A DNA stretch of 52,527 bases, taken from assembly GCA_018003015.1 (NCBI GenBank), contig JAGNEZ010000047.1, positions 1-52,527 of the forward strand. Reading direction: 5' to 3'. This document shows positions 1-52,527 of this stretch, one piece after another. This stretch comes from Phycisphaerae bacterium (lineage in GTDB: Bacteria; Planctomycetota; Phycisphaerae; UBA1845; PWPN01). Made by a program: the position numbers and the translations under genes. A model generated the notes under the pieces. That model searched no databases. It was not told where the DNA came from and saw only the letters and a list, made by a program, of their open reading frames with translations. Numbering within the stretch: the stretch's first letter is position 1; the number at the start of each line of letters is the position of its first letter.

Positions 1-9
1 GCTTAGAAG

Positions 10-3000
10 ATGGCGTACCGCCTTGGAAGCACGACCGGACTGCACGTCGGGTTCGCTCTCGCTGCATTGGCCGTCGGCCTGCAGTCGCCACCGGCTCCGG
101 CTGACGAATATCGGGCGTTCTGGGTCGATGCCTGGGGACCCGGCTTCCGCAGCCAGTCCGAGGTCGAAACCTTGCTTGGCAAGGTCGGCGATCCGGCCAA
201 CGTCGGGCGCATCCGCGAGGCCAACTGCAATGCGGTCATCGTCCAGGTCCGGCGTCGCGCGGACGTGTGCTATCCCTCGGCGGTCGGCGAGCCCTACATG
301 TCCGACCTGTCCCCCTGGAATTTCAACGCCCTGCAGGCCATGATCGACGCTGCCCATGATACCACCGGCGGCAAGCAGCGTATCGAGGTCCACTGCTGGC
401 TGGTCACCTTCGCGACCGGCAAATCCGGATCGGCCGGCGTGGTCTACCAGGCCCATTGCTCCACCCCGACGGGCAGCCTGATTACGCTCGATAACTACTG
501 GCCGACACGCGACCAGAACGGGGCGGAGACCGATGACAAGGCTTTCGACCCTGGACACCCCCTGGTCCTGAAGTACACCACCGACGTCTGCATGGATATG
601 GTCAACAACTTCAACGTTGACGGCGTACACTTCGATTACATCCGCTTCACCGGCAACAGCCAGGGGTACAACCCGACCAGTATCGCCCGCTACAACGCCC
701 GCTACGGACTCACCGGGCAGCCGGCGTCCACCGATGAACGATTCAAGCAATGGCGCCGAGACCAGGTCACGGCCGTGGTTCGCAGGGTCTACGCCCATAT
801 CCAGCAATCCAAGCCGCAAGTCAGACTGTCAGGCGCGTTCGTCACCTGGAACCCTTCGCCCACCACATCCACACGGGAAGGCTTCAGGGCCACCCGGCCG
901 TACTACGACGTCTACTCGGACTGGGACAGCTGGATCCAGGAGGGCATTGTGGATATGGCCGTCCCGATGACCTACTACAACTGGGGGGGCTCGCTGGCCG
1001 CCGACTACACTCGCTGGATGAACTTCGAGAAGGACCGCAAGGGCGACCGGCACATGGTCGTCGGGCCGGGAATCTACATGAACTCGCTGGACAACGCGAT
1101 CTACGAACTGCAGATGACGCGGAATGCGTCGCCGGCAGGCAATCACGCTCACGGCTTCTGCGGCTACTCGTATCGAGCCCCTTTCACACTGGGCTCCTCC
1201 TACGGCCCCTGGACTGACTTCGCTCCGCGACTGCTCAGTGACGTGACACCGGTCAAGGCCGCCATTCCCGACATGCCGTGGAAGTCCAGCCCCACCAAAG
1301 CCCACCTCATGGGAACCGTCACCCTCGTCTCCAGCGGCGCCTGGGCGGACGGGGCAACAGTCGGCATTGCCGGCCCCGAAAGCCGGAGCATGGCCACCGA
1401 CGGCACCGGCTTCTACGCCTTCATCGACCTCACCCCGGGAACGTATCAGCTCACCGCGAGCAAGGCAGGATACCCCGATCTGACCGCAACCGTAAGCGTG
1501 GCCCTGGGCGCGGTGACCGGCAACATGTACGAACAGGACTTCTCACTCGGGGGGAACATTCCACCGGTGATCAGCGAAGTCAATGTGACCGCTCTCACCG
1601 ACCACACGGCGTCGATCACCTGGACGACGGACACGCCGGGAACTTCCCAAGTCGAGTACGGCACGACGACCAGCTATGGCGCTCAGACGCCGCTCGATGC
1701 AACCAGAGTCACCCGCCATGCTGTCACCCTGGCGGCTCTGGAGCCCAACACCCGCTATCATTTCAGGGTCATGTCAGCCAACGACTATGGCCCTTCGACG
1801 TCCGCGGACTTCACCCTGGCTACCGACGGTCCACCAGAGATCTCGGACATCAAAGCCGCCAGTGTGGCCGCGACCGAGGCGGTGATCACTTGGACCACCA
1901 ACGCCGCGAGCACCAGCCAGGTCCGCTACGGGCTGACCGGCGACTATGGGAGCCAATCCTTGCTGGACCCGACCAGGCTCACCAGCCACTTCGTGACGTT
2001 GACCGGCTTGACGCCCTTAACCGCCTATCATTACCAGGTCGTCTCGACCAATGACTACGGGTCAAGACAGTCGGCCGATCTTACCTTCGCCACGCCCGAA
2101 ATGCCCACGGAATACTTGATCGACAATACCGATTCCGGCTGGGCCAATACCTCGCCCTCCGGAAACTGGACGGTAGGCGTCGCCGCGGCCGTGCCGCGCA
2201 TCGGAGTCAACTACTTGTATACCTCGGGCGTGGGAAACACCGATGAATGGGCCGCCACCCGCAAGTGTACCTGGACGCCCAACCTGGCCCTCAAAGGCTA
2301 CTACGACGTGTATGTCTACTACCAGATCGGAAGCAACCGCTCGAACTCGGCGCCCTACCAGGTTCATCACCAGGCCGGAACACTCACCAGCGTCCAGAAT
2401 CAGAACTCGAGCTCTCCGAACCAAAGCGGCTGGTTCCTGATCGGCCAGGACCTGCTCTTCCTGGCAGGGACTTCCGGCTACGTCGAGCTGGGCAACAACA
2501 CCGCGGATACCAGATACGTCAGCGCGGACGCCGCCAAATTCGTCTTCAAGAGCCCCTTCGACGTGACCCCGCCGAGCACCCCCGTGGTCACCGACGAGGG
2601 AGCTTGCACGCTTTCAACCTCGGTCCTGAGCGTCACCTGGACCACCGCCGACGCGGAGTCCGCCATCGCCAGGAGCGAATACCGCATTGTTCAGCTGGCC
2701 GGACCGACGGTCCGCGATTGGACCGACGTCGGCACCCAGACCCAGGTGACCGCAACCGACCTTACCCTGCTTCCGGGCCGAAGTTATCGTGTCCAGGTTC
2801 GAGCCACCAACGATGTCGGCCTGGCCAGCGAGATCGGAGCATCCGACGGCATTGTGGTGTTCGGCTTCGACGTGGACGGCAACACCCTGGTCAACGCGAG
2901 CGACATGAACACCTTCCAGCAGTGCCTCGCCGGACCGGAGATCCCTTACCCCTCGACCGCAGCCCCGGACTGCGGCCGGTTCGACACCGACAGCGACAAC

Positions 3001-3084
3001 GACGTCGACATGAGCGACTTCGCCGTCTTTCAGCGCTGCCTGACCGGCCCCGACCCGATCGACCCGAATTGCGTGAAGCCGTAG
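10..3084 (+). CDS. Exported GHL10-type (family 10-like) glycoside hydrolase, multidomain, dockerin-like tail
   Basis: 1024 residues. An in-frame TAG at 4-6 makes the ATG at 10 the first possible start, and it opens a signal peptide ending near PAPADE. Domains in order: a GHL10/DUF187-like barrel (about 35-425; starts EYRAFWVDAW, contains NVDGVHFDYIRF, a likely acidic active-site strand); a carboxypeptidase-regulatory-like beta domain (about 432-515); two fibronectin type III domains (about 518-605 and 608-695), each with an ITWTT strand; a golvesin-C-like carbohydrate-associated domain (about 700-845); a third Fn3-like domain (about 851-945); and a C-terminal pair of calcium-loop repeats (about 953-1024) with FQQCLAGP and FQRCLTGP. 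Probably a secreted polysaccharide-acting enzyme; its substrate cannot be read from the sequence. It converges on the polyphosphate operon, with a 44-bp gap. Confidence 0.8.
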   Translation: MAYRLGSTTGLHVGFALAALAVGLQSPPAPADEYRAFWVDAWGPGFRSQSEVETLLGKVGDPANVGRIREANCNAVIVQVRRRADVCYPSAVGEPYMSDLSPWNFNALQAMIDAAHDTTGGKQRIEVHCWLVTFATGKSGSAGVVYQAHCSTPTGSLITLDNYWPTRDQNGAETDDKAFDPGHPLVLKYTTDVCMDMVNNFNVDGVHFDYIRFTGNSQGYNPTSIARYNARYGLTGQPASTDERFKQWRRDQVTAVVRRVYAHIQQSKPQVRLSGAFVTWNPSPTTSTREGFRATRPYYDVYSDWDSWIQEGIVDMAVPMTYYNWGGSLAADYTRWMNFEKDRKGDRHMVVGPGIYMNSLDNAIYELQMTRNASPAGNHAHGFCGYSYRAPFTLGSSYGPWTDFAPRLLSDVTPVKAAIPDMPWKSSPTKAHLMGTVTLVSSGAWADGATVGIAGPESRSMATDGTGFYAFIDLTPGTYQLTASKAGYPDLTATVSVALGAVTGNMYEQDFSLGGNIPPVISEVNVTALTDHTASITWTTDTPGTSQVEYGTTTSYGAQTPLDATRVTRHAVTLAALEPNTRYHFRVMSANDYGPSTSADFTLATDGPPEISDIKAASVAATEAVITWTTNAASTSQVRYGLTGDYGSQSLLDPTRLTSHFVTLTGLTPLTAYHYQVVSTNDYGSRQSADLTFATPEMPTEYLIDNTDSGWANTSPSGNWTVGVAAAVPRIGVNYLYTSGVGNTDEWAATRKCTWTPNLALKGYYDVYVYYQIGSNRSNSAPYQVHHQAGTLTSVQNQNSSSPNQSGWFLIGQDLLFLAGTSGYVELGNNTADTRYVSADAAKFVFKSPFDVTPPSTPVVTDEGACTLSTSVLSVTWTTADAESAIARSEYRIVQLAGPTVRDWTDVGTQTQVTATDLTLLPGRSYRVQVRATNDVGLASEIGASDGIVVFGFDVDGNTLVNASDMNTFQQCLAGPEIPYPSTAAPDCGRFDTDSDNDVDMSDFAVFQRCLTGPDPIDPNCVKP

Positions 3085-3128
3085 ACAACGCCCGACTGAC
3101 CGCGGCAGCGGAATCCGCGAATTCACCG

Positions 3129-3653
3129 TCAGGCGGAGTCGCTGCTCGCCGCCCACGGGGGCCGGTCAATGCGCTGCGGGCGCCACAGCGAAACGAGCGT
3201 GCCCCTGGTCTCCACCGACAGGTCACCCCAAGATCGAATGTCCAGATCGATGCGAGCCACGGCGCAAGTAGCCATGCGCGAGCGGCCGTTGCTCAACAAA
3301 TCCACCAGATCCTCCAGGCACGGATTGTGACCCACCAGCAGCACCCGTTGACGTTCGTCGGCCAACTTCTGCAAGCACGAAATGCAGTCCTCCGGAGCGG
3401 CATCATAGAGTTCGCTCAGAACGTCAACCTCACCCGTATAGCCGCAGGCTTCCGTCACCCGGGCGGTCGTCTTGCGAGCCCGTTTGGCCGACGAACTCAA
3501 CACGAAATCCGGGACCAGCCCGCACTCCAGCAGATACTGGCCAGCCATCGGCGCCTCGCGTTTCCCCCGCTTGTTCAGGGGACGATCGTGATCCGGCAGC
3601 TCCTCGTCGTCCCAGCTTGACTTCGCATGCCGAAGCAGCAACAGTGTCTTCAT
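3129..3653 (-). CDS. sixA: SixA-like histidine phosphatase
   Basis: 174 residues of the histidine phosphatase (phosphoglycerate mutase-like) superfamily. The N-terminus MKTLLLLRHAKSSW carries the RHA/RHG catalytic histidine, followed by DHDRPLNKRG, typical of the SixA branch; the second conserved His lies in VLLVGHNPCLEDL. SixA proteins remove phosphate from phosphohistidine, for instance on HPt domains, but related proteins act on small phosphorylated molecules. It lies 74 bp downstream of ppk on the same strand and is probably the last gene of the polyphosphate operon. That context leaves open a role in removing phosphate from histidine-phosphorylated proteins or in polyphosphate-linked metabolism. 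The substrate is not determined. Confidence 0.82.
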   Translation of the reverse strand: MKTLLLLRHAKSSWDDEELPDHDRPLNKRGKREAPMAGQYLLECGLVPDFVLSSSAKRARKTTARVTEACGYTGEVDVLSELYDAAPEDCISCLQKLADERQRVLLVGHNPCLEDLVDLLSNGRSRMATCAVARIDLDIRSWGDLSVETRGTLVSLWRPQRIDRPPWAASSDSA

Positions 3654-3727
3654 CCAAGCCTCCCGTCGCCGCGGTCAGCGGCTCGTCCTGAACAGTCGTC
3701 CATCTTCCCCCTCCGTCGGCCGCCGGG

Positions 3728-5833
3728 TCAGATGCCTTCGCCCCCGGGCCGATACGGCTCAAACGTCGTCTGCCGGTGCTGCTCCGCCTGCCGGGCGATC
3801 TTCCGCACTTCCCTGAAAAGACTCTCCTGGCAGCGGACCGCCCGGCCACCCTTGTGACGCGGCAGTTGATAGCTGCCGTCGGACGCCAGATGCCGACCCT
3901 TGACCGTGTCTTTGAAACATGTCTCCATGATGTCCACCAGCCGCGCCTTGCAGGCCGGATCCTCGATCGGCACCAGGAGTTCGACCCTGCGGTCCAGGTT
4001 CCGCGGCATCCAATCCGCGCTCGAGATGAACACCAGCTCGTCACCCCCGTTGTAGAAGTAAAACAGCCGGCTGTGCTCCAGATAACGATCCACAATGCTG
4101 ATCACGCTGATGTTCTCGCTCAATCCGGGAACACCCGGCCGCAGGCAGCAGATCCCCCGGACATTCAGTCGGATCTTGACCCCCGCCCTCGACGCGGCAT
4201 ACAGCACTTCAATCAACGCAGGGTCAACCAGCGAGTTCATCTTGGCCATGATCCGGGCCCGGCCACCCTGGCGCTTCCGCTCCGTCTCCACCTCGATCAG
4301 CTCGATCAGTCTCTCCCGCAACCCCAGCGGCGCCATCTCGATCTTGCGGAACTTCTGGGGCTGTGAGTAGCCGGTAATGGTATTGAAGAAGCTGGTGGCA
4401 TCCGAGACCAGCTCCTCATGGGTGGTCATGAAGGAGGCGTCGGTGTATTGGCGGGCGGTGATCTCGTTGTAGTTGCCGGTGCCGAAGTGGACGTAACGCT
4501 GAACTCCGTGCGGCTCGCGACGAATGACGATGCAGACCTTGGCATGAGTCTTGAGTCCCTTGACGCCGTAGATGACCTGCACCCCGGCCTGCTCCAGCTC
4601 GCGAGCCCACTCGATGTTCCGGGCCTCGTCAAACCGAGCCTTCAATTCGACCAGAGCGGTCACATGCTTGCCCCGCTCGGCGGCCCGGGCCAGGGCTGCG
4701 ACGATCGGGCTCTTGCGGCTGGTGCGATACAGGATCTGCTTGATGGCGAGCACGTCGGGATCATCGGCCGCCTCCTCGACCAGCCACACGACCGGGTCAA
4801 AACTGTCAAACGGATGATAGAGCAGGACATCGCGCCGGCTCAGAATGTCGAAGATGCTGAACTTCAGGTCGACGTCCGGCGAGGGATGCGCCGGCCAAGG
4901 CTCGTATTTGAGATCCTCGAAACCCTGCAGCTCGGTCAGCCGCATGTAGGCTGCCAGATCCGGCGGCCCTGCGACCGCATAGACGTCCCGCGACGACACG
5001 TCCAGCGACCGCTGCAGAAACTCCAGCACCCCAAGGCTGGCCTGCTGCGAGATTTCCAGTCGAACACAGTCGCTTTGTTTGCGCTGATCGAGAATCTCCT
5101 CCATTTCCTCCAGAAGATCGAACGCCAGATCCTCTCGCACACTCAGGTCCGCGTTGCGGTTGATTCGGAACGGCACAACTTCCAGCACGTGCTCGCCGGG
5201 AAAGAAGCGCTGAATGAAAAGAGTGCAGACGTCCTCCAGCAGAATGTACTCATACCGCCCAATGGCCGGCAGGGTGACGTGCCGCTGAAGGGCCCGGCCG
5301 AACGGAATCACGGCGTAGCGGGCCTCACGCTCGCCCGCCCCCGGATCCACCCGAACGCAGAGCGTCAGCATGCGATCGGTCAGCAGCGGAAACTCCCGAT
5401 CCCCGCCCACGGCCATCGGCGTCAGAACGGAGAAAACCTCACTCTCGAAAACCTGCTCCACGGCCTTCAGCTGCCGGTCGGAGAGTTCGCCCGGCCGCCT
5501 TCGCATCACCCCCCCCTGGGCCAGGGCCGGTTCAATGTCGTCGAGATAGCAGCTGTATTGCCCCTCAACCATGCGGCGGGCACGCCGGCTGACCGCCTCG
5601 AGCTGCTCCTCGGGGCTCATCCCCGCCGGATCCGTCTTCTGGCTGCCTTGACGTACGAGTTGCTGCAACCCTCCGACCCGCACCATGAAGAACTCGTCGA
5701 GGTTGGATGCGGTGATGGCCAGAAACTTGATCCGCTCCAGCAGAGGGATGGCCCGGTCTCGGGCCTCGTCAAGCACCCGCTCATTGAACTCCAGCCAGCT
5801 CAACTCCCGGTTGATGTAGGTCCGCGGTTTCAT
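3728..5833 (-). CDS. ppk: Polyphosphate kinase 1
   Basis: 701 residues, normal for PPK1. It reversibly transfers the terminal phosphate of ATP to a growing polyphosphate chain. The start MKPRTYINRELSWLEFN matches the family N-terminus; its ATG overlaps the ppx stop in an ATGA arrangement, so longer in-frame extensions are rejected. The autophosphorylated histidine is His430 in GLKTHAK, the second phospholipase-D-like histidine is His449 in YVHFGTGNYNE, and His587 lies in VDRYLEHSRLFYF; these match E. coli His435, His454 and His592 with a constant offset of 5. N-terminal, head and two catalytic C-terminal domains all appear complete. Third gene of the ROK-ppx-ppk-sixA operon, with translational coupling to ppx likely. 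Confidence 0.96.
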   Translation of the reverse strand: MKPRTYINRELSWLEFNERVLDEARDRAIPLLERIKFLAITASNLDEFFMVRVGGLQQLVRQGSQKTDPAGMSPEEQLEAVSRRARRMVEGQYSCYLDDIEPALAQGGVMRRRPGELSDRQLKAVEQVFESEVFSVLTPMAVGGDREFPLLTDRMLTLCVRVDPGAGEREARYAVIPFGRALQRHVTLPAIGRYEYILLEDVCTLFIQRFFPGEHVLEVVPFRINRNADLSVREDLAFDLLEEMEEILDQRKQSDCVRLEISQQASLGVLEFLQRSLDVSSRDVYAVAGPPDLAAYMRLTELQGFEDLKYEPWPAHPSPDVDLKFSIFDILSRRDVLLYHPFDSFDPVVWLVEEAADDPDVLAIKQILYRTSRKSPIVAALARAAERGKHVTALVELKARFDEARNIEWARELEQAGVQVIYGVKGLKTHAKVCIVIRREPHGVQRYVHFGTGNYNEITARQYTDASFMTTHEELVSDATSFFNTITGYSQPQKFRKIEMAPLGLRERLIELIEVETERKRQGGRARIMAKMNSLVDPALIEVLYAASRAGVKIRLNVRGICCLRPGVPGLSENISVISIVDRYLEHSRLFYFYNGGDELVFISSADWMPRNLDRRVELLVPIEDPACKARLVDIMETCFKDTVKGRHLASDGSYQLPRHKGGRAVRCQESLFREVRKIARQAEQHRQTTFEPYRPGGEGI

Positions 5834-7440
5834 GATCTCGCTCGACGCAGCAGTACCTGCATGCCGTAGGTCTCCTCGAACATCGGCCCTTTCTGGTCGA
5901 GGGCCAATTGCTCGAGGGAAAGATCCTCGGTGTTGGGAATCGCAATCACCAGCCGGCCATCCTCCCGGCTGCACCTCAACTCCGTGACTCGCTGACTCCG
6001 CGAGCAGTCCAGGGCGTCGGCAACCCGCAGCAGAGCCGCCATCTTCGCAACCACGATCCGACGGGTACGATCCAACGTCGCATACCCCTCGTGCGTCGGT
6101 TTGGGCGAGGCCCGCCGCGCATACCGGGCAACCAGGGCAACCAGCCGCACGTCCATCTTGCTCAGTCCGAACAGATCACTGTTCATGATCACGTACATCG
6201 AGTGCTTGTGATGGCTGGCCGGGTTGACAAAAGCCCCAATCTCGTGCAACAGGGCCGCGAGATAGAGAAGCAGCTCGTAACGCGGATCGAGCTGGTGCTC
6301 GCCCTGCAGGGCGTAAAACAGCCGCCGGCACAGCTCGCCCACGTGACGGGCGTGAGCCTCATTGACCTGATACTTGCGCGCCAGATCTATCGCCGAGCGG
6401 ATGATCTGGTTGTTGAACTCCTCGGTCCATACGCCTCGCGTGGCCATCTGGTGCAGCAACCCGTCGCGCAGGTTGACCGGGGCGACCAGGACCTCCCGGA
6501 GATCAAAAGCCCGGGCCATCTCCACGTAGGTCAGCAAGGCCGGAGCCAGTGTCTCGGCCTCCGGAAACGTCAGATGATACTCCTGAACGATTCGCCCCGG
6601 CGTCAGGTCAAGAAGGTCGTCGGTGAGGCTCTCCAGCGCGGCCAGAGATAAGCGATTGATGCCGTCCGGGTCCCAGCGATCCAGCAGCCGCGAAGCCGCA
6701 AAACGAACATCACCACCAAGAGCAATCATCTCGATCGCCACGCTCCGCGACACGTGCTGAATGACCTCCTCTACCGTGATGCGGATCTGGCTCACCATGA
6801 TCTGCCGGGTCTTCACCGTCGGAGCACGATACGTGTTCAGCATCTCCCGGAGCCGGATCGCTCCCAGCCGGTAGGTGCGGGAGAACGCCACGTTGTCGCC
6901 CTGGACAACGAGCAGCTCGGTGCTGCCGCCGCCAACCTCGATCACCATGGCCCGGGCCCCGGCCAGCTCCGGCTCCGCCTTCAGGAGCGGCTGGATCCCC
7001 AGGTAGGTGATCCGGTTCACCTCCGCTTCATCCAGCGGCTCAACCTGAAGCCCGGTCGCGATGGCAATGCGGTCCACGAACGCCAGTGAATTCGCCGCCT
7101 CGCGAACGGCGCTCGTCGCAACGACACGGATCCGGTTCTCCTCACTAACCCCGTATTCCTTGAGCAGACGCTGGTAGCTGCGCAACACCGCCACGCAATC
7201 CTCAATGGTGCTCTTGCGCAAATGCCCGCGAGTGAACGTGTCCTTCCCCAGATCCACTTCCCGCGACACCGACTCGAGGATCCGGATCCCTCCCGCCGGA
7301 CCGATCTCCGCGACAGCCATACGCACAGAACCCGCCCCAATGTCGATAACCGCCACCGGCGTCGTCCCGGCGACCTTCTCGCCCGGAACCGTCGCGGTCG
7401 CTTTGTCAGGCACATTCGACTTCATGACAGCGGCCACCAT
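5830..7440 (-). CDS. ppx: Exopolyphosphatase / guanosine pentaphosphatase (Ppx/GppA) with C-terminal HD-like domain
   Basis: 536 residues. The N-terminal ASKHA-fold phosphatase core has the phosphate loop AVIDIGAGSVRM and the second loop VIEVGGGSTELLV. The C-terminal half (about 330-536) is an HD-like helical domain as in long Ppx proteins, with LLHEIGAF at the usual HD position (His-Glu here). Ppx removes phosphate from the ends of polyphosphate; GppA acts on pppGpp, and the two cannot be separated by eye. The ATG at 7440 shares its A with the TGA of the ROK gene (TGATG); a GTG at 7443 is an alternative. The stop overlaps the ppk start by 4 bp. Encoding the synthase and the degrading enzyme with overlapping ends suggests a fixed ratio of the two. 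Confidence 0.93.
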   Translation of the reverse strand: MVAAVMKSNVPDKATATVPGEKVAGTTPVAVIDIGAGSVRMAVAEIGPAGGIRILESVSREVDLGKDTFTRGHLRKSTIEDCVAVLRSYQRLLKEYGVSEENRIRVVATSAVREAANSLAFVDRIAIATGLQVEPLDEAEVNRITYLGIQPLLKAEPELAGARAMVIEVGGGSTELLVVQGDNVAFSRTYRLGAIRLREMLNTYRAPTVKTRQIMVSQIRITVEEVIQHVSRSVAIEMIALGGDVRFAASRLLDRWDPDGINRLSLAALESLTDDLLDLTPGRIVQEYHLTFPEAETLAPALLTYVEMARAFDLREVLVAPVNLRDGLLHQMATRGVWTEEFNNQIIRSAIDLARKYQVNEAHARHVGELCRRLFYALQGEHQLDPRYELLLYLAALLHEIGAFVNPASHHKHSMYVIMNSDLFGLSKMDVRLVALVARYARRASPKPTHEGYATLDRTRRIVVAKMAALLRVADALDCSRSQRVTELRCSREDGRLVIAIPNTEDLSLEQLALDQKGPMFEETYGMQVLLRRARS

Positions 7441-8423
7441 CACTTGACGACCGATTCCCGAGCCCAGGCGGCAGCGCCCATGGCCGCAGCATCGTCACCG
7501 AGTTGGGCCGGAACCACCTTGAACGATTTGGCAAAGGCCGGCAGAACACGCTTTCGGGCAGCGCGACCCACGCCATCCACGAACAACTCCGGCATGGCCT
7601 CCACCAGACCGCCGCCGAGGATAACCGTGTCCGGAGCCAGCAGGTTCACTACGCCCGCCAGGACAACGCCGATCGACCGGGCCGCCTGCCGGACAATCTC
7701 CTCAATCGCCTGATCACCTTCCTTGATCGCCTCGGCCAGCGTCGCGCTGCGAATCTCGGCCAGGTCTGCGCCGGCCTTGGCCTGGAGGTGCGGGGCCTCG
7801 CCTCGGCATACCGCTTGGGCGGCAGCGCCGGCGATGGCCAGCCGACTCGCGTGAGCCTCCAGGCAACCTCGCTGCCCGCAACCGCACAGGCTTCCGTCGG
7901 GAAACAGCGGTACGTGGCCGATCTCCATGCACGAGCCCGTCTTGCCGCGCAGAATCTTGCCTTCGTACACACACCCGCCACCAATGCCAGTGCCCGGGAA
8001 AACCCCAATCACACAGCGCCCCGATCGTCCCGCCCCAAAACGGTACTCACCGTAGATTCCGGCATCCACGTCGTTCAGAATCACCGCCGGACAACCGAAC
8101 TCCTTCTCCAGCATCGCCTTGATGGGCACGTCCTTCCAGCCAAGGTTGGGTGTGTCGAGAATGATCCCCTGATCCAGATCCAGCGGGCCCGGGCAACCGA
8201 TACCGATCCCCCCCAGGCGATCGCGGGCAATGTGGGCTTCGTCGAGCATGGTCTGAATGACCTGCACCATCCGCCTGAAAACGGCATCCGTTCCCTCCTG
8301 CCCTTTGGTCTTCTTCCGGTTGCGCCCCAGCATCTGGAACTCGGAGTCAAAGACCGTGGCCAGCATCTTCGTGGCCCCCAGGTCGAATCCCACCCAGTAC
8401 GTCTCGTCCGGTTTGGCTGCCAT
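7440..8423 (-). CDS. ROK-family sugar kinase (glucokinase-like)
   Basis: 327 residues. The start MAAKPDETYWVGFDLGATKM places the ATP-phosphate loop (GFDLGATK) at the N-terminus. The catalytic region includes ILNDVDAGIYGE, then PGTGIGGG, and the ROK zinc site with Cys180, Cys182 and Cys187 in CGCGQRGCLEAH. It likely phosphorylates glucose or a related hexose in the cytoplasm. The stop overlaps ppx by 1 base, making it the first gene of the polyphosphate operon. Some ROK kinases (polyphosphate glucokinases) use polyphosphate as donor, so the context invites that idea; but as I recall polyphosphate glucokinases usually lack the zinc cysteines, which argues for ATP. Longer in-frame extensions up to 8600 lack similarity to the family and are rejected. 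Confidence 0.88.
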   Translation of the reverse strand: MAAKPDETYWVGFDLGATKMLATVFDSEFQMLGRNRKKTKGQEGTDAVFRRMVQVIQTMLDEAHIARDRLGGIGIGCPGPLDLDQGIILDTPNLGWKDVPIKAMLEKEFGCPAVILNDVDAGIYGEYRFGAGRSGRCVIGVFPGTGIGGGCVYEGKILRGKTGSCMEIGHVPLFPDGSLCGCGQRGCLEAHASRLAIAGAAAQAVCRGEAPHLQAKAGADLAEIRSATLAEAIKEGDQAIEEIVRQAARSIGVVLAGVVNLLAPDTVILGGGLVEAMPELFVDGVGRAARKRVLPAFAKSFKVVPAQLGDDAAAMGAAAWARESVVK

Positions 8424-8647
8424 GATGAAGCAAGGATAGCAGACTCGCCGCCCGAACACCACCCGGCGCTTGACCACGAGGAGCAGGTTGCAGTCCCCGT
8501 CAACCACGCGGATAATGAAGTCCGGATGGCAGCGCGCAACCGGATCATCGCGACGTTCCACCCGTGGGAAATCGACCGGCCCGCGAACCATGGCCTTCAT
8601 GCCGCCGACCAGGCCGCTTGACGCCAGCCGATCGGGGAACGCAAGCC

Positions 8648-9577
8648 TTGGCCAGCAAACGACTCCTGCCCGATGGCCAGCAACGCTTCGGCGCCCACAT
8701 GTCGATCGCCGGCGGGCTGCACCAGGCGCTCGTACTCGGCCGCAAGACCGGCTGCAACTGCATTCAGATCTTCGTCAAGAACCAGCGGCAGTGGCACGCG
8801 CCACCGCTGACTCAAGATCAGGTCCAAGCCTGGCAGAGAGCCCTGGCGGAATCGGACATCCGGCCGGTGATCGCCCACAGCACCTACCTGATCAACCTCG
8901 CCAGCCCCTACGACCAACTCTGGCAACGCAGCATCAACGCTTTCACCGACGAACTCGAACGATGTGAACGACTCGGTATCACCGCCCTGGTCATCCACCC
9001 CGGGGCCCACCTCGGCCAGGGAGTCGACCGGGGCATTGCCCGAGTCGCCCAGGCCCTCAATGCCATCCACGCCCGCACCAGGGGTTTCACCGTCAAGACC
9101 ACCCTGGAAACCACCGCCGGGCAGGGCTCGTGCCTGGGCAGCCGGCTCAACCAGCTGGCGGCCATAATTGAACAAACCCGGGAGCCCGACCGAATTCGCG
9201 TCTGCGTGGACACCTGTCACATCTTCGCTGCAGGATACGACCTCAGCTCCGCGCAAGGCTACGCGGCAACGATGGCCGATCTCACCCACCATATCGGCCT
9301 TGGTCGAATCGTCGCGTTCCACCTCAACGATTCGCTGAGCCCGATTGGCTGCCACAAAGATCGCCACGAACACATCGGCCGCGGGCACCTGGGCCGCAGT
9401 GCATTCCGACACCTGCTGAACGACCCCCGATTCCTGGGCCGCCCTATGATCCTGGAAACACCCAAAGGACAGGATTCCCGCGGCCGCGACCTGGACCGCG
9501 TCAACCTCGCCACCCTCCGGCGGCTGGTCGTCTCCGTCAAAACCCGCCCCACCGGCGCCGGCAAACCCCATGCATGA
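8648..9577 (+). CDS. nfo: Endonuclease IV (AP endonuclease, Nfo)
   Basis: 309 residues from a TTG start preceded by GGGGA at 9 nt; no ATG lies before the conserved FGAHMSIAGG strand, and a GTG at 8564 would add 28 residues without similarity or a ribosome site. The enzyme cuts DNA 5' of abasic sites in base excision repair and uses a tri-zinc centre. Ligand motifs visible are VIHPGAHLGQG, the ETTAGQG loop, VCVDTCHIFAAGYD, and FHLNDSLSPIGCHKDRHEHIG, covering the expected His, Asp and Glu residues in family order. Complete family length plus a slightly long C-terminus. Transcribed divergently from the ROK operon. Start codon less certain than function. Confidence 0.93.
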   Translation: MASKRLLPDGQQRFGAHMSIAGGLHQALVLGRKTGCNCIQIFVKNQRQWHAPPLTQDQVQAWQRALAESDIRPVIAHSTYLINLASPYDQLWQRSINAFTDELERCERLGITALVIHPGAHLGQGVDRGIARVAQALNAIHARTRGFTVKTTLETTAGQGSCLGSRLNQLAAIIEQTREPDRIRVCVDTCHIFAAGYDLSSAQGYAATMADLTHHIGLGRIVAFHLNDSLSPIGCHKDRHEHIGRGHLGRSAFRHLLNDPRFLGRPMILETPKGQDSRGRDLDRVNLATLRRLVVSVKTRPTGAGKPHA

Positions 9578-9600
9578 ACGCCCGGCAGCAGCCCGCCCTA

Positions 9601-9628
9601 TCGACAAGTGACCACCCGCGGTTAGAAT
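9601..9628 (+). promoter_or_regulatory. Sigma70-like promoter for the 9720 gene
   Basis: TCGACA (9601-9606), a 16-bp spacer, and TAGAAT (9623-9628); each hexamer matches the consensus at five of six positions. The expected transcript start near 9635 gives an 85-nt leader, which contains GGAGGTG just before the ATG at 9720. No experimental support. Confidence 0.5.
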
Positions 9629-9719
9629 CACCGGATATGGCGGTGCGTCCGAGCCCTCGGATTCACCTCCACGAAGTGCCACCTAACGTATCGGATCATT
9701 CGCTGCCGGAGGTGCGACC

Positions 9720-10370
9720 ATGAGCGACACGAATCGTGATCCCGTAACGCCTCCCCCGCCTCCGCCCCTGCCTCCATATTCCACCACCCCCCCAGTCTGC
9801 GCAGCGATGCCCTACGCGACAAGAACGCAGGAGTCAAACTGGCCCAAGGTGATCGGCATCATCGCTGTCGTCTTCGCCATCTTCGGAATCGTGGGAGGCG
9901 TTTGCGGCCTGGTGTCCTGGCTCGGAATGTCAGCCATGCAAGTCAGCATGCCGTCTTCCGGGCAAGTGGTGAAGGCCAACCTGCCGGTCATCACCGAGAT
10001 GGGCAAGTGGCGGGCGTACACCTTGGTGGCCGGCGCGGTCAGCTTCATCCTCCAGATTGTCTTGCTGGTCAGCGCGATCCATCTCATGAAACGCCGGCGA
10101 TGGACCATCCCAGTCCTCCGGATCTGGGCCTGTTTGTACATCTTCTTCTCCCTCATCGGGACGACAATCAGCTACCACATGCAGAAGGAACTCTACCAGC
10201 AGCTGGCGTCCGGCGGAGGGCCCCAGGGATCATTCCCCATGGCCGCCCCTCAGGCATTGATCGGCCTGGGAATGCTGTTCGGCATCCTCTGGGCTTGCGC
10301 CCTGCCGGTTTTCGTACTCATCTGGTTCTCGCGGCAGAAAATCAAGGCCGAGACGGCCACATGGGTCTGA
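9720..10370 (+). CDS. Proline-rich-N-terminus integral membrane protein, unknown function
   Basis: 216 residues. After a cytoplasm-like Pro-rich start (PPPPPPLPP) there are four hydrophobic segments at about 43-68, 100-122, 132-150 and 176-201, with a basic KRRR loop after the second. The start has GGAGGTG six bases upstream. I do not recognise a named family; small four-helix proteins with proline-rich N-termini are common in planctomycetes. The 49-bp gap to the downstream double-zinc-ribbon membrane gene suggests one transcript. Confidence 0.75.
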   Translation: MSDTNRDPVTPPPPPPLPPYSTTPPVCAAMPYATRTQESNWPKVIGIIAVVFAIFGIVGGVCGLVSWLGMSAMQVSMPSSGQVVKANLPVITEMGKWRAYTLVAGAVSFILQIVLLVSAIHLMKRRRWTIPVLRIWACLYIFFSLIGTTISYHMQKELYQQLASGGGPQGSFPMAAPQALIGLGMLFGILWACALPVFVLIWFSRQKIKAETATWV

Positions 10371-10419
10371 CCACGATCATCAGCCCTGCCAGGGACACCC
10401 TGTTGGACAGGTTCACGCC

Positions 10420-11898
10420 ATGAAGTGCAAGAGGTGCGGATACCGACTCTGGCAGCTTCCTACCCGTCGATGCCCGGAATGCGGTGCCGACTTCCGGCCC
10501 AGCAACTACGAGTTTGTCCCCAACAGCGTTGAGTTCTCCTGCCCCCACTGCCGGCAACCCTATTACGGCACCGGCCCCAAAGGCCATCTCGAGCCCATCG
10601 CATTCAACTGCGTGACCTGCGGCCGACCGGTCACCATGGACGAGATGATCCTCAGCCCGGCGCCCGGCACGAGCGAAACACAGACCGAGGTCTTCCGCCT
10701 GCCGTGGCTGGACCGCAAGGAACGCGGTTGGCTCCGCGCCTGGTTGGCCACCGCACGCAGCGCCATGCTCAGCCCTGCCCAGATGATGAAGGGCGTGCCC
10801 GTCGAGAGTTCAGGGTGGGAGGCATTTGGCTTCGCGTTCCTCAATACCTTGCCCCCGATGATCATCGCGGTGCTGCCCATCGCCGCAGTCATGCTCGTCA
10901 TGACCCTGGCCACTCCACGCTCCGCCGTTCCCATCTTCGTCCCTGTCATCGTGGCCGTCGAATTCGCGGTCATTGGAGTCGTATGCCTCGTGGCAACGGC
11001 GGTATGGGCAGTGACTACCCACCTCCTGCTGCGACTCACCGGCCAGACCGCCGGTCCGCTCCTGCGAACCCAGCAGGCCATCTACTACAGTTCCGGCGCC
11101 AACCTCATCAGCGCCATCCCTTGCCTGGGCTACTACGTGGGCTGGATCTGGTGGATCGTGAGCGCCATACTCGCGGTGAAGGAAGGCCAACGCGTACACG
11201 GCGGACGAGCTGTGTTCGCCGTGCTCGGACCGCTGGTAGGCTGCGCCCTGTTGTTCGCCGGTTCTGCCGCCGCCTTGATCGCACTGGCCAAAACGGGCAC
11301 CTCCTTGCCACTGCCAACCGTCACGCCTCTCACTCAGGCCGACACGAGTAAGGTGACTCAGGCCGTCATCCGTTACATGGGGCGACATAACGGCCGCAGA
11401 CCCGATCACGCCATCCTCCTCGTCACTCAGGGCGATCTCCTGGTTTCGGATTTCATCAACTGCGACTCCGCAACCACCCTCGGCAACATCCCCCTGGCCG
11501 GTACCAACCTCGACTACTTCAACTTCGCCAGACCCAACGAGCGAATCCAACTCGCCAAGAGAGCGGTCGCCGACCTGCCCATGGGAACTGTCGCCCACCG
11601 GTTGGGCGACTTTGTCTTTACCTGCACAGGCGTGAATCTACCCATTTCCGACAATCGGCTGTGGGTCGTGGTGCAAATCGTCGATCCGGTCGCCAACGCC
11701 GGCCAGCCCCCGCCATCCCACCTAATCTGCGGCATGACAGATGGCACCACGAAGACGACGCCGGTAGCCGACTTCCTGGCCGACCTGAAGACACAGAACA
11801 GTGTCCGGGCGGAGCATGGCCTGCCCCCGCTACCCGACCTGCGAACGATCACCCACAGCCAACCCGCCACCTCCGCACCGGCGGAAGCCTCAGAGTAA
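10420..11898 (+). CDS. Double zinc-ribbon, Yip1-like membrane protein with pilin-like C-terminal module
   Basis: 492 residues. Two zinc ribbons are visible at the N-terminus: Cys3, Cys6, Cys18, Cys21, and Cys41, Cys44, Cys64, Cys67. A hydrophobic core with about five membrane segments (about 145-290) resembles the Yip1 superfamily, including the SGANLISAIPCLGYYVGWIW stretch. The remaining 200 residues are mostly outside the membrane and include YMGRHNGRRPDHAILL near residue 323, which resembles the xHNGRxP segment of planctomycete pilin-like proteins and of the 42237 gene in this window. The biochemical role is unknown. Probably cotranscribed with the upstream membrane protein. Confidence 0.68.
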   Translation: MKCKRCGYRLWQLPTRRCPECGADFRPSNYEFVPNSVEFSCPHCRQPYYGTGPKGHLEPIAFNCVTCGRPVTMDEMILSPAPGTSETQTEVFRLPWLDRKERGWLRAWLATARSAMLSPAQMMKGVPVESSGWEAFGFAFLNTLPPMIIAVLPIAAVMLVMTLATPRSAVPIFVPVIVAVEFAVIGVVCLVATAVWAVTTHLLLRLTGQTAGPLLRTQQAIYYSSGANLISAIPCLGYYVGWIWWIVSAILAVKEGQRVHGGRAVFAVLGPLVGCALLFAGSAAALIALAKTGTSLPLPTVTPLTQADTSKVTQAVIRYMGRHNGRRPDHAILLVTQGDLLVSDFINCDSATTLGNIPLAGTNLDYFNFARPNERIQLAKRAVADLPMGTVAHRLGDFVFTCTGVNLPISDNRLWVVVQIVDPVANAGQPPPSHLICGMTDGTTKTTPVADFLADLKTQNSVRAEHGLPPLPDLRTITHSQPATSAPAEASE

Positions 11899-11960
11899 CT
11901 GGACACCACGACCATATACGCCATACTGGTGTCCGAGTCCTGTTCGCTGACACTTGCCAC

Positions 11961-11967
11961 GGGGAGG
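11961..11967 (+). promoter_or_regulatory. Shine-Dalgarno that selects a TTG start
   Basis: GGGGAGG lies 7 nt before an in-frame TTG at 11975 but 22 nt before the first in-frame ATG (11990), so the TTG is the better start for the GH106-like gene. Confidence 0.55.
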
Positions 11968-11974
11968 CTTTGCC

Positions 11975-14467
11975 TTGACCTGCTCCACCATGATGCGAAA
12001 CATGCTGCTCGCCTCACTCGTCCTCCTCACTGCCAGCCGACATGCCGTTCGCGCCGACGACTGGCACCACGAGCTGGCGACGCCGCGCCCGGAGTTCAGC
12101 CAGATGCCCTTCTGGTTCTGGAACGACCAGCTGGACGAGAAGGAAATCAAGCGACAAATGGCCGATTTCCGCGAGCACGGCGTCTACGGCTTCATCATCC
12201 ACGCCCGCATGGGACTGTCCAAGGATATCCCCTACATGGGCGAACGCTGGCTTCAACTCGTCCGCGCCGCCGTCGAGGAGGCCAAACGCACCAACATGCG
12301 TGTGTGCCTCTACGACGAAGGCATGTACCCCTCAGGCTCCGCCCATGGCGAAGTCGTTCGCTCAAACCCAGCCTTCGCGGCCAAGGGCCTGACGATGACC
12401 ATGCAGGACGTCACCGGGCCAACCGATCTGCCCCGTCCGGCCCCCAGGAACGGCACCCTCGTCGCGACGCTCATCGCCAAGCCAACGCCCGATTCGAAGG
12501 CCAAAACCGTGGAACCGACCAGCCTGCAACTTGTCGACCCGGCCGCCACCTCGATCAAGGTCCCCGAAGGTCCGTGGCGCGTCATGACTTTCGCCTGCGT
12601 GCCCTCCAAGGGGCGCATCCGCGGAGTCCACGAAGACGAAGAAGACTCCGCTCCAACCGCTCCGCCAGCCGCCAACCTGCTCGATCCCGCCGCCATGCGG
12701 GCCTTCATCCGCTTCGCCTACGAGCCCTATGACCGAGTCCTCGAGGAGCATTTCGGCAAGACCGTGATCGCCATGTTCACCGATGAACCCAACATGCTCG
12801 GCCGCCGATCGACACCCGGCCTACAGCCCTGGACCGACGGCATCGAGCGCGACTACCAGAGACAGCACGGCGACTCCCTGCTGCCCCTGCTGCCCGCCCT
12901 GTTCCTCGACATCGGCCCGAAGACCGCCACCGTCCGAGCCGGCTTTCGTCAGACCCTTGCGAGAAAACTCAACGATAGCTACTACCGCCAACTCTCCGAG
13001 TGGTGCGACGGCCACAAAATCGCCCTCACCGGCCACCCCGCCGGGCCAACCGAGATCGATCCCCTCCGCTACTTCCAGATCCCCGGCCAGGACATCGTCT
13101 GGCGCGGTCTCCTTCCCGAAAAGAACCTCGCTCTCCAGGGCACCAACAGCGCCATCGCCAAATGCACCAGCAGCGTCGCCCGCCACGACGGCCGGCGACT
13201 CAACGCCAACGAGGTCTACGGCGCATTCGGCTGGCAGCTCACCATGGAGGAAATGAAATGGCTGGCCGACTGGCTCATGGTCCGCGGCGTGAACACCCTC
13301 TACCCACATGCCTTCTATTACTCCATCCGCGGCGACCGCTTCAACGAACGCCCGCCGGACGTCGGCCCGAACAACGCCTGGTGGCCGCACTACCGGCTCT
13401 TTGCCGACTACACGTCGCGACTCTGCGGGCTTCTGGCCGACAGCCGCCAGGTCTGCCACGTCGCTGTCCTCTGCAGGAACAACGAGCTGCCCTGGCGCGC
13501 CGCCGAGCACCTCTACCAGAACCAGATCGACTTCAACTACCTTGAAGAACGGCGTCTGACCGAACAGGCCACCATCGACCACCGCAGTCTCGCCGTCGGA
13601 CCGATGCGCTACACCCTGCTCATCGTAGATCAGGACCAGCCCCTGGCGAAGCCCATACAAGGCAGAATCGACGAGCTCAAACAGGCAGGCCTGAGCGTCA
13701 GCTCCTGCACCGGCGGGGTGGGACCGAAACTCGTGCACGACGCCCCCCGCGACCTCACCGCCGATCCGGCCGCACCGGATCTGCGCTGCACCCACCTCCG
13801 CAAACACGATCTCGACTTCTACCTACTGGTCAACGAGGGCGACCGGCCCATCGAAACCGACTTGACCGTGCCGATCCGGGGAAAGGCCGAGTGGTTCGAC
13901 GCGTGGGAGAGCACGTTCCGCCTGGCAACCGTCCACAAGGCAGACCACACCACCATGACCATCGCCCTGCAGCTCGAGCGAAGATCCAGCCTCGTCCTGT
14001 GCATCGACCGGGGACAGCCGCGCACGGAGGCCCCCACCACGCCGCGCCCCGCCGCCCAGCCGCCAACCACAATCCAGCTCCCCGGCCCCTGGCAACTCTC
14101 CGACACCAAGGGCACACCCTTCGACGGCACGCTCGGCAACTGGCTCCAGAACCCTGACACGACCGGACTCGCCGGAACCGTGCTCTACCGGACCTCCTTC
14201 AACCTGAGAAAAGTGGATGTGCTGGCCTATCGTCTCCATCTGGGTGCCGTCGGCGATTTCGCCGCGGCTCGCCTCAACGGCCAGGCTCTGCCGCCACGGT
14301 TCTGGGCCCCCTACCGATGGGACGTCACCCAGGCACTGAACGACGGCCGGAACGAGCTCACCGTCGAGGTTACCAACTCGCTGATCAATCGGTATGATCC
14401 CAAGCAACTCCGGCCGTCAGGGCTGATCGGCCCGGTCGAGCTGCAGGCAGTTCGCTCCACCGACTGA
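11975..14467 (+). CDS. Exported GH106-like glycoside hydrolase (alpha-L-rhamnosidase type)
   Basis: 830 residues from the TTG start. A signal peptide runs through MLLASLVLLTASRHAVRA. The mature N-terminus has the GH106-type signature MPFWFWNDQLDEKEIKRQM followed by GVYGFIIHARMGL and LYDEGMYPSG, a barrel fold that extends to roughly residue 590 and includes MFTDEPNML and LTGHPAGP. A C-terminal jelly-roll domain (about 685-828; YRTSFNLRKVDVL, DVTQALNDGRNELTVEVTNSL) resembles the sugar-binding domains of GH2 and GH106 enzymes. Predicted to release rhamnose or a similar deoxysugar from polysaccharides outside the cytoplasm. Alternative: another uncharacterised relative of GH106. Confidence 0.75.
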   Translation: MTCSTMMRNMLLASLVLLTASRHAVRADDWHHELATPRPEFSQMPFWFWNDQLDEKEIKRQMADFREHGVYGFIIHARMGLSKDIPYMGERWLQLVRAAVEEAKRTNMRVCLYDEGMYPSGSAHGEVVRSNPAFAAKGLTMTMQDVTGPTDLPRPAPRNGTLVATLIAKPTPDSKAKTVEPTSLQLVDPAATSIKVPEGPWRVMTFACVPSKGRIRGVHEDEEDSAPTAPPAANLLDPAAMRAFIRFAYEPYDRVLEEHFGKTVIAMFTDEPNMLGRRSTPGLQPWTDGIERDYQRQHGDSLLPLLPALFLDIGPKTATVRAGFRQTLARKLNDSYYRQLSEWCDGHKIALTGHPAGPTEIDPLRYFQIPGQDIVWRGLLPEKNLALQGTNSAIAKCTSSVARHDGRRLNANEVYGAFGWQLTMEEMKWLADWLMVRGVNTLYPHAFYYSIRGDRFNERPPDVGPNNAWWPHYRLFADYTSRLCGLLADSRQVCHVAVLCRNNELPWRAAEHLYQNQIDFNYLEERRLTEQATIDHRSLAVGPMRYTLLIVDQDQPLAKPIQGRIDELKQAGLSVSSCTGGVGPKLVHDAPRDLTADPAAPDLRCTHLRKHDLDFYLLVNEGDRPIETDLTVPIRGKAEWFDAWESTFRLATVHKADHTTMTIALQLERRSSLVLCIDRGQPRTEAPTTPRPAAQPPTTIQLPGPWQLSDTKGTPFDGTLGNWLQNPDTTGLAGTVLYRTSFNLRKVDVLAYRLHLGAVGDFAAARLNGQALPPRFWAPYRWDVTQALNDGRNELTVEVTNSLINRYDPKQLRPSGLIGPVELQAVRSTD

Positions 14468-14549
14468 GCAGGCAATTCCTCCTGCAGAACCTCAGGGCCA
14501 AACCGGTCCAGCGGAGGGCCAATGGCTGAATTCTGACCGCCGCTCGCCA

Positions 14550-14578
14550 TTGACGAGTCCCCGGCTTTCACCGATGCT
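14550..14578 (+). promoter_or_regulatory. Weak promoter candidate placing the MFS start at the transcript 5' end
   Basis: TTGACG (14550-14555), a 17-bp spacer and GATGCT (14573-14578). The -10 box matches only three of six positions, but it sits 9 nt before the ATG at 14588, which has no Shine-Dalgarno. Confidence 0.28.
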
Positions 14579-14587
14579 CGCTGCCCT

Positions 14588-15934
14588 ATGCACCAGGAAG
14601 ACGCTACCGGCGGCCACGATCCCTACACCGCCCTTCGTGGTCGCGATTTCCGCTTGTTCCTGTCCGGAAATGTGCTTGCCAACCTGGGCATGCAGATGCA
14701 GAACGCGGCCGTCGGATGGGAAATCTACGACCGGACCGGCCAGCCGTGGGCACTCGGAGCCGTCGGACTGGCTGAATTCCTCCCCGTCGTTGCCTTCACC
14801 CTGATTGCCGGCCAGGCAGCGGACCGCTTCAACCGGCGACTGGTGGCCGCCGTCGGACTCACGGTCATGGCCGCCGGTTCACTCGGCCTGGCCGCCGTCT
14901 CCTTGTCCCGCGGACCCATCCTCCTTGTATACGCCCTGCTCATCCTCGTCGGTGCCGCCCGAGCCTTCACCACCCCCGCCAAGGCCGCCCTCATGCCTCA
15001 GATCGTCCCCCGGGAACGATTCAGCAACGCCGTAACCTGGAACAGCGGCGGCTTCCAGGTCGCCTCCATTGCCGGCCCGGCGCTGGGCGGATGGCTCATC
15101 TACCTCTTGGGTAAGGCAGCCATGGTCTACATGCTCGTCGCCCTCGCCGACCTCGTCTTCGTCGTCCTCCTGAGCCTCCTCTGCTATCGGCCGACACCAC
15201 CACCCAACGAACCGGTCACCTTGCGCTCACTCTTCGCCGGAGTGGGCTTCCTGTGGAACAGCCCCGTGGTGCTCGGCGCAATGACCCTGGACATGTTCGC
15301 CGTGCTCCTGGGCGGAGCCACCACCCTGCTTCCAATCTACGCCAAGGATATTCTGCACGTCGGCCCCGACGGCTTTGGCTGGCTGCGGGCCTCGCCGGCA
15401 CTGGGAGCCCTGGCGATGGCGTTCCTCCTGGCACACCGACCACCGATGCGAAAGGCCGGACGAGCCATGCTCTGGGCCGTGGCCGGCTTCGGCGTGGCCA
15501 CCATCGCGTTCGGCTTGTCCCGATGGTTCTGGCTCTCCATGACCATGCTCGCCCTGACCGGAGCACTGGACACCATCAGCGTCGTCGTGCGTCACACCCT
15601 CATCCAGTTGCTCACCCCCGACTCGATGCGCGGCCGCGTCTCCGCAGTCAATTCCATGTTCATCGGCGCCTCCAACGAATTGGGCGGCGCCGAGTCCGGC
15701 TTCGTCGCGGCCCTCTTCACCCCGACCATTTCCGTGGTCGCCGGCGGAATCGGGACCATCCTCGTCGTGATCACCGTGGCCGTGACCTGGCCCCAGCTTC
15801 GCCGCTACGGGCGGCTAGGCAGCGATGAGCCGGCACCGGCGTTTCCCATCCCCAAACCGCCCCGAGAACCGGCCAGCCCGCAGTCCGACCAGCAACGTGA
15901 GCACGACGCCGCCCTGCGCAAGACTGCCGAGTGA
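14588..15934 (+). CDS. MFS transporter (EntS/MFS_3-like exporter)
   Basis: 448 residues with twelve predicted membrane helices. The N-terminus FRLFLSGNVLANLGMQMQ followed by the loop GQAADRFNRRLV (the conserved loop between helices 2 and 3) matches the enterobactin-exporter-like MFS_3 group, which moves siderophores, drugs or other small molecules out of the cell. The TPDSMRGRVSAVNSMFIGASNELG segment in the second half is typical of this group. The last 50 residues are a polar, proline-rich cytoplasmic tail. The cargo cannot be inferred; no siderophore genes are nearby. The ATG at 14588 has no visible ribosome site. Confidence 0.88.
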   Translation: MHQEDATGGHDPYTALRGRDFRLFLSGNVLANLGMQMQNAAVGWEIYDRTGQPWALGAVGLAEFLPVVAFTLIAGQAADRFNRRLVAAVGLTVMAAGSLGLAAVSLSRGPILLVYALLILVGAARAFTTPAKAALMPQIVPRERFSNAVTWNSGGFQVASIAGPALGGWLIYLLGKAAMVYMLVALADLVFVVLLSLLCYRPTPPPNEPVTLRSLFAGVGFLWNSPVVLGAMTLDMFAVLLGGATTLLPIYAKDILHVGPDGFGWLRASPALGALAMAFLLAHRPPMRKAGRAMLWAVAGFGVATIAFGLSRWFWLSMTMLALTGALDTISVVVRHTLIQLLTPDSMRGRVSAVNSMFIGASNELGGAESGFVAALFTPTISVVAGGIGTILVVITVAVTWPQLRRYGRLGSDEPAPAFPIPKPPREPASPQSDQQREHDAALRKTAE

Positions 15935-16023
15935 TGCAAGTCACAGGCAGCCATGAGGTTGCGATTCGACGTCCCGGATGATGCATCGCCGGGGGGCAGC
16001 GGACAGCGGGGGCCAGCGGGGTG

Positions 16024-16052
16024 TTTACATCCCGCCCGCTGGCCGATATACT
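16024..16052 (+). promoter_or_regulatory. Strong sigma70-like promoter of rpsU
   Basis: TTTACA (16024-16029), exactly 17 bp, then TATACT (16047-16052); both hexamers match the consensus at five of six. Start of transcription is expected near 16059, leaving a leader of about 63 nt before the S21 ATG. Confidence 0.75.
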
Positions 16053-16121
16053 AACCTCCTCAGTCCACGGATCGCCGTAAGGTCTGGACAAGACTTGTTC
16101 TGCGAAAGGACGCTCGTTGGC

Positions 16122-16325
16122 ATGATCAAGGTGAAGGCTCGGGGCAACGAATCGCTGGATCAGATGCTTCGCCGCTTCAAGAAGATGTGCGAGAAGGAAG
16201 GCCTGACCAAGGAAATCAAGCGGACCAGCTACTACGAGAAGCCCAGCGAACGTCGCCGCCGCCGCATGCGCAAGTCTGCCAAACGCGAGTTTCGACCCGG
16301 GATGGGCCCCGGTCCGAAGCGCTGA
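16122..16325 (+). CDS. rpsU: 30S ribosomal protein S21
   Basis: 67 residues, the normal size. MIKVKARGNESLDQMLRRFKK is the family N-terminus, followed by the basic stretch KPSERRRRRMRKSAKRE. S21 sits by the anti-Shine-Dalgarno end of 16S rRNA and helps initiation. The ATG at 16122 is preferred over longer in-frame extensions because the family begins here and AAAGGA lies upstream. Transcribed alone from the promoter at 16024-16052; the convergent pyrophosphatase gene ends 238 bp downstream. Confidence 0.97.
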   Translation: MIKVKARGNESLDQMLRRFKKMCEKEGLTKEIKRTSYYEKPSERRRRRMRKSAKREFRPGMGPGPKR

Positions 16326-16478
16326 CTGTTCGCCGACCGGCGTCGTTCAGAAACTCATCCAGAGCCGTGCCGTCTCTGCGGCCCGGCTCTCTTGATGCGC
16401 CACAACCCACATTCCCGCGAGGGGAATACGTTCGGCCGGGCCGGGCGACCCACCTGCATGCCCGGGCCAACAGGAAAT

Positions 16479-16518
16479 CGAAAGCCGCCGGGCCGGACGA
16501 CCAACCCAGCGGCTTTCG
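16479..16518. terminator. Inverted repeat between convergent rpsU and hppA
   Basis: Perfect 10-bp arms, CGAAAGCCGC (16479-16488) and GCGGCTTTCG (16509-16518), with a 20-nt loop. The minus-strand exit reads ATTTCCTGTT and the plus-strand exit TTGTTCC, so both are only mildly T-rich. The position between two convergent genes suggests a bidirectional terminator. A smaller hairpin (AGAGCCG/CGGCTCT, 16361-16367 with 16384-16390) lies nearer rpsU. Confidence 0.5.
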
Positions 16519-16562
16519 TTGTTCCAGCCGACCGAGAGGCTCGATCGGTGTCTCAAGTCACC

Positions 16563-19106
16563 TTACCTGACGTCAGCCTTGTCCTCGGGAATCCGCATCC
16601 CGTAGAACGACCGGGCCACGAAGATCATCGCGATCAACACCAGCACGCCGCCGATGTAGTACGAGGCCATCGATTCCGGCGCGGCCTTCTTCATCGTCAC
16701 GGCGATTTCGACCGCCAGCACACCGAATAGCGTGGTGAACTTGATCACCGGGTTCAGCGAGACCGACGACGTGTCCTTGAACGGATCACCCACCGTATCA
16801 CCCACCACCGACGCCTCGTGCAGCGGGGTGTTCTTCATTCGCAGGTCCACTTCCACGATCTTCTTGGCGTTGTCCCACGCGCCGCCGGCGTTGGCCATGA
16901 ACAGGGCCTGGTATAACCCGAAAAACGCGATGCTGACCAGGTAACCGATGAACAGGTACTGATTGATGAACGGCAGACCGAGCGACATGCAGAACAGCAC
17001 GACGAAGATGTTGGACATGCCCTTCTGAGCGTAGAGCGTGCAGATCCGCACGACCTCCTTGCTGTCCTTGATCGAGGCGGTCGCTGCGTCGAGCTTGATG
17101 TTCTCCTTGATGTAGACCACCGCCCGGTAGGCGCCGGTGACCACCGCCTGGCAGGACGCACCCGTGAACCAGTAAATGATCGCGCCGCCGGCCAGCAACC
17201 CGAGAACGATCTCCGGCTGCACCAGGCTCAACGCTTCCACTACCGGCTTGAACACGCCACCCGGCGTCTTCTTGTACATGTCTTCCAGAAGCATGATGAT
17301 GCCGAAGATCATCGTCGTGGCACCGACGACCGCCGTGCCGATCAGCACCGGCTTGGCAGTCGCCTTGAAGGTGTTGCCCGCCCCGTCATTCTTCTCCAGG
17401 AAGTGCTTGGCGTTCTCGAAGTCCGGCTCAAACCCGAAAGTCTTCTTGATGTCGTTCTTGATGTCCGGCTGGGCCTCGATCCGGCTCAGTTCATAGACCG
17501 ACTGGGCGTTGTCCGACACCGGACCAAAACAGTCCACCGCAATCGTCACCGGGCCCATGCCCAGGAAACCGAACGCCACCAGGCCGAAGGCAAAGATCGG
17601 AGCCGCGAAAGGGAACTCCTTCGGCATCAGGTCTTGCACCGCAGCCTGCTGCGAAAGGATCGCGGCAATGGCCATCAGAGCCAGCATCAGGATGCCCTGC
17701 CAGTATGCCGAGAAGTTGCCGGCCACAAAACCGGATAGGATGTTCAGCGAAGCCCCACCCTGCCGTGACGAGGTCACGACCTCCTTGACATGCCGCGAGT
17801 GCGTGCTCGTGAAAACCTTCGTGAACTCGGGAATCAACGCCCCCGCGATCGTGCCACAGCTGATGATCGTGGCCAGAATCCACCACAACGAGCCGAACGA
17901 CGAGCTTGGCGGCAAGAGAATGAAGCTGGCCAGGTAGGTCGCCGCGATCGAGATGATCGAGGTGATCCAGACCAGGTGAGTCAGAGGCTTCTCCGGATCA
18001 AATTCAATCTTGCCGGCAAACGCCGACTTGGTGTAAGCGTCGTTCACGAAGTAGGAGACCAGCGAGGTGATAATCATCAGGATACGCATGGCGAAAATCC
18101 AAATGACCAGCTGACCGCACAGCATCGCCTGCCTGGCAGCATGAGCCGCAATCGCAGGATCCGCGCTGCCCATGTCCGTGGCCACCGGACCGAAGATCGC
18201 CAGAGCCAGGAAGGCAATCAAGGCCACGCCGGTGACGCCGTAGGTCTCGAAACCGTCGGCCGTCGGCCCGACGCTGTCGCCCGCATTGTCCCCCGTGCAG
18301 TCCGCGACCACGCCCGGGTTTTTCGGATCGTCCTCCGGCAGGTGAAATACGATCTTCATCAGGTCGGAGCCGATGTCCGCAATCTTGGTGAAGATACCGC
18401 CGGCCACACGGAGAGCGGACGCACCCAGCGACTCGCCAATGGCGAAACCAATGAAGCACGGCCCGACGACCTCCTTCGGAAGGAAGCCCAGGATGAGGAT
18501 CATGAAAAACAACTCAACGCTGACCAGCAAGAGGCCCACACTCATGCCCGACTTCATCGGGATGAGCAGCGCTTCCAGCGGCGTGCCCCTCAGCGACGCA
18601 AACGCCGAACGGGAGTTGGCCTTGGTGTTGATGCGGATGCCAAACCAGGCCACACCATACGAGCCAAGGATACCCAGAATCGAGCAACTGATGATCCAGA
18701 GGAACTCGGCCGCCGGCTTGGCCTGGAGCTTGATGAAGTAGTAGTACATGCAGATGAAAATCACGACCCAGAGGATCACCAGGAATTTGCCCTGCTGAAT
18801 CAGGTAGGTCTTGCAGGTCTCCCAGATGGTCTCGGAGACATTCACCATGCAGGAGTGTGCAGGCAGACCCCTGATCTGGAAGTACTGGATCAAGGCGAAG
18901 ATCAAACCAATCACACACACCACCAGACCAAGCTTCAGGAGGGTCATCCCCTGAAGCCCCCCAAAGGCGTCAAACTGGATCGTGTTGAGGTCCGGCAACT
19001 GGATGTCGGCCTCGCCGGCCATGACCGGTACCCCTGCGAAGGCCAGAACGACTGCCGCCCCTGCAAGCAGCCACTCCGTCCTCCCCATTAGACTTTTACC
19101 TGACAT
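16563..19106 (-). CDS. hppA: Membrane-bound proton/sodium-translocating pyrophosphatase, divergent clade
   Basis: 847 residues, longer than the usual 660-770. The start MSGKSLMGRTEW has GGAG upstream and opens a signal-like helix; a longer in-frame extension is rejected. It couples PPi hydrolysis to ion pumping and has about 16 membrane helices. Motifs: FTKIADIGSDLMK and PEDDPKNPGVVADCTGDNAGDS (Mg-PPi site), DCFGPVSDNAQSVYEL, NAGGAWDNAKK, and GDTVGDPFKDTS. Several replace the common forms (for example VGPTADGFETYG for the usual CAGMAADLFETY), marking a divergent branch. Lys581 in GNTFKATAK occupies the site where Lys rather than Ala is known to make the enzyme K+-independent. An insertion of about 20 residues precedes it. 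Proton versus sodium is not decided. Confidence 0.92.
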   Translation of the reverse strand: MSGKSLMGRTEWLLAGAAVVLAFAGVPVMAGEADIQLPDLNTIQFDAFGGLQGMTLLKLGLVVCVIGLIFALIQYFQIRGLPAHSCMVNVSETIWETCKTYLIQQGKFLVILWVVIFICMYYYFIKLQAKPAAEFLWIISCSILGILGSYGVAWFGIRINTKANSRSAFASLRGTPLEALLIPMKSGMSVGLLLVSVELFFMILILGFLPKEVVGPCFIGFAIGESLGASALRVAGGIFTKIADIGSDLMKIVFHLPEDDPKNPGVVADCTGDNAGDSVGPTADGFETYGVTGVALIAFLALAIFGPVATDMGSADPAIAAHAARQAMLCGQLVIWIFAMRILMIITSLVSYFVNDAYTKSAFAGKIEFDPEKPLTHLVWITSIISIAATYLASFILLPPSSSFGSLWWILATIISCGTIAGALIPEFTKVFTSTHSRHVKEVVTSSRQGGASLNILSGFVAGNFSAYWQGILMLALMAIAAILSQQAAVQDLMPKEFPFAAPIFAFGLVAFGFLGMGPVTIAVDCFGPVSDNAQSVYELSRIEAQPDIKNDIKKTFGFEPDFENAKHFLEKNDGAGNTFKATAKPVLIGTAVVGATTMIFGIIMLLEDMYKKTPGGVFKPVVEALSLVQPEIVLGLLAGGAIIYWFTGASCQAVVTGAYRAVVYIKENIKLDAATASIKDSKEVVRICTLYAQKGMSNIFVVLFCMSLGLPFINQYLFIGYLVSIAFFGLYQALFMANAGGAWDNAKKIVEVDLRMKNTPLHEASVVGDTVGDPFKDTSSVSLNPVIKFTTLFGVLAVEIAVTMKKAAPESMASYYIGGVLVLIAMIFVARSFYGMRIPEDKADVR

Positions 19107-19302
19107 ACACTTTCTCCATATACGATGAAATACGCGATGTCCCTCGGGTAGCGGCCCGAAGGAAGTCCAACCACACTCGATCAGGTTGCAGGAAAACAGC
19201 AAACCTGGCCCCCAACCCGGGTTTGGACGATACTGCACAACCACACAAAACGCAAGTGCCCGAGTTCGGTGTACTTGCCTGTCCCAAAAAGGAGAAACGA
19301 GC

Positions 19303-19965
19303 ATGACCATTGCGAGACAGACCATAGGCTTGATCTGCCTGGCCGCCTTGGCCACCGCAGCCCTCAGCTGGGCGGCCGCCACCTCCGGTTCACCCGGCGG
19401 GCGCGAAGCCGAGAAGAAGACCCTGGCCGTCCTGGAACAAATCTGGGAACACGAACGTGACGGCATGCTCAACGCACCCCCGGAGGACGGCCGCCTACTC
19501 AGACTTCTGGCCGAAAGCATGGGCGCAAAGAATGTGGTCGAAATCGGTACGTCCAATGGCTACTCTGCCATCTGGTTGGGCCTGGCCCTGCGAACCACCG
19601 GCGGGAGACTGACCACCTTCGAGATCGACCCCAGGAAAGTCGAACTGGCCCGCAAGAACTTCGTTCGCGCCGGCCTCGATTCCATCATCACCGCCGTCGA
19701 AGGCGATGCCCACAAGAAGATCACCGAGCTGAGAGGACCGCTCGACCTCGTGTTCATCGATGCCGAGAAAGACGGCTACGTCGACTACCTGAACAAGACG
19801 CTGCCTCTGGTGCGCCCGGGCGGACTCATCCTCGCCCACAATACGACCGACTGCAAAAAGGCCCTTGAGGAGTACGTCAGACAGGTCACCACCAACCCCG
19901 ATCTCGAGACCATCTTCCTCCACGAACAGAACCGTGGAATCGCCGTCACCCTGAAGAAACGCTGA
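19303..19965 (+). CDS. COMT-like O-methyltransferase with N-terminal signal or anchor
   Basis: 220 residues from an ATG with AAGGAGA upstream. Residues 5-27 are a hydrophobic helix (LICLAALATAALSWAAA) that looks like a signal peptide or membrane anchor. The Rossmann domain follows: VEIGTSNGYSAIWLG (SAM loop), TTFEIDPRKVELARKNF, and FIDAEKDGY with Asp153, the first metal ligand of catechol-type O-methyltransferases. The second ligand motif, normally ADN, reads AHN (His179). Substrate unknown. An exported SAM enzyme would be puzzling, so an inner-membrane anchor facing the cytoplasm seems likelier. Divergent from hppA, and 81 bp ahead of the GT39 gene. Confidence 0.82.
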   Translation: MTIARQTIGLICLAALATAALSWAAATSGSPGGREAEKKTLAVLEQIWEHERDGMLNAPPEDGRLLRLLAESMGAKNVVEIGTSNGYSAIWLGLALRTTGGRLTTFEIDPRKVELARKNFVRAGLDSIITAVEGDAHKKITELRGPLDLVFIDAEKDGYVDYLNKTLPLVRPGGLILAHNTTDCKKALEEYVRQVTTNPDLETIFLHEQNRGIAVTLKKR

Positions 19966-20046
19966 CCGAAACGCCGATGCCTACGTCATCCGGCCGGGAG
20001 CACCGAGACTCCGGATGAGCCGGCAGAACAGGCGCGGAAGACAGCC

Positions 20047-21792
20047 ATGGCCGACCACCCAACCATCGCTAAACCCGAAAGACACTCTGCCTTTGGCGGG
20101 ACCAGCCAGCCCCAATACAAACCGTGGATCGTGTTCTTCTGGTTGGCGGCCATCACCCTTGCAGGCCTCCAGGAATGGTCCTCACGCCACACCGTCTCGC
20201 AAGACGCTGTCTCCTACATCGAAGTGGCTGAGGCCTACGCCCGAGGCGATTGGAACAACGCCCTCAACGCCTACTGGAGCCCCATGTACTGCTGGATCCT
20301 GGCCGTGAGCCGATTCCTCTGGCCACCCTCGCCCTATTGGGAGGCGACCGCTCTCCATATGACCAACATCCCCATCCACCTCTTCACCCTGGCTTCCTTT
20401 CATTTCTTCTGGAAGCGCCTGACGCAATTCCGCCACCGGCCCGACGCGGCCGATCTCGACCAGGACTGCACCACACCCTCACTCCCACTGTGGACCATAC
20501 TCGGCTACACACTGTTCCTGTGGTCCTCGTTCGCCTTCAGCCGGGCAACCGGGGCCGACACCCTGGTCACCGGTTTCGTTCTGCTTTCGGCTGGCCTCTT
20601 GCTGCGGATCCAGTCCGGCCGCGACGCATGGGGAAGCTATGTCCTCCTCGGCATCGTGCTTGGACTGGGTTACCTCGCCAAGGCCATCTTGCTCCCCGTC
20701 GGCCTGGTCTGCCTGGCAGTTGCCCTCTTCTGTTCACCCAGAGCTCGTAAACGAATCCCCCATCTCCTGGCCGCAGGCATCGCTATGGCCTTGGTCGCCG
20801 CCCCGTTTGTGGCCGCGCTCTCCTCGAAGATGGGCCGATTCACCACCGGAGAAACAGGCCGCTTGAACTACGCTTGGCTGGCCGGCAAGCCGACAACCCA
20901 AACTCAACCCCCCACCACGCAAGAGGCTCCCTATTTCCCGCGGCGAGTCCTCGATCTGCCCACCGTCGAGGAGTTCGCAACCCCCGTGGCCGGCACGTAC
21001 CCGATGTGGTACGACCCCGCCCACTGGAACCGGCATCTCCGCGTTCATCTCGATCGCTGGCGACAGTGGACGCTCCTGCTGCAGAACCTGGGCATCTACT
21101 ACGAGATCCTCTTTGTCCAGCAGGCCGGAATCCTCGCCACCCTTCTTGTTCTCCTTCTCCTGGCGGCGAATCGCGGTCGCCGCCTGCGCGACATCGCCTC
21201 AGCCTACCCAATTCTCATACCCGCTATAACTCCTCTTGGCCTCTATGCCCTGCTCTCGGTGGAGCCTCGCTTCCTCGGTGGCTCCATGATCCTGATCTGG
21301 TCCGCCCTGCTCTGCGCGGTCCGACTGCCGGCTGGAACACCCTACGAGCGACTCCTCCACGCTGCCGGGCTCGTGCTGATCCTGGTAATGGCAGTCCCCA
21401 TCGCCCAGGCCGAGCTACACCCTGCCCAGCGAGCGCTCAAGGACATCCGTGCCCGCCGCGACACCGCCCCCCACCCCCAGTGGTATGTCGCTCAAGCCCT
21501 GCAAGAACAAGGTCTCAGGCCCGGTGACCGCGTGGCAATCCTCGGAAGCATCAACCCGTACTGGGCCCGCCTCGCGGGTGCACGAGTCATCGCCAGGATT
21601 CCCGATGCCCACGCCCAACTCTTCCTGGCCGCCAATGACAAAACCAGGGCCGAAGTCCAGGCCGCCCTGGCCGGAATCCAGGTCCGGGCCTTGGTGGCAC
21701 GTTCCGGTCCCCTGGTCGACCCCGCCCTCGAGACCGGCCCCTGGCGGCGGTTGGCCCACACCGACCATTACGTCTTCCCGATCCCGAAGTGA
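20047..21792 (+). CDS. GT39/ArnT-like membrane glycosyltransferase
   Basis: 581 residues with roughly ten membrane helices and a large C-terminal soluble domain. After the first helix comes SQDAVSYIEVAEAYARGDW, the acidic first-loop motif of the PMT/ArnT class, which use polyprenyl-phosphate sugars as donors and transfer the sugar outside the membrane. The start has GGAAGA upstream. The downstream gene looks like a polyprenyl-phosphate sugar synthase, which would supply such a donor. The acceptor is not known; lipid or protein are both possible. Confidence 0.72.
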   Translation: MADHPTIAKPERHSAFGGTSQPQYKPWIVFFWLAAITLAGLQEWSSRHTVSQDAVSYIEVAEAYARGDWNNALNAYWSPMYCWILAVSRFLWPPSPYWEATALHMTNIPIHLFTLASFHFFWKRLTQFRHRPDAADLDQDCTTPSLPLWTILGYTLFLWSSFAFSRATGADTLVTGFVLLSAGLLLRIQSGRDAWGSYVLLGIVLGLGYLAKAILLPVGLVCLAVALFCSPRARKRIPHLLAAGIAMALVAAPFVAALSSKMGRFTTGETGRLNYAWLAGKPTTQTQPPTTQEAPYFPRRVLDLPTVEEFATPVAGTYPMWYDPAHWNRHLRVHLDRWRQWTLLLQNLGIYYEILFVQQAGILATLLVLLLLAANRGRRLRDIASAYPILIPAITPLGLYALLSVEPRFLGGSMILIWSALLCAVRLPAGTPYERLLHAAGLVLILVMAVPIAQAELHPAQRALKDIRARRDTAPHPQWYVAQALQEQGLRPGDRVAILGSINPYWARLAGARVIARIPDAHAQLFLAANDKTRAEVQAALAGIQVRALVARSGPLVDPALETGPWRRLAHTDHYVFPIPK

Positions 21793-21889
21793 CCGCATAT
21801 CTCAAGCCTCCCCCCGGCAGGTCCGATACATCGGATGCACCGGCGAGAGTTCGCCTTGCGCACAGAATACGCCCGGGAGACCGTACCCG

Positions 21890-23173
21890 ATGCCGATGAC
21901 ATTCACCCCCCCGCAACCAGCCTGCACCTGCAACGAGGCTCGGTCAACCCCGATCGAAAACCGGATCACCTTGACCATCGTCCTCCCGGCACTCAACGAG
22001 GAAGAAGCCATCGGCCGGACCCTCGAACGCTGCCTCGCCGCCCGGGAAACCATCATCGCCGGAGGCAAGGTGACCGACGTGCAGCTCGTGGTGGTCAGCG
22101 ACGGGTCAACAGATCGAACCGCGGCCATCGCTCGTGGTTATCCGGATGTGCTGGTCATCGAATTCGAGAAGAACCGCGGCTACGGGGCCGCAATCAAGGA
22201 AGGCTGGCGACAGGCGGGAGGCGATCTGCTCGCCTTTCTCGATGCCGACGGAACCTGCGACCCGGCCTACTTCCTGCCAATGTGCAACGTCGCCCTGGAT
22301 GAGCAGGTGGATATCGTGCTCGGCTGCCGTATGGGCGCGGACTCCAAGATGCCCCTCGTTCGCCGCGCCGGCAACAGGATCTTCGCCTCCATACTCGGCC
22401 TGCTCTCCCGGCGGCGCGTCGACGACACTGCCAGCGGGATGCGCGTGATCCGGGCCGATTCATTGCCCAGGTTGCTGCCCCTGCCCAACGGACTCGACTT
22501 CACCCCCTCGATGAGCGCACGGGCACTCATGGACACGGAACTGCGAATCCGTGAAATCCCCATGAAATACGAGGAACGCATCGGCCGCTCCAAACTGAAG
22601 GTCTTCCAAGATGGCCTCCGCTTCACCCGCGAAATCCTCTCTGCAGCCGTGTACGTCCGGACTTCCCGGGTCACCCTCCCCATCGTGGGCGTTCTCGCCC
22701 TCATCGCCGCCTCTCTGAGCCTCTTCCCCGTGCGCCACTACCTGGCCAACGGTACACTCCCCGAATGGCTGATCTACCGCTTCCTGACGATTCTGTTGCT
22801 CGGCCTGGCAGGCGTCACCCTCCTGTGCGCGACCGTCGTGGCCGAACACGTCATCGCCCTGTCCCAGCTTCGCTACGACCGCTTCCTCGACAAGGCCCAT
22901 CTATGGTGGGGGCGCCGGGCGCTCCGTGTCTACTGGAAACTGGGGCTGATCGCGGTCGCCCTGGCCATAATCCTGGTCTGGCCCGGAATCGTCTCCTATG
23001 CCAGGACCGGGGAAATCGCCCCAACCACGCTTCATTGGTCGCGCGTGGTCGTCGCGGCGTTCTTCGTGCTGGCATTCTGCCAGATGGCCGCGACGGCCTG
23101 CCTCCTCCGGATCATCCCGGCCATGCATGATCGTCAGCGGCTGCTCATGTCGGACTCAGACCATGGGGTTTGA
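21890..23173 (+). CDS. Membrane GT2 glycosyltransferase (polyprenyl-phosphate sugar synthase type)
   Basis: 427 residues. The cytoplasmic GT-A domain opens with LTIVLPALNEEEAIGRTLE, then VVSDGSTDRT, GYGAAIKEGWRQAGGD and FLDADGTCDP, where DAD is the metal-binding triplet. A C-terminal part with four hydrophobic helices (about 262-415) resembles ArnC/GtrB-like enzymes that load sugars onto undecaprenyl phosphate. The ATG at 21890 (GGGAGA 9 nt upstream) is chosen because it is close to the fold start; an upstream extension would run inside the GT39 gene. Its end overlaps the next methyltransferase by 11 bp, so the two are cotranslated. Confidence 0.83.
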   Translation: MPMTFTPPQPACTCNEARSTPIENRITLTIVLPALNEEEAIGRTLERCLAARETIIAGGKVTDVQLVVVSDGSTDRTAAIARGYPDVLVIEFEKNRGYGAAIKEGWRQAGGDLLAFLDADGTCDPAYFLPMCNVALDEQVDIVLGCRMGADSKMPLVRRAGNRIFASILGLLSRRRVDDTASGMRVIRADSLPRLLPLPNGLDFTPSMSARALMDTELRIREIPMKYEERIGRSKLKVFQDGLRFTREILSAAVYVRTSRVTLPIVGVLALIAASLSLFPVRHYLANGTLPEWLIYRFLTILLLGLAGVTLLCATVVAEHVIALSQLRYDRFLDKAHLWWGRRALRVYWKLGLIAVALAIILVWPGIVSYARTGEIAPTTLHWSRVVVAAFFVLAFCQMAATACLLRIIPAMHDRQRLLMSDSDHGV

Positions 23174-23846
23174 CCAATACGCGCTGAACTACGAGGCCGA
23201 GTTGTGTCGCGGCCTGCGCTGGTCCGGCCAGCAACCCGATTGGTTCGCCGAACGGCGTGTGGCGTGCGTGCGCCAACACTGTCACGAATCGGGACTGGCC
23301 CCACGGCAAGTCCTCGAATTCGGTTGCGGCGTCGGCATTCACGTCCCCTTCCTGCGGGCGGCATTCCCGGAAAGCCAGATCATCGGCCTCGACATCTCCC
23401 GGGAGTCGCTTGCGGTCGCAGCCCGCCGCCACGGCAGCCACCACGTCTGCTTCTCGACACCTGAGGAGTTCAGCCAGCGACACACCGCCGACCTCGCCTA
23501 TGTCAACGGCGTATTTCACCATATCGCCCCGGCCGAACACCGCCATTGGCTCCACCGCATCCGTGACTACATGGCTCCCGGGGCTCTCCTCGCCATGTTC
23601 GACAACAACCCGTTCAGCCTCCCGGCCCGATGGGTGATGCACTCAATCCCCTTTGACCAAAACGCGATCATGGTGAACCCCCATCGCTTCGCTCGACTGA
23701 TGCGGGCCACCGGCTTCGGCCGCCCGCGACTGCGGTTCCACTTCCTGTTCCCGCGTGCATTGAGCTGCCTGCACGGCATCGAGTCGTTGGTCGCCCGCTT
23801 GCCTCTCGCGGCTCAGTTCAGTCTCCTCGCCTGCCGGAAAGAGTGA
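23163..23846 (+). CDS. SAM-dependent class I methyltransferase
   Basis: 227 residues. The glycine-rich SAM motif is VLEFGCGVGIH (about 43-53), followed by IIGLDISRESLAVAARR (motif II acidic residue) and AYVNGVFHHI (motif post-II). The C-terminal part, FDNNPFSLPARWVMHSIPFD, resembles methyltransferases seen in glycan or lipid clusters. The start ATG lies inside the end of the GT2 gene, an 11-bp overlap. It probably methylates a sugar or lipid built by its neighbours; the acceptor is unknown. Confidence 0.83.
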   Translation: MGFDQYALNYEAELCRGLRWSGQQPDWFAERRVACVRQHCHESGLAPRQVLEFGCGVGIHVPFLRAAFPESQIIGLDISRESLAVAARRHGSHHVCFSTPEEFSQRHTADLAYVNGVFHHIAPAEHRHWLHRIRDYMAPGALLAMFDNNPFSLPARWVMHSIPFDQNAIMVNPHRFARLMRATGFGRPRLRFHFLFPRALSCLHGIESLVARLPLAAQFSLLACRKE

Positions 23847-24023
23847 CGCGGCCCCGGCACATCGCCAGCCCGGCCCGCCGAGCGGGTAAATCCACCGTCG
23901 ATCCTCCACCGCCCGGGTCCCATAATCCAGCCGCTCCTACCTTCAGTCAGCCTGCCCAGCAACCGATAACCCTTCAGACGACCCGAGCGTGAGCGGGCGA
24001 CAACTTGACCAAGGACCCTCTGC

Positions 24024-25523
24024 GTGCGCGTTCTGCTGATCAAACCCAACAACCTGAGCGACCACATCCAGCCCTCACTGGGACTCGGCTACCTTGCCCA
24101 ACAGATCCGCAGAAACCACGACGTCACTCTTTTTGACTGCATAAAGAACCACACCTCGCCGGATGAGATCAGCGGCGTCCTCGAAGCCCTGCAGCCCCAT
24201 GTGGTTGGCATCCAGTCGTACACCTTCGACCTGCCCAACGTCAAACGCATGCTCCGCGTCATCAAGCGATGCGACTCCGCCATCACCACCGTGGTCGGCG
24301 GGGCTCACGTCTCGGCCGATCCGCTCGGAGCCTGCCGGGCATTCGGGGACGACCTGGACTACGGCTTCAATGGCGAGGGTGAAATCGGCTTCGGCCCGTT
24401 CCTTCACGCCCTGGAGAAAGGCCGCCGGGAATACAGCGGCATCCCCGGGGTGATCTGGCGGCACGGCGATCAGCGCATCGTCAACCCGCCTCAACTCGCC
24501 GAAGACCTCGACCATCTCGGTCTGCCGGCACTGGACCTGTTGCGGCCGGATACCTATCCCGAATCCCAGCACGGGGCTTTCTACAACCAGTTCCCCATCT
24601 CGCCGATCCTCACCACCCGGGGCTGCCCCCACGCCTGCACCTTCTGCTCCGCGCCCATTCTCTCCGGACGCCGCCTTCGCCACCACAGCGTCGGCTACCT
24701 CCAGCAGATGGTGCGCCTCCTGTACTCGGTGTACGGGATTCGCGAGTTCCATATCGTGGACGACAACTTCACCCAGGACCTCGACTACGCCAAGTCAGTC
24801 CTGCAAATGATCCTGGACATGCGACTCGACATCTCCCTGGCTCTGCCCAACGGCATCCGCATGGACAGGGTCGACGACGAGCTCCTCGAAATGATGAGAG
24901 CCGCCGGAGTCTACGTCGTCTCGGTGGCCGTCGAGAGCGGCAATGACCAGGTCCTGAAGGCCATGAACAAGAAAACCACCGTCCACAGGATGCGTGAGAA
25001 CGTGGCCCGCATCCGCCGTCACGGCCTCGACGTGGCCGCGTTCTTCATCCTCGGATTCCCCGGCGAGACCCGCGAGACAATCCGCGATACGATCAGGCTC
25101 TCACGTGAACTGGACCTGGTCCGGGCCAATTTCTTCACCTACCTGCCCCTGCCGGGAACAGCCAGCTACAACCAGCTCGTGGAGTCGGGCGAAATCGAGA
25201 AAGTCGACTGGAACGACTTCAAGTTCATGAGCGCAGCCTACGTGCCCAAGGGAATGACTCGAGATGAACTCCTGAGCCTCAAACGCCGGGCGTTCTTTAG
25301 CTTCTACCTGCGGCCATGGATCTTCACCCGCAACCTCCTGGCCATCCGGTCCTACCGCCATCTCCGCTTCCTGCTCCAGCGGTTCTACCACTGGGTGGTA
25401 ATGAAACCGGCCGACCGCAGGGAACACACCCCCAGACGTCCGCTCCGGGCAATCGCCGCCCGGCTGCGGAGCCTCTTCAGCGCCGTCAAGCCCGCTCCCA
25501 CACCTCACCCCGATCCCACGTGA
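24024..25523 (+). CDS. B12-binding-domain radical SAM protein (BchE/HpnR-like class B)
   Basis: 499 residues from a GTG start with AAGGA upstream. The N-terminus VLLIKPNN...SLGLGYLAQQIR is a cobalamin-binding-like Rossmann domain (to about 140; VVGGAHVSADP). The radical SAM core has the 4Fe-4S cysteines Cys201, Cys205 and Cys208 in RGCPHACTFCSAP, then FHIVDDNFTQD and SVAVESGNDQVLKAMNKK. Such proteins methylate unreactive carbon or phosphorus, or make rings. The C-terminal 100 residues are basic and aromatic-rich. It ends the same-strand run of glycosyltransferases and methyltransferases, but 177 bp separate it from the last, so operon membership is unproved. Substrate unknown. Confidence 0.85.
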   Translation: MRVLLIKPNNLSDHIQPSLGLGYLAQQIRRNHDVTLFDCIKNHTSPDEISGVLEALQPHVVGIQSYTFDLPNVKRMLRVIKRCDSAITTVVGGAHVSADPLGACRAFGDDLDYGFNGEGEIGFGPFLHALEKGRREYSGIPGVIWRHGDQRIVNPPQLAEDLDHLGLPALDLLRPDTYPESQHGAFYNQFPISPILTTRGCPHACTFCSAPILSGRRLRHHSVGYLQQMVRLLYSVYGIREFHIVDDNFTQDLDYAKSVLQMILDMRLDISLALPNGIRMDRVDDELLEMMRAAGVYVVSVAVESGNDQVLKAMNKKTTVHRMRENVARIRRHGLDVAAFFILGFPGETRETIRDTIRLSRELDLVRANFFTYLPLPGTASYNQLVESGEIEKVDWNDFKFMSAAYVPKGMTRDELLSLKRRAFFSFYLRPWIFTRNLLAIRSYRHLRFLLQRFYHWVVMKPADRREHTPRRPLRAIAARLRSLFSAVKPAPTPHPDPT

Positions 25524-25682
25524 GCCGCCCCCCACCAACCAGCCTGCCGCCTACCCTTGCCCCCGCCGGTCGGGTGGCAGCATCCCGCCGGTCACTCGCA
25601 CGTTGGCCGCGGAGCATCCCCTCGGGCCAGAACCGTCGCCACGCACCGCAGAGCCCGCGCCACTGCCCCACTTTTTCGCTCC

Positions 25683-26606
25683 TCAGCCCCCCCTTCCCGC
25701 CACCTCAGGACTGCGCGGCAAACAGCCGGGCAGCCGCATCGCTTTGATCGCCAGAAACACCGGGATCTCCTCACCCGCACGCTTGAGACCCTTGGCACGA
25801 GGCCCCGGCGGCGGCTCCCGATGGGTCAACGGCTCTTCACCCGCCACCACCGCCAGGCCCGCACGCCCCAACGCGTTCAAGTAGTCCGCCAGGGGCCGAT
25901 GATGAAACACCGTGTGCTGACCCGGCTCGCGGCCCGGATGCGTCGCGATCGGCACCCTCATCGGCGAGGCGTAACGCTCAATCCGCCGGTACTGGGCCTT
26001 CTTCTGATCGTCCCAGCCCCACGACGACTGCCGCGGAACGCGGAAGCACGGGTGCATCATGACAATGACCGCACGACCACCCTCCTTCAGCGATCGGGCC
26101 ATGCTCTCAAACAGATCGTCCACCCCCTCCACATCCTGCACCGCCATCACACAGGCCGCCGCGTCATAGCTCCCATCAGCCAAGTCATCCAGCCGCCGAG
26201 CATCCCGAACCACATACCTCACCCGCCGATCCGCCGGCCCGCGCTTCTTGGCGGCCGCGATCAGCTCAGGACTCGCGTCCACGCCCAGCACCGACGCCGC
26301 CCCACGCTCGAGAAGAATCCGCGTCAACACCCCCTGGCCACAACAGAGATCCAGATACCGCTCGTCCCGACGTGGATCAAGCAGACGAAGCACAACCGGG
26401 AGGATCACCTTCTGGTGATAGTCCGATCCCTCGTCGCCAACCAGCCGATCGTACCACGCGGCCACATGATCCCAGCTGCCGGCTTCGGGCCGGGACCCCC
26501 TCCCGAAATCCCGCCCAGGACGGACCCCGGATGGCCGCTCCCCAGGTCGCTGGCCCGACCACCTTCCCCTGCGAGGCAAGGTAGACCGGCGAATCGGTCG
26601 CTTCAT
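25683..26606 (-). CDS. Class I SAM-dependent methyltransferase
   Basis: 307 residues. The SAM loop is YLDLCCGQGVLTRILLERG, followed by VLGVDASPELIAAAKKRG, VVRDARRLDDL and AACVMAVQDVEGVDDLFESM, all in the order of Methyltransf_11/25 proteins. The first 35 residues are basic and unlike the family. The ATG at 26606 has GGAG upstream and falls 22 bp after the esterase stop, so the two genes are probably one transcript. The C-terminus is Arg/Pro-rich and poorly conserved-looking. Target unknown. Confidence 0.82.
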   Translation of the reverse strand: MKRPIRRSTLPRRGRWSGQRPGERPSGVRPGRDFGRGSRPEAGSWDHVAAWYDRLVGDEGSDYHQKVILPVVLRLLDPRRDERYLDLCCGQGVLTRILLERGAASVLGVDASPELIAAAKKRGPADRRVRYVVRDARRLDDLADGSYDAAACVMAVQDVEGVDDLFESMARSLKEGGRAVIVMMHPCFRVPRQSSWGWDDQKKAQYRRIERYASPMRVPIATHPGREPGQHTVFHHRPLADYLNALGRAGLAVVAGEEPLTHREPPPGPRAKGLKRAGEEIPVFLAIKAMRLPGCLPRSPEVAGRGG

Positions 26607-26628
26607 CACCGTGCGGCTCCATATGCCT

Positions 26629-28590
26629 TCATCGTTGACCGCCCAACGCCGCCAGATCCTCAATGTCGAACTGGCCCAACAACCCGAAACAGAACTGCTC
26701 GGGACAATCCTGCATCGACCAGTTCTTCTCGATGACCTGCTTCAGGCTCACCAGCGGGCCAATCAGGCTTGTCTTCGCGATCGCCTCCGGATCGGCGGCC
26801 GCTGCGGCCAAGGCTATCGTGCTCGTACGCGGGCCCTGGGCCACAATCTGCACCTCCTTCGCCCCACCCACCGACCGCACCCACTTCGCGACGGCCACCA
26901 ACTGACCGGCCTGAACACCCAGCGCCCGCTCGCCAACGCCCCCCATCAGCAGAACGTACAGTGCCGCATGGTGAGCCATCGCAGACTCGCCCAAGTAGAA
27001 CGGGTCGACCGCGAGAACCCGATGCCCGCCGGCCAGCAGCTCGTCCGCCTTGCCGGCCGCCGCCTTCCGACCCTTGTCGGCAATCAGCACCGCCACCCGG
27101 TCACCCTTGCCCTTCGACAGCTCGACCGCCGGTACCGTCCACTCCTTGCCGATCCTCAACCGCCAGAACGTCGCCTCAATCCCCCCCTTTTGCCTCTCGC
27201 CGGCCTTCTCGGCCCTCAGCCCGTATTCTCGGAAACGGATCGTGTCCCGCAGCAAACTGCGCCGCTCCTTCTGCCACCGCCCCAGGAGCGAGCGATCAGA
27301 CGGCGGATGGTGGTCCCGAGGCAGATCCCTGCCCAACGCGAGAGCCAGCGAATGGAAGTCGGCGTTCTTCTCCGGCAGGGGCACCAGGAGCTGCTCATGC
27401 GTCTTGATCTCCTCCTCACAGGCGATTTCGTGCCAGTCGAACGCCTGCACGGCGAAGAAGTGATCGCCCAGCAACTTGTAGAACTCCTCCCGGTTCTCCC
27501 GCTCAAAGTTGTGCGTGCCGGGATCCTGGTTGACGTGGGAGCGGAGACGGACACCCTTCTCGTACAACGCAAAGATCGGCGTGGCCGCGTCAAGCAACGG
27601 CTGCAGGGCGTGGTCCGCACGGAAACAGCAATTGTCCTTCGCGTTGTAGGTCAGCAGCGTCGGCCGCGGGGCACACATGGCCGTCAGGTGCTTGTAGTCC
27701 ACCACCGTGGCCAGATCGCACGGCGTTTGCTCGGGATCGCCCAGGTCTTCGACGAACCGCGCCCGCGTTGCGAAGCTCGAATACCCCGCCACCGGATTGC
27801 ACAGCGTGACCCTTGGATCGAGCGCGCTGATGAAGATCGTCTGCCACCCCCCGCCCGACAGACCGGCAACCGCCACGCGAGCGGGATCGGCGTTCGGGTG
27901 CTTCAACAGAATGTCAAGCGAACGCTTCATCGACAGGAAAAAGGGTGCTACCGCCGGCGTCCCGCATAAATCCAGTTGGTTGGCCCGATAGTGGTCAAAA
28001 CCCTCCCCGCGAAGCTGGCCCATGCCCAACCACTCGACGTTGAGCACGATCATCCCGCGCTTCACCTGGTTGATGCAGCGAGTCTGCTTGTAGCCCACGC
28101 TCTTGCCGATGCCCTCGTGCCCGTTGACCGCCAGCCCGACCGGCACACGACCCTCCAGCTTGTCCGGCTCGTACAACAAGGCCGGGATCCATAGCCCCGG
28201 CACAGCCTCGAACCGCAGCTTCCGAATGTGGTACCCCACCCCGCCCGGAATGGTCTCCAGCCACTCAACCTTGACCTCCCCCTCCGCCCACTTCGCCGCC
28301 TCGCCACGAAGCACAACCTTCGCCAGCACGTCCTGCCGCCACCGGCGGGCTAGCGACTCCCACTCCTCCAACGCGGCCACTTGGGGCATGACCGGTACGC
28401 GAATCTCGCAGAATCGGGCGACCTCCTCGAGCGGGACGTCCGGCTCAACAATCCGCTCCCCGAGCAGCGTCTCCAGGTCCGTCCCCTGGGCAGCCGTCGT
28501 ACGCATCTCCAGGCCCGCCACCCACCAGCCCAGGATCAGCCCCGCCACCAATCCGACGGCCCGCGGACGTACCAGCTTTCGCAGCCTCAT
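26629..28590 (-). CDS. Exported alpha/beta-hydrolase (acetyl-xylan-esterase-like)
   Basis: 653 residues starting with a signal peptide (AVGLVAGLILGWWVAGLEM). The nucleophile is Ser245 in GLSGGGWQ, the elbow of the alpha/beta-hydrolase fold, preceded by LAVNGHEGIGKSVGYKQT. The C-terminal third (about 460-653) looks like a second partial hydrolase-like domain (VAVLIADKGRKAAAGKADEL, LAVDPFYLGES). Proteins of this make-up are widespread in planctomycetes and are annotated as acetyl xylan esterases or dienelactone-hydrolase-like; the substrate is usually unproved. GGGAGG lies 7 nt before the ATG. Confidence 0.75.
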   Translation of the reverse strand: MRLRKLVRPRAVGLVAGLILGWWVAGLEMRTTAAQGTDLETLLGERIVEPDVPLEEVARFCEIRVPVMPQVAALEEWESLARRWRQDVLAKVVLRGEAAKWAEGEVKVEWLETIPGGVGYHIRKLRFEAVPGLWIPALLYEPDKLEGRVPVGLAVNGHEGIGKSVGYKQTRCINQVKRGMIVLNVEWLGMGQLRGEGFDHYRANQLDLCGTPAVAPFFLSMKRSLDILLKHPNADPARVAVAGLSGGGWQTIFISALDPRVTLCNPVAGYSSFATRARFVEDLGDPEQTPCDLATVVDYKHLTAMCAPRPTLLTYNAKDNCCFRADHALQPLLDAATPIFALYEKGVRLRSHVNQDPGTHNFERENREEFYKLLGDHFFAVQAFDWHEIACEEEIKTHEQLLVPLPEKNADFHSLALALGRDLPRDHHPPSDRSLLGRWQKERRSLLRDTIRFREYGLRAEKAGERQKGGIEATFWRLRIGKEWTVPAVELSKGKGDRVAVLIADKGRKAAAGKADELLAGGHRVLAVDPFYLGESAMAHHAALYVLLMGGVGERALGVQAGQLVAVAKWVRSVGGAKEVQIVAQGPRTSTIALAAAAADPEAIAKTSLIGPLVSLKQVIEKNWSMQDCPEQFCFGLLGQFDIEDLAALGGQR

Positions 28591-29131
28591 GAACAGCCTC
28601 CCGTACCCAAGACCGGTTACCGAGCATGACCTGCCCGACCAGCCGGCCTGCCGCCTACAGTGTCAACCTTTTTCGGGTTGCCGTCAAAGAGCATCGAAGA
28701 CACTCCCTGGCATAACCCGGATCGCCGCGGGCCACCACGTTCGTGAATCTGCCGTCGGCGGGGCGCGCTCGTCCCCAGCCGCAGCTCAGAACCATGGATC
28801 GCATCCGTCAGCCTCGCCCGACAACAACGGGCGATCGCTGACCGCCGACCAGTCACCCATCACCGGTCCGGGACGGAACATGTGATATGACTATGGAGGA
28901 CGATCCCCTACCTTGCCTCCCAGCTCTTTGACATCCTGATACCCCCCCAGTCGAACCCTCGGCAAGATGCAACATCGAGGCAATCTAGGCAATCCTCATT
29001 GGGTTCGTTTGGCGCCGGCGCTTTTCCCCCCAACCTTATCCCACCCCCCCAGGATCGCCAATCCGATCGGCACCCCAACCAGTGCCTTCAATAGCCAGAT
29101 GCGGCCGGCAGTCCCGACCTAGCCGCCCACT
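28591..29131. other. 541-bp non-coding gap between same-strand GH20 and esterase genes
   Basis: No convincing gene. It holds a hairpin TCGCCCG/CGGGCGA (28814-28820 with 28828-28834, 7-nt loop), a tandem 9-mer AGGCAATCT-AGGCAATCC (28978-28995), the palindrome GCGCCGGCGC (29012-29021) and several C runs. A minus-strand TTGACA lies about 75 bp upstream of the esterase start, but I find no matching -10 box. Confidence 0.5.
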
Positions 29132-31297
29132 TCACCTGCCAGGACGCGCTGATGGTGGAACGCTCAATGCTGCCCCCCCATCGCCAACCGCCGATCGGAT
29201 CGACTCCCTGACCACGTCGAACCGCTTGCGATTGGGCTCCAACCCCTTGGGGCGGTCGGTTCGCAGCCACAGTTCTGCGTACCGGTCGCAAAGCTTGGGA
29301 AAAGACCCGTTGAGCTGGACGACCAACCCAGCGGCAGCCTTGCGGCTGTCCGCATCCTTGCCGGCCATCAGGTGCCGACATTCGACCAGATCCGCCAGAA
29401 CGAACTGCTGCTCCAGAGCAAAGTCGAGGTAGTCCAGATGACCCTTGTGTCGGCGCACCAACGGCCGAACCCGGTCAAGTGTCTCCCGGGCAACAGCCAG
29501 GTCGCGGCGAAAGTCGGCCAGGAGACTCAAACCACCCTGGTCAACCGCCCGCGGTCCGAGCGGCTCAAAAAACACCGGAAACGCCGGGGGCATCAGAAAC
29601 TTGGCGCCCCATGGAAAGTACCGGTCGGTGCTGCCCAGGAAGCGGATCGTCCGGGCCAGATCGCTCGTTCCGGGCCCGTAGAAACTTTCCACGATCATGG
29701 GCAAGGCCTCGTTCCACGGACGACCGTGGCTCGTCCACCCCCACTCCGCCGCGAATGCTATGGCCGGCCAGTTGTACTCGGAGAAGATGTTCTCCCCGTA
29801 CCCGTTCCACTCCGAGTGGGCTGTTCCCATCGCCCCAAGCTTGTGGACCCACGGCAACACACTCTCAATGTTCTCCGCTGCCCCGTCCACGTTGGGGAAC
29901 AACTCTCCAAAAGCGGCATTCGACGTCCAGATGATCTGGTCGAAACCCATGTCGACCAGTTGCTGGCCAAACGGGAACTGCTCCAGCTTCCCGTAATGCC
30001 ACGGTACAATGATCACGTCGCGCGGCACCTGGGCCAGGGCATCCAGGCCGTAGTTGGCCAACCCGAACGCCTTGAAGAAGTCCGGCTCGAACGGATCGCC
30101 GGCAACGACCATGCGCTTGCCATGGGCAGCGAGAACCTCTCGAATGTTCTTAATGTGTCTGACGAAGAGCTGAGCAGCCCCGATCTCGCTGGCGGCCCCC
30201 TTGCTCCTGCCCGTGCCCAGCGCCAGGGCCTCGTCGCCGGCCATGTAGTGCAGACGGCTGGGAAACGCCTTGCACAGATCGGTGTACAGATCGGTAAGCA
30301 GCGGGTAGGCGTCGGGATGGGTGACGTTGATCACCGCTCTTTGGGCCTCGTTGTCCGTACCCTCCGCCAGGTGCGCGTACCTGGGATGGGCGAGGGTCCG
30401 CAGCATGTGGCCGGGCGAGTTGTAGCAGGGAATGACCTCCACATGGTGTTTCCGGGCAAAGGCGTCCAGCTCCAAGACCTCTGGCGTGGTCAGACGGTCG
30501 CGATCCTCGCCGATGTCCGGGTGACTCGGAAACAGGAACGCATCCTCTAGGTAGAAGACAACGGAGTTCATCTTGTAGTGGGCCAGCCGGCGGATGTTCT
30601 CCCGCATCCACTCGGTCCTTCCCACCTTGCCGCAGAACAGGTCCACCGAGCAGCCCCGATACCGGATCTCCGTCCAGTCGCAGATCCGCACCGCGGGAAT
30701 GGCGGCCGGCTCCGCCTCCGGCAGCAGCTGAATCAGCGTCTGGACGCCGTAGTAGACCCCCGCGGGCGCGTTGCCGGCAATGAACACCCGATCAGGCGTG
30801 ACCTCCAGCAGGTAGCCCTCGTCGCCAACCTCCGGCGGCACCGCGACCCGCTCGGTCCGCAGAATGCGGGCCAGCGGCCATAAGCGGCACGGATCACCCA
30901 GGAAGACGACCACGTCAGCCTGCAGATCGACCACTTCCTGGGTCGGCACGATGCGCGGCTCGTTCAGCTTCCGCTCCCTGCAGGCGTCAATCAGCGTCTG
31001 AGCCGCAAAGCGATCGTCAGCCCGGTCCGGCGTCACCACCACCGCGATCCGCTTCCGCCATTCCAGCCGCCCGTCGGCCACGTGAATCTCGCGCGGACGA
31101 GGCACCAGCCGGGACAGGACCTCGTCCCTGGAGTCCGCCCCCCGGGTCGGAGCGCAAACCAGCAGTACCGGCAACCACACGCTGACCATCAGCCACAGCC
31201 GAAACGGAGTTGAGAGTCGAGAACGGATCACGGAGCCCGGACGACGCCGGAGCCCGATCGGTTGGGTGGCCTGCTTCGTCAATGGTCCGTTCTCCAT
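29132..31297 (-). CDS. GH20 beta-N-acetylhexosaminidase, exported
   Basis: 721 residues. An N-terminal signal (LWLMVSVWLPVLLVCAPTRG) sits after a basic stretch of about 30 residues, so a GTG further in (MIRSRLSTPFR) could be the true start. GH20 domain 2 occupies about 55-200 (LVPRPREI; GDEGYLLEVTPDRVFIAG; GVYYGVQTLIQLL), followed by the TIM barrel beginning RGCSVDLFCGKVG. The catalytic Asp355-Glu356 pair lies in YMAGDEAL; the polarising Asp and Glu are the hallmark of substrate-assisted hexosaminidases. The Glu-containing loop is normal, but GGDE reads AGDE. Probably removes GlcNAc or GalNAc from glycans. The gene lies 14 bp behind the large hydrolase gene. Confidence 0.85.
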   Translation of the reverse strand: MENGPLTKQATQPIGLRRRPGSVIRSRLSTPFRLWLMVSVWLPVLLVCAPTRGADSRDEVLSRLVPRPREIHVADGRLEWRKRIAVVVTPDRADDRFAAQTLIDACRERKLNEPRIVPTQEVVDLQADVVVFLGDPCRLWPLARILRTERVAVPPEVGDEGYLLEVTPDRVFIAGNAPAGVYYGVQTLIQLLPEAEPAAIPAVRICDWTEIRYRGCSVDLFCGKVGRTEWMRENIRRLAHYKMNSVVFYLEDAFLFPSHPDIGEDRDRLTTPEVLELDAFARKHHVEVIPCYNSPGHMLRTLAHPRYAHLAEGTDNEAQRAVINVTHPDAYPLLTDLYTDLCKAFPSRLHYMAGDEALALGTGRSKGAASEIGAAQLFVRHIKNIREVLAAHGKRMVVAGDPFEPDFFKAFGLANYGLDALAQVPRDVIIVPWHYGKLEQFPFGQQLVDMGFDQIIWTSNAAFGELFPNVDGAAENIESVLPWVHKLGAMGTAHSEWNGYGENIFSEYNWPAIAFAAEWGWTSHGRPWNEALPMIVESFYGPGTSDLARTIRFLGSTDRYFPWGAKFLMPPAFPVFFEPLGPRAVDQGGLSLLADFRRDLAVARETLDRVRPLVRRHKGHLDYLDFALEQQFVLADLVECRHLMAGKDADSRKAAAGLVVQLNGSFPKLCDRYAELWLRTDRPKGLEPNRKRFDVVRESIRSAVGDGGAALSVPPSARPGR

Positions 31298-31311
31298 GCT
31301 CCATTCGCCCT

Positions 31312-34300
31312 TCAGTACCGGGCAACCATCTCCTGCCGGCCCTCCGCACTACCATCCAGTACTACCCAGTCCTTCTTCGGATCGAACCGGTCGTAGGCGG
31401 CCCCGTTGAGGATCACCCCCTTGATCGGCTTGGACTCGGGATGGCGGATGCGAACGTAGATCGTCGCCGGCCGGGGGCGATGCGGAGGATCGAGAATGAC
31501 CTTGATCTCCCCCCGGGCCACGCGGGGCTCATACCGGAGGGACAAAGGGCCAAATCGGGAAGCCGCCCGTTCGATGCTCGCCCCCCTTCCATCCGCCAGC
31601 CAGTACCGCGGAATGGCCTGCCCGAGAAAGAGGTCACTGCCCCGCTCGTTGACGAACATGAGCCGGAGCCAGTAAGTCGACTGGGCCTCGTCCGAGGTCT
31701 TGAAGTGGTCACCGGCGGGATAACCCAACTCCGGAAGGCAGTGCTCGTTACACATGCGAAGCTCAGGATAGAACGCCGAGGCAAAGCTGTTGAAGTACGC
31801 CCGCAGGTAGTGCTTGATATCGTCCCGCCATAGATAAGGCAGCGGACCATCAAGCAGGTTGGCCTGCATGGAGAAACCGCCCCGCGAGAACCAGAAGCTG
31901 TTGAAGTTCGGGATGTCATAGCCGAAGCGGTTGGAGATGTACAGGTTGTCCTCGAAGTCCTTCAGAATCCAGAGGTGCTCGGGCGCCTCCGGTGGAATGA
32001 GATCGTAGGCCGGCAGGAAGACCGAGCCCTCCAGCGTCTCGCGAAGCCAGCCGTGTGAACGCCCACGCTCATACAGCCGGGACGGGATCTTCGGAACGTA
32101 CGTCCCATCACGCAGCCGAACCACCGGACAGAGCACCATCGATCGCCTGATGCCGTCGAGAAAGTCGTCGCGGTATGCCTTGGCCTCCTTCTGCAGCTCG
32201 CCCGCCTCCGGATGCCCAAAGTCCGCCAGGGCGTCGGCCAGGTTCAGGAAGCCCCAGACGGTGGCCGCATTCGTGGAAAGCCAGTGCCAGTAGTCGGTGA
32301 CGTCCTCGAGCGAGCCGGTCGGCAGCCAGCCGTATTCGAGCGGCCTGGTTCCGTCTGCACTGAGCTTCAGGTTGGCCTGACGCTCAAGCGTGACCCAGCG
32401 GCAGCCCTTGACCAGCTTCGGTGCGGCCGCGTCCATCCAGCGGCGGTCGCGAGTGTGCCACCAATGCTCGGCCATGTTCCACAGGACGTAGCCGTGGCTC
32501 TTGTTGTAGCCGCCAGTCTCGTGCCCGCCGGCCCCGTAGAACTGCCCCTCGGCGGTCCTGAAATTGCCCGGCATCGAAACGGTACCCTGGTAGTGCAGCA
32601 GGGCGTCGAGGTTGCGTCGAGCCTCGTCGTGATAGCCGCGACGATCGAGATCGCTGATCATCATCACCGACTCGTTCGGGTACACGCCGTACCGGAATGT
32701 GCCTACGTGAGCGTGCAGGAAGTCGGTGTCGAGTTCCTTCTGGCAGTTAACCAGCAAGTGGAGCAGGTGGGCCCGGTAGTAGTCGTTGAGCCAGGGCTCC
32801 GGAGTGTGAATCTGCGTCCCGCGGGCGGCCATAGCCCGCCAGTAGTCGCAGATCCGCTTCGCGTCAGCGCCGAACTGCCGGCCACGGAGGGCATCAATCT
32901 CCTCCGGCTCGCTGAGGGTGATCGTGGGGATCATGAAGAACACATCCGCCGCTCCGCCGGGCTTGAGGTCGGCCGACCACCGCGCGGCGTTGTCCTCTGC
33001 ATGGAACACGCCCCGGCCGTCCGTCCGAACCAGGAACCGCAATCGCGGGCCCTTCTCCGATCGAGCAACGGCCTGATCGCCTTGAACCACCAGCCTGCCA
33101 TCCCGGGCAGTGTTCGAGCGAAGCCGCAGGACGGCCGTAGCGTCATCCGAACCGGAGACGTTCGCAACGTGCACGCGCATCAGCAGGACGGTCGGCGTAT
33201 CCAGCTTCACGTCGTCCAGCTTGCCGTCGAGGGCGTCCATGACGACACACGACTCGTAGTAAATCGACCCATCCTGCCACCAGGTCCGCAGAAGCGGCAG
33301 GTAGCCTTCGGCCAGTTCGCATCCGCCCCGGAGCCTCTCCTCCGGGAAACCGAAGTCCAAACGAAGCTCGTTGCCTTCCCACAGCTTGCGGTCGCAGTCG
33401 CGCGGACTCTTCTGGATGTCAAACCAACGTCCCCTCCCGGAGATCTCCAGCCCGCCGTTGGGCTGCTGACGCACAACGTTGCGATCACCGGGCAAACCGT
33501 GCACGAAGTACAGGGGCCGCTTGAGTGGCATCTCGTTCCATGCTCTGGTCAGGGTCTGCTCCGGTTCCTGCTCGACGCGGTCGTAGATCGTCTGGCCAGA
33601 GAACTCGCGCCGCAGGGCATCCCGATAGGTCGCCAGGGCAATGCTGTCGTCACCGCGCGTGACCAGGACCCCGAGATCGTCAACCAGAATCCGGTCGCCA
33701 TGAGCAACCTCCGCCGCCGCGAAAGAGAACGGACGCTGGCTCGATCGCACCGTGACGATGGTCCGGTCGTACCCCGGATCCATGGGATCGACCGCGGTCA
33801 ACAGGTCGACAGCGATCCCTCCCTTCTCACCGGCCCGAAGCACCCACTGGTTGTCCGTCGTCACCTGGACCGGCTGGTCGGGCAACGGTCGAACGGCCGC
33901 CACCTGGCCATTGAAGACCTCGATCCGGCCGGGTTCATCCCCGCTGAGCCTCACGCCGGAGTGGGCGGGCGAGTCGAACTGGATCCGCACTTGGAGCGTC
34001 TTGAGCTCCGCGTCGGTGTAGACCGCAAAGCGTTCGATCCTCGAAAGCGGCTCCCGGGCAACGAGCCGAACCTGGAGCGTCTTGCGGTACGAGACGCCGG
34101 GGCCGCGGAGCTTCCTGATCTCCTTATCGCTGGTGGAGGCAAAAGTGATGCTCCAGGTATTCCCCCCGACCGCCACCTGCGTCGCAGCATCGATCCAGCT
34201 GCCATTGGTCCAGTCGTCCATCGCATCCCAGCCGACGCGCCCGGCGCCGCGCTCGGCCAGGACCGGGTCCGGCTTGCCGTCCCAGACTCGGTGCCAGTAC

Positions 34301-34572
34301 TGCAACTTCACCGACGCCGGATCAGGCATCGGCCCTGACCCGAACTCCACGACGATCCGTCGCACTTTGCGAGGCTCCGCCCAGCGCACACCCTGCCACT
34401 TGCCCTCGTCACCCTGGATGGCCACCCCGAACGGCGCAGCATCGAACAACGTCCCGCGAGCAGAAGGCTTGAGTTGCCCAACGCGCACCTCAACCATGTT
34501 CGACACGAGAAGAAGCAGAACGCACGTCGCGGCCGCACTCACGAGACCTGCTGCGGAAGGACGATTCATCAT
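31312..34572 (-). CDS. Large exported (alpha/alpha) six-hairpin glycosidase-like protein
   Basis: 1086 residues with an N-terminal signal helix. The first 400 residues are beta-rich and look like a discoidin/galactose-binding-type domain followed by a hydrolase beta-sandwich. From about 600 onward is an (alpha/alpha)6 toroid: the helical hairpins include YRAHLLHLLVNCQKE, GYHDEARRNLDALLHYQG, GYVLWNMAEHWWHTRDRRWM and TDYWHWLSTNAATVWGFLNLADAL, as in six-hairpin glycosidases (GH63/GH78-like). Acidic residues in ETGGYNKSHG and SLEDVTDYW could be catalytic. The exact family is not recognised. M2 (34569) fits the GGGAGG spacing better than M1. Confidence 0.7.
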   Translation of the reverse strand: MMNRPSAAGLVSAAATCVLLLLVSNMVEVRVGQLKPSARGTLFDAAPFGVAIQGDEGKWQGVRWAEPRKVRRIVVEFGSGPMPDPASVKLQYWHRVWDGKPDPVLAERGAGRVGWDAMDDWTNGSWIDAATQVAVGGNTWSITFASTSDKEIRKLRGPGVSYRKTLQVRLVAREPLSRIERFAVYTDAELKTLQVRIQFDSPAHSGVRLSGDEPGRIEVFNGQVAAVRPLPDQPVQVTTDNQWVLRAGEKGGIAVDLLTAVDPMDPGYDRTIVTVRSSQRPFSFAAAEVAHGDRILVDDLGVLVTRGDDSIALATYRDALRREFSGQTIYDRVEQEPEQTLTRAWNEMPLKRPLYFVHGLPGDRNVVRQQPNGGLEISGRGRWFDIQKSPRDCDRKLWEGNELRLDFGFPEERLRGGCELAEGYLPLLRTWWQDGSIYYESCVVMDALDGKLDDVKLDTPTVLLMRVHVANVSGSDDATAVLRLRSNTARDGRLVVQGDQAVARSEKGPRLRFLVRTDGRGVFHAEDNAARWSADLKPGGAADVFFMIPTITLSEPEEIDALRGRQFGADAKRICDYWRAMAARGTQIHTPEPWLNDYYRAHLLHLLVNCQKELDTDFLHAHVGTFRYGVYPNESVMMISDLDRRGYHDEARRNLDALLHYQGTVSMPGNFRTAEGQFYGAGGHETGGYNKSHGYVLWNMAEHWWHTRDRRWMDAAAPKLVKGCRWVTLERQANLKLSADGTRPLEYGWLPTGSLEDVTDYWHWLSTNAATVWGFLNLADALADFGHPEAGELQKEAKAYRDDFLDGIRRSMVLCPVVRLRDGTYVPKIPSRLYERGRSHGWLRETLEGSVFLPAYDLIPPEAPEHLWILKDFEDNLYISNRFGYDIPNFNSFWFSRGGFSMQANLLDGPLPYLWRDDIKHYLRAYFNSFASAFYPELRMCNEHCLPELGYPAGDHFKTSDEAQSTYWLRLMFVNERGSDLFLGQAIPRYWLADGRGASIERAASRFGPLSLRYEPRVARGEIKVILDPPHRPRPATIYVRIRHPESKPIKGVILNGAAYDRFDPKKDWVVLDGSAEGRQEMVARY

Positions 34573-34645
34573 CCGCCTCCCTGGTAGGTGGACCTGGTGT
34601 TCTCCAACGGGCGCCGGCCGTGCGGCCGGAAGACGTCACCGCGGC

Positions 34646-34674
34646 ACTGTAGCACGCCTGCCGAGGACTCGCAA
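34646..34674 (-). promoter_or_regulatory. Promoter candidate for the six-hairpin/GH20 pair
   Basis: On the minus strand TTGCGA (34674-34669), a 17-bp spacer and TACAGT (34651-34646), each four of six matches. The leader would carry a CCGGCCG/CGGCCGG hairpin (34614-34629) before the start at 34572. Confidence 0.35.
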
Positions 34675-34849
34675 TCAGGCATCCGTGACCCGGGTGGCCG
34701 GCCGCCCAATCGCGGCCGCACACCCTCACAGCGTCAAAACCCCATTGCCGGAACCGGCGCCGAATGATCGCGACAGCGGCGGGGACAGAGATGAACCGGA
34801 CTGCGGGACAACACTCACCAACGGCCACGCTGGTTCCTGGCCCAGCCGC

Positions 34850-35815
34850 TCAGACCCGGCTGTAGTGGTCGGGGTACTTGAGCAGATGGCAACCAATGTT
34901 GTCCGCATAGCGCTGCATTGCCTGCTGCAGTACCTCGGGCGTATCCTCGGCCTTGTCCGGATCAACCAACCCGTCCAGCGGGATCAAATCGAAGTAGAAG
35001 TTGTCTCGAGATACGACGAAGCCCTGGAGTACGGGCACTTTGCAGCGCAGGGCGATCTGCATTGTCCCCGTCAGGAACTCCCGCTCCTCGCCGAAGATCT
35101 TGACCTTCGCGGTGCGCAGATGAGACGCGCGCAGGCGGCTGACGTCCAGGGCGGTGCCCAGGATGTAACCTTCCTGAAAACAGCGGTACAGGTCCCGCGG
35201 GTAGGAGTCCGCGAAGAACATACGGACCGCTCTGAGCTCAGGAAAGCTCTGCTCGTACTTCTCCTGAATGTAGCGGCGCATGGCCCCCTCGTTGCGGTCG
35301 CGGACCCCGGCAATGCGATATCCGAGCATGGCCATGATCTGGATGAGCACGTGGTGGGAGCCGTTGTGGCTCATACACACGTACAGGCCCTTGCCCCGCT
35401 CGAGGGCGTTGTCAATCAGCTCGCGGCGGTGAAACGTGGTGCGCCGGATGATCTCCTCGCGGGGAATCTTGTCGAAGATCAGGTAGAGCAGCTTGTCACA
35501 GCGGGTGCGAACGAAGTGCTGCCAGCAGGCGTAGGTCATCGAGCAGGACATCTCCTTGACGTGATCGCCAAGGGTCGCCCCCAGTCGCTTGCGGAACCTC
35601 CGCCGCCGCTTGTGATTGACCAGCCATTCACAGGTGCCGAAGAAACGGCCGAAGTGGTACAGCCCGCCGAGTCCAAAACACACGGCCAGTCCCCACAGGA
35701 AGCCGCGCACGAACATGAACTTCGTGCGGGTAAACCAGCTCAGCCCGTCCGATTCGACGGGCTTCTCCTCGGAACCGGGAACCGGCGTATCCGAGATGAC
35801 TGGATGGGCGGCCAT
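34850..35815 (-). CDS. LpxL/HtrB-like lysophospholipid acyltransferase
   Basis: 321 residues from ATG 35815 (a GTG at 35827 would add four residues). A hydrophobic segment (FMFVRGFLWGLAVCFGLGGLYHFG) precedes the acyltransferase core. The region around GKGLYVCMSHNGSHH matches the family block that usually reads HxGNWE. The catalytic His is His150, but the acidic residue expected five positions later is His155. The rest (MLGYRIAGVRDRNEGAMRRYI, GYILGTALDVSRL) follows the family order. Likely role: adding an acyl chain to lipid A or another membrane lipid. Single gene on the minus strand. Confidence 0.7.
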   Translation of the reverse strand: MAAHPVISDTPVPGSEEKPVESDGLSWFTRTKFMFVRGFLWGLAVCFGLGGLYHFGRFFGTCEWLVNHKRRRRFRKRLGATLGDHVKEMSCSMTYACWQHFVRTRCDKLLYLIFDKIPREEIIRRTTFHRRELIDNALERGKGLYVCMSHNGSHHVLIQIMAMLGYRIAGVRDRNEGAMRRYIQEKYEQSFPELRAVRMFFADSYPRDLYRCFQEGYILGTALDVSRLRASHLRTAKVKIFGEEREFLTGTMQIALRCKVPVLQGFVVSRDNFYFDLIPLDGLVDPDKAEDTPEVLQQAMQRYADNIGCHLLKYPDHYSRV

Positions 35816-35922
35816 GATGCCTCGCACCTGGACCTCATCTCACCGGGCCTTCGGACGCCGGTGTTCGCACCGGCGGCATTCTATCCCAGGATCGTCGAAC
35901 TCGGCAACCGCGGCCGCAGGGA

Positions 35923-35951
35923 TAGCCAAGCCGTACGCGTTTTCCTATGAT
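35923..35951 (+). promoter_or_regulatory. Promoter placed to give a leaderless PHP-phosphatase mRNA
   Basis: TAGCCA (35923-35928), 17 bp, TATGAT (35946-35951). The ATG at 35960 follows the -10 box by 8 nt and has no Shine-Dalgarno, so the transcript should start at or within a couple of bases of the start codon. Confidence 0.5.
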
Positions 35952-35959
35952 GGCCACCT

Positions 35960-36823
35960 ATGAAGCTCTATGATCAACACCTGCACTCCGCGAACTCGGT
36001 CGACAGCCGATCCGATCCCAGCGAGGTGGTGCGCGCGGCGATCGGGGCCGGACTGGCGGGCGTCACCTTCACCGAGCATTACGACCCCCACGAGAGCGAG
36101 TGGGACGTCTGCATCTACGACTACGAGCGCATCGCCCAGGCCGTGGCCGTGCTTCGGGAACAGTACGGCGACCAGATCTTCATCGGCCACGGCATTGAGG
36201 TTGACTACCAGCGGGAGCGCATGCCCTACATTCTTGATCATCTGACCAGCCATCGGTTTGACCTCGTCATTCTCGCCGTCCATTTCTTCGACGGTCGCGC
36301 CCTCCACCACCGGGAGCACTGGGGCAGCCTGTCGCCGGATGCAGCAACCCGGGCTTATCTGGCCACCGTCCTGGAGGCCGCCCAACTGGCCCTTGAGCTG
36401 GACCGCCGGGGACAACGGCCGTTCGACGTCCTGGCTCACCTGGACCTAGTCAAACGCTACACCCAGCGCTACTTCGGCTGCTACGACGTCGCCTCGCACC
36501 AGGCCGCGATCGACAGTATTCTGCAGACCTGCCTGGCCGCCAACCTGATCCCTGAACTCAACTGCAGCAGCCTGAGGCAATCGCTGCCCGAGACTCTGCC
36601 CGCGGATTGGGCCGTGCGACGCTATGCCGAACTCGGCGGTCGGGCGATGACCTTGGGCAGCGACGCCCATGCCCTGGAGCACGTGGGGGCGGGGCTGAAT
36701 GAGGGGGCTGCCATTCTCCAGCAGAACGCGATCAAGCACCAGGCGATCTTCATGAACCGCCAACGTTATGATCTGCCTCTGGAAGACGAAGACCGCGAGG
36801 TGGGCCATGCCTCCAGGGGCTGA
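35960..36823 (+). CDS. PHP-domain phosphatase (HisJ/histidinol-phosphatase-like)
   Basis: 287 residues. MKLYDQHLHSANSVD carries the first metal-binding His-x-His of the PHP fold; further ligands are in FTEHYDPHES, GIEVDY, ILAVHFFDG, DVLAHLDLVKRY and TLGSDAHALEHVG. The order matches HisJ-type histidinol phosphatases, though many PHP proteins act on other small phosphates. Its cytoplasmic location is implied by the absence of a signal. The stop lies 17 bp inside the next gene, so the two are probably cotranslated even though the next product is exported. Confidence 0.85.
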   Translation: MKLYDQHLHSANSVDSRSDPSEVVRAAIGAGLAGVTFTEHYDPHESEWDVCIYDYERIAQAVAVLREQYGDQIFIGHGIEVDYQRERMPYILDHLTSHRFDLVILAVHFFDGRALHHREHWGSLSPDAATRAYLATVLEAAQLALELDRRGQRPFDVLAHLDLVKRYTQRYFGCYDVASHQAAIDSILQTCLAANLIPELNCSSLRQSLPETLPADWAVRRYAELGGRAMTLGSDAHALEHVGAGLNEGAAILQQNAIKHQAIFMNRQRYDLPLEDEDREVGHASRG

Positions 36824-38744
36824 GAAAACCGGCTCGCATCTCGCTCTCCGGCCGGAATGGGCACCGGGTACCCTGCTGCTCGCGGCCATGTTCGTCGCCT
36901 GGGTGTACGGTCCGGGGCAGGGGGCGGATCTGGCCCCGGTCGTGCCGCTGGACAAGAACGAATGGCTGGGAACACCCCCGCCCGCAGTGGAGCCGGCCGA
37001 TCAGACCTTCCTCATGCGCCTTGTGCGCCGGTCGCTTCAACGGCTCGTGCGCAGCGGCGAGCGATACACCGTGGACTACGTACCTTCCACGCTCGAGGAG
37101 TTGAGATGCTGCGTGTCGGTGACGCTTCGGCGATGGGGTCGCGTGACGGGGCAGGGCCTGTCAGGCTTCGACACCGTGGTGAAGGCCTGCGCCAGCGCCG
37201 CGGAGGCCGCCTTGGCCGATGCTCGCCGAGACGCGCCGCTGGCGGATCATGACCTGGCCGAGACGAGGATCGAACTGGAGTTGATCGGTCCGTTTGAGAT
37301 GATCGGCACCTCCGACCAGCCGACCGAGGAGCTTGCCCGGCAGTACGAACCGCCGGTCCACGGCTTGGCTCTGCGGTTCGAGAGCACCGAAGCCCGCATT
37401 CGGCCTTCCGAGTGGTTCACTGCGGACCTCAAATATGATCCATTGGACGATCAGCACCACGGGCGAGGTCGCTGCGTCATGGCCATCGCGAGACTCCGCG
37501 AGATGATCGAACGCAGGGAACCCGTCTCACAGAACCATCCGGACCGGATCATCGTGCTCCGATTCCGGAGTCTTCATCTCTACGAGCCGACGCCGGGACA
37601 ACCGCCCGTTGAGCTGTTGGCCGGCCTGAGGCTTGTTCCGTCTGCAGACGTTCACCCCGAGAAGCTCCTGGTCGCGGCCGACACCATGGCTCGATTCATC
37701 CGCTTCCGACAGAATGCCGATGGCGTTTTTGCCTACGAGTATCTGGCCGGCCAAGGCATGTATCGAGGCGAGGACCAGAACTGGATTCGACAAGCGGCCA
37801 CGACCTGGAGCATGGCCGTCCACGCCCGAAAGCGAAGGGATGCCGAATCCGCGAGGGCCCTGGACCGGGCGATTGGGGTGTTTCGGAAGATGATTCGCCC
37901 GGTCTCCGGGCAGAGCGATGCCACCTTCCTGGCCACGCCTGACGATGAGAACGGCCTGGGGGCGACCGCCTTGGTCTGCCTGGCCCTGGCCGATGGGCCG
38001 GACCCGGAGCGATACGCCGACATCCGTCTGCCCCTGCTCAACGGCCTGGCCTCGATGCAGGAAGCCGACGGCACCTTCCGCACCCACTTTCCCCCTTCAG
38101 CTCTACAAACCACTCAGGACTACTACCCGGGCGAGGCCCTGCTGGCCATCGCCCGCCAATATGCTCTCGACAGCAGTCCCAGGTGGAGGGCCGTCTGCGA
38201 CAAGTCGCTGCCATTCTACCGTGCCTATTTCCGTCAGAAGCGACCGGCTCCGTTCATACCCTGGCAGGCCCAGGCCTGGGGTCAACTTGCGCGGACCACC
38301 CGGCGTCAGGAATACGCCGACTTCGTCTACGAAATGACCGACCATCTGGCCGGTACCCAGATGGCGCCGCCTCGCCCCATGCTACCCATCTACCTCGGCG
38401 GATTCGACGTCTACGGCAGCGGCCGTCCGGGTGTCAGCAGCGCCGTGTATCTCGAAGGGGCGGTTGACGCCCTGCGGACTGCCGAATCACTGGGCGACCG
38501 CGCCCGGGCAGACCGCTACCGCCGCGTGGTGACCGAAGCGGCGCGGTTCGTGTTGCAGCTTCAGTTCCGTGAGGAAGAATGCTATTATGTGGGTACGCCG
38601 CGGGACGTCGTCGGGGCAGTGCGCAACTCGCCCAGCGACCCGTCGCTGCGGATCGACCACGTGCAGCACGCGCTGTGTGCCCTGCTCGGAGCAGCGGAGT
38701 TGCTGACACCTGCCAGCCGGCCTTCAGCATGGAAATCGCGCTAG
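36807..38744 (+). CDS. Exported AMMECR1-like / six-hairpin fusion protein
   Basis: 645 residues from ATG 36807 (GAGG six bases upstream). A signal or anchor helix spans about 19-38 (GTLLLAAMFVAWVYG). Residues about 60-170 resemble AMMECR1: an N-terminal helix LMRLVRRSLQRLV, a strand CCVSVTLRRWGRVTGQG (standing where AMMECR1 has the LRGCIG turn), then a helix VVKACASAAEAAL and DLAETRIELELIGPFEMIG, like the family's LEIEVSVLSP segment. Residues about 290-630 are a helical (alpha/alpha) toroid with repeats such as FAYEYLAGQGMYR, GLGATALVCLALAD and YPGEALLAIARQYAL, as in six-hairpin or AGE-like folds. The function is unknown; the combination is unusual. AMMECR1-like is a fold-level call. Confidence 0.62.
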   Translation: MPPGAEKTGSHLALRPEWAPGTLLLAAMFVAWVYGPGQGADLAPVVPLDKNEWLGTPPPAVEPADQTFLMRLVRRSLQRLVRSGERYTVDYVPSTLEELRCCVSVTLRRWGRVTGQGLSGFDTVVKACASAAEAALADARRDAPLADHDLAETRIELELIGPFEMIGTSDQPTEELARQYEPPVHGLALRFESTEARIRPSEWFTADLKYDPLDDQHHGRGRCVMAIARLREMIERREPVSQNHPDRIIVLRFRSLHLYEPTPGQPPVELLAGLRLVPSADVHPEKLLVAADTMARFIRFRQNADGVFAYEYLAGQGMYRGEDQNWIRQAATTWSMAVHARKRRDAESARALDRAIGVFRKMIRPVSGQSDATFLATPDDENGLGATALVCLALADGPDPERYADIRLPLLNGLASMQEADGTFRTHFPPSALQTTQDYYPGEALLAIARQYALDSSPRWRAVCDKSLPFYRAYFRQKRPAPFIPWQAQAWGQLARTTRRQEYADFVYEMTDHLAGTQMAPPRPMLPIYLGGFDVYGSGRPGVSSAVYLEGAVDALRTAESLGDRARADRYRRVVTEAARFVLQLQFREEECYYVGTPRDVVGAVRNSPSDPSLRIDHVQHALCALLGAAELLTPASRPSAWKSR

Positions 38745-38796
38745 GCGGTGGCTTGGCGTCCGGACACGCGGAAGCACCGACCGTGAGGGACCGAAA

Positions 38797-39330
38797 GTGA
38801 TCCACGTACACATGCCAGGCCCGGCAGAAGAACTGGCCGCCCGTCCCCGTCGCCCTGACCAGGTCGCCCTGGTCGGCATCCCGACCATTCGGACCCATTT
38901 GCCCGCCGGCCGTCGGCGAACTCACGACGGCCTTCGGGCGGCTCGGGCCATCCCCGCCGCCCTGCTGGTCGTGGCGGGATTGACGGGGTGTAGCCCAATT
39001 CGCTGGGAGGTGAGCTACGAGCGGGCCCTGCAGGTGGCGGCAGAACGGCGCACCCGCGTCCTGGTCGCATTCCACTCCGTGGTCAACGCTGACTGCCGGG
39101 CGATGGACGCCGAAGTGTTCTCCGACGCCAACGTCCAGAAGCACGTTCGCCAGTATGTCCCCGTCCGCCTTGATCCGCTCATCCATCGGCAGCTGGCGAA
39201 GCAGTTCGGAGTCGAGACGGTCCCCGCCTTCCTGGTCGTTCGCCCGGACGGCGCGGTGGTGGGAGGCCGGGGCGGCAGGATGGACGCCGAGCAGTTCGGC
39301 TATTTCCTGATCAGGAGCAGGTTCAACTGA
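38797..39330 (+). CDS. Thioredoxin-fold lipoprotein with a single active-site cysteine
   Basis: 177 residues from a GTG with GAGGGA six bases upstream. A lipobox VAGLTGC makes Cys65 the likely lipidated residue after a long, basic N-terminus (a TTG at 38899 would shorten it). The mature domain resembles the N-terminal thioredoxin-like part of DUF255/YyaL proteins: VLVAFHSVV, then NADCRAMDAEVFSD, YVPVRLD, and VPAFLVVRPDGAVVG. The usual CxxC is Asn97-Ala-Asp-Cys100, so only the second cysteine remains. It lies 52 bp after the AMMECR1-like/six-hairpin gene. YyaL/SPATA20 proteins carry these two folds on one chain, so the pair could be a split version. Confidence 0.68.
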   Translation: MIHVHMPGPAEELAARPRRPDQVALVGIPTIRTHLPAGRRRTHDGLRAARAIPAALLVVAGLTGCSPIRWEVSYERALQVAAERRTRVLVAFHSVVNADCRAMDAEVFSDANVQKHVRQYVPVRLDPLIHRQLAKQFGVETVPAFLVVRPDGAVVGGRGGRMDAEQFGYFLIRSRFN

Positions 39331-39355
39331 ACGGGACCGAGAACGTGCGCGTCTC

Positions 39356-39388
39356 AAGCCCCGTGTGGAGCGCTTCGGCCTGGGGCTT
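39356..39388. terminator. Hairpin in the convergent gap
   Basis: AAGCCCC (39356-39362) pairs with GGGGCTT (39382-39388), 19-nt loop. It falls between the lipoprotein stop and the convergent sulfatase stop. There is no strong T-run, so its role as terminator is tentative. Confidence 0.3.
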
Positions 39389-39476
39389 CCGGTGGGTTCT
39401 ATTTGGTACTATAAAACTTTATATCCCGCTTATTCACAGGCGCAAACGGCGGTTGCGCGATCGCTGCTGGCCGCGA

Positions 39477-40994
39477 TCATGGCCGCGATCGACCTGACCG
39501 GCGGATAGTCTGAAGTCGCTCGTCCAAGCCCTCTGCATCCGGCGACCGATGGGCCGCCAGGTTTCTGGCTTCGGCCGGGTCGTCGCCCAGGTTGTAGACC
39601 TGCGGGCGGGAATCGTTGCCCAGTTCGGTGTGGGTGGCCGCATTTCGCCTGGGGCCCTTGCCGGGCTCAATGTACTTCCAGTCGCCCCGGCGGAGGGCGA
39701 GGGTGCCCGCCTGCTCGACGAGTTCCTCGCGGCCGCCGCGGGAGTCGCCCAGCAGGGCGGGCAACACGTCAAGACTGTCCGGGCCGTCCTCGGGACCCAG
39801 CTTGCGTCCGACCAGAGCAGCAAATGATGCCAGGAAATCGACCTGGCACACCAGGGCCGGGCTCGTGCCGGGCCTGACCCGCCTGGGCCAGCGGATCAGC
39901 ATGGGTACGCGCGTGCCGCCCTCGAAGATGCTGTACTTACCGCCCCGCCAGGGCCCGGCCGGCCTGTGATCGCCGAGTCGGGTCGCCGCCTCGTCCCGGT
40001 AGCCGTCGTCCACCACCGGGCCGTTGTCGCTGCTCAGAATCACGAGCGTGTTCTCTGCCAAGCCCAGCCGGTCGAGGGTATTGAGGATTCGGCCGACGCA
40101 CGCATCGAACTGGAGGATGACATCGCCCCGAGGCCCCATGCCGCTCTTGCCCGAGAAACGCGGGTGCGGAACCCTGGGCACGTGAACGTCGTGAGTCGCG
40201 AAGTAGAGAAAGAACGGCCGGGCCTTCTGTTGTTCAATGAACGCGACCGCCTTCGCGGCAATCGTATCGGCCATATCCTCGTCCACCCACCGGGCCGCCT
40301 TTCCACCGCTCATGTACCCGATTCGACTGATGCCGTTAACGATGGTCTGATCGTGCCCGTGGCTGGGTTGGATCTTAAGAAGCTCAGGGTTGTTTTTGCC
40401 TGTAGGCTCATCGCCCACCGGGGAGGCATAGCTCACCCGGAGGGGGTCCTTCGGATCCAGGCCGACAACACGGTGATTCTCGACGTAAACGCAGGGTACT
40501 CGGTCACCAGTCGCAGGGATCAGGAAGCAGTAGTCGAAACCCAACTCGAGCGGGCCGGGCCTGATCTCCCTGTTCCAGTCTAGGGCTCCGTTTCCGAGCC
40601 CCAGATGCCACTTGCCGACAACACCGGTCGCGTAGCCTGCGTCCTTCAAAACGGATGCCAGCGTCGTCCGGCCGGGCTCGATGATCAATCGGGCATCGCC
40701 GGGCAGGATGCCTGTACCCTTTCGGCGCCAGGCGTACTCACCGGTGAGCATGGCATATCGCGAGGGCGTACAGGTTGCGGCCGCCCCATGGGCATCGGTG
40801 AACCGCAAGCCCTGCTCGGTGAGCCGATCGATGTTCGGCGTCTTGAGGCTCGTGGCCCCATAGCAGCTGACATCGCCGTAGCCGAGGTCATCGGCGTAGA
40901 TCAACACGATGTTGGGTTGCGATTGGGCCGCAAGCCCGGACGCGAACGCCAGGACCAGCGACGCACTGAGAGATGCGAAGATCCGGTGCTGCAT
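39477..40994 (-). CDS. Exported arylsulfatase (S1 sulfatase)
   Basis: 505 residues with a signal peptide (LSASLVLAFASGLAAQS). Metal-binding Asp residues lie in LIYADDLGYGDVSCYG. Cys75 in CTPSRYAMLTG is the residue converted to formylglycine (CxPxR). GKWHLGLG and LSSDNGP provide the conserved Lys/His and Asp/Asn ligands. C-terminus is the usual small beta domain (WKYIEPGKGP). It hydrolyses sulfate esters; the sugar is unknown. GGAGG eight bases before the ATG. Transcribed away from the M48 protease genes. Confidence 0.93.
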   Translation of the reverse strand: MQHRIFASLSASLVLAFASGLAAQSQPNIVLIYADDLGYGDVSCYGATSLKTPNIDRLTEQGLRFTDAHGAAATCTPSRYAMLTGEYAWRRKGTGILPGDARLIIEPGRTTLASVLKDAGYATGVVGKWHLGLGNGALDWNREIRPGPLELGFDYCFLIPATGDRVPCVYVENHRVVGLDPKDPLRVSYASPVGDEPTGKNNPELLKIQPSHGHDQTIVNGISRIGYMSGGKAARWVDEDMADTIAAKAVAFIEQQKARPFFLYFATHDVHVPRVPHPRFSGKSGMGPRGDVILQFDACVGRILNTLDRLGLAENTLVILSSDNGPVVDDGYRDEAATRLGDHRPAGPWRGGKYSIFEGGTRVPMLIRWPRRVRPGTSPALVCQVDFLASFAALVGRKLGPEDGPDSLDVLPALLGDSRGGREELVEQAGTLALRRGDWKYIEPGKGPRRNAATHTELGNDSRPQVYNLGDDPAEARNLAAHRSPDAEGLDERLQTIRRSGRSRP

Positions 40995-41234
40995 GACGCG
41001 GCCTCCAGTCGAGCGTGAGGTGTATTGTCCGCGGGAGGCAATGATACGTCCAGACGGCCGACGAGGCCAGGCACCCGCGATCGCACGCGAACGCAGGGCG
41101 CGAGCGTGAACAGCACGCGGCCTGATTCAGCGGAGCAGCTCGCAGCCGCGAGACTCGCGCCTTCGACTTGCCCAGGTGGCGACGTTCCGCTATCCTCCCG
41201 GCCACATTGCCTGGCACAAGCACGAGGTCTTTCG

Positions 41235-42200
41235 ATGAGCATACCTGCAGAAGACACTGTCGCGGTCGAATGCCCGCACTGCCACGTGACCCTCGGGGTC
41301 AACCGGCAGTATCTGGGCCAGACCATCCAGTGTGGCAGGTGCCGACAGCAGTTGACCGTACCCGCCCAGCCAAACACCGCAGGCGGCACCATCTTCGGCC
41401 GCGTATCGCCCGGCGCACCGCCGCGGACGCCCCAGGCCAGTGAATCCGTGGACATCGAGAGCTTGCGGACCGCCGGCGAATCGGCCCTGCGGGTGGTATG
41501 CCTGGTGGTCAGCATTCTCCTCACCCTGCTTCTGCTTCTATCGTGCTTCGGCATTTTCTACCTTGCTGGTTTCATGCTAACCAGCTGGATCAGCCTGGCG
41601 TTCATGATGGCTCATATCAAGGCTCGCGCCATCCAGGTCACACCGGCCCAGCTTCCCGAGATCCACGAGTCGGCATGCCGAGTCTGCGCGAAGCTTGGTC
41701 TCCAGATGCCACCCGACGTCTACGTTGTCCAGGAGCAGGGCTGGCTTAATGCCTTCGCCACCCGGTTTGCGTCGCGCGACTATGTCGTCCTCTACGCCGA
41801 ACTGGTTGAGGCCTGCGGCTCCAACACCAGGGAACTGGACATGATCGTCGCCCACGAGATTGGCCACCTGGCCTTGGGGCACATCACCTGGGGATGGCTG
41901 CTCTTCCCGGCCCTGTTCATCCCATTCCTCGCCCAAGCTTACTCGCGGGCCTGCGAGTACAGCGCGGATCTCTGCGGCCAGGCCGGTTGCGGGGATTCCG
42001 CCGCGGCCGCGCGGGGGCTGCTCATTCTCGCAGCCGGCGGGCGCTGCGCCCGAATGGCCAGTATGGCGACCTTTTTGCGGCAAGGCCAGGAGGTCGGTGG
42101 CTTCTGGCAAACCGTGATCCAATGGCTATCGACGCACCCCTGGCTGACGCATCGTGTTCAAGCCCTGCACCGAGCCGACCCGATCACGAGCGGCAGTTGA
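41235..42200 (+). CDS. M48-family membrane metalloprotease with zinc-ribbon N-terminus
   Basis: 321 residues from ATG 41235 (GAGG eight bases upstream). An N-terminal zinc ribbon uses Cys13, Cys16, Cys33 and Cys36. A double hydrophobic stretch (about 87-125) anchors the protein. The zinc-protease site is intact: His207-Glu208-x-x-His211 in VAHEIGHLALGH, with the third ligand glutamate in ACEYSADLCG. M48 proteases (HtpX/Ste24-like) degrade membrane proteins or process prenylated ones. It is 36 bp upstream of a paralogue with a damaged motif, so the two probably form one operon. Confidence 0.88.
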   Translation: MSIPAEDTVAVECPHCHVTLGVNRQYLGQTIQCGRCRQQLTVPAQPNTAGGTIFGRVSPGAPPRTPQASESVDIESLRTAGESALRVVCLVVSILLTLLLLLSCFGIFYLAGFMLTSWISLAFMMAHIKARAIQVTPAQLPEIHESACRVCAKLGLQMPPDVYVVQEQGWLNAFATRFASRDYVVLYAELVEACGSNTRELDMIVAHEIGHLALGHITWGWLLFPALFIPFLAQAYSRACEYSADLCGQAGCGDSAAAARGLLILAAGGRCARMASMATFLRQGQEVGGFWQTVIQWLSTHPWLTHRVQALHRADPITSGS

Positions 42201-42236
42201 CTATCACCTGACGAGTTGCCCGGGAGGACAATCCGT

Positions 42237-43586
42237 ATGAGCGAGAACCCAGGACAGCTTCATCCGATGCCGACCGGCGACATGATCGCCGAGACGAGAC
42301 ATCCTCGCGAACGAGTACTCTTTGCGTTCTGTCTCTTGTTCTCCCTGTTGGCTTGGGTCGCGATCGGCATCGTGGTGGTCCCCGAGCTGCTCGAGGATGC
42401 GGAAGGACTGCTCGTCGCGGTCGTGCTGATCGGGGTGATCGGGCTGGTCAGCCTTTTCGTTCGTGCCGCGTTCGTAGCCCACGTTCGCGGCAACGGACTC
42501 CGCGTCAGCGGCGAGCAGCTTCCCCACATTGCTGCGGCCGTGGAGCGGGCGGCGGCCGCGCTCGGCGTCCCCGCGCCGGAGACGTATGTCGTCCAGTATG
42601 GCGGTGTTCGCGAAGCGGCAACCAGGATCTTTCTCGGCTCCAGAATCCTGGCCCTGTCCAGCGACCTGGTCGAGGATCAGGGCGAGGGTCCCGAACTCGA
42701 CATGGTCATCGGACGCGAGGTTGCCCATTTCCGCTACCACCATCTGAGGTGGGGACTGATCCTGCTCCCGTCGATGATTTTGCCGCTCCTCTATCCGGCG
42801 TGGCGACGATCGACGGAGTACACCGCCGACCGCTGCGGGCTTCGCGTCTGCGGCGACCCAGTCGCGGCCGAGCGAGCCATCTACATCACCGCGGCCGGCA
42901 GCGAACTCGGCCGGCGAATCGCACCTGGCGCTTATCACGAACAGGTCCGCTTGACTGGCGGGTTCTTCCTGACCCTCGCTTCGCTGCTCAGTCCCGAACC
43001 GAACACGGTCTGGCGGGTCTCCCGGCTGCTCCAGGCCCTCCCCGAACACGCGGGCACCGCCCCGGCACCCAGGAGGAGCGTTATCGCGACCTTCCTCTCC
43101 GCCTTCATCCCCGGAAGCTCGTTGCTTCGCGGATCCTCCGGTGCCGGAGCCAACCTGCTGATCGCCGTCGCGCTCATTGCGCTACTCATCTCCTTCATGC
43201 TCCCCTCCCTGGCCCGGGCCCGCGAGCTGGCCAAACGCAGCGTCTGCGCGACGCGCATGAGCACCATCGGTGTCGCCCTCGCACAGTATGCCTCGGAACA
43301 CAACGGACGACTGCCCGCCGACCTCGCCGGTCATCTGCTCCGCGCCGGTATCCCGGCAGACACCTTGTGCTGCCCGAGCGGCACAGGCCCTAACTACCTG
43401 GTTGCCCGGCCACCTCCAGGGGGATACACGGCCGCCACGCCGGCAGTCTTCGAGCCGCTCGACAACCATGGCCAAGAAGGAGGGTTCGTACTCTTCGGTA
43501 ACGGCACTGTGGAATTCCTCCTGAAGGCCGAGTTCGAACGGGTAACGGAACCGTACCTGGAGGATGCGACGCCGATCGAACCTTGA
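42237..43586 (+). CDS. Inactivated M48-like protease fused to pilin-like module
   Basis: 449 residues from ATG 42237, with GGGAGG upstream. Two N-terminal helices (about 34-80) then an M48-like domain parallel to the upstream gene: LDMVIGREVAHFRYHH corresponds to its LDMIVAHEIGHLALGH, so the first zinc ligand is Arg160 (REVAH rather than HExxH); the third ligand glutamate is kept in STEYTADRCG. After a linker comes a second hydrophobic helix (about 304-320) ending LARARELAKR, then ALAQYASEHNGRLP (His355), and FVLFGNGTVEFL. These match mature planctomycete pilin-like proteins, including a near version of the C-terminal H-X9-DG motif. Probably catalytically dead; role unknown, perhaps a partner for its neighbour. 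Confidence 0.75.
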   Translation: MSENPGQLHPMPTGDMIAETRHPRERVLFAFCLLFSLLAWVAIGIVVVPELLEDAEGLLVAVVLIGVIGLVSLFVRAAFVAHVRGNGLRVSGEQLPHIAAAVERAAAALGVPAPETYVVQYGGVREAATRIFLGSRILALSSDLVEDQGEGPELDMVIGREVAHFRYHHLRWGLILLPSMILPLLYPAWRRSTEYTADRCGLRVCGDPVAAERAIYITAAGSELGRRIAPGAYHEQVRLTGGFFLTLASLLSPEPNTVWRVSRLLQALPEHAGTAPAPRRSVIATFLSAFIPGSSLLRGSSGAGANLLIAVALIALLISFMLPSLARARELAKRSVCATRMSTIGVALAQYASEHNGRLPADLAGHLLRAGIPADTLCCPSGTGPNYLVARPPPGGYTAATPAVFEPLDNHGQEGGFVLFGNGTVEFLLKAEFERVTEPYLEDATPIEP

Positions 43587-43717
43587 CTCTCCCCCCGGCC
43601 GGAATCACGCTGTTTGGGTCACTCTCGTCGATGCAGCCATCCCGATCCGAGCGATCAGAGGGTTACCGTCGTGAAGCAGGCTGGTCCCAACACCCGCCCA
43701 CCCTCTGGTTGCGACGT

Positions 43718-45577
43718 CTACCTGGGATTAGCCAGCATCGTGTCCAGGATCTTGGGGATATTGCTTTCCATTCGTTGGATCACCGAGGGATGCGTTCGAG
43801 GCAGCGCTGCGATGGCCGTCCTGAAGCCGGCAGCCCGATCACCCAAGGCATCGATCGCGTTCAGTGCCGGGAGTGAAACATAGATCCCGTTTCTGGAAAC
43901 GTCCGCTCGATCAATCAGGAGGGCCAGGATTGCCGGGAAGTCGGCTGCCGCCCCAAACCGGGCCAAAGCCTCGGCCGCCACGATCTGCACATGGGGCGAT
44001 GCATCCTTCAAGGCCTGCCTGAGCGCCGGCTCAGCAGCTTCAACCGACGTTCTGCCGCGCATCAGGATGCCCATCGCCGCCCAGTATCGGACGGCGCTGT
44101 CCGCATCCTCAACGAGCGCCGATCTCAGTGCAGTCTCGGACTCGATTTCGAGCGATGACGCCTGCTCCGCCGCGGTCAGGATCCTGGCCATCGGGTACTT
44201 GCGTTCGTCGCGCCCGACGTCATACGGCGTGGAGCCCTGCGAGCGGCGATGGATCTCTCCCTCGGGCAGGAAACCCAGATCGCGATCCTTCAAGAGCCGT
44301 TCGCGCAGCACGGTGCGCATTCGTCGCAGTATGTCCTGGTGCGCCGGCGAGTCGGCCAGGTTCTGCACCTCGTCGGGATCCTCCTTGAGATCGTAGAGCT
44401 CCTCGGGAGCCTTGGGTTCCCAGAAGCACGTTTTTGGCGGGGCCAGCTTGCCTTGGTCGAACAGCTGTTTCCACACCCGGGTGGTGGGCGTCTCGAACAT
44501 GTATGCCACGTGCTGGCCGGCGGGAAGGTGCGGCATGTAGTTACGGACGTAGACATAGCGCTGGTCGCGGATGGAGCGGACCAGGTCGTAGCGTTCGTCC
44601 ATGCGGCCTCGGAAACCGGTGATGTACTCCGGCGACGGCATCTCGGAAGGCCCCAGGAACGCCCGGCCCTGCATCCAGGCCGGCGGCTGGATCCCGGCGA
44701 GGCTCAGCACCGTGGGCGCCAGGTCCTCGAAACGGATCAGTCGCCGGCTCCGCCCTCCGCGCGCGTAGTCCGTCGCGGCCAGGTTTCGCCACTTAGGTGG
44801 AACGTAGACGATCAGTGGCACGTGCAGACCGGAATCACACGGCGAGCGTTTGCCGCGCGGCATCCCTGGCCCGTTGTCGCCGTAGTAGAAGACGATCGTG
44901 TCGTCCGCGACACCGGCCTCCTCCAATTCCCGGAGGTTCTGGTTGGCGATACCATCCATCTCGCTCAGCTGATCGTAGTATTGGGCCCAGTCCTGCCGGA
45001 CCTCAGGGGTATCGGGATGATAGACGGGCACGCGCGCGCGGGCGACGTCGTGCTTCCACTGATGCGGTCGCTTGCGGATCTGGCTTTCATGGGTCACTCC
45101 AAGGTTGAACACCGCGAAGAAAGGCTGGTCGGGGCGGCGGTTGCGCCAGTGGGCCTTGGCGGAGGACATGTCCCAGACCTTGCCCGGCTTCTCCAGGTTG
45201 TAGTCCTCCTTGCTGTTGTTGGTGCAGTAGTAACCCGCCTCGCGGAGCAGTTGGGGGAACATGCGCATAGGCGCGGGCATCGGGACCAGGCTTCGCATGT
45301 GCTCTGCACCCAGTGACGGCGGGTAGATGCCGGTGATGATCGCCGTCCGAGCGGGCGCACACACCGGGGCGCTCGACCACACGTTCAGATACACGCAACC
45401 CTTGGCGGCCAGTCCATCGAGCGTCGGGGTGGTCGCGTAGGCATCGCCGTAACAGCCCAGGTGCGGACCGTTGTCCTCGCTGGTGATCCAGAGGATGTTG
45501 GGGTGAGGCCCCGATTCCCCCTCTGCCCCCCCGACCGCGCAAAGGAAGGCAGCGATCGACAGCACAGGTGTTCGCAT
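43718..45577 (-). CDS. Exported sulfatase with HEAT-like C-terminal repeats
   Basis: 619 residues. Signal peptide SIAAFLCAVGGAEG. The metal site is WITSEDNGPHLGCYG, Cys73 lies in the formylglycine motif CAPARTAIITG, and YYGDNGPGMPRGKR carries the later ligands. The GKWHxG block common in sulfatases is replaced by NSKEDYN, marking a distinct subgroup. From about 485 the sequence becomes helical repeats (LRSALVEDADSAVRYWAAMGIL, LRQALKDASPHVQIVAAEALARFG) of HEAT/PBS-lyase type, an add-on common in planctomycete sulfatases. An AGGAGGT site lies nine bases before the ATG. Confidence 0.9.
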   Translation of the reverse strand: MRTPVLSIAAFLCAVGGAEGESGPHPNILWITSEDNGPHLGCYGDAYATTPTLDGLAAKGCVYLNVWSSAPVCAPARTAIITGIYPPSLGAEHMRSLVPMPAPMRMFPQLLREAGYYCTNNSKEDYNLEKPGKVWDMSSAKAHWRNRRPDQPFFAVFNLGVTHESQIRKRPHQWKHDVARARVPVYHPDTPEVRQDWAQYYDQLSEMDGIANQNLRELEEAGVADDTIVFYYGDNGPGMPRGKRSPCDSGLHVPLIVYVPPKWRNLAATDYARGGRSRRLIRFEDLAPTVLSLAGIQPPAWMQGRAFLGPSEMPSPEYITGFRGRMDERYDLVRSIRDQRYVYVRNYMPHLPAGQHVAYMFETPTTRVWKQLFDQGKLAPPKTCFWEPKAPEELYDLKEDPDEVQNLADSPAHQDILRRMRTVLRERLLKDRDLGFLPEGEIHRRSQGSTPYDVGRDERKYPMARILTAAEQASSLEIESETALRSALVEDADSAVRYWAAMGILMRGRTSVEAAEPALRQALKDASPHVQIVAAEALARFGAAADFPAILALLIDRADVSRNGIYVSLPALNAIDALGDRAAGFRTAIAALPRTHPSVIQRMESNIPKILDTMLANPR

Positions 45578-45655
45578 CGTGTGGCTACCTCCTGCTCGTG
45601 ATTCCTACCCCGGTGACCGATTTGCCCGGCTCGTAGTTCAACCGGTCTCAGGAGT

Positions 45656-47215
45656 TCATCCGCCGCAACCGGGATCGGCCGGCGTCTTCGTCCCACTGTA
45701 ACACCGCTGCAGAGCCCCGAAATCACCCTGATCCACGTCGCTGTCGCCGTCGAAATCCATGGCCGAGCAGGAGCCGGTGATTGAGATCCCCGAGCCCGAA
45801 ATGCAGTCCTTGAACGCCGTGAAGTCGACGCCGTCGACGTCCCCGTCGCGGTCGACGTCGCCCGGTATGAGCGGCGGGCAGCCGTTCGCGTCCACGACCG
45901 CACCCGGAATCGTGCTTGCGCACGTGTCGCAGGGGTCATACACGCCGTCGCGGTCGCTATCCGCCAGAGGCACGGATGAGTACCGGAAATCGGAGATGAT
46001 CGCCTCGACATCCCGGCCTTCCGCAGGTGGCTTGCCGTCGATCAGCCAGAGGTTCATCCGGATGTTCTCGCCGCCCGGGGGAGGATTGTCCGCTCCGGCG
46101 TACCGCCAGGTCCGGATGACGCGTGGCTGAGACGGAACCACGCATGCCTCCCCGTAGTGACTCTCGAAGGAAACTGCCTCGGAAGCCCAAGTCATGACGT
46201 GGGTTGTCGAGTCAATACCGCTCGCGTAGTTGATGTTGAAGCGGAGCATGTTTCCGGCCGTACCCCACGGCTGAATGACATACTGGGAGTTGGCGCTGGC
46301 GGGATCACCCCATCGGCCGAACTCGAAGTCAATCTCGCGGTAATGGTACTGCGGGGCAGTGGTGTCCCAGGTGAACAGACCCAGGGTGGCATTCGGGTCC
46401 AGACCGTCCACTCGACTGTCCACGGTGAAGAGGTATGTACCGTAGCCGAGCGACTCCCGAGCGATGACCTCGCTGCAGAACCACCGGCCGCAACGCGGCA
46501 CGATCTTGAGGTGCAGTCGGCCAGAAGCATCAACCCAGACATTCTCTTCGCTCTGGGAGAAGTCGTTGGGGCCCGGTCCCTGCCCGTCGCCGCTCTTGAC
46601 GATCCAGTCGCGCCCGGCGAACCGGATCTGCCGTGTCGGTACCAGCCGGAGATGGTCGAGGTAGATCGTCCCGCTGCTCCCGGCGAGATTCTCAAACAAC
46701 AGCGCGGCGATATGGCTCAGCGAGTGCTTCTTGATCTGGCCGACGTTCATCGAGACGGTAAACCACTGATTGACGGCCGTGGGCACAGGGCAACCGGCCG
46801 TCCAGCCGAAAACGTCGTCCCAGATCCCCACGGTCTGGGCCAGAGCCGACAGGGAGGCAACGTAGACATCCACCCTGATCTCCGCGATGCCGGCCGTCAT
46901 GCCCGGCAGATCGAACGTCCGCCCGACCCACTCGTGCCGAACCTGTACCTTGCGATCCGTCTCGCCGCTCCAGTGCAGCTTGAGTACGTGCCGCCCTTCC
47001 GTGGCCGTCGGCGCCCCGCCAACGCCCCCCTCTACCGGCCAAGTCACGGTCAATCCCGGGTCACTGCTCCCCGCCCGTATCATCACCGCCCCGACTTCCG
47101 ACCGCTCGTAACCGGCCAGGAGGTTGCCATCAGCCAGCGCCATGGACGACATGGGCATGACAGAGGCCGCCGCGGCGAGGAAAGCCCTGCAAATACTGAA
47201 CATCGTGGCGGTCAT
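45656..47215 (-). CDS. Exported GH16-like protein with dockerin-like tail
   Basis: 519 residues from ATG 47215; an ATG at 47224 would overlap the -10 box. Signal peptide MFSICRAFLAAAASVMPMSSMALA. An N-terminal beta-sandwich that looks like a carbohydrate-binding module (about 30-200) precedes a GH16-like concanavalin-fold domain (about 205-420), where YREIDFEFGRWG holds the E-x-D-x-E catalytic motif. A thrombospondin-3-like calcium segment (DSDRDGVYDPCDTC) is followed by two dockerin-like loops, GDVDRDGDVDGVDF and FDGDSDVDQGDF, each before a helix with Cys (FKDCISGSG, LQRCYSGTK). Likely a secreted beta-glucan or galactan hydrolase or binder. Confidence 0.72.
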   Translation of the reverse strand: MTATMFSICRAFLAAAASVMPMSSMALADGNLLAGYERSEVGAVMIRAGSSDPGLTVTWPVEGGVGGAPTATEGRHVLKLHWSGETDRKVQVRHEWVGRTFDLPGMTAGIAEIRVDVYVASLSALAQTVGIWDDVFGWTAGCPVPTAVNQWFTVSMNVGQIKKHSLSHIAALLFENLAGSSGTIYLDHLRLVPTRQIRFAGRDWIVKSGDGQGPGPNDFSQSEENVWVDASGRLHLKIVPRCGRWFCSEVIARESLGYGTYLFTVDSRVDGLDPNATLGLFTWDTTAPQYHYREIDFEFGRWGDPASANSQYVIQPWGTAGNMLRFNINYASGIDSTTHVMTWASEAVSFESHYGEACVVPSQPRVIRTWRYAGADNPPPGGENIRMNLWLIDGKPPAEGRDVEAIISDFRYSSVPLADSDRDGVYDPCDTCASTIPGAVVDANGCPPLIPGDVDRDGDVDGVDFTAFKDCISGSGISITGSCSAMDFDGDSDVDQGDFGALQRCYSGTKTPADPGCGG

Positions 47216-47222
47216 ACACCTC

Positions 47223-47252
47223 ATTGTACCGAACTGATCCCCGTCAGGCCAA
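47223..47252 (-). promoter_or_regulatory. Promoter candidate at the GH16-like gene start
   Basis: On the minus strand TTGGCC (47252-47247), an 18-bp spacer and TACAAT (47228-47223). The ATG at 47215 follows by 7 nt, so the mRNA would be nearly leaderless. A GAGG overlaps this gap but is too close to the ATG to be a good ribosome site. Confidence 0.42.
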
Positions 47253-47394
47253 AACGGGATGGAACGGCTTCATCTCTGCTCCCTCGTCGAGGAGGAGTCT
47301 GACGGACTCCAACCCCTGACGGCCGCCCCCCGGACCCTCCCATGCGAGGTTGGTTCTATACTCACTCCGGACTGGCTTCGATGGAATGCGCGGC

Positions 47395-48924
47395 CTACAG
47401 CTGCCGATCCAGCCTTCGGTACATGATCGCCTCGCCGACGTGCTCGGGGAGCAGATGCTCCTGGCCGGCGAGATCGGCAATGGTCCGGGCAACCCGTAGA
47501 ATCTTGTCGTGGGCCCGGGCACTGAGGCCCAGCTCGGTCAAGGCTTGCCTGAGCAACTGCTCGCCGGCCTCGTCGAGCTTACAGTACTTTCGCAGCAGCC
47601 GCGAGGTCATGCGGGCGTTGATCATCGTGCTCTGCTCACCGAATCGGCGGCGCTGAATCTGCCGGGCTCGGATCACCTGCTCGCGAAGCGAGGCGCTGTC
47701 GCTGCCGTCACGCTCTCCACGCAGCTCACGGTAAGCGACCGGCGGGACCTCAATGTGGATATCGATTCGGTCGATCAGCGGCCCGCTGATCCTCGACAGG
47801 TACTTGTCGATTTGCGTCGGGCTGCACTTGCACGGCTTATTCGGGTCCGTGAAATAGCCACATGGACACGGGTTCATGGCTGCCACGAGCATAAACTGCG
47901 CCGGGAACGCCACCGCCGAGTGCGACCGGGCAATAGTAACCACGCCGTCTTCGAGCGGCTGCCGAAGGGTCTCGAGGATCGTCCGGGGGAACTCGGGGAA
48001 CTCGTCGAGGAACAGCAACCCGTGATGGGCCAGCGACACCTCGCCCGCCTGCGGAATGCTGCCCCCGCCGACCAGGGCCGGCCCGCTGGCCGAATGATGC
48101 GGCATGCGCACGGGGCGGCGGGCCATGAGCGGCAGGCCCGGCGGAAGCTTGCCGGCCGCCGAGTAGATCCGGGTCGTCTCCAACGACTCGGTCAGTGTCA
48201 GTGGAGGCAGAATCGTCGGCAACCTCTTGCTGAGCATGGTTTTGCCGGTTCCCGGCGGACCGATCAGCAGGACGTTGTGCCCCCCTGCCGCGGCCAGGGT
48301 CAGGGCTCGCTTGGCGGATTCCTGTCCGCGCACCTCGGCGAAGTCCTCCTCGTAGCGCGAGGCGCGATCGAACACCGCCTGGATATCGATGACCGTCGGC
48401 TCGAGCGGCAGTTGCTCGGTGAGGAAGCCCACCGCCTCGGCCAGTGTCCCGATCCCGATGACCTCGACGTCGGTGACCACGGCCGCCTCGGGGGCGTTGT
48501 CCCGCGGCACGATCACCCCGACCACGCCCCGGTCCCGGGCCAAGAGGGCCATGGACAAAGCCCCTTTGATCGCCCGGACCCGACCGTCGAGCGCCAGTTC
48601 CCCGGCGATCAGGTACCGCCCAACCCGTTCAGGTGTGCCCGCGTCGCTGCCGAAGATCATCCCCAACGCGATAGGCAGGTCGAAGGCCGGCCCTTCCTTC
48701 TTGATATCCGCCGGGGCCAGGTTAATGACCGTCTTGTACTCCGGCCAGGAGTAGCCGGAGTTGTTCAGGGCGCTGTGCACCCGTTCCAGGCTTTCCTTCA
48801 CCGCGGTGTCCGGCAAACCGACAATCGAGGTCTTCTCGAAGCCCCGAGGGGCAACGTCCACCTCCACCTCACAAGCCGTGGCTTCGATCCCGATTAACGC
48901 CATGCTTTGTAGACGTGCGAGCAT
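47395..48924 (-). CDS. comM: YifB/ComM-family Mg-chelatase-like AAA+ ATPase
   Basis: 509 residues. The N-terminus (about 1-170; GIEATACEVEVDVAPRGFEKTSIVGLPDTAVKES) is the family's Lon-substrate-like domain. The AAA+ core has Walker A GPPGTGKTMLSK, Walker B GLLFLDEFPEF, and CPCGYFTDPNKPCKCSP, the zinc-like segment of Mg_chelatase proteins. The C-terminal helices (LTELGLSARAHDKILRVARTIADL) complete the family. ComM helps branch migration during integration of DNA taken up in natural transformation. A strong promoter places the transcript start at the ATG, with no leader. Confidence 0.94.
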   Translation of the reverse strand: MLARLQSMALIGIEATACEVEVDVAPRGFEKTSIVGLPDTAVKESLERVHSALNNSGYSWPEYKTVINLAPADIKKEGPAFDLPIALGMIFGSDAGTPERVGRYLIAGELALDGRVRAIKGALSMALLARDRGVVGVIVPRDNAPEAAVVTDVEVIGIGTLAEAVGFLTEQLPLEPTVIDIQAVFDRASRYEEDFAEVRGQESAKRALTLAAAGGHNVLLIGPPGTGKTMLSKRLPTILPPLTLTESLETTRIYSAAGKLPPGLPLMARRPVRMPHHSASGPALVGGGSIPQAGEVSLAHHGLLFLDEFPEFPRTILETLRQPLEDGVVTIARSHSAVAFPAQFMLVAAMNPCPCGYFTDPNKPCKCSPTQIDKYLSRISGPLIDRIDIHIEVPPVAYRELRGERDGSDSASLREQVIRARQIQRRRFGEQSTMINARMTSRLLRKYCKLDEAGEQLLRQALTELGLSARAHDKILRVARTIADLAGQEHLLPEHVGEAIMYRRLDRQL

Positions 48925-48930
48925 GGCGGG

Positions 48931-48959
48931 ATTCTACAAGCCCCGGTTCTCCGTGCCAA
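48931..48959 (-). promoter_or_regulatory. Strong leaderless promoter of comM
   Basis: On the minus strand TTGGCA (48959-48954), exactly 17 bp, TAGAAT (48936-48931); both five of six. The -10 box ends 6 nt before the A of the start codon at 48924, the spacing expected when transcription starts on the ATG itself. Confidence 0.7.
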
Positions 48960-49308
48960 AGGTCTGGGTCAGTCGGAGCAGGTTACGCGGATCTCACTCA
49001 ACCTCGCGCCCTGTCAGGTGCGAGCACGACGGAACTGAGTCAGCCTCGGCCTGCCCCGCCTCCGGCCCAGGCCCGCCGAAATTCCGTCGCCCGACATCCC
49101 CGAAGGCCCTTGAGCTCTTGACGGACCCACGTCTTGAGCGTAACCGGCACGCGCTGGGCACTGACCCCGGCTGCGCCGCGGCCTGGGCCTCGTCGTTGAA
49201 CTACAATCTAAGGTGTGGTCTGGTAGCCGTTTCTCGGGGTGATTGACTAGACGGATGCCGTGTCATCTCTCGCGATCGGTCGCCCCATTGCATGCAAAAG
49301 GAGGTCGT
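48960..49308. other. 349-bp non-coding stretch upstream of the GHL10 lipoprotein
   Basis: No gene is evident. TACAAT (49202-49207) resembles a -10 box for the plus-strand lipoprotein gene, but no -35 element fits. The end contains the consensus ribosome site AAAGGAGGT (49297-49305). Confidence 0.45.
49297..49305 (+). promoter_or_regulatory. Consensus Shine-Dalgarno deciding the 49309 start
   Basis: AAAGGAGGT just before ATG 49309 outweighs an in-frame start at 49243 and leaves a well-formed lipoprotein signal. Confidence 0.75.
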
Positions 49309-50985
49309 ATGTGCTCCGCCGCTGCCTCCCGGTCTGTTCTTCTCCCCGTCGTCTTCGTGAGTCATATCGGGCTTGCCGTCCTGCTGGCGGGATGCTCCAT
49401 CGGGTGCGCAGAGTGGCACGGGCGACCCGGGGGATTCACGGGGCGAGATGCGCCCGAGACGGACTCGGATCTGCCGCCGTTGCCGGATCGCAGTCTCCGC
49501 GGGGTTTTCGTGGTGACCGCATACAACTTCGATTGGCCCAACCGCCCGGGCCTCAATCCACGCGTGTTGAGTGACGAAATCCGCGCCGTCGTGGGCCGGA
49601 CCAAGGAGTTGAACTGCAACGTCATTATTCTCCAAGTCCGAGCGTTCGGCGACCGCCTGCACCGATGGACGAGGCTTTCCAAGCCCGAACCCTGGTCCGT
49701 GGCCCTGAATCCCGGCAGTGACCGGGATCCAGACAAGAAACCAACGCCGGAGTACGATCCTCTCGGCGACTGGATCACGCAGTGCCATGCGGCGGGGATC
49801 GAGCTGCATGCCTGGGTCAACCCCTTTCGCGTTGACAGGATCGTCAAGGACGCGAATGACAAGGTCTATTCGCTTCTCGCGTCCGAGAAATACGACACGG
49901 TCTACCTGGACTACACTCAGACCAATGTGCAGGACTATGTGATTGACGTGATCGATGACCTGCTCCGGTACCGCGCGAAGCAAGATGTCACCACGGTGAC
50001 TCCTGGCGGCGGGGCGCTCAGAGTGGCCAGAGGAGGCGATGGAATTGACGGTCTCTTGTTTGACCATAATCTGCCCAAGGAACACCATCACCGCGTGGCC
50101 AGCCGGACCACCGTCCTCTTCTCCGCTCCGCCTGACTACACCCCGCATCAGAAGCGGGTCAAATGGCTGGCCACGGAATACGGAGCGCCGACAGCGGGCC
50201 CGAAGACCATGGACGACTTTATCTTCAGGACATTTCAGAGGGTGTACAAGGAGCATGGGCTCAAGTTCGGCATCAGCCCCAATCACGATGACGCTCAGGG
50301 CATGGAATGGCTGAAGAAAGGCTGGGTCAACTACGTTGTCCCCGAGCTGTACACGAAGGACCCGCCTGGAAGCGTGAAGCGGAGACTCGGGCCGTGGCTC
50401 GGCAACGTCCAACCGCAAACGGAGTTCACCCCGATCGTCGTGACCGGCCTGTGTGCCACTCGGGTTCAATCACCTGAGGACTCGTCCAGCCAGCCCTGGT
50501 CGGGCAAGGACATCGCTGACCAGATGAAGGAAGCGAACAACGCCCGAAGTCGAACCGGAACCCGGACGTCGGGCGAGGCCCACTACTCATGGAGCGCGTT
50601 GCGGGCCCCCTGCTGTGGGGGCCCTCTCGACGCTCAGGATCCCCAGAACACGCTCGGAGAGTTGCTGCAACGTGAGTTCTACGTTCAGCCCGCGTTGGTC
50701 CCCAACTGCACGGCGCCTCCTGGCAGCCGGCTGCCCGACAAACCGGTTGTCTCGCTGGCCAACAACACCGCCAGCTGGCGACTGCCTGCACACTCCAAGA
50801 CCAGGGTCCGGTTCTGGGCAGTCTGGTTGCACGACTCCGGGCCCCGATCGTCCGGCTGGGGACCCATGCAGGTCCTCGATGGGTCCGTTAGCAGCCGCCC
50901 GGTTCCGAGAACGGTGGATCGCGTGGCGGTGAAAGCGATCGATCACCACAACCGCGAAACGGACTACGGGCTCGCCGCTCCCTGA
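49309..50985 (+). CDS. GHL10-type (DUF187) glycoside hydrolase-like lipoprotein
   Basis: 558 residues. A lipoprotein signal (LAVLLAGC, then SIGC) follows a short basic start. The barrel begins LRGVFVVTAYNFDWPN and continues with CNVIILQVRAFGD, IELHAWVNPFRVDR and GIDGLLFDH, the equivalents of the WVDAW, VIVQVR and DGVHFDYIRF strands of the gene at 10-3084. A long insertion (about 225-290) and a C-terminal beta-rich segment (about 460-555) are not recognised. It probably acts on polysaccharide from the cell surface. Similarity to the window's first gene is at the level of motifs; the Asp in LLFDH is kept. Confidence 0.75.
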   Translation: MCSAAASRSVLLPVVFVSHIGLAVLLAGCSIGCAEWHGRPGGFTGRDAPETDSDLPPLPDRSLRGVFVVTAYNFDWPNRPGLNPRVLSDEIRAVVGRTKELNCNVIILQVRAFGDRLHRWTRLSKPEPWSVALNPGSDRDPDKKPTPEYDPLGDWITQCHAAGIELHAWVNPFRVDRIVKDANDKVYSLLASEKYDTVYLDYTQTNVQDYVIDVIDDLLRYRAKQDVTTVTPGGGALRVARGGDGIDGLLFDHNLPKEHHHRVASRTTVLFSAPPDYTPHQKRVKWLATEYGAPTAGPKTMDDFIFRTFQRVYKEHGLKFGISPNHDDAQGMEWLKKGWVNYVVPELYTKDPPGSVKRRLGPWLGNVQPQTEFTPIVVTGLCATRVQSPEDSSSQPWSGKDIADQMKEANNARSRTGTRTSGEAHYSWSALRAPCCGGPLDAQDPQNTLGELLQREFYVQPALVPNCTAPPGSRLPDKPVVSLANNTASWRLPAHSKTRVRFWAVWLHDSGPRSSGWGPMQVLDGSVSSRPVPRTVDRVAVKAIDHHNRETDYGLAAP

Positions 50986-51029
50986 CGAGACTGTCGCCCG
51001 AACTCACGGCGGCCTTGTTACCCGAGGAC

Positions 51030-52451
51030 CTATCCTCCGTCCTGCTGGACGGGAGCCGTGAGCAGTCGCCGGTCGGCCTGTGTGCCGGTCACCGCGTCCA
51101 CGCAAAGGCGAAGGTAGTTGGGCGATGCTTCACGCCGGACTATCGCCTTGTGGAACTCGTTGGCGGCTTCATTCGTCTGACCGAGTTGCCAGTAACAGCG
51201 GGCCAGCGTGAGGGAGGGTATGTCGGCTCCCCGGCTCCGGGCCTTCTCCAGGAAATGCAGGGCCCAGTCGTTGACGCCCCGGAATGCATACCATTCGCCC
51301 AGTGTCAGCAGCGCAGCACTGTCGTCCGGACGAGTGCGAAGGGCAGATGCCGCTCTATCAAGGCGGGCCCCAAAGTCGAGATGCCGCAGGGACCGGGAGA
51401 TATCCCAAAGACTGATCGACGACCCGCTGCTCGCCAGCACCGCATCGCCGGCCGGAACAACCGCCAGGGCATAGCCATAGGTGGGAAGCTGAGCCCCGAG
51501 TCTCAAGTCGCGCCCCCGCTGCGCGTCCCACATGCGGAGGGTTTGATCGCTGCCGACCGAGAACACGGTGCGATCTCCGCGCCCGTAACGTACGCCCCTC
51601 ACCACCAGAGTCGGTCCAACGAACTGGCCGGCCTCATCGCCGGCGATCAGATCCCACAGATGAACGACCAAGTCGTGCCCACTCGTGAGGGCGTGTTTCC
51701 CGTCCGCCGAGAAAGCCGCACAGTCCACGCTGGCAGGCTTAGAGCCGGACAGATAGCGAAGAAGGCGGCACTCTCCAGTCTCTGGCTTCCAGTAGTACAC
51801 TTCACCCCGCTCATCACCACAAATCGCATACCGCGAATCCGGAGATGCGGCAACACAGGTGACCCGGCTCCTGCAGACCAACCGCTTAGGCTCACCGATC
51901 TCCGACCCGATCATCCGCCGAACCACCGTGTGATCGGGCTCGGAACTGAGAAAGAAGCGGCCATCGCGAGAGACCGCCGTGAAAGACCACCCCTCCCCAC
52001 GAGTGCGTTGACCTTCAAAGGACCCTTTGCCGGCATACCGGTGGAGTTCATCGCCGCTGATGATATCCCAGACTCGGCAGTTGCCTGCGCTGTCCGCTAC
52101 GAAGAGGCGATCGCCGCCCGAGAGAATGGTGACGGTGTCGATGGGGCCAAGCTGCCCGTCGAAAGTCTTGAGGAGGCGGAAAGTCGCCAAGTCGCGGAGC
52201 CTCACGGATCCGGTTTGGTCACCACAGACGAAGAGCATGCCGTCGTCAGGGGAGCAATCCAGACTGGTCACCGTTTTGGCTTCGCTTGCGGTTGGAGCAT
52301 CGGCATTCTGCGTCAGGTCCCACACTCTGAGTGTGCGGTCAATTCCCGCGGAGACGGCCCGGCGTCCGTCGATCGTGACGGCAACGCCGCGTACACCGCC
52401 GTGTAAGCGCCCACCAGAACCATTATTGACGAGCCGGCTATCCTGACGCAC
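51030..52451 (-). CDS. WD40-repeat protein with TPR-like C-terminus
   Basis: 473 residues from a GTG at 52451; an in-frame TGA at 52502-52500 and no usable start between bound the N-terminus. Six or more WD40 blades are visible (TLRVWDL, SVRLRDL, NCRVWDI, EVYYWKP, VVHLWDL, TLRMWDA, SISLWDI), making a propeller over about 20-370. Residues about 385-460 are TPR-like helices (LLTLGEWYAFRGVNDWALHFLEKARSRG). In planctomycetes this WD40-TPR block often follows a Ser/Thr kinase domain, which is absent here. No signal peptide. Likely a protein-interaction scaffold. Confidence 0.78.
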   Translation of the reverse strand: MRQDSRLVNNGSGGRLHGGVRGVAVTIDGRRAVSAGIDRTLRVWDLTQNADAPTASEAKTVTSLDCSPDDGMLFVCGDQTGSVRLRDLATFRLLKTFDGQLGPIDTVTILSGGDRLFVADSAGNCRVWDIISGDELHRYAGKGSFEGQRTRGEGWSFTAVSRDGRFFLSSEPDHTVVRRMIGSEIGEPKRLVCRSRVTCVAASPDSRYAICGDERGEVYYWKPETGECRLLRYLSGSKPASVDCAAFSADGKHALTSGHDLVVHLWDLIAGDEAGQFVGPTLVVRGVRYGRGDRTVFSVGSDQTLRMWDAQRGRDLRLGAQLPTYGYALAVVPAGDAVLASSGSSISLWDISRSLRHLDFGARLDRAASALRTRPDDSAALLTLGEWYAFRGVNDWALHFLEKARSRGADIPSLTLARCYWQLGQTNEAANEFHKAIVRREASPNYLRLCVDAVTGTQADRRLLTAPVQQDGG

Positions 52452-52490
52452 GTGTTGCTGGTGTGAGTTTGCACGTTCAGGAGAGTCTGC

Positions 52491-52527
52491 ATGCCTCGTT
52501 CAACGGATACCCGGAAGCTGGCGTTGT
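52491..52527 (+). CDS. Start of an unidentified gene, cut by the window edge
   Basis: AGGAGA lies 7 nt before ATG 52491, which opens MPRSTDTRKLAL to the window end. Twelve residues are too few to identify the gene. It is divergent from the WD40-TPR gene, with 39 bp between the two starts. Confidence 0.4.
   Translation, partial: MPRSTDTRKLAL

Follow-up and report, generated by a model that had tools for sequence, protein, structure and literature searches.

A predicted exported AMMECR1–toroid fusion family in Planctomycetota and its relation to a neighboring thioredoxin lipoprotein

AMMECR1 proteins are found from archaea to humans, yet what they do at the molecular level is unsettled. A 52.5-kb contig of a Phycisphaerae bacterium (C47), the whole of which is referred to here as the window, contains a gene in which an AMMECR1-like domain appears to be joined to an alpha/alpha helical toroid behind an export signal, and the next gene encodes a thioredoxin-fold lipoprotein. 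What might such a fusion do, and does it form a unit with the lipoprotein? A preliminary description of this locus, made from the sequence, had proposed a split, surface-located relative of YyaL/SPATA20 proteins, in which a DUF255 thioredoxin and a six-hairpin domain share one chain. ORF calls reproduced the coordinates on which it was based (Table 1), including a 17-bp overlap between the PHP phosphatase gene and the fusion gene and a 52-bp gap between the fusion gene and the thioredoxin ORF. Sulfatase genes and one GH20 gene lie close by within the window. Sequence comparisons make it very probable that the fusion gene encodes a two-domain protein, with an exported AMMECR1-type domain followed by a toroid.

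Table 1. Features of the fusion locus in the window
Feature	Position	Strand	Evidence or remark
Lipid A acyltransferase-like (LpxL-type) gene, divergent	34850..35827	-	Beside PHP in G001, G006, G010, and G011
PHP-domain (HisJ-like) phosphatase gene	35960..36823	+	Neighbor common to fusion and thioredoxin genes
Fusion gene: predicted exported AMMECR1-like domain plus alpha/alpha toroid	36807..38744	+	ATG ORF, 645 aa; family in 69/150 relatives and phylum-wide
Predicted export signal, hydrophobic core GTLLLAAMFVAWVYG	36807..36932	+	Sequence; hydrophobic stretch here in 55/56 orthologs
AMMECR1-type domain, residues about 58-262	36978..37592	+	Pfam, PDB profile, hhalign, distant-relative alignment
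Site of canonical LRGCIG, here RVTGQGLSG (motif and Cys lost)	37140..37166	+	hhalign alignment
Predicted alpha/alpha toroid, residues about 270-636	37614..38714	+	Family matches, profile-vs-PDB, self-comparison, residue conservation
Thioredoxin-fold lipoprotein (Thioredoxin_7), lipobox Cys65, lone active-site Cys100 (NADC)	38797..39330	+	GTG ORF, 177 aa

The AMMECR1-type domain and its export

In a single-sequence Pfam search, the window protein scores under the cut-off for PF01871 (E 0.004, 17.1 bits vs. 25), and its match to TIGR04335 is weak (E 7e-5). At the level of the family, PF01871 is matched by 25 of the 48 orthologs, with a best E of 4e-10, and a profile built from these 48 sequences recognizes AMMECR1 structures in the PDB (1vaj, E 3e-7; 1zq7, E 3e-6). 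When the family domain was compared by hhalign to 28 canonical planctomycete AMMECR1 domains, the probability was 97.8% (E 9e-13 over 149 columns). As expected, control comparisons revealed no kinship between the toroid and canonical AMMECR1 (0.2%) or between the AMMECR1 part and the YyaL or AGE toroids (0.3 to 0.6%). Furthermore, two distant relatives with the same architecture are above the PF01871 cut-off of 25 bits, L145 (59 bits) and L146. The preliminary description was right about the presence of an AMMECR1-like domain but not about its extent, which it gave as about residues 60–170. Since it includes the C-terminal strands of AMMECR1 as well, with the strand vylFtaevF corresponding to RFRTxHWYQ in the distant-relative alignment, the domain reaches approximately residue 262. 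By these profile comparisons, the homology is real over the whole domain. An AlphaFold model of the AMMECR1 part, for which the window and L032 sequences were the input, had a pLDDT of 38, and both this model and that of the toroid (pLDDT 45) were counted for helix content only.

The RG[CSTA][ILVMTF]G motif is absent from all 48 aligned orthologs. Its RGC half is kept in the two distant relatives mentioned above, as VVRGCQSG in L145 and KSRGCYSG in L146. Since RGCIG has been lost in the taxonomic order of the window genome but RGC is kept in these relatives, the motif seems to have decayed within the family, and one fusion family with a decaying RGCIG motif is the simplest reading. The fusion thus resembles AMMECR1 (PF01871, or TIGR04335 for the AmmeMemoRadiSam system protein A) in that the whole domain aligns both by profile and to solved structures, but it differs from it in being exported and fused to a toroid, in having lost LRGCIG within the order, and in that the window sequence is far below the curated cut-offs.

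Many ortholog leaders have a charged start, a hydrophobic core, and an AxA-like end, and a hydrophobic stretch is found immediately ahead of the domain in 55 of 56 orthologs, as against 32 expected from same-residue shuffles. Since this shuffle expectation is high, the case for export leans equally on the consistent form and position of the stretch. The export signal is therefore supported across orthologs, and a periplasmic or surface location is probable. It had been assumed that known AMMECR1 proteins are cytoplasmic, which is contradicted by another protein of the same genome. Contig C36 (G000:C36, L235) encodes a signal-bearing Memo–AMMECR1 fusion, starting with MKASCLLQGGMFIMAILTSAHGQ, and next to it is a radical SAM enzyme of AmmeMemoRadiSam (TIGR04337, 379 bits), whose own leader, PTRRTLLRSCAACAAAAAMWRSAPALA, is of the Tat type; a gene for a DUF362 protein is also present at that locus. 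Leaders similar to those on C36 are seen in L205, L226, and L227, which suggests that exported AMMECR1 is not exceptional in Planctomycetota. The C36 protein is like the toroid fusion in combining a signal peptide and an AMMECR1 domain in one exported chain, but it contains Memo instead of a toroid, its RGCIG is intact, and it has radical SAM and DUF362 neighbors. Among the annotated neighbors of the fusion gene in the window there is no Memo or radical SAM partner, unlike in AmmeMemoRadiSam, the real system being on C36. PMC7159879 cites Burroughs et al. 2019 for the description of Memo-Ammecr1 systems.

Distribution of the family and its genomic context

Fusion relatives are present in 69 out of 150 related genomes, and across the phylum 57 of 392 genomes, from many families, have a match at E 1e-10, although a few of the latter seem to represent canonical AMMECR1 only. 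No fusion relatives were found in viral contigs, there was no match in PHROGs, and a scan of genome contigs had the sister species as its only match. A search of the open-licence literature found no paper on an AMMECR1–toroid fusion. What is new would be the exported combination of known domain types, which occurs in many Planctomycetota families.

The recurring context of the fusion gene is the cell envelope, and no neighbor is universal. At 31 of 58 loci, the gene immediately after the fusion, usually at a spacing of -56 to +19 bp, encodes a multi-membrane protein of mostly 670–840 aa, and one of these proteins matches PMT_2 (E 5e-8). A divergent gene with a DacZ-type DAC domain is present in 26 of the 53 loci whose upstream side is visible. 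Loci of family f7 have lipid kinase, signal peptidase, and LptB genes upstream and flagellar genes downstream, and the L145 locus is near a prepilin-peptidase-like gene. Since the genus of the window genome lacks the PMT-like gene beside the fusion and the neighbors vary by family, the link to a glycosylation operon is lineage-specific.

This large bacterial family, with an extracytoplasmic AMMECR1, a graded loss of the motif, and a constant fusion partner, offers natural variants for tests of function, for which the PMT-like glycosyltransferase, the DacZ-like cyclase, and the PHP phosphatase provide a genetic context. It is possible, if doubtful, that these proteins constitute an ancient exported AMMECR1–toroid family that has lost RGCIG stepwise, and that they have become part of a machinery for envelope glycans or glycolipids, with regulation near a cyclic-di-AMP synthase of the DacZ type. 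If this were true, the motif-loss intermediates would allow the function of AMMECR1 to be tested outside the cytoplasm.

The predicted toroid and its possible substrates

A single-sequence search identified no Pfam family over the toroid region of the window protein. The orthologous toroids show scattered weak matches, several of which are to alpha/alpha-toroid families (GH127, AGE, GH15, GH88, and LanC-like), and a toroid-only profile run against the PDB retrieved squalene-cyclase-type chains (E 0.005) and GH105 (E 0.08). Self-comparison of the profile revealed an internal repeat offset of ~115 residues, and the region carries Q-x2-DGxF-like repeats and a C-terminal GGxR...RIDxxQH-type motif. 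The AlphaFold model of the toroid, again with the window and L032 sequences as input, is mostly helical, and a fold search with this low-confidence model returned weak GH76 and helical-repeat matches, none of them at a PDB E ≤ 0.001. Family matches and secondary structure thus speak for the helical toroid predicted in the fusion protein, and the fold is well supported, albeit not proven because the helical model is of low confidence (pLDDT 45). The polar residues of the toroid that vary least among close and distant relatives are Y310/Y312 (YxY), Q418, W486, Q518, R606, R615, D617, and H621. The best matches are terpene-cyclase/prenyltransferase toroids, with sugar-acting as well as lipid-acting enzymes among them, and the toroid is assigned on this basis to the terpene-cyclase/prenyltransferase/glycosidase class. 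By hhalign, comparisons to AGE, GH88, squalene-hopene cyclase, C5-epimerase, and GH76, some of them with comparison alignments of 1–5 sequences, all remained at <4%.

Assigning a function is at present tentative and, taken overall, doubtful. The best explanation, which we would put somewhat short of an even chance, is that of an envelope protein with a toroid handling a glycan or lipid-linked sugar, an AMMECR1 domain used for docking, and an independent thioredoxin. The fusion protein would be located in the periplasm and act on the cell envelope. Its working part would be the toroid, with the polar set YxY, W486, R606, R615, D617, and H621, which might bind or process a glycan or lipid-linked sugar, while the AMMECR1 domain, in which RGCIG is gone throughout the order, may be a binding or docking module and not an enzyme. 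In related genera, the fusion could act with the PMT-like membrane glycosyltransferase encoded downstream. The thioredoxin lipoprotein, from the same LpxL–PHP–...–thioredoxin neighborhood, would be neither needed for the fusion nor dependent on it.

Alternatively, the fusion might be secreted to act on carbohydrates as a hydrolase, lyase, or epimerase, with the AMMECR1-derived part as an accessory domain, its target being an external polysaccharide and not envelope assembly. Weak matches to GH88/105, GH127, GH76, AGE, and GH15 are consistent with this, as are the sulfatases and GH20 nearby in the window. We nevertheless consider it unlikely, given that no glycosidase family clearly passes, the borderline case being GH88 in L147, a toroid-only relative, which barely exceeds the cut-off (26.7 vs. 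26.6 bits). Moreover, hhalign to AGE, GH88, and GH76 gives 1–4%, and in most loci the partly annotated surroundings of the fusion gene showed no cluster of glycosidases.

A toroid handling lipids or isoprenoids, similar to prenyltransferases or terpene cyclases and with for example an undecaprenyl-linked or lipid A-type substrate, seems quite unlikely. It would fit with the squalene-cyclase C-terminal chains that are the top profile matches, with the PF00432 (Prenyltrans) score of L147, which passes (32.3 bits, cut-off 26.5), L145 being a near-miss (24.6 bits), and with the lipid kinase and LptB or LpxL neighbors in some families. The resemblance to PF00432 and to the squalene-cyclase C-terminal domain (PF13243) lies in the toroid class and the QxxDGxF-like repeats, and is a fold-level signal. 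The window protein itself has no match to either and is secreted, no DXDD acid motif, or other clear cyclase acid motif, is evident among the conserved residues, and hhalign to squalene-hopene cyclase from the same taxonomic class yields 3.6%.

The thioredoxin lipoprotein and the PHP neighborhood

The top Pfam match of the lipoprotein encoded at 38797–39330 is Thioredoxin_7 (PF13899), which passes the cut-off (E 3e-10, 40.4 bits vs. 27), while DUF255 is under it (E 9e-5, 22.9 bits vs. 27). Of the one-cysteine, DUF255-like lipoprotein described previously, the LTGC lipobox, the NADC site, and the thioredoxin fold were confirmed, but the family is Thioredoxin_7 instead of DUF255. Most orthologs have one Cys at the place of Cys100, L128 and L134 have none, and CxxC is found in L133 and L141 only. 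With its lone active-site Cys, the window thioredoxin cannot carry out a classical dithiol reaction.

The thioredoxin gene adjoins the fusion gene only in the window genome (G000) and the sister species G001, which belong to one genus. The two genes are ~950 kb apart in G006 and on different contigs in G007, and thioredoxin orthologs are found throughout the taxonomic family, including in genomes without the fusion. Adjacency therefore extends beyond a single genome, to the sister species, but the pairing is not conserved, and the notion of a periplasmic or surface two-protein unit does not hold because the pairing is confined to one genus and the thioredoxin persists without the fusion. A fusion–thioredoxin unit is hence rejected by distribution.

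The same findings correct the split-YyaL idea. The toroid and the lipoprotein thioredoxin do resemble the thioredoxin-fold and helical-toroid parts of YyaL/SPATA20, here in two adjacent genes, and both fold types lie side by side in the window genome and its sister species, with a weak DUF255 match. That they are separated halves acting together is nonetheless largely refuted and highly improbable, because the toroid profiles are unrelated (hhalign 1.3%) although the controls work (YyaL vs. AGE 69%, YyaL vs. GH76 87%), an intact YyaL, in which CHWC and the domain after it share one chain, is encoded elsewhere in the genome, the thioredoxin is of another family, without CxxC and in some members without any active-site Cys, and the pairing is limited to one genus, the thioredoxin being kept without the fusion.

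How, then, did the two genes come to be adjacent? In three genomes of the same family that lack the fusion (G003, G010, and G011), the PHP gene is directly followed by the thioredoxin gene, and in G010 and G011 an LpxL-like gene flanks this pair on the other side. PHP is also upstream of the fusion gene in 13 of 58 loci. Since PHP is found beside the fusion as well as beside the thioredoxin, it is a neighbor shared by both, and the fusion gene has most likely been lost from, or inserted into, an LpxL–PHP–thioredoxin locus.

Gene order around the fusion

At three loci of related genomes (L128 in G011, L129 in G010 and L130 in G003), the PHP gene is followed by the thioredoxin gene and the fusion gene is absent. 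The thioredoxin lipoprotein is therefore linked with PHP rather than with the fusion. Among loci L034-L091, a gene for a DacZ-like diadenylate cyclase lies divergent from the fusion gene at 26 of the 53 fusion loci with a visible upstream side. In those neighbours whose sequences were read, the RHR motif of the DAC domain is changed to RHA.

Features located in the window and in related loci
Feature	Location	Strand	Basis
Two tandem M48-family peptidase genes, adjoining the fusion locus	window 41025-43586		
DacZ-like diadenylate cyclase gene, example	L050:10031-10948		
DacZ-like diadenylate cyclase gene, example	L073:6933-7847		
Fusion gene, shortened to 426 aa, without most of the toroid	L059 (G006), 7547-8827		
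AmmeMemoRadiSam set, apparently exported	L235 (G000:C36:26000-42000), 5528-9464	-	leader/signal sequences

Variants and relatives of the fusion

The shortened gene at L059, which adjoins PHP and LpxL-like genes, is possibly decaying. HEAT repeats separate AMMECR1 from the toroid in variant L146, and TPR repeats precede the rest in L148. Shorter, toroid-only relatives (L147, L164, L168 and L170; open frames of 380-478 aa) lack the AMMECR1 part, and some have signal-like starts.

AmmeMemoRadiSam set of the source genome

At L235, the radical SAM enzyme has a Tat-type leader, the DUF362 protein a Tat-like leader and the Memo-AMMECR1 fusion a Sec-type signal. Judged from these sequences, the set is apparently exported; a radical SAM system in the periplasm would, if true, be surprising. 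Similar leaders are also present in L205, L226 and L227.
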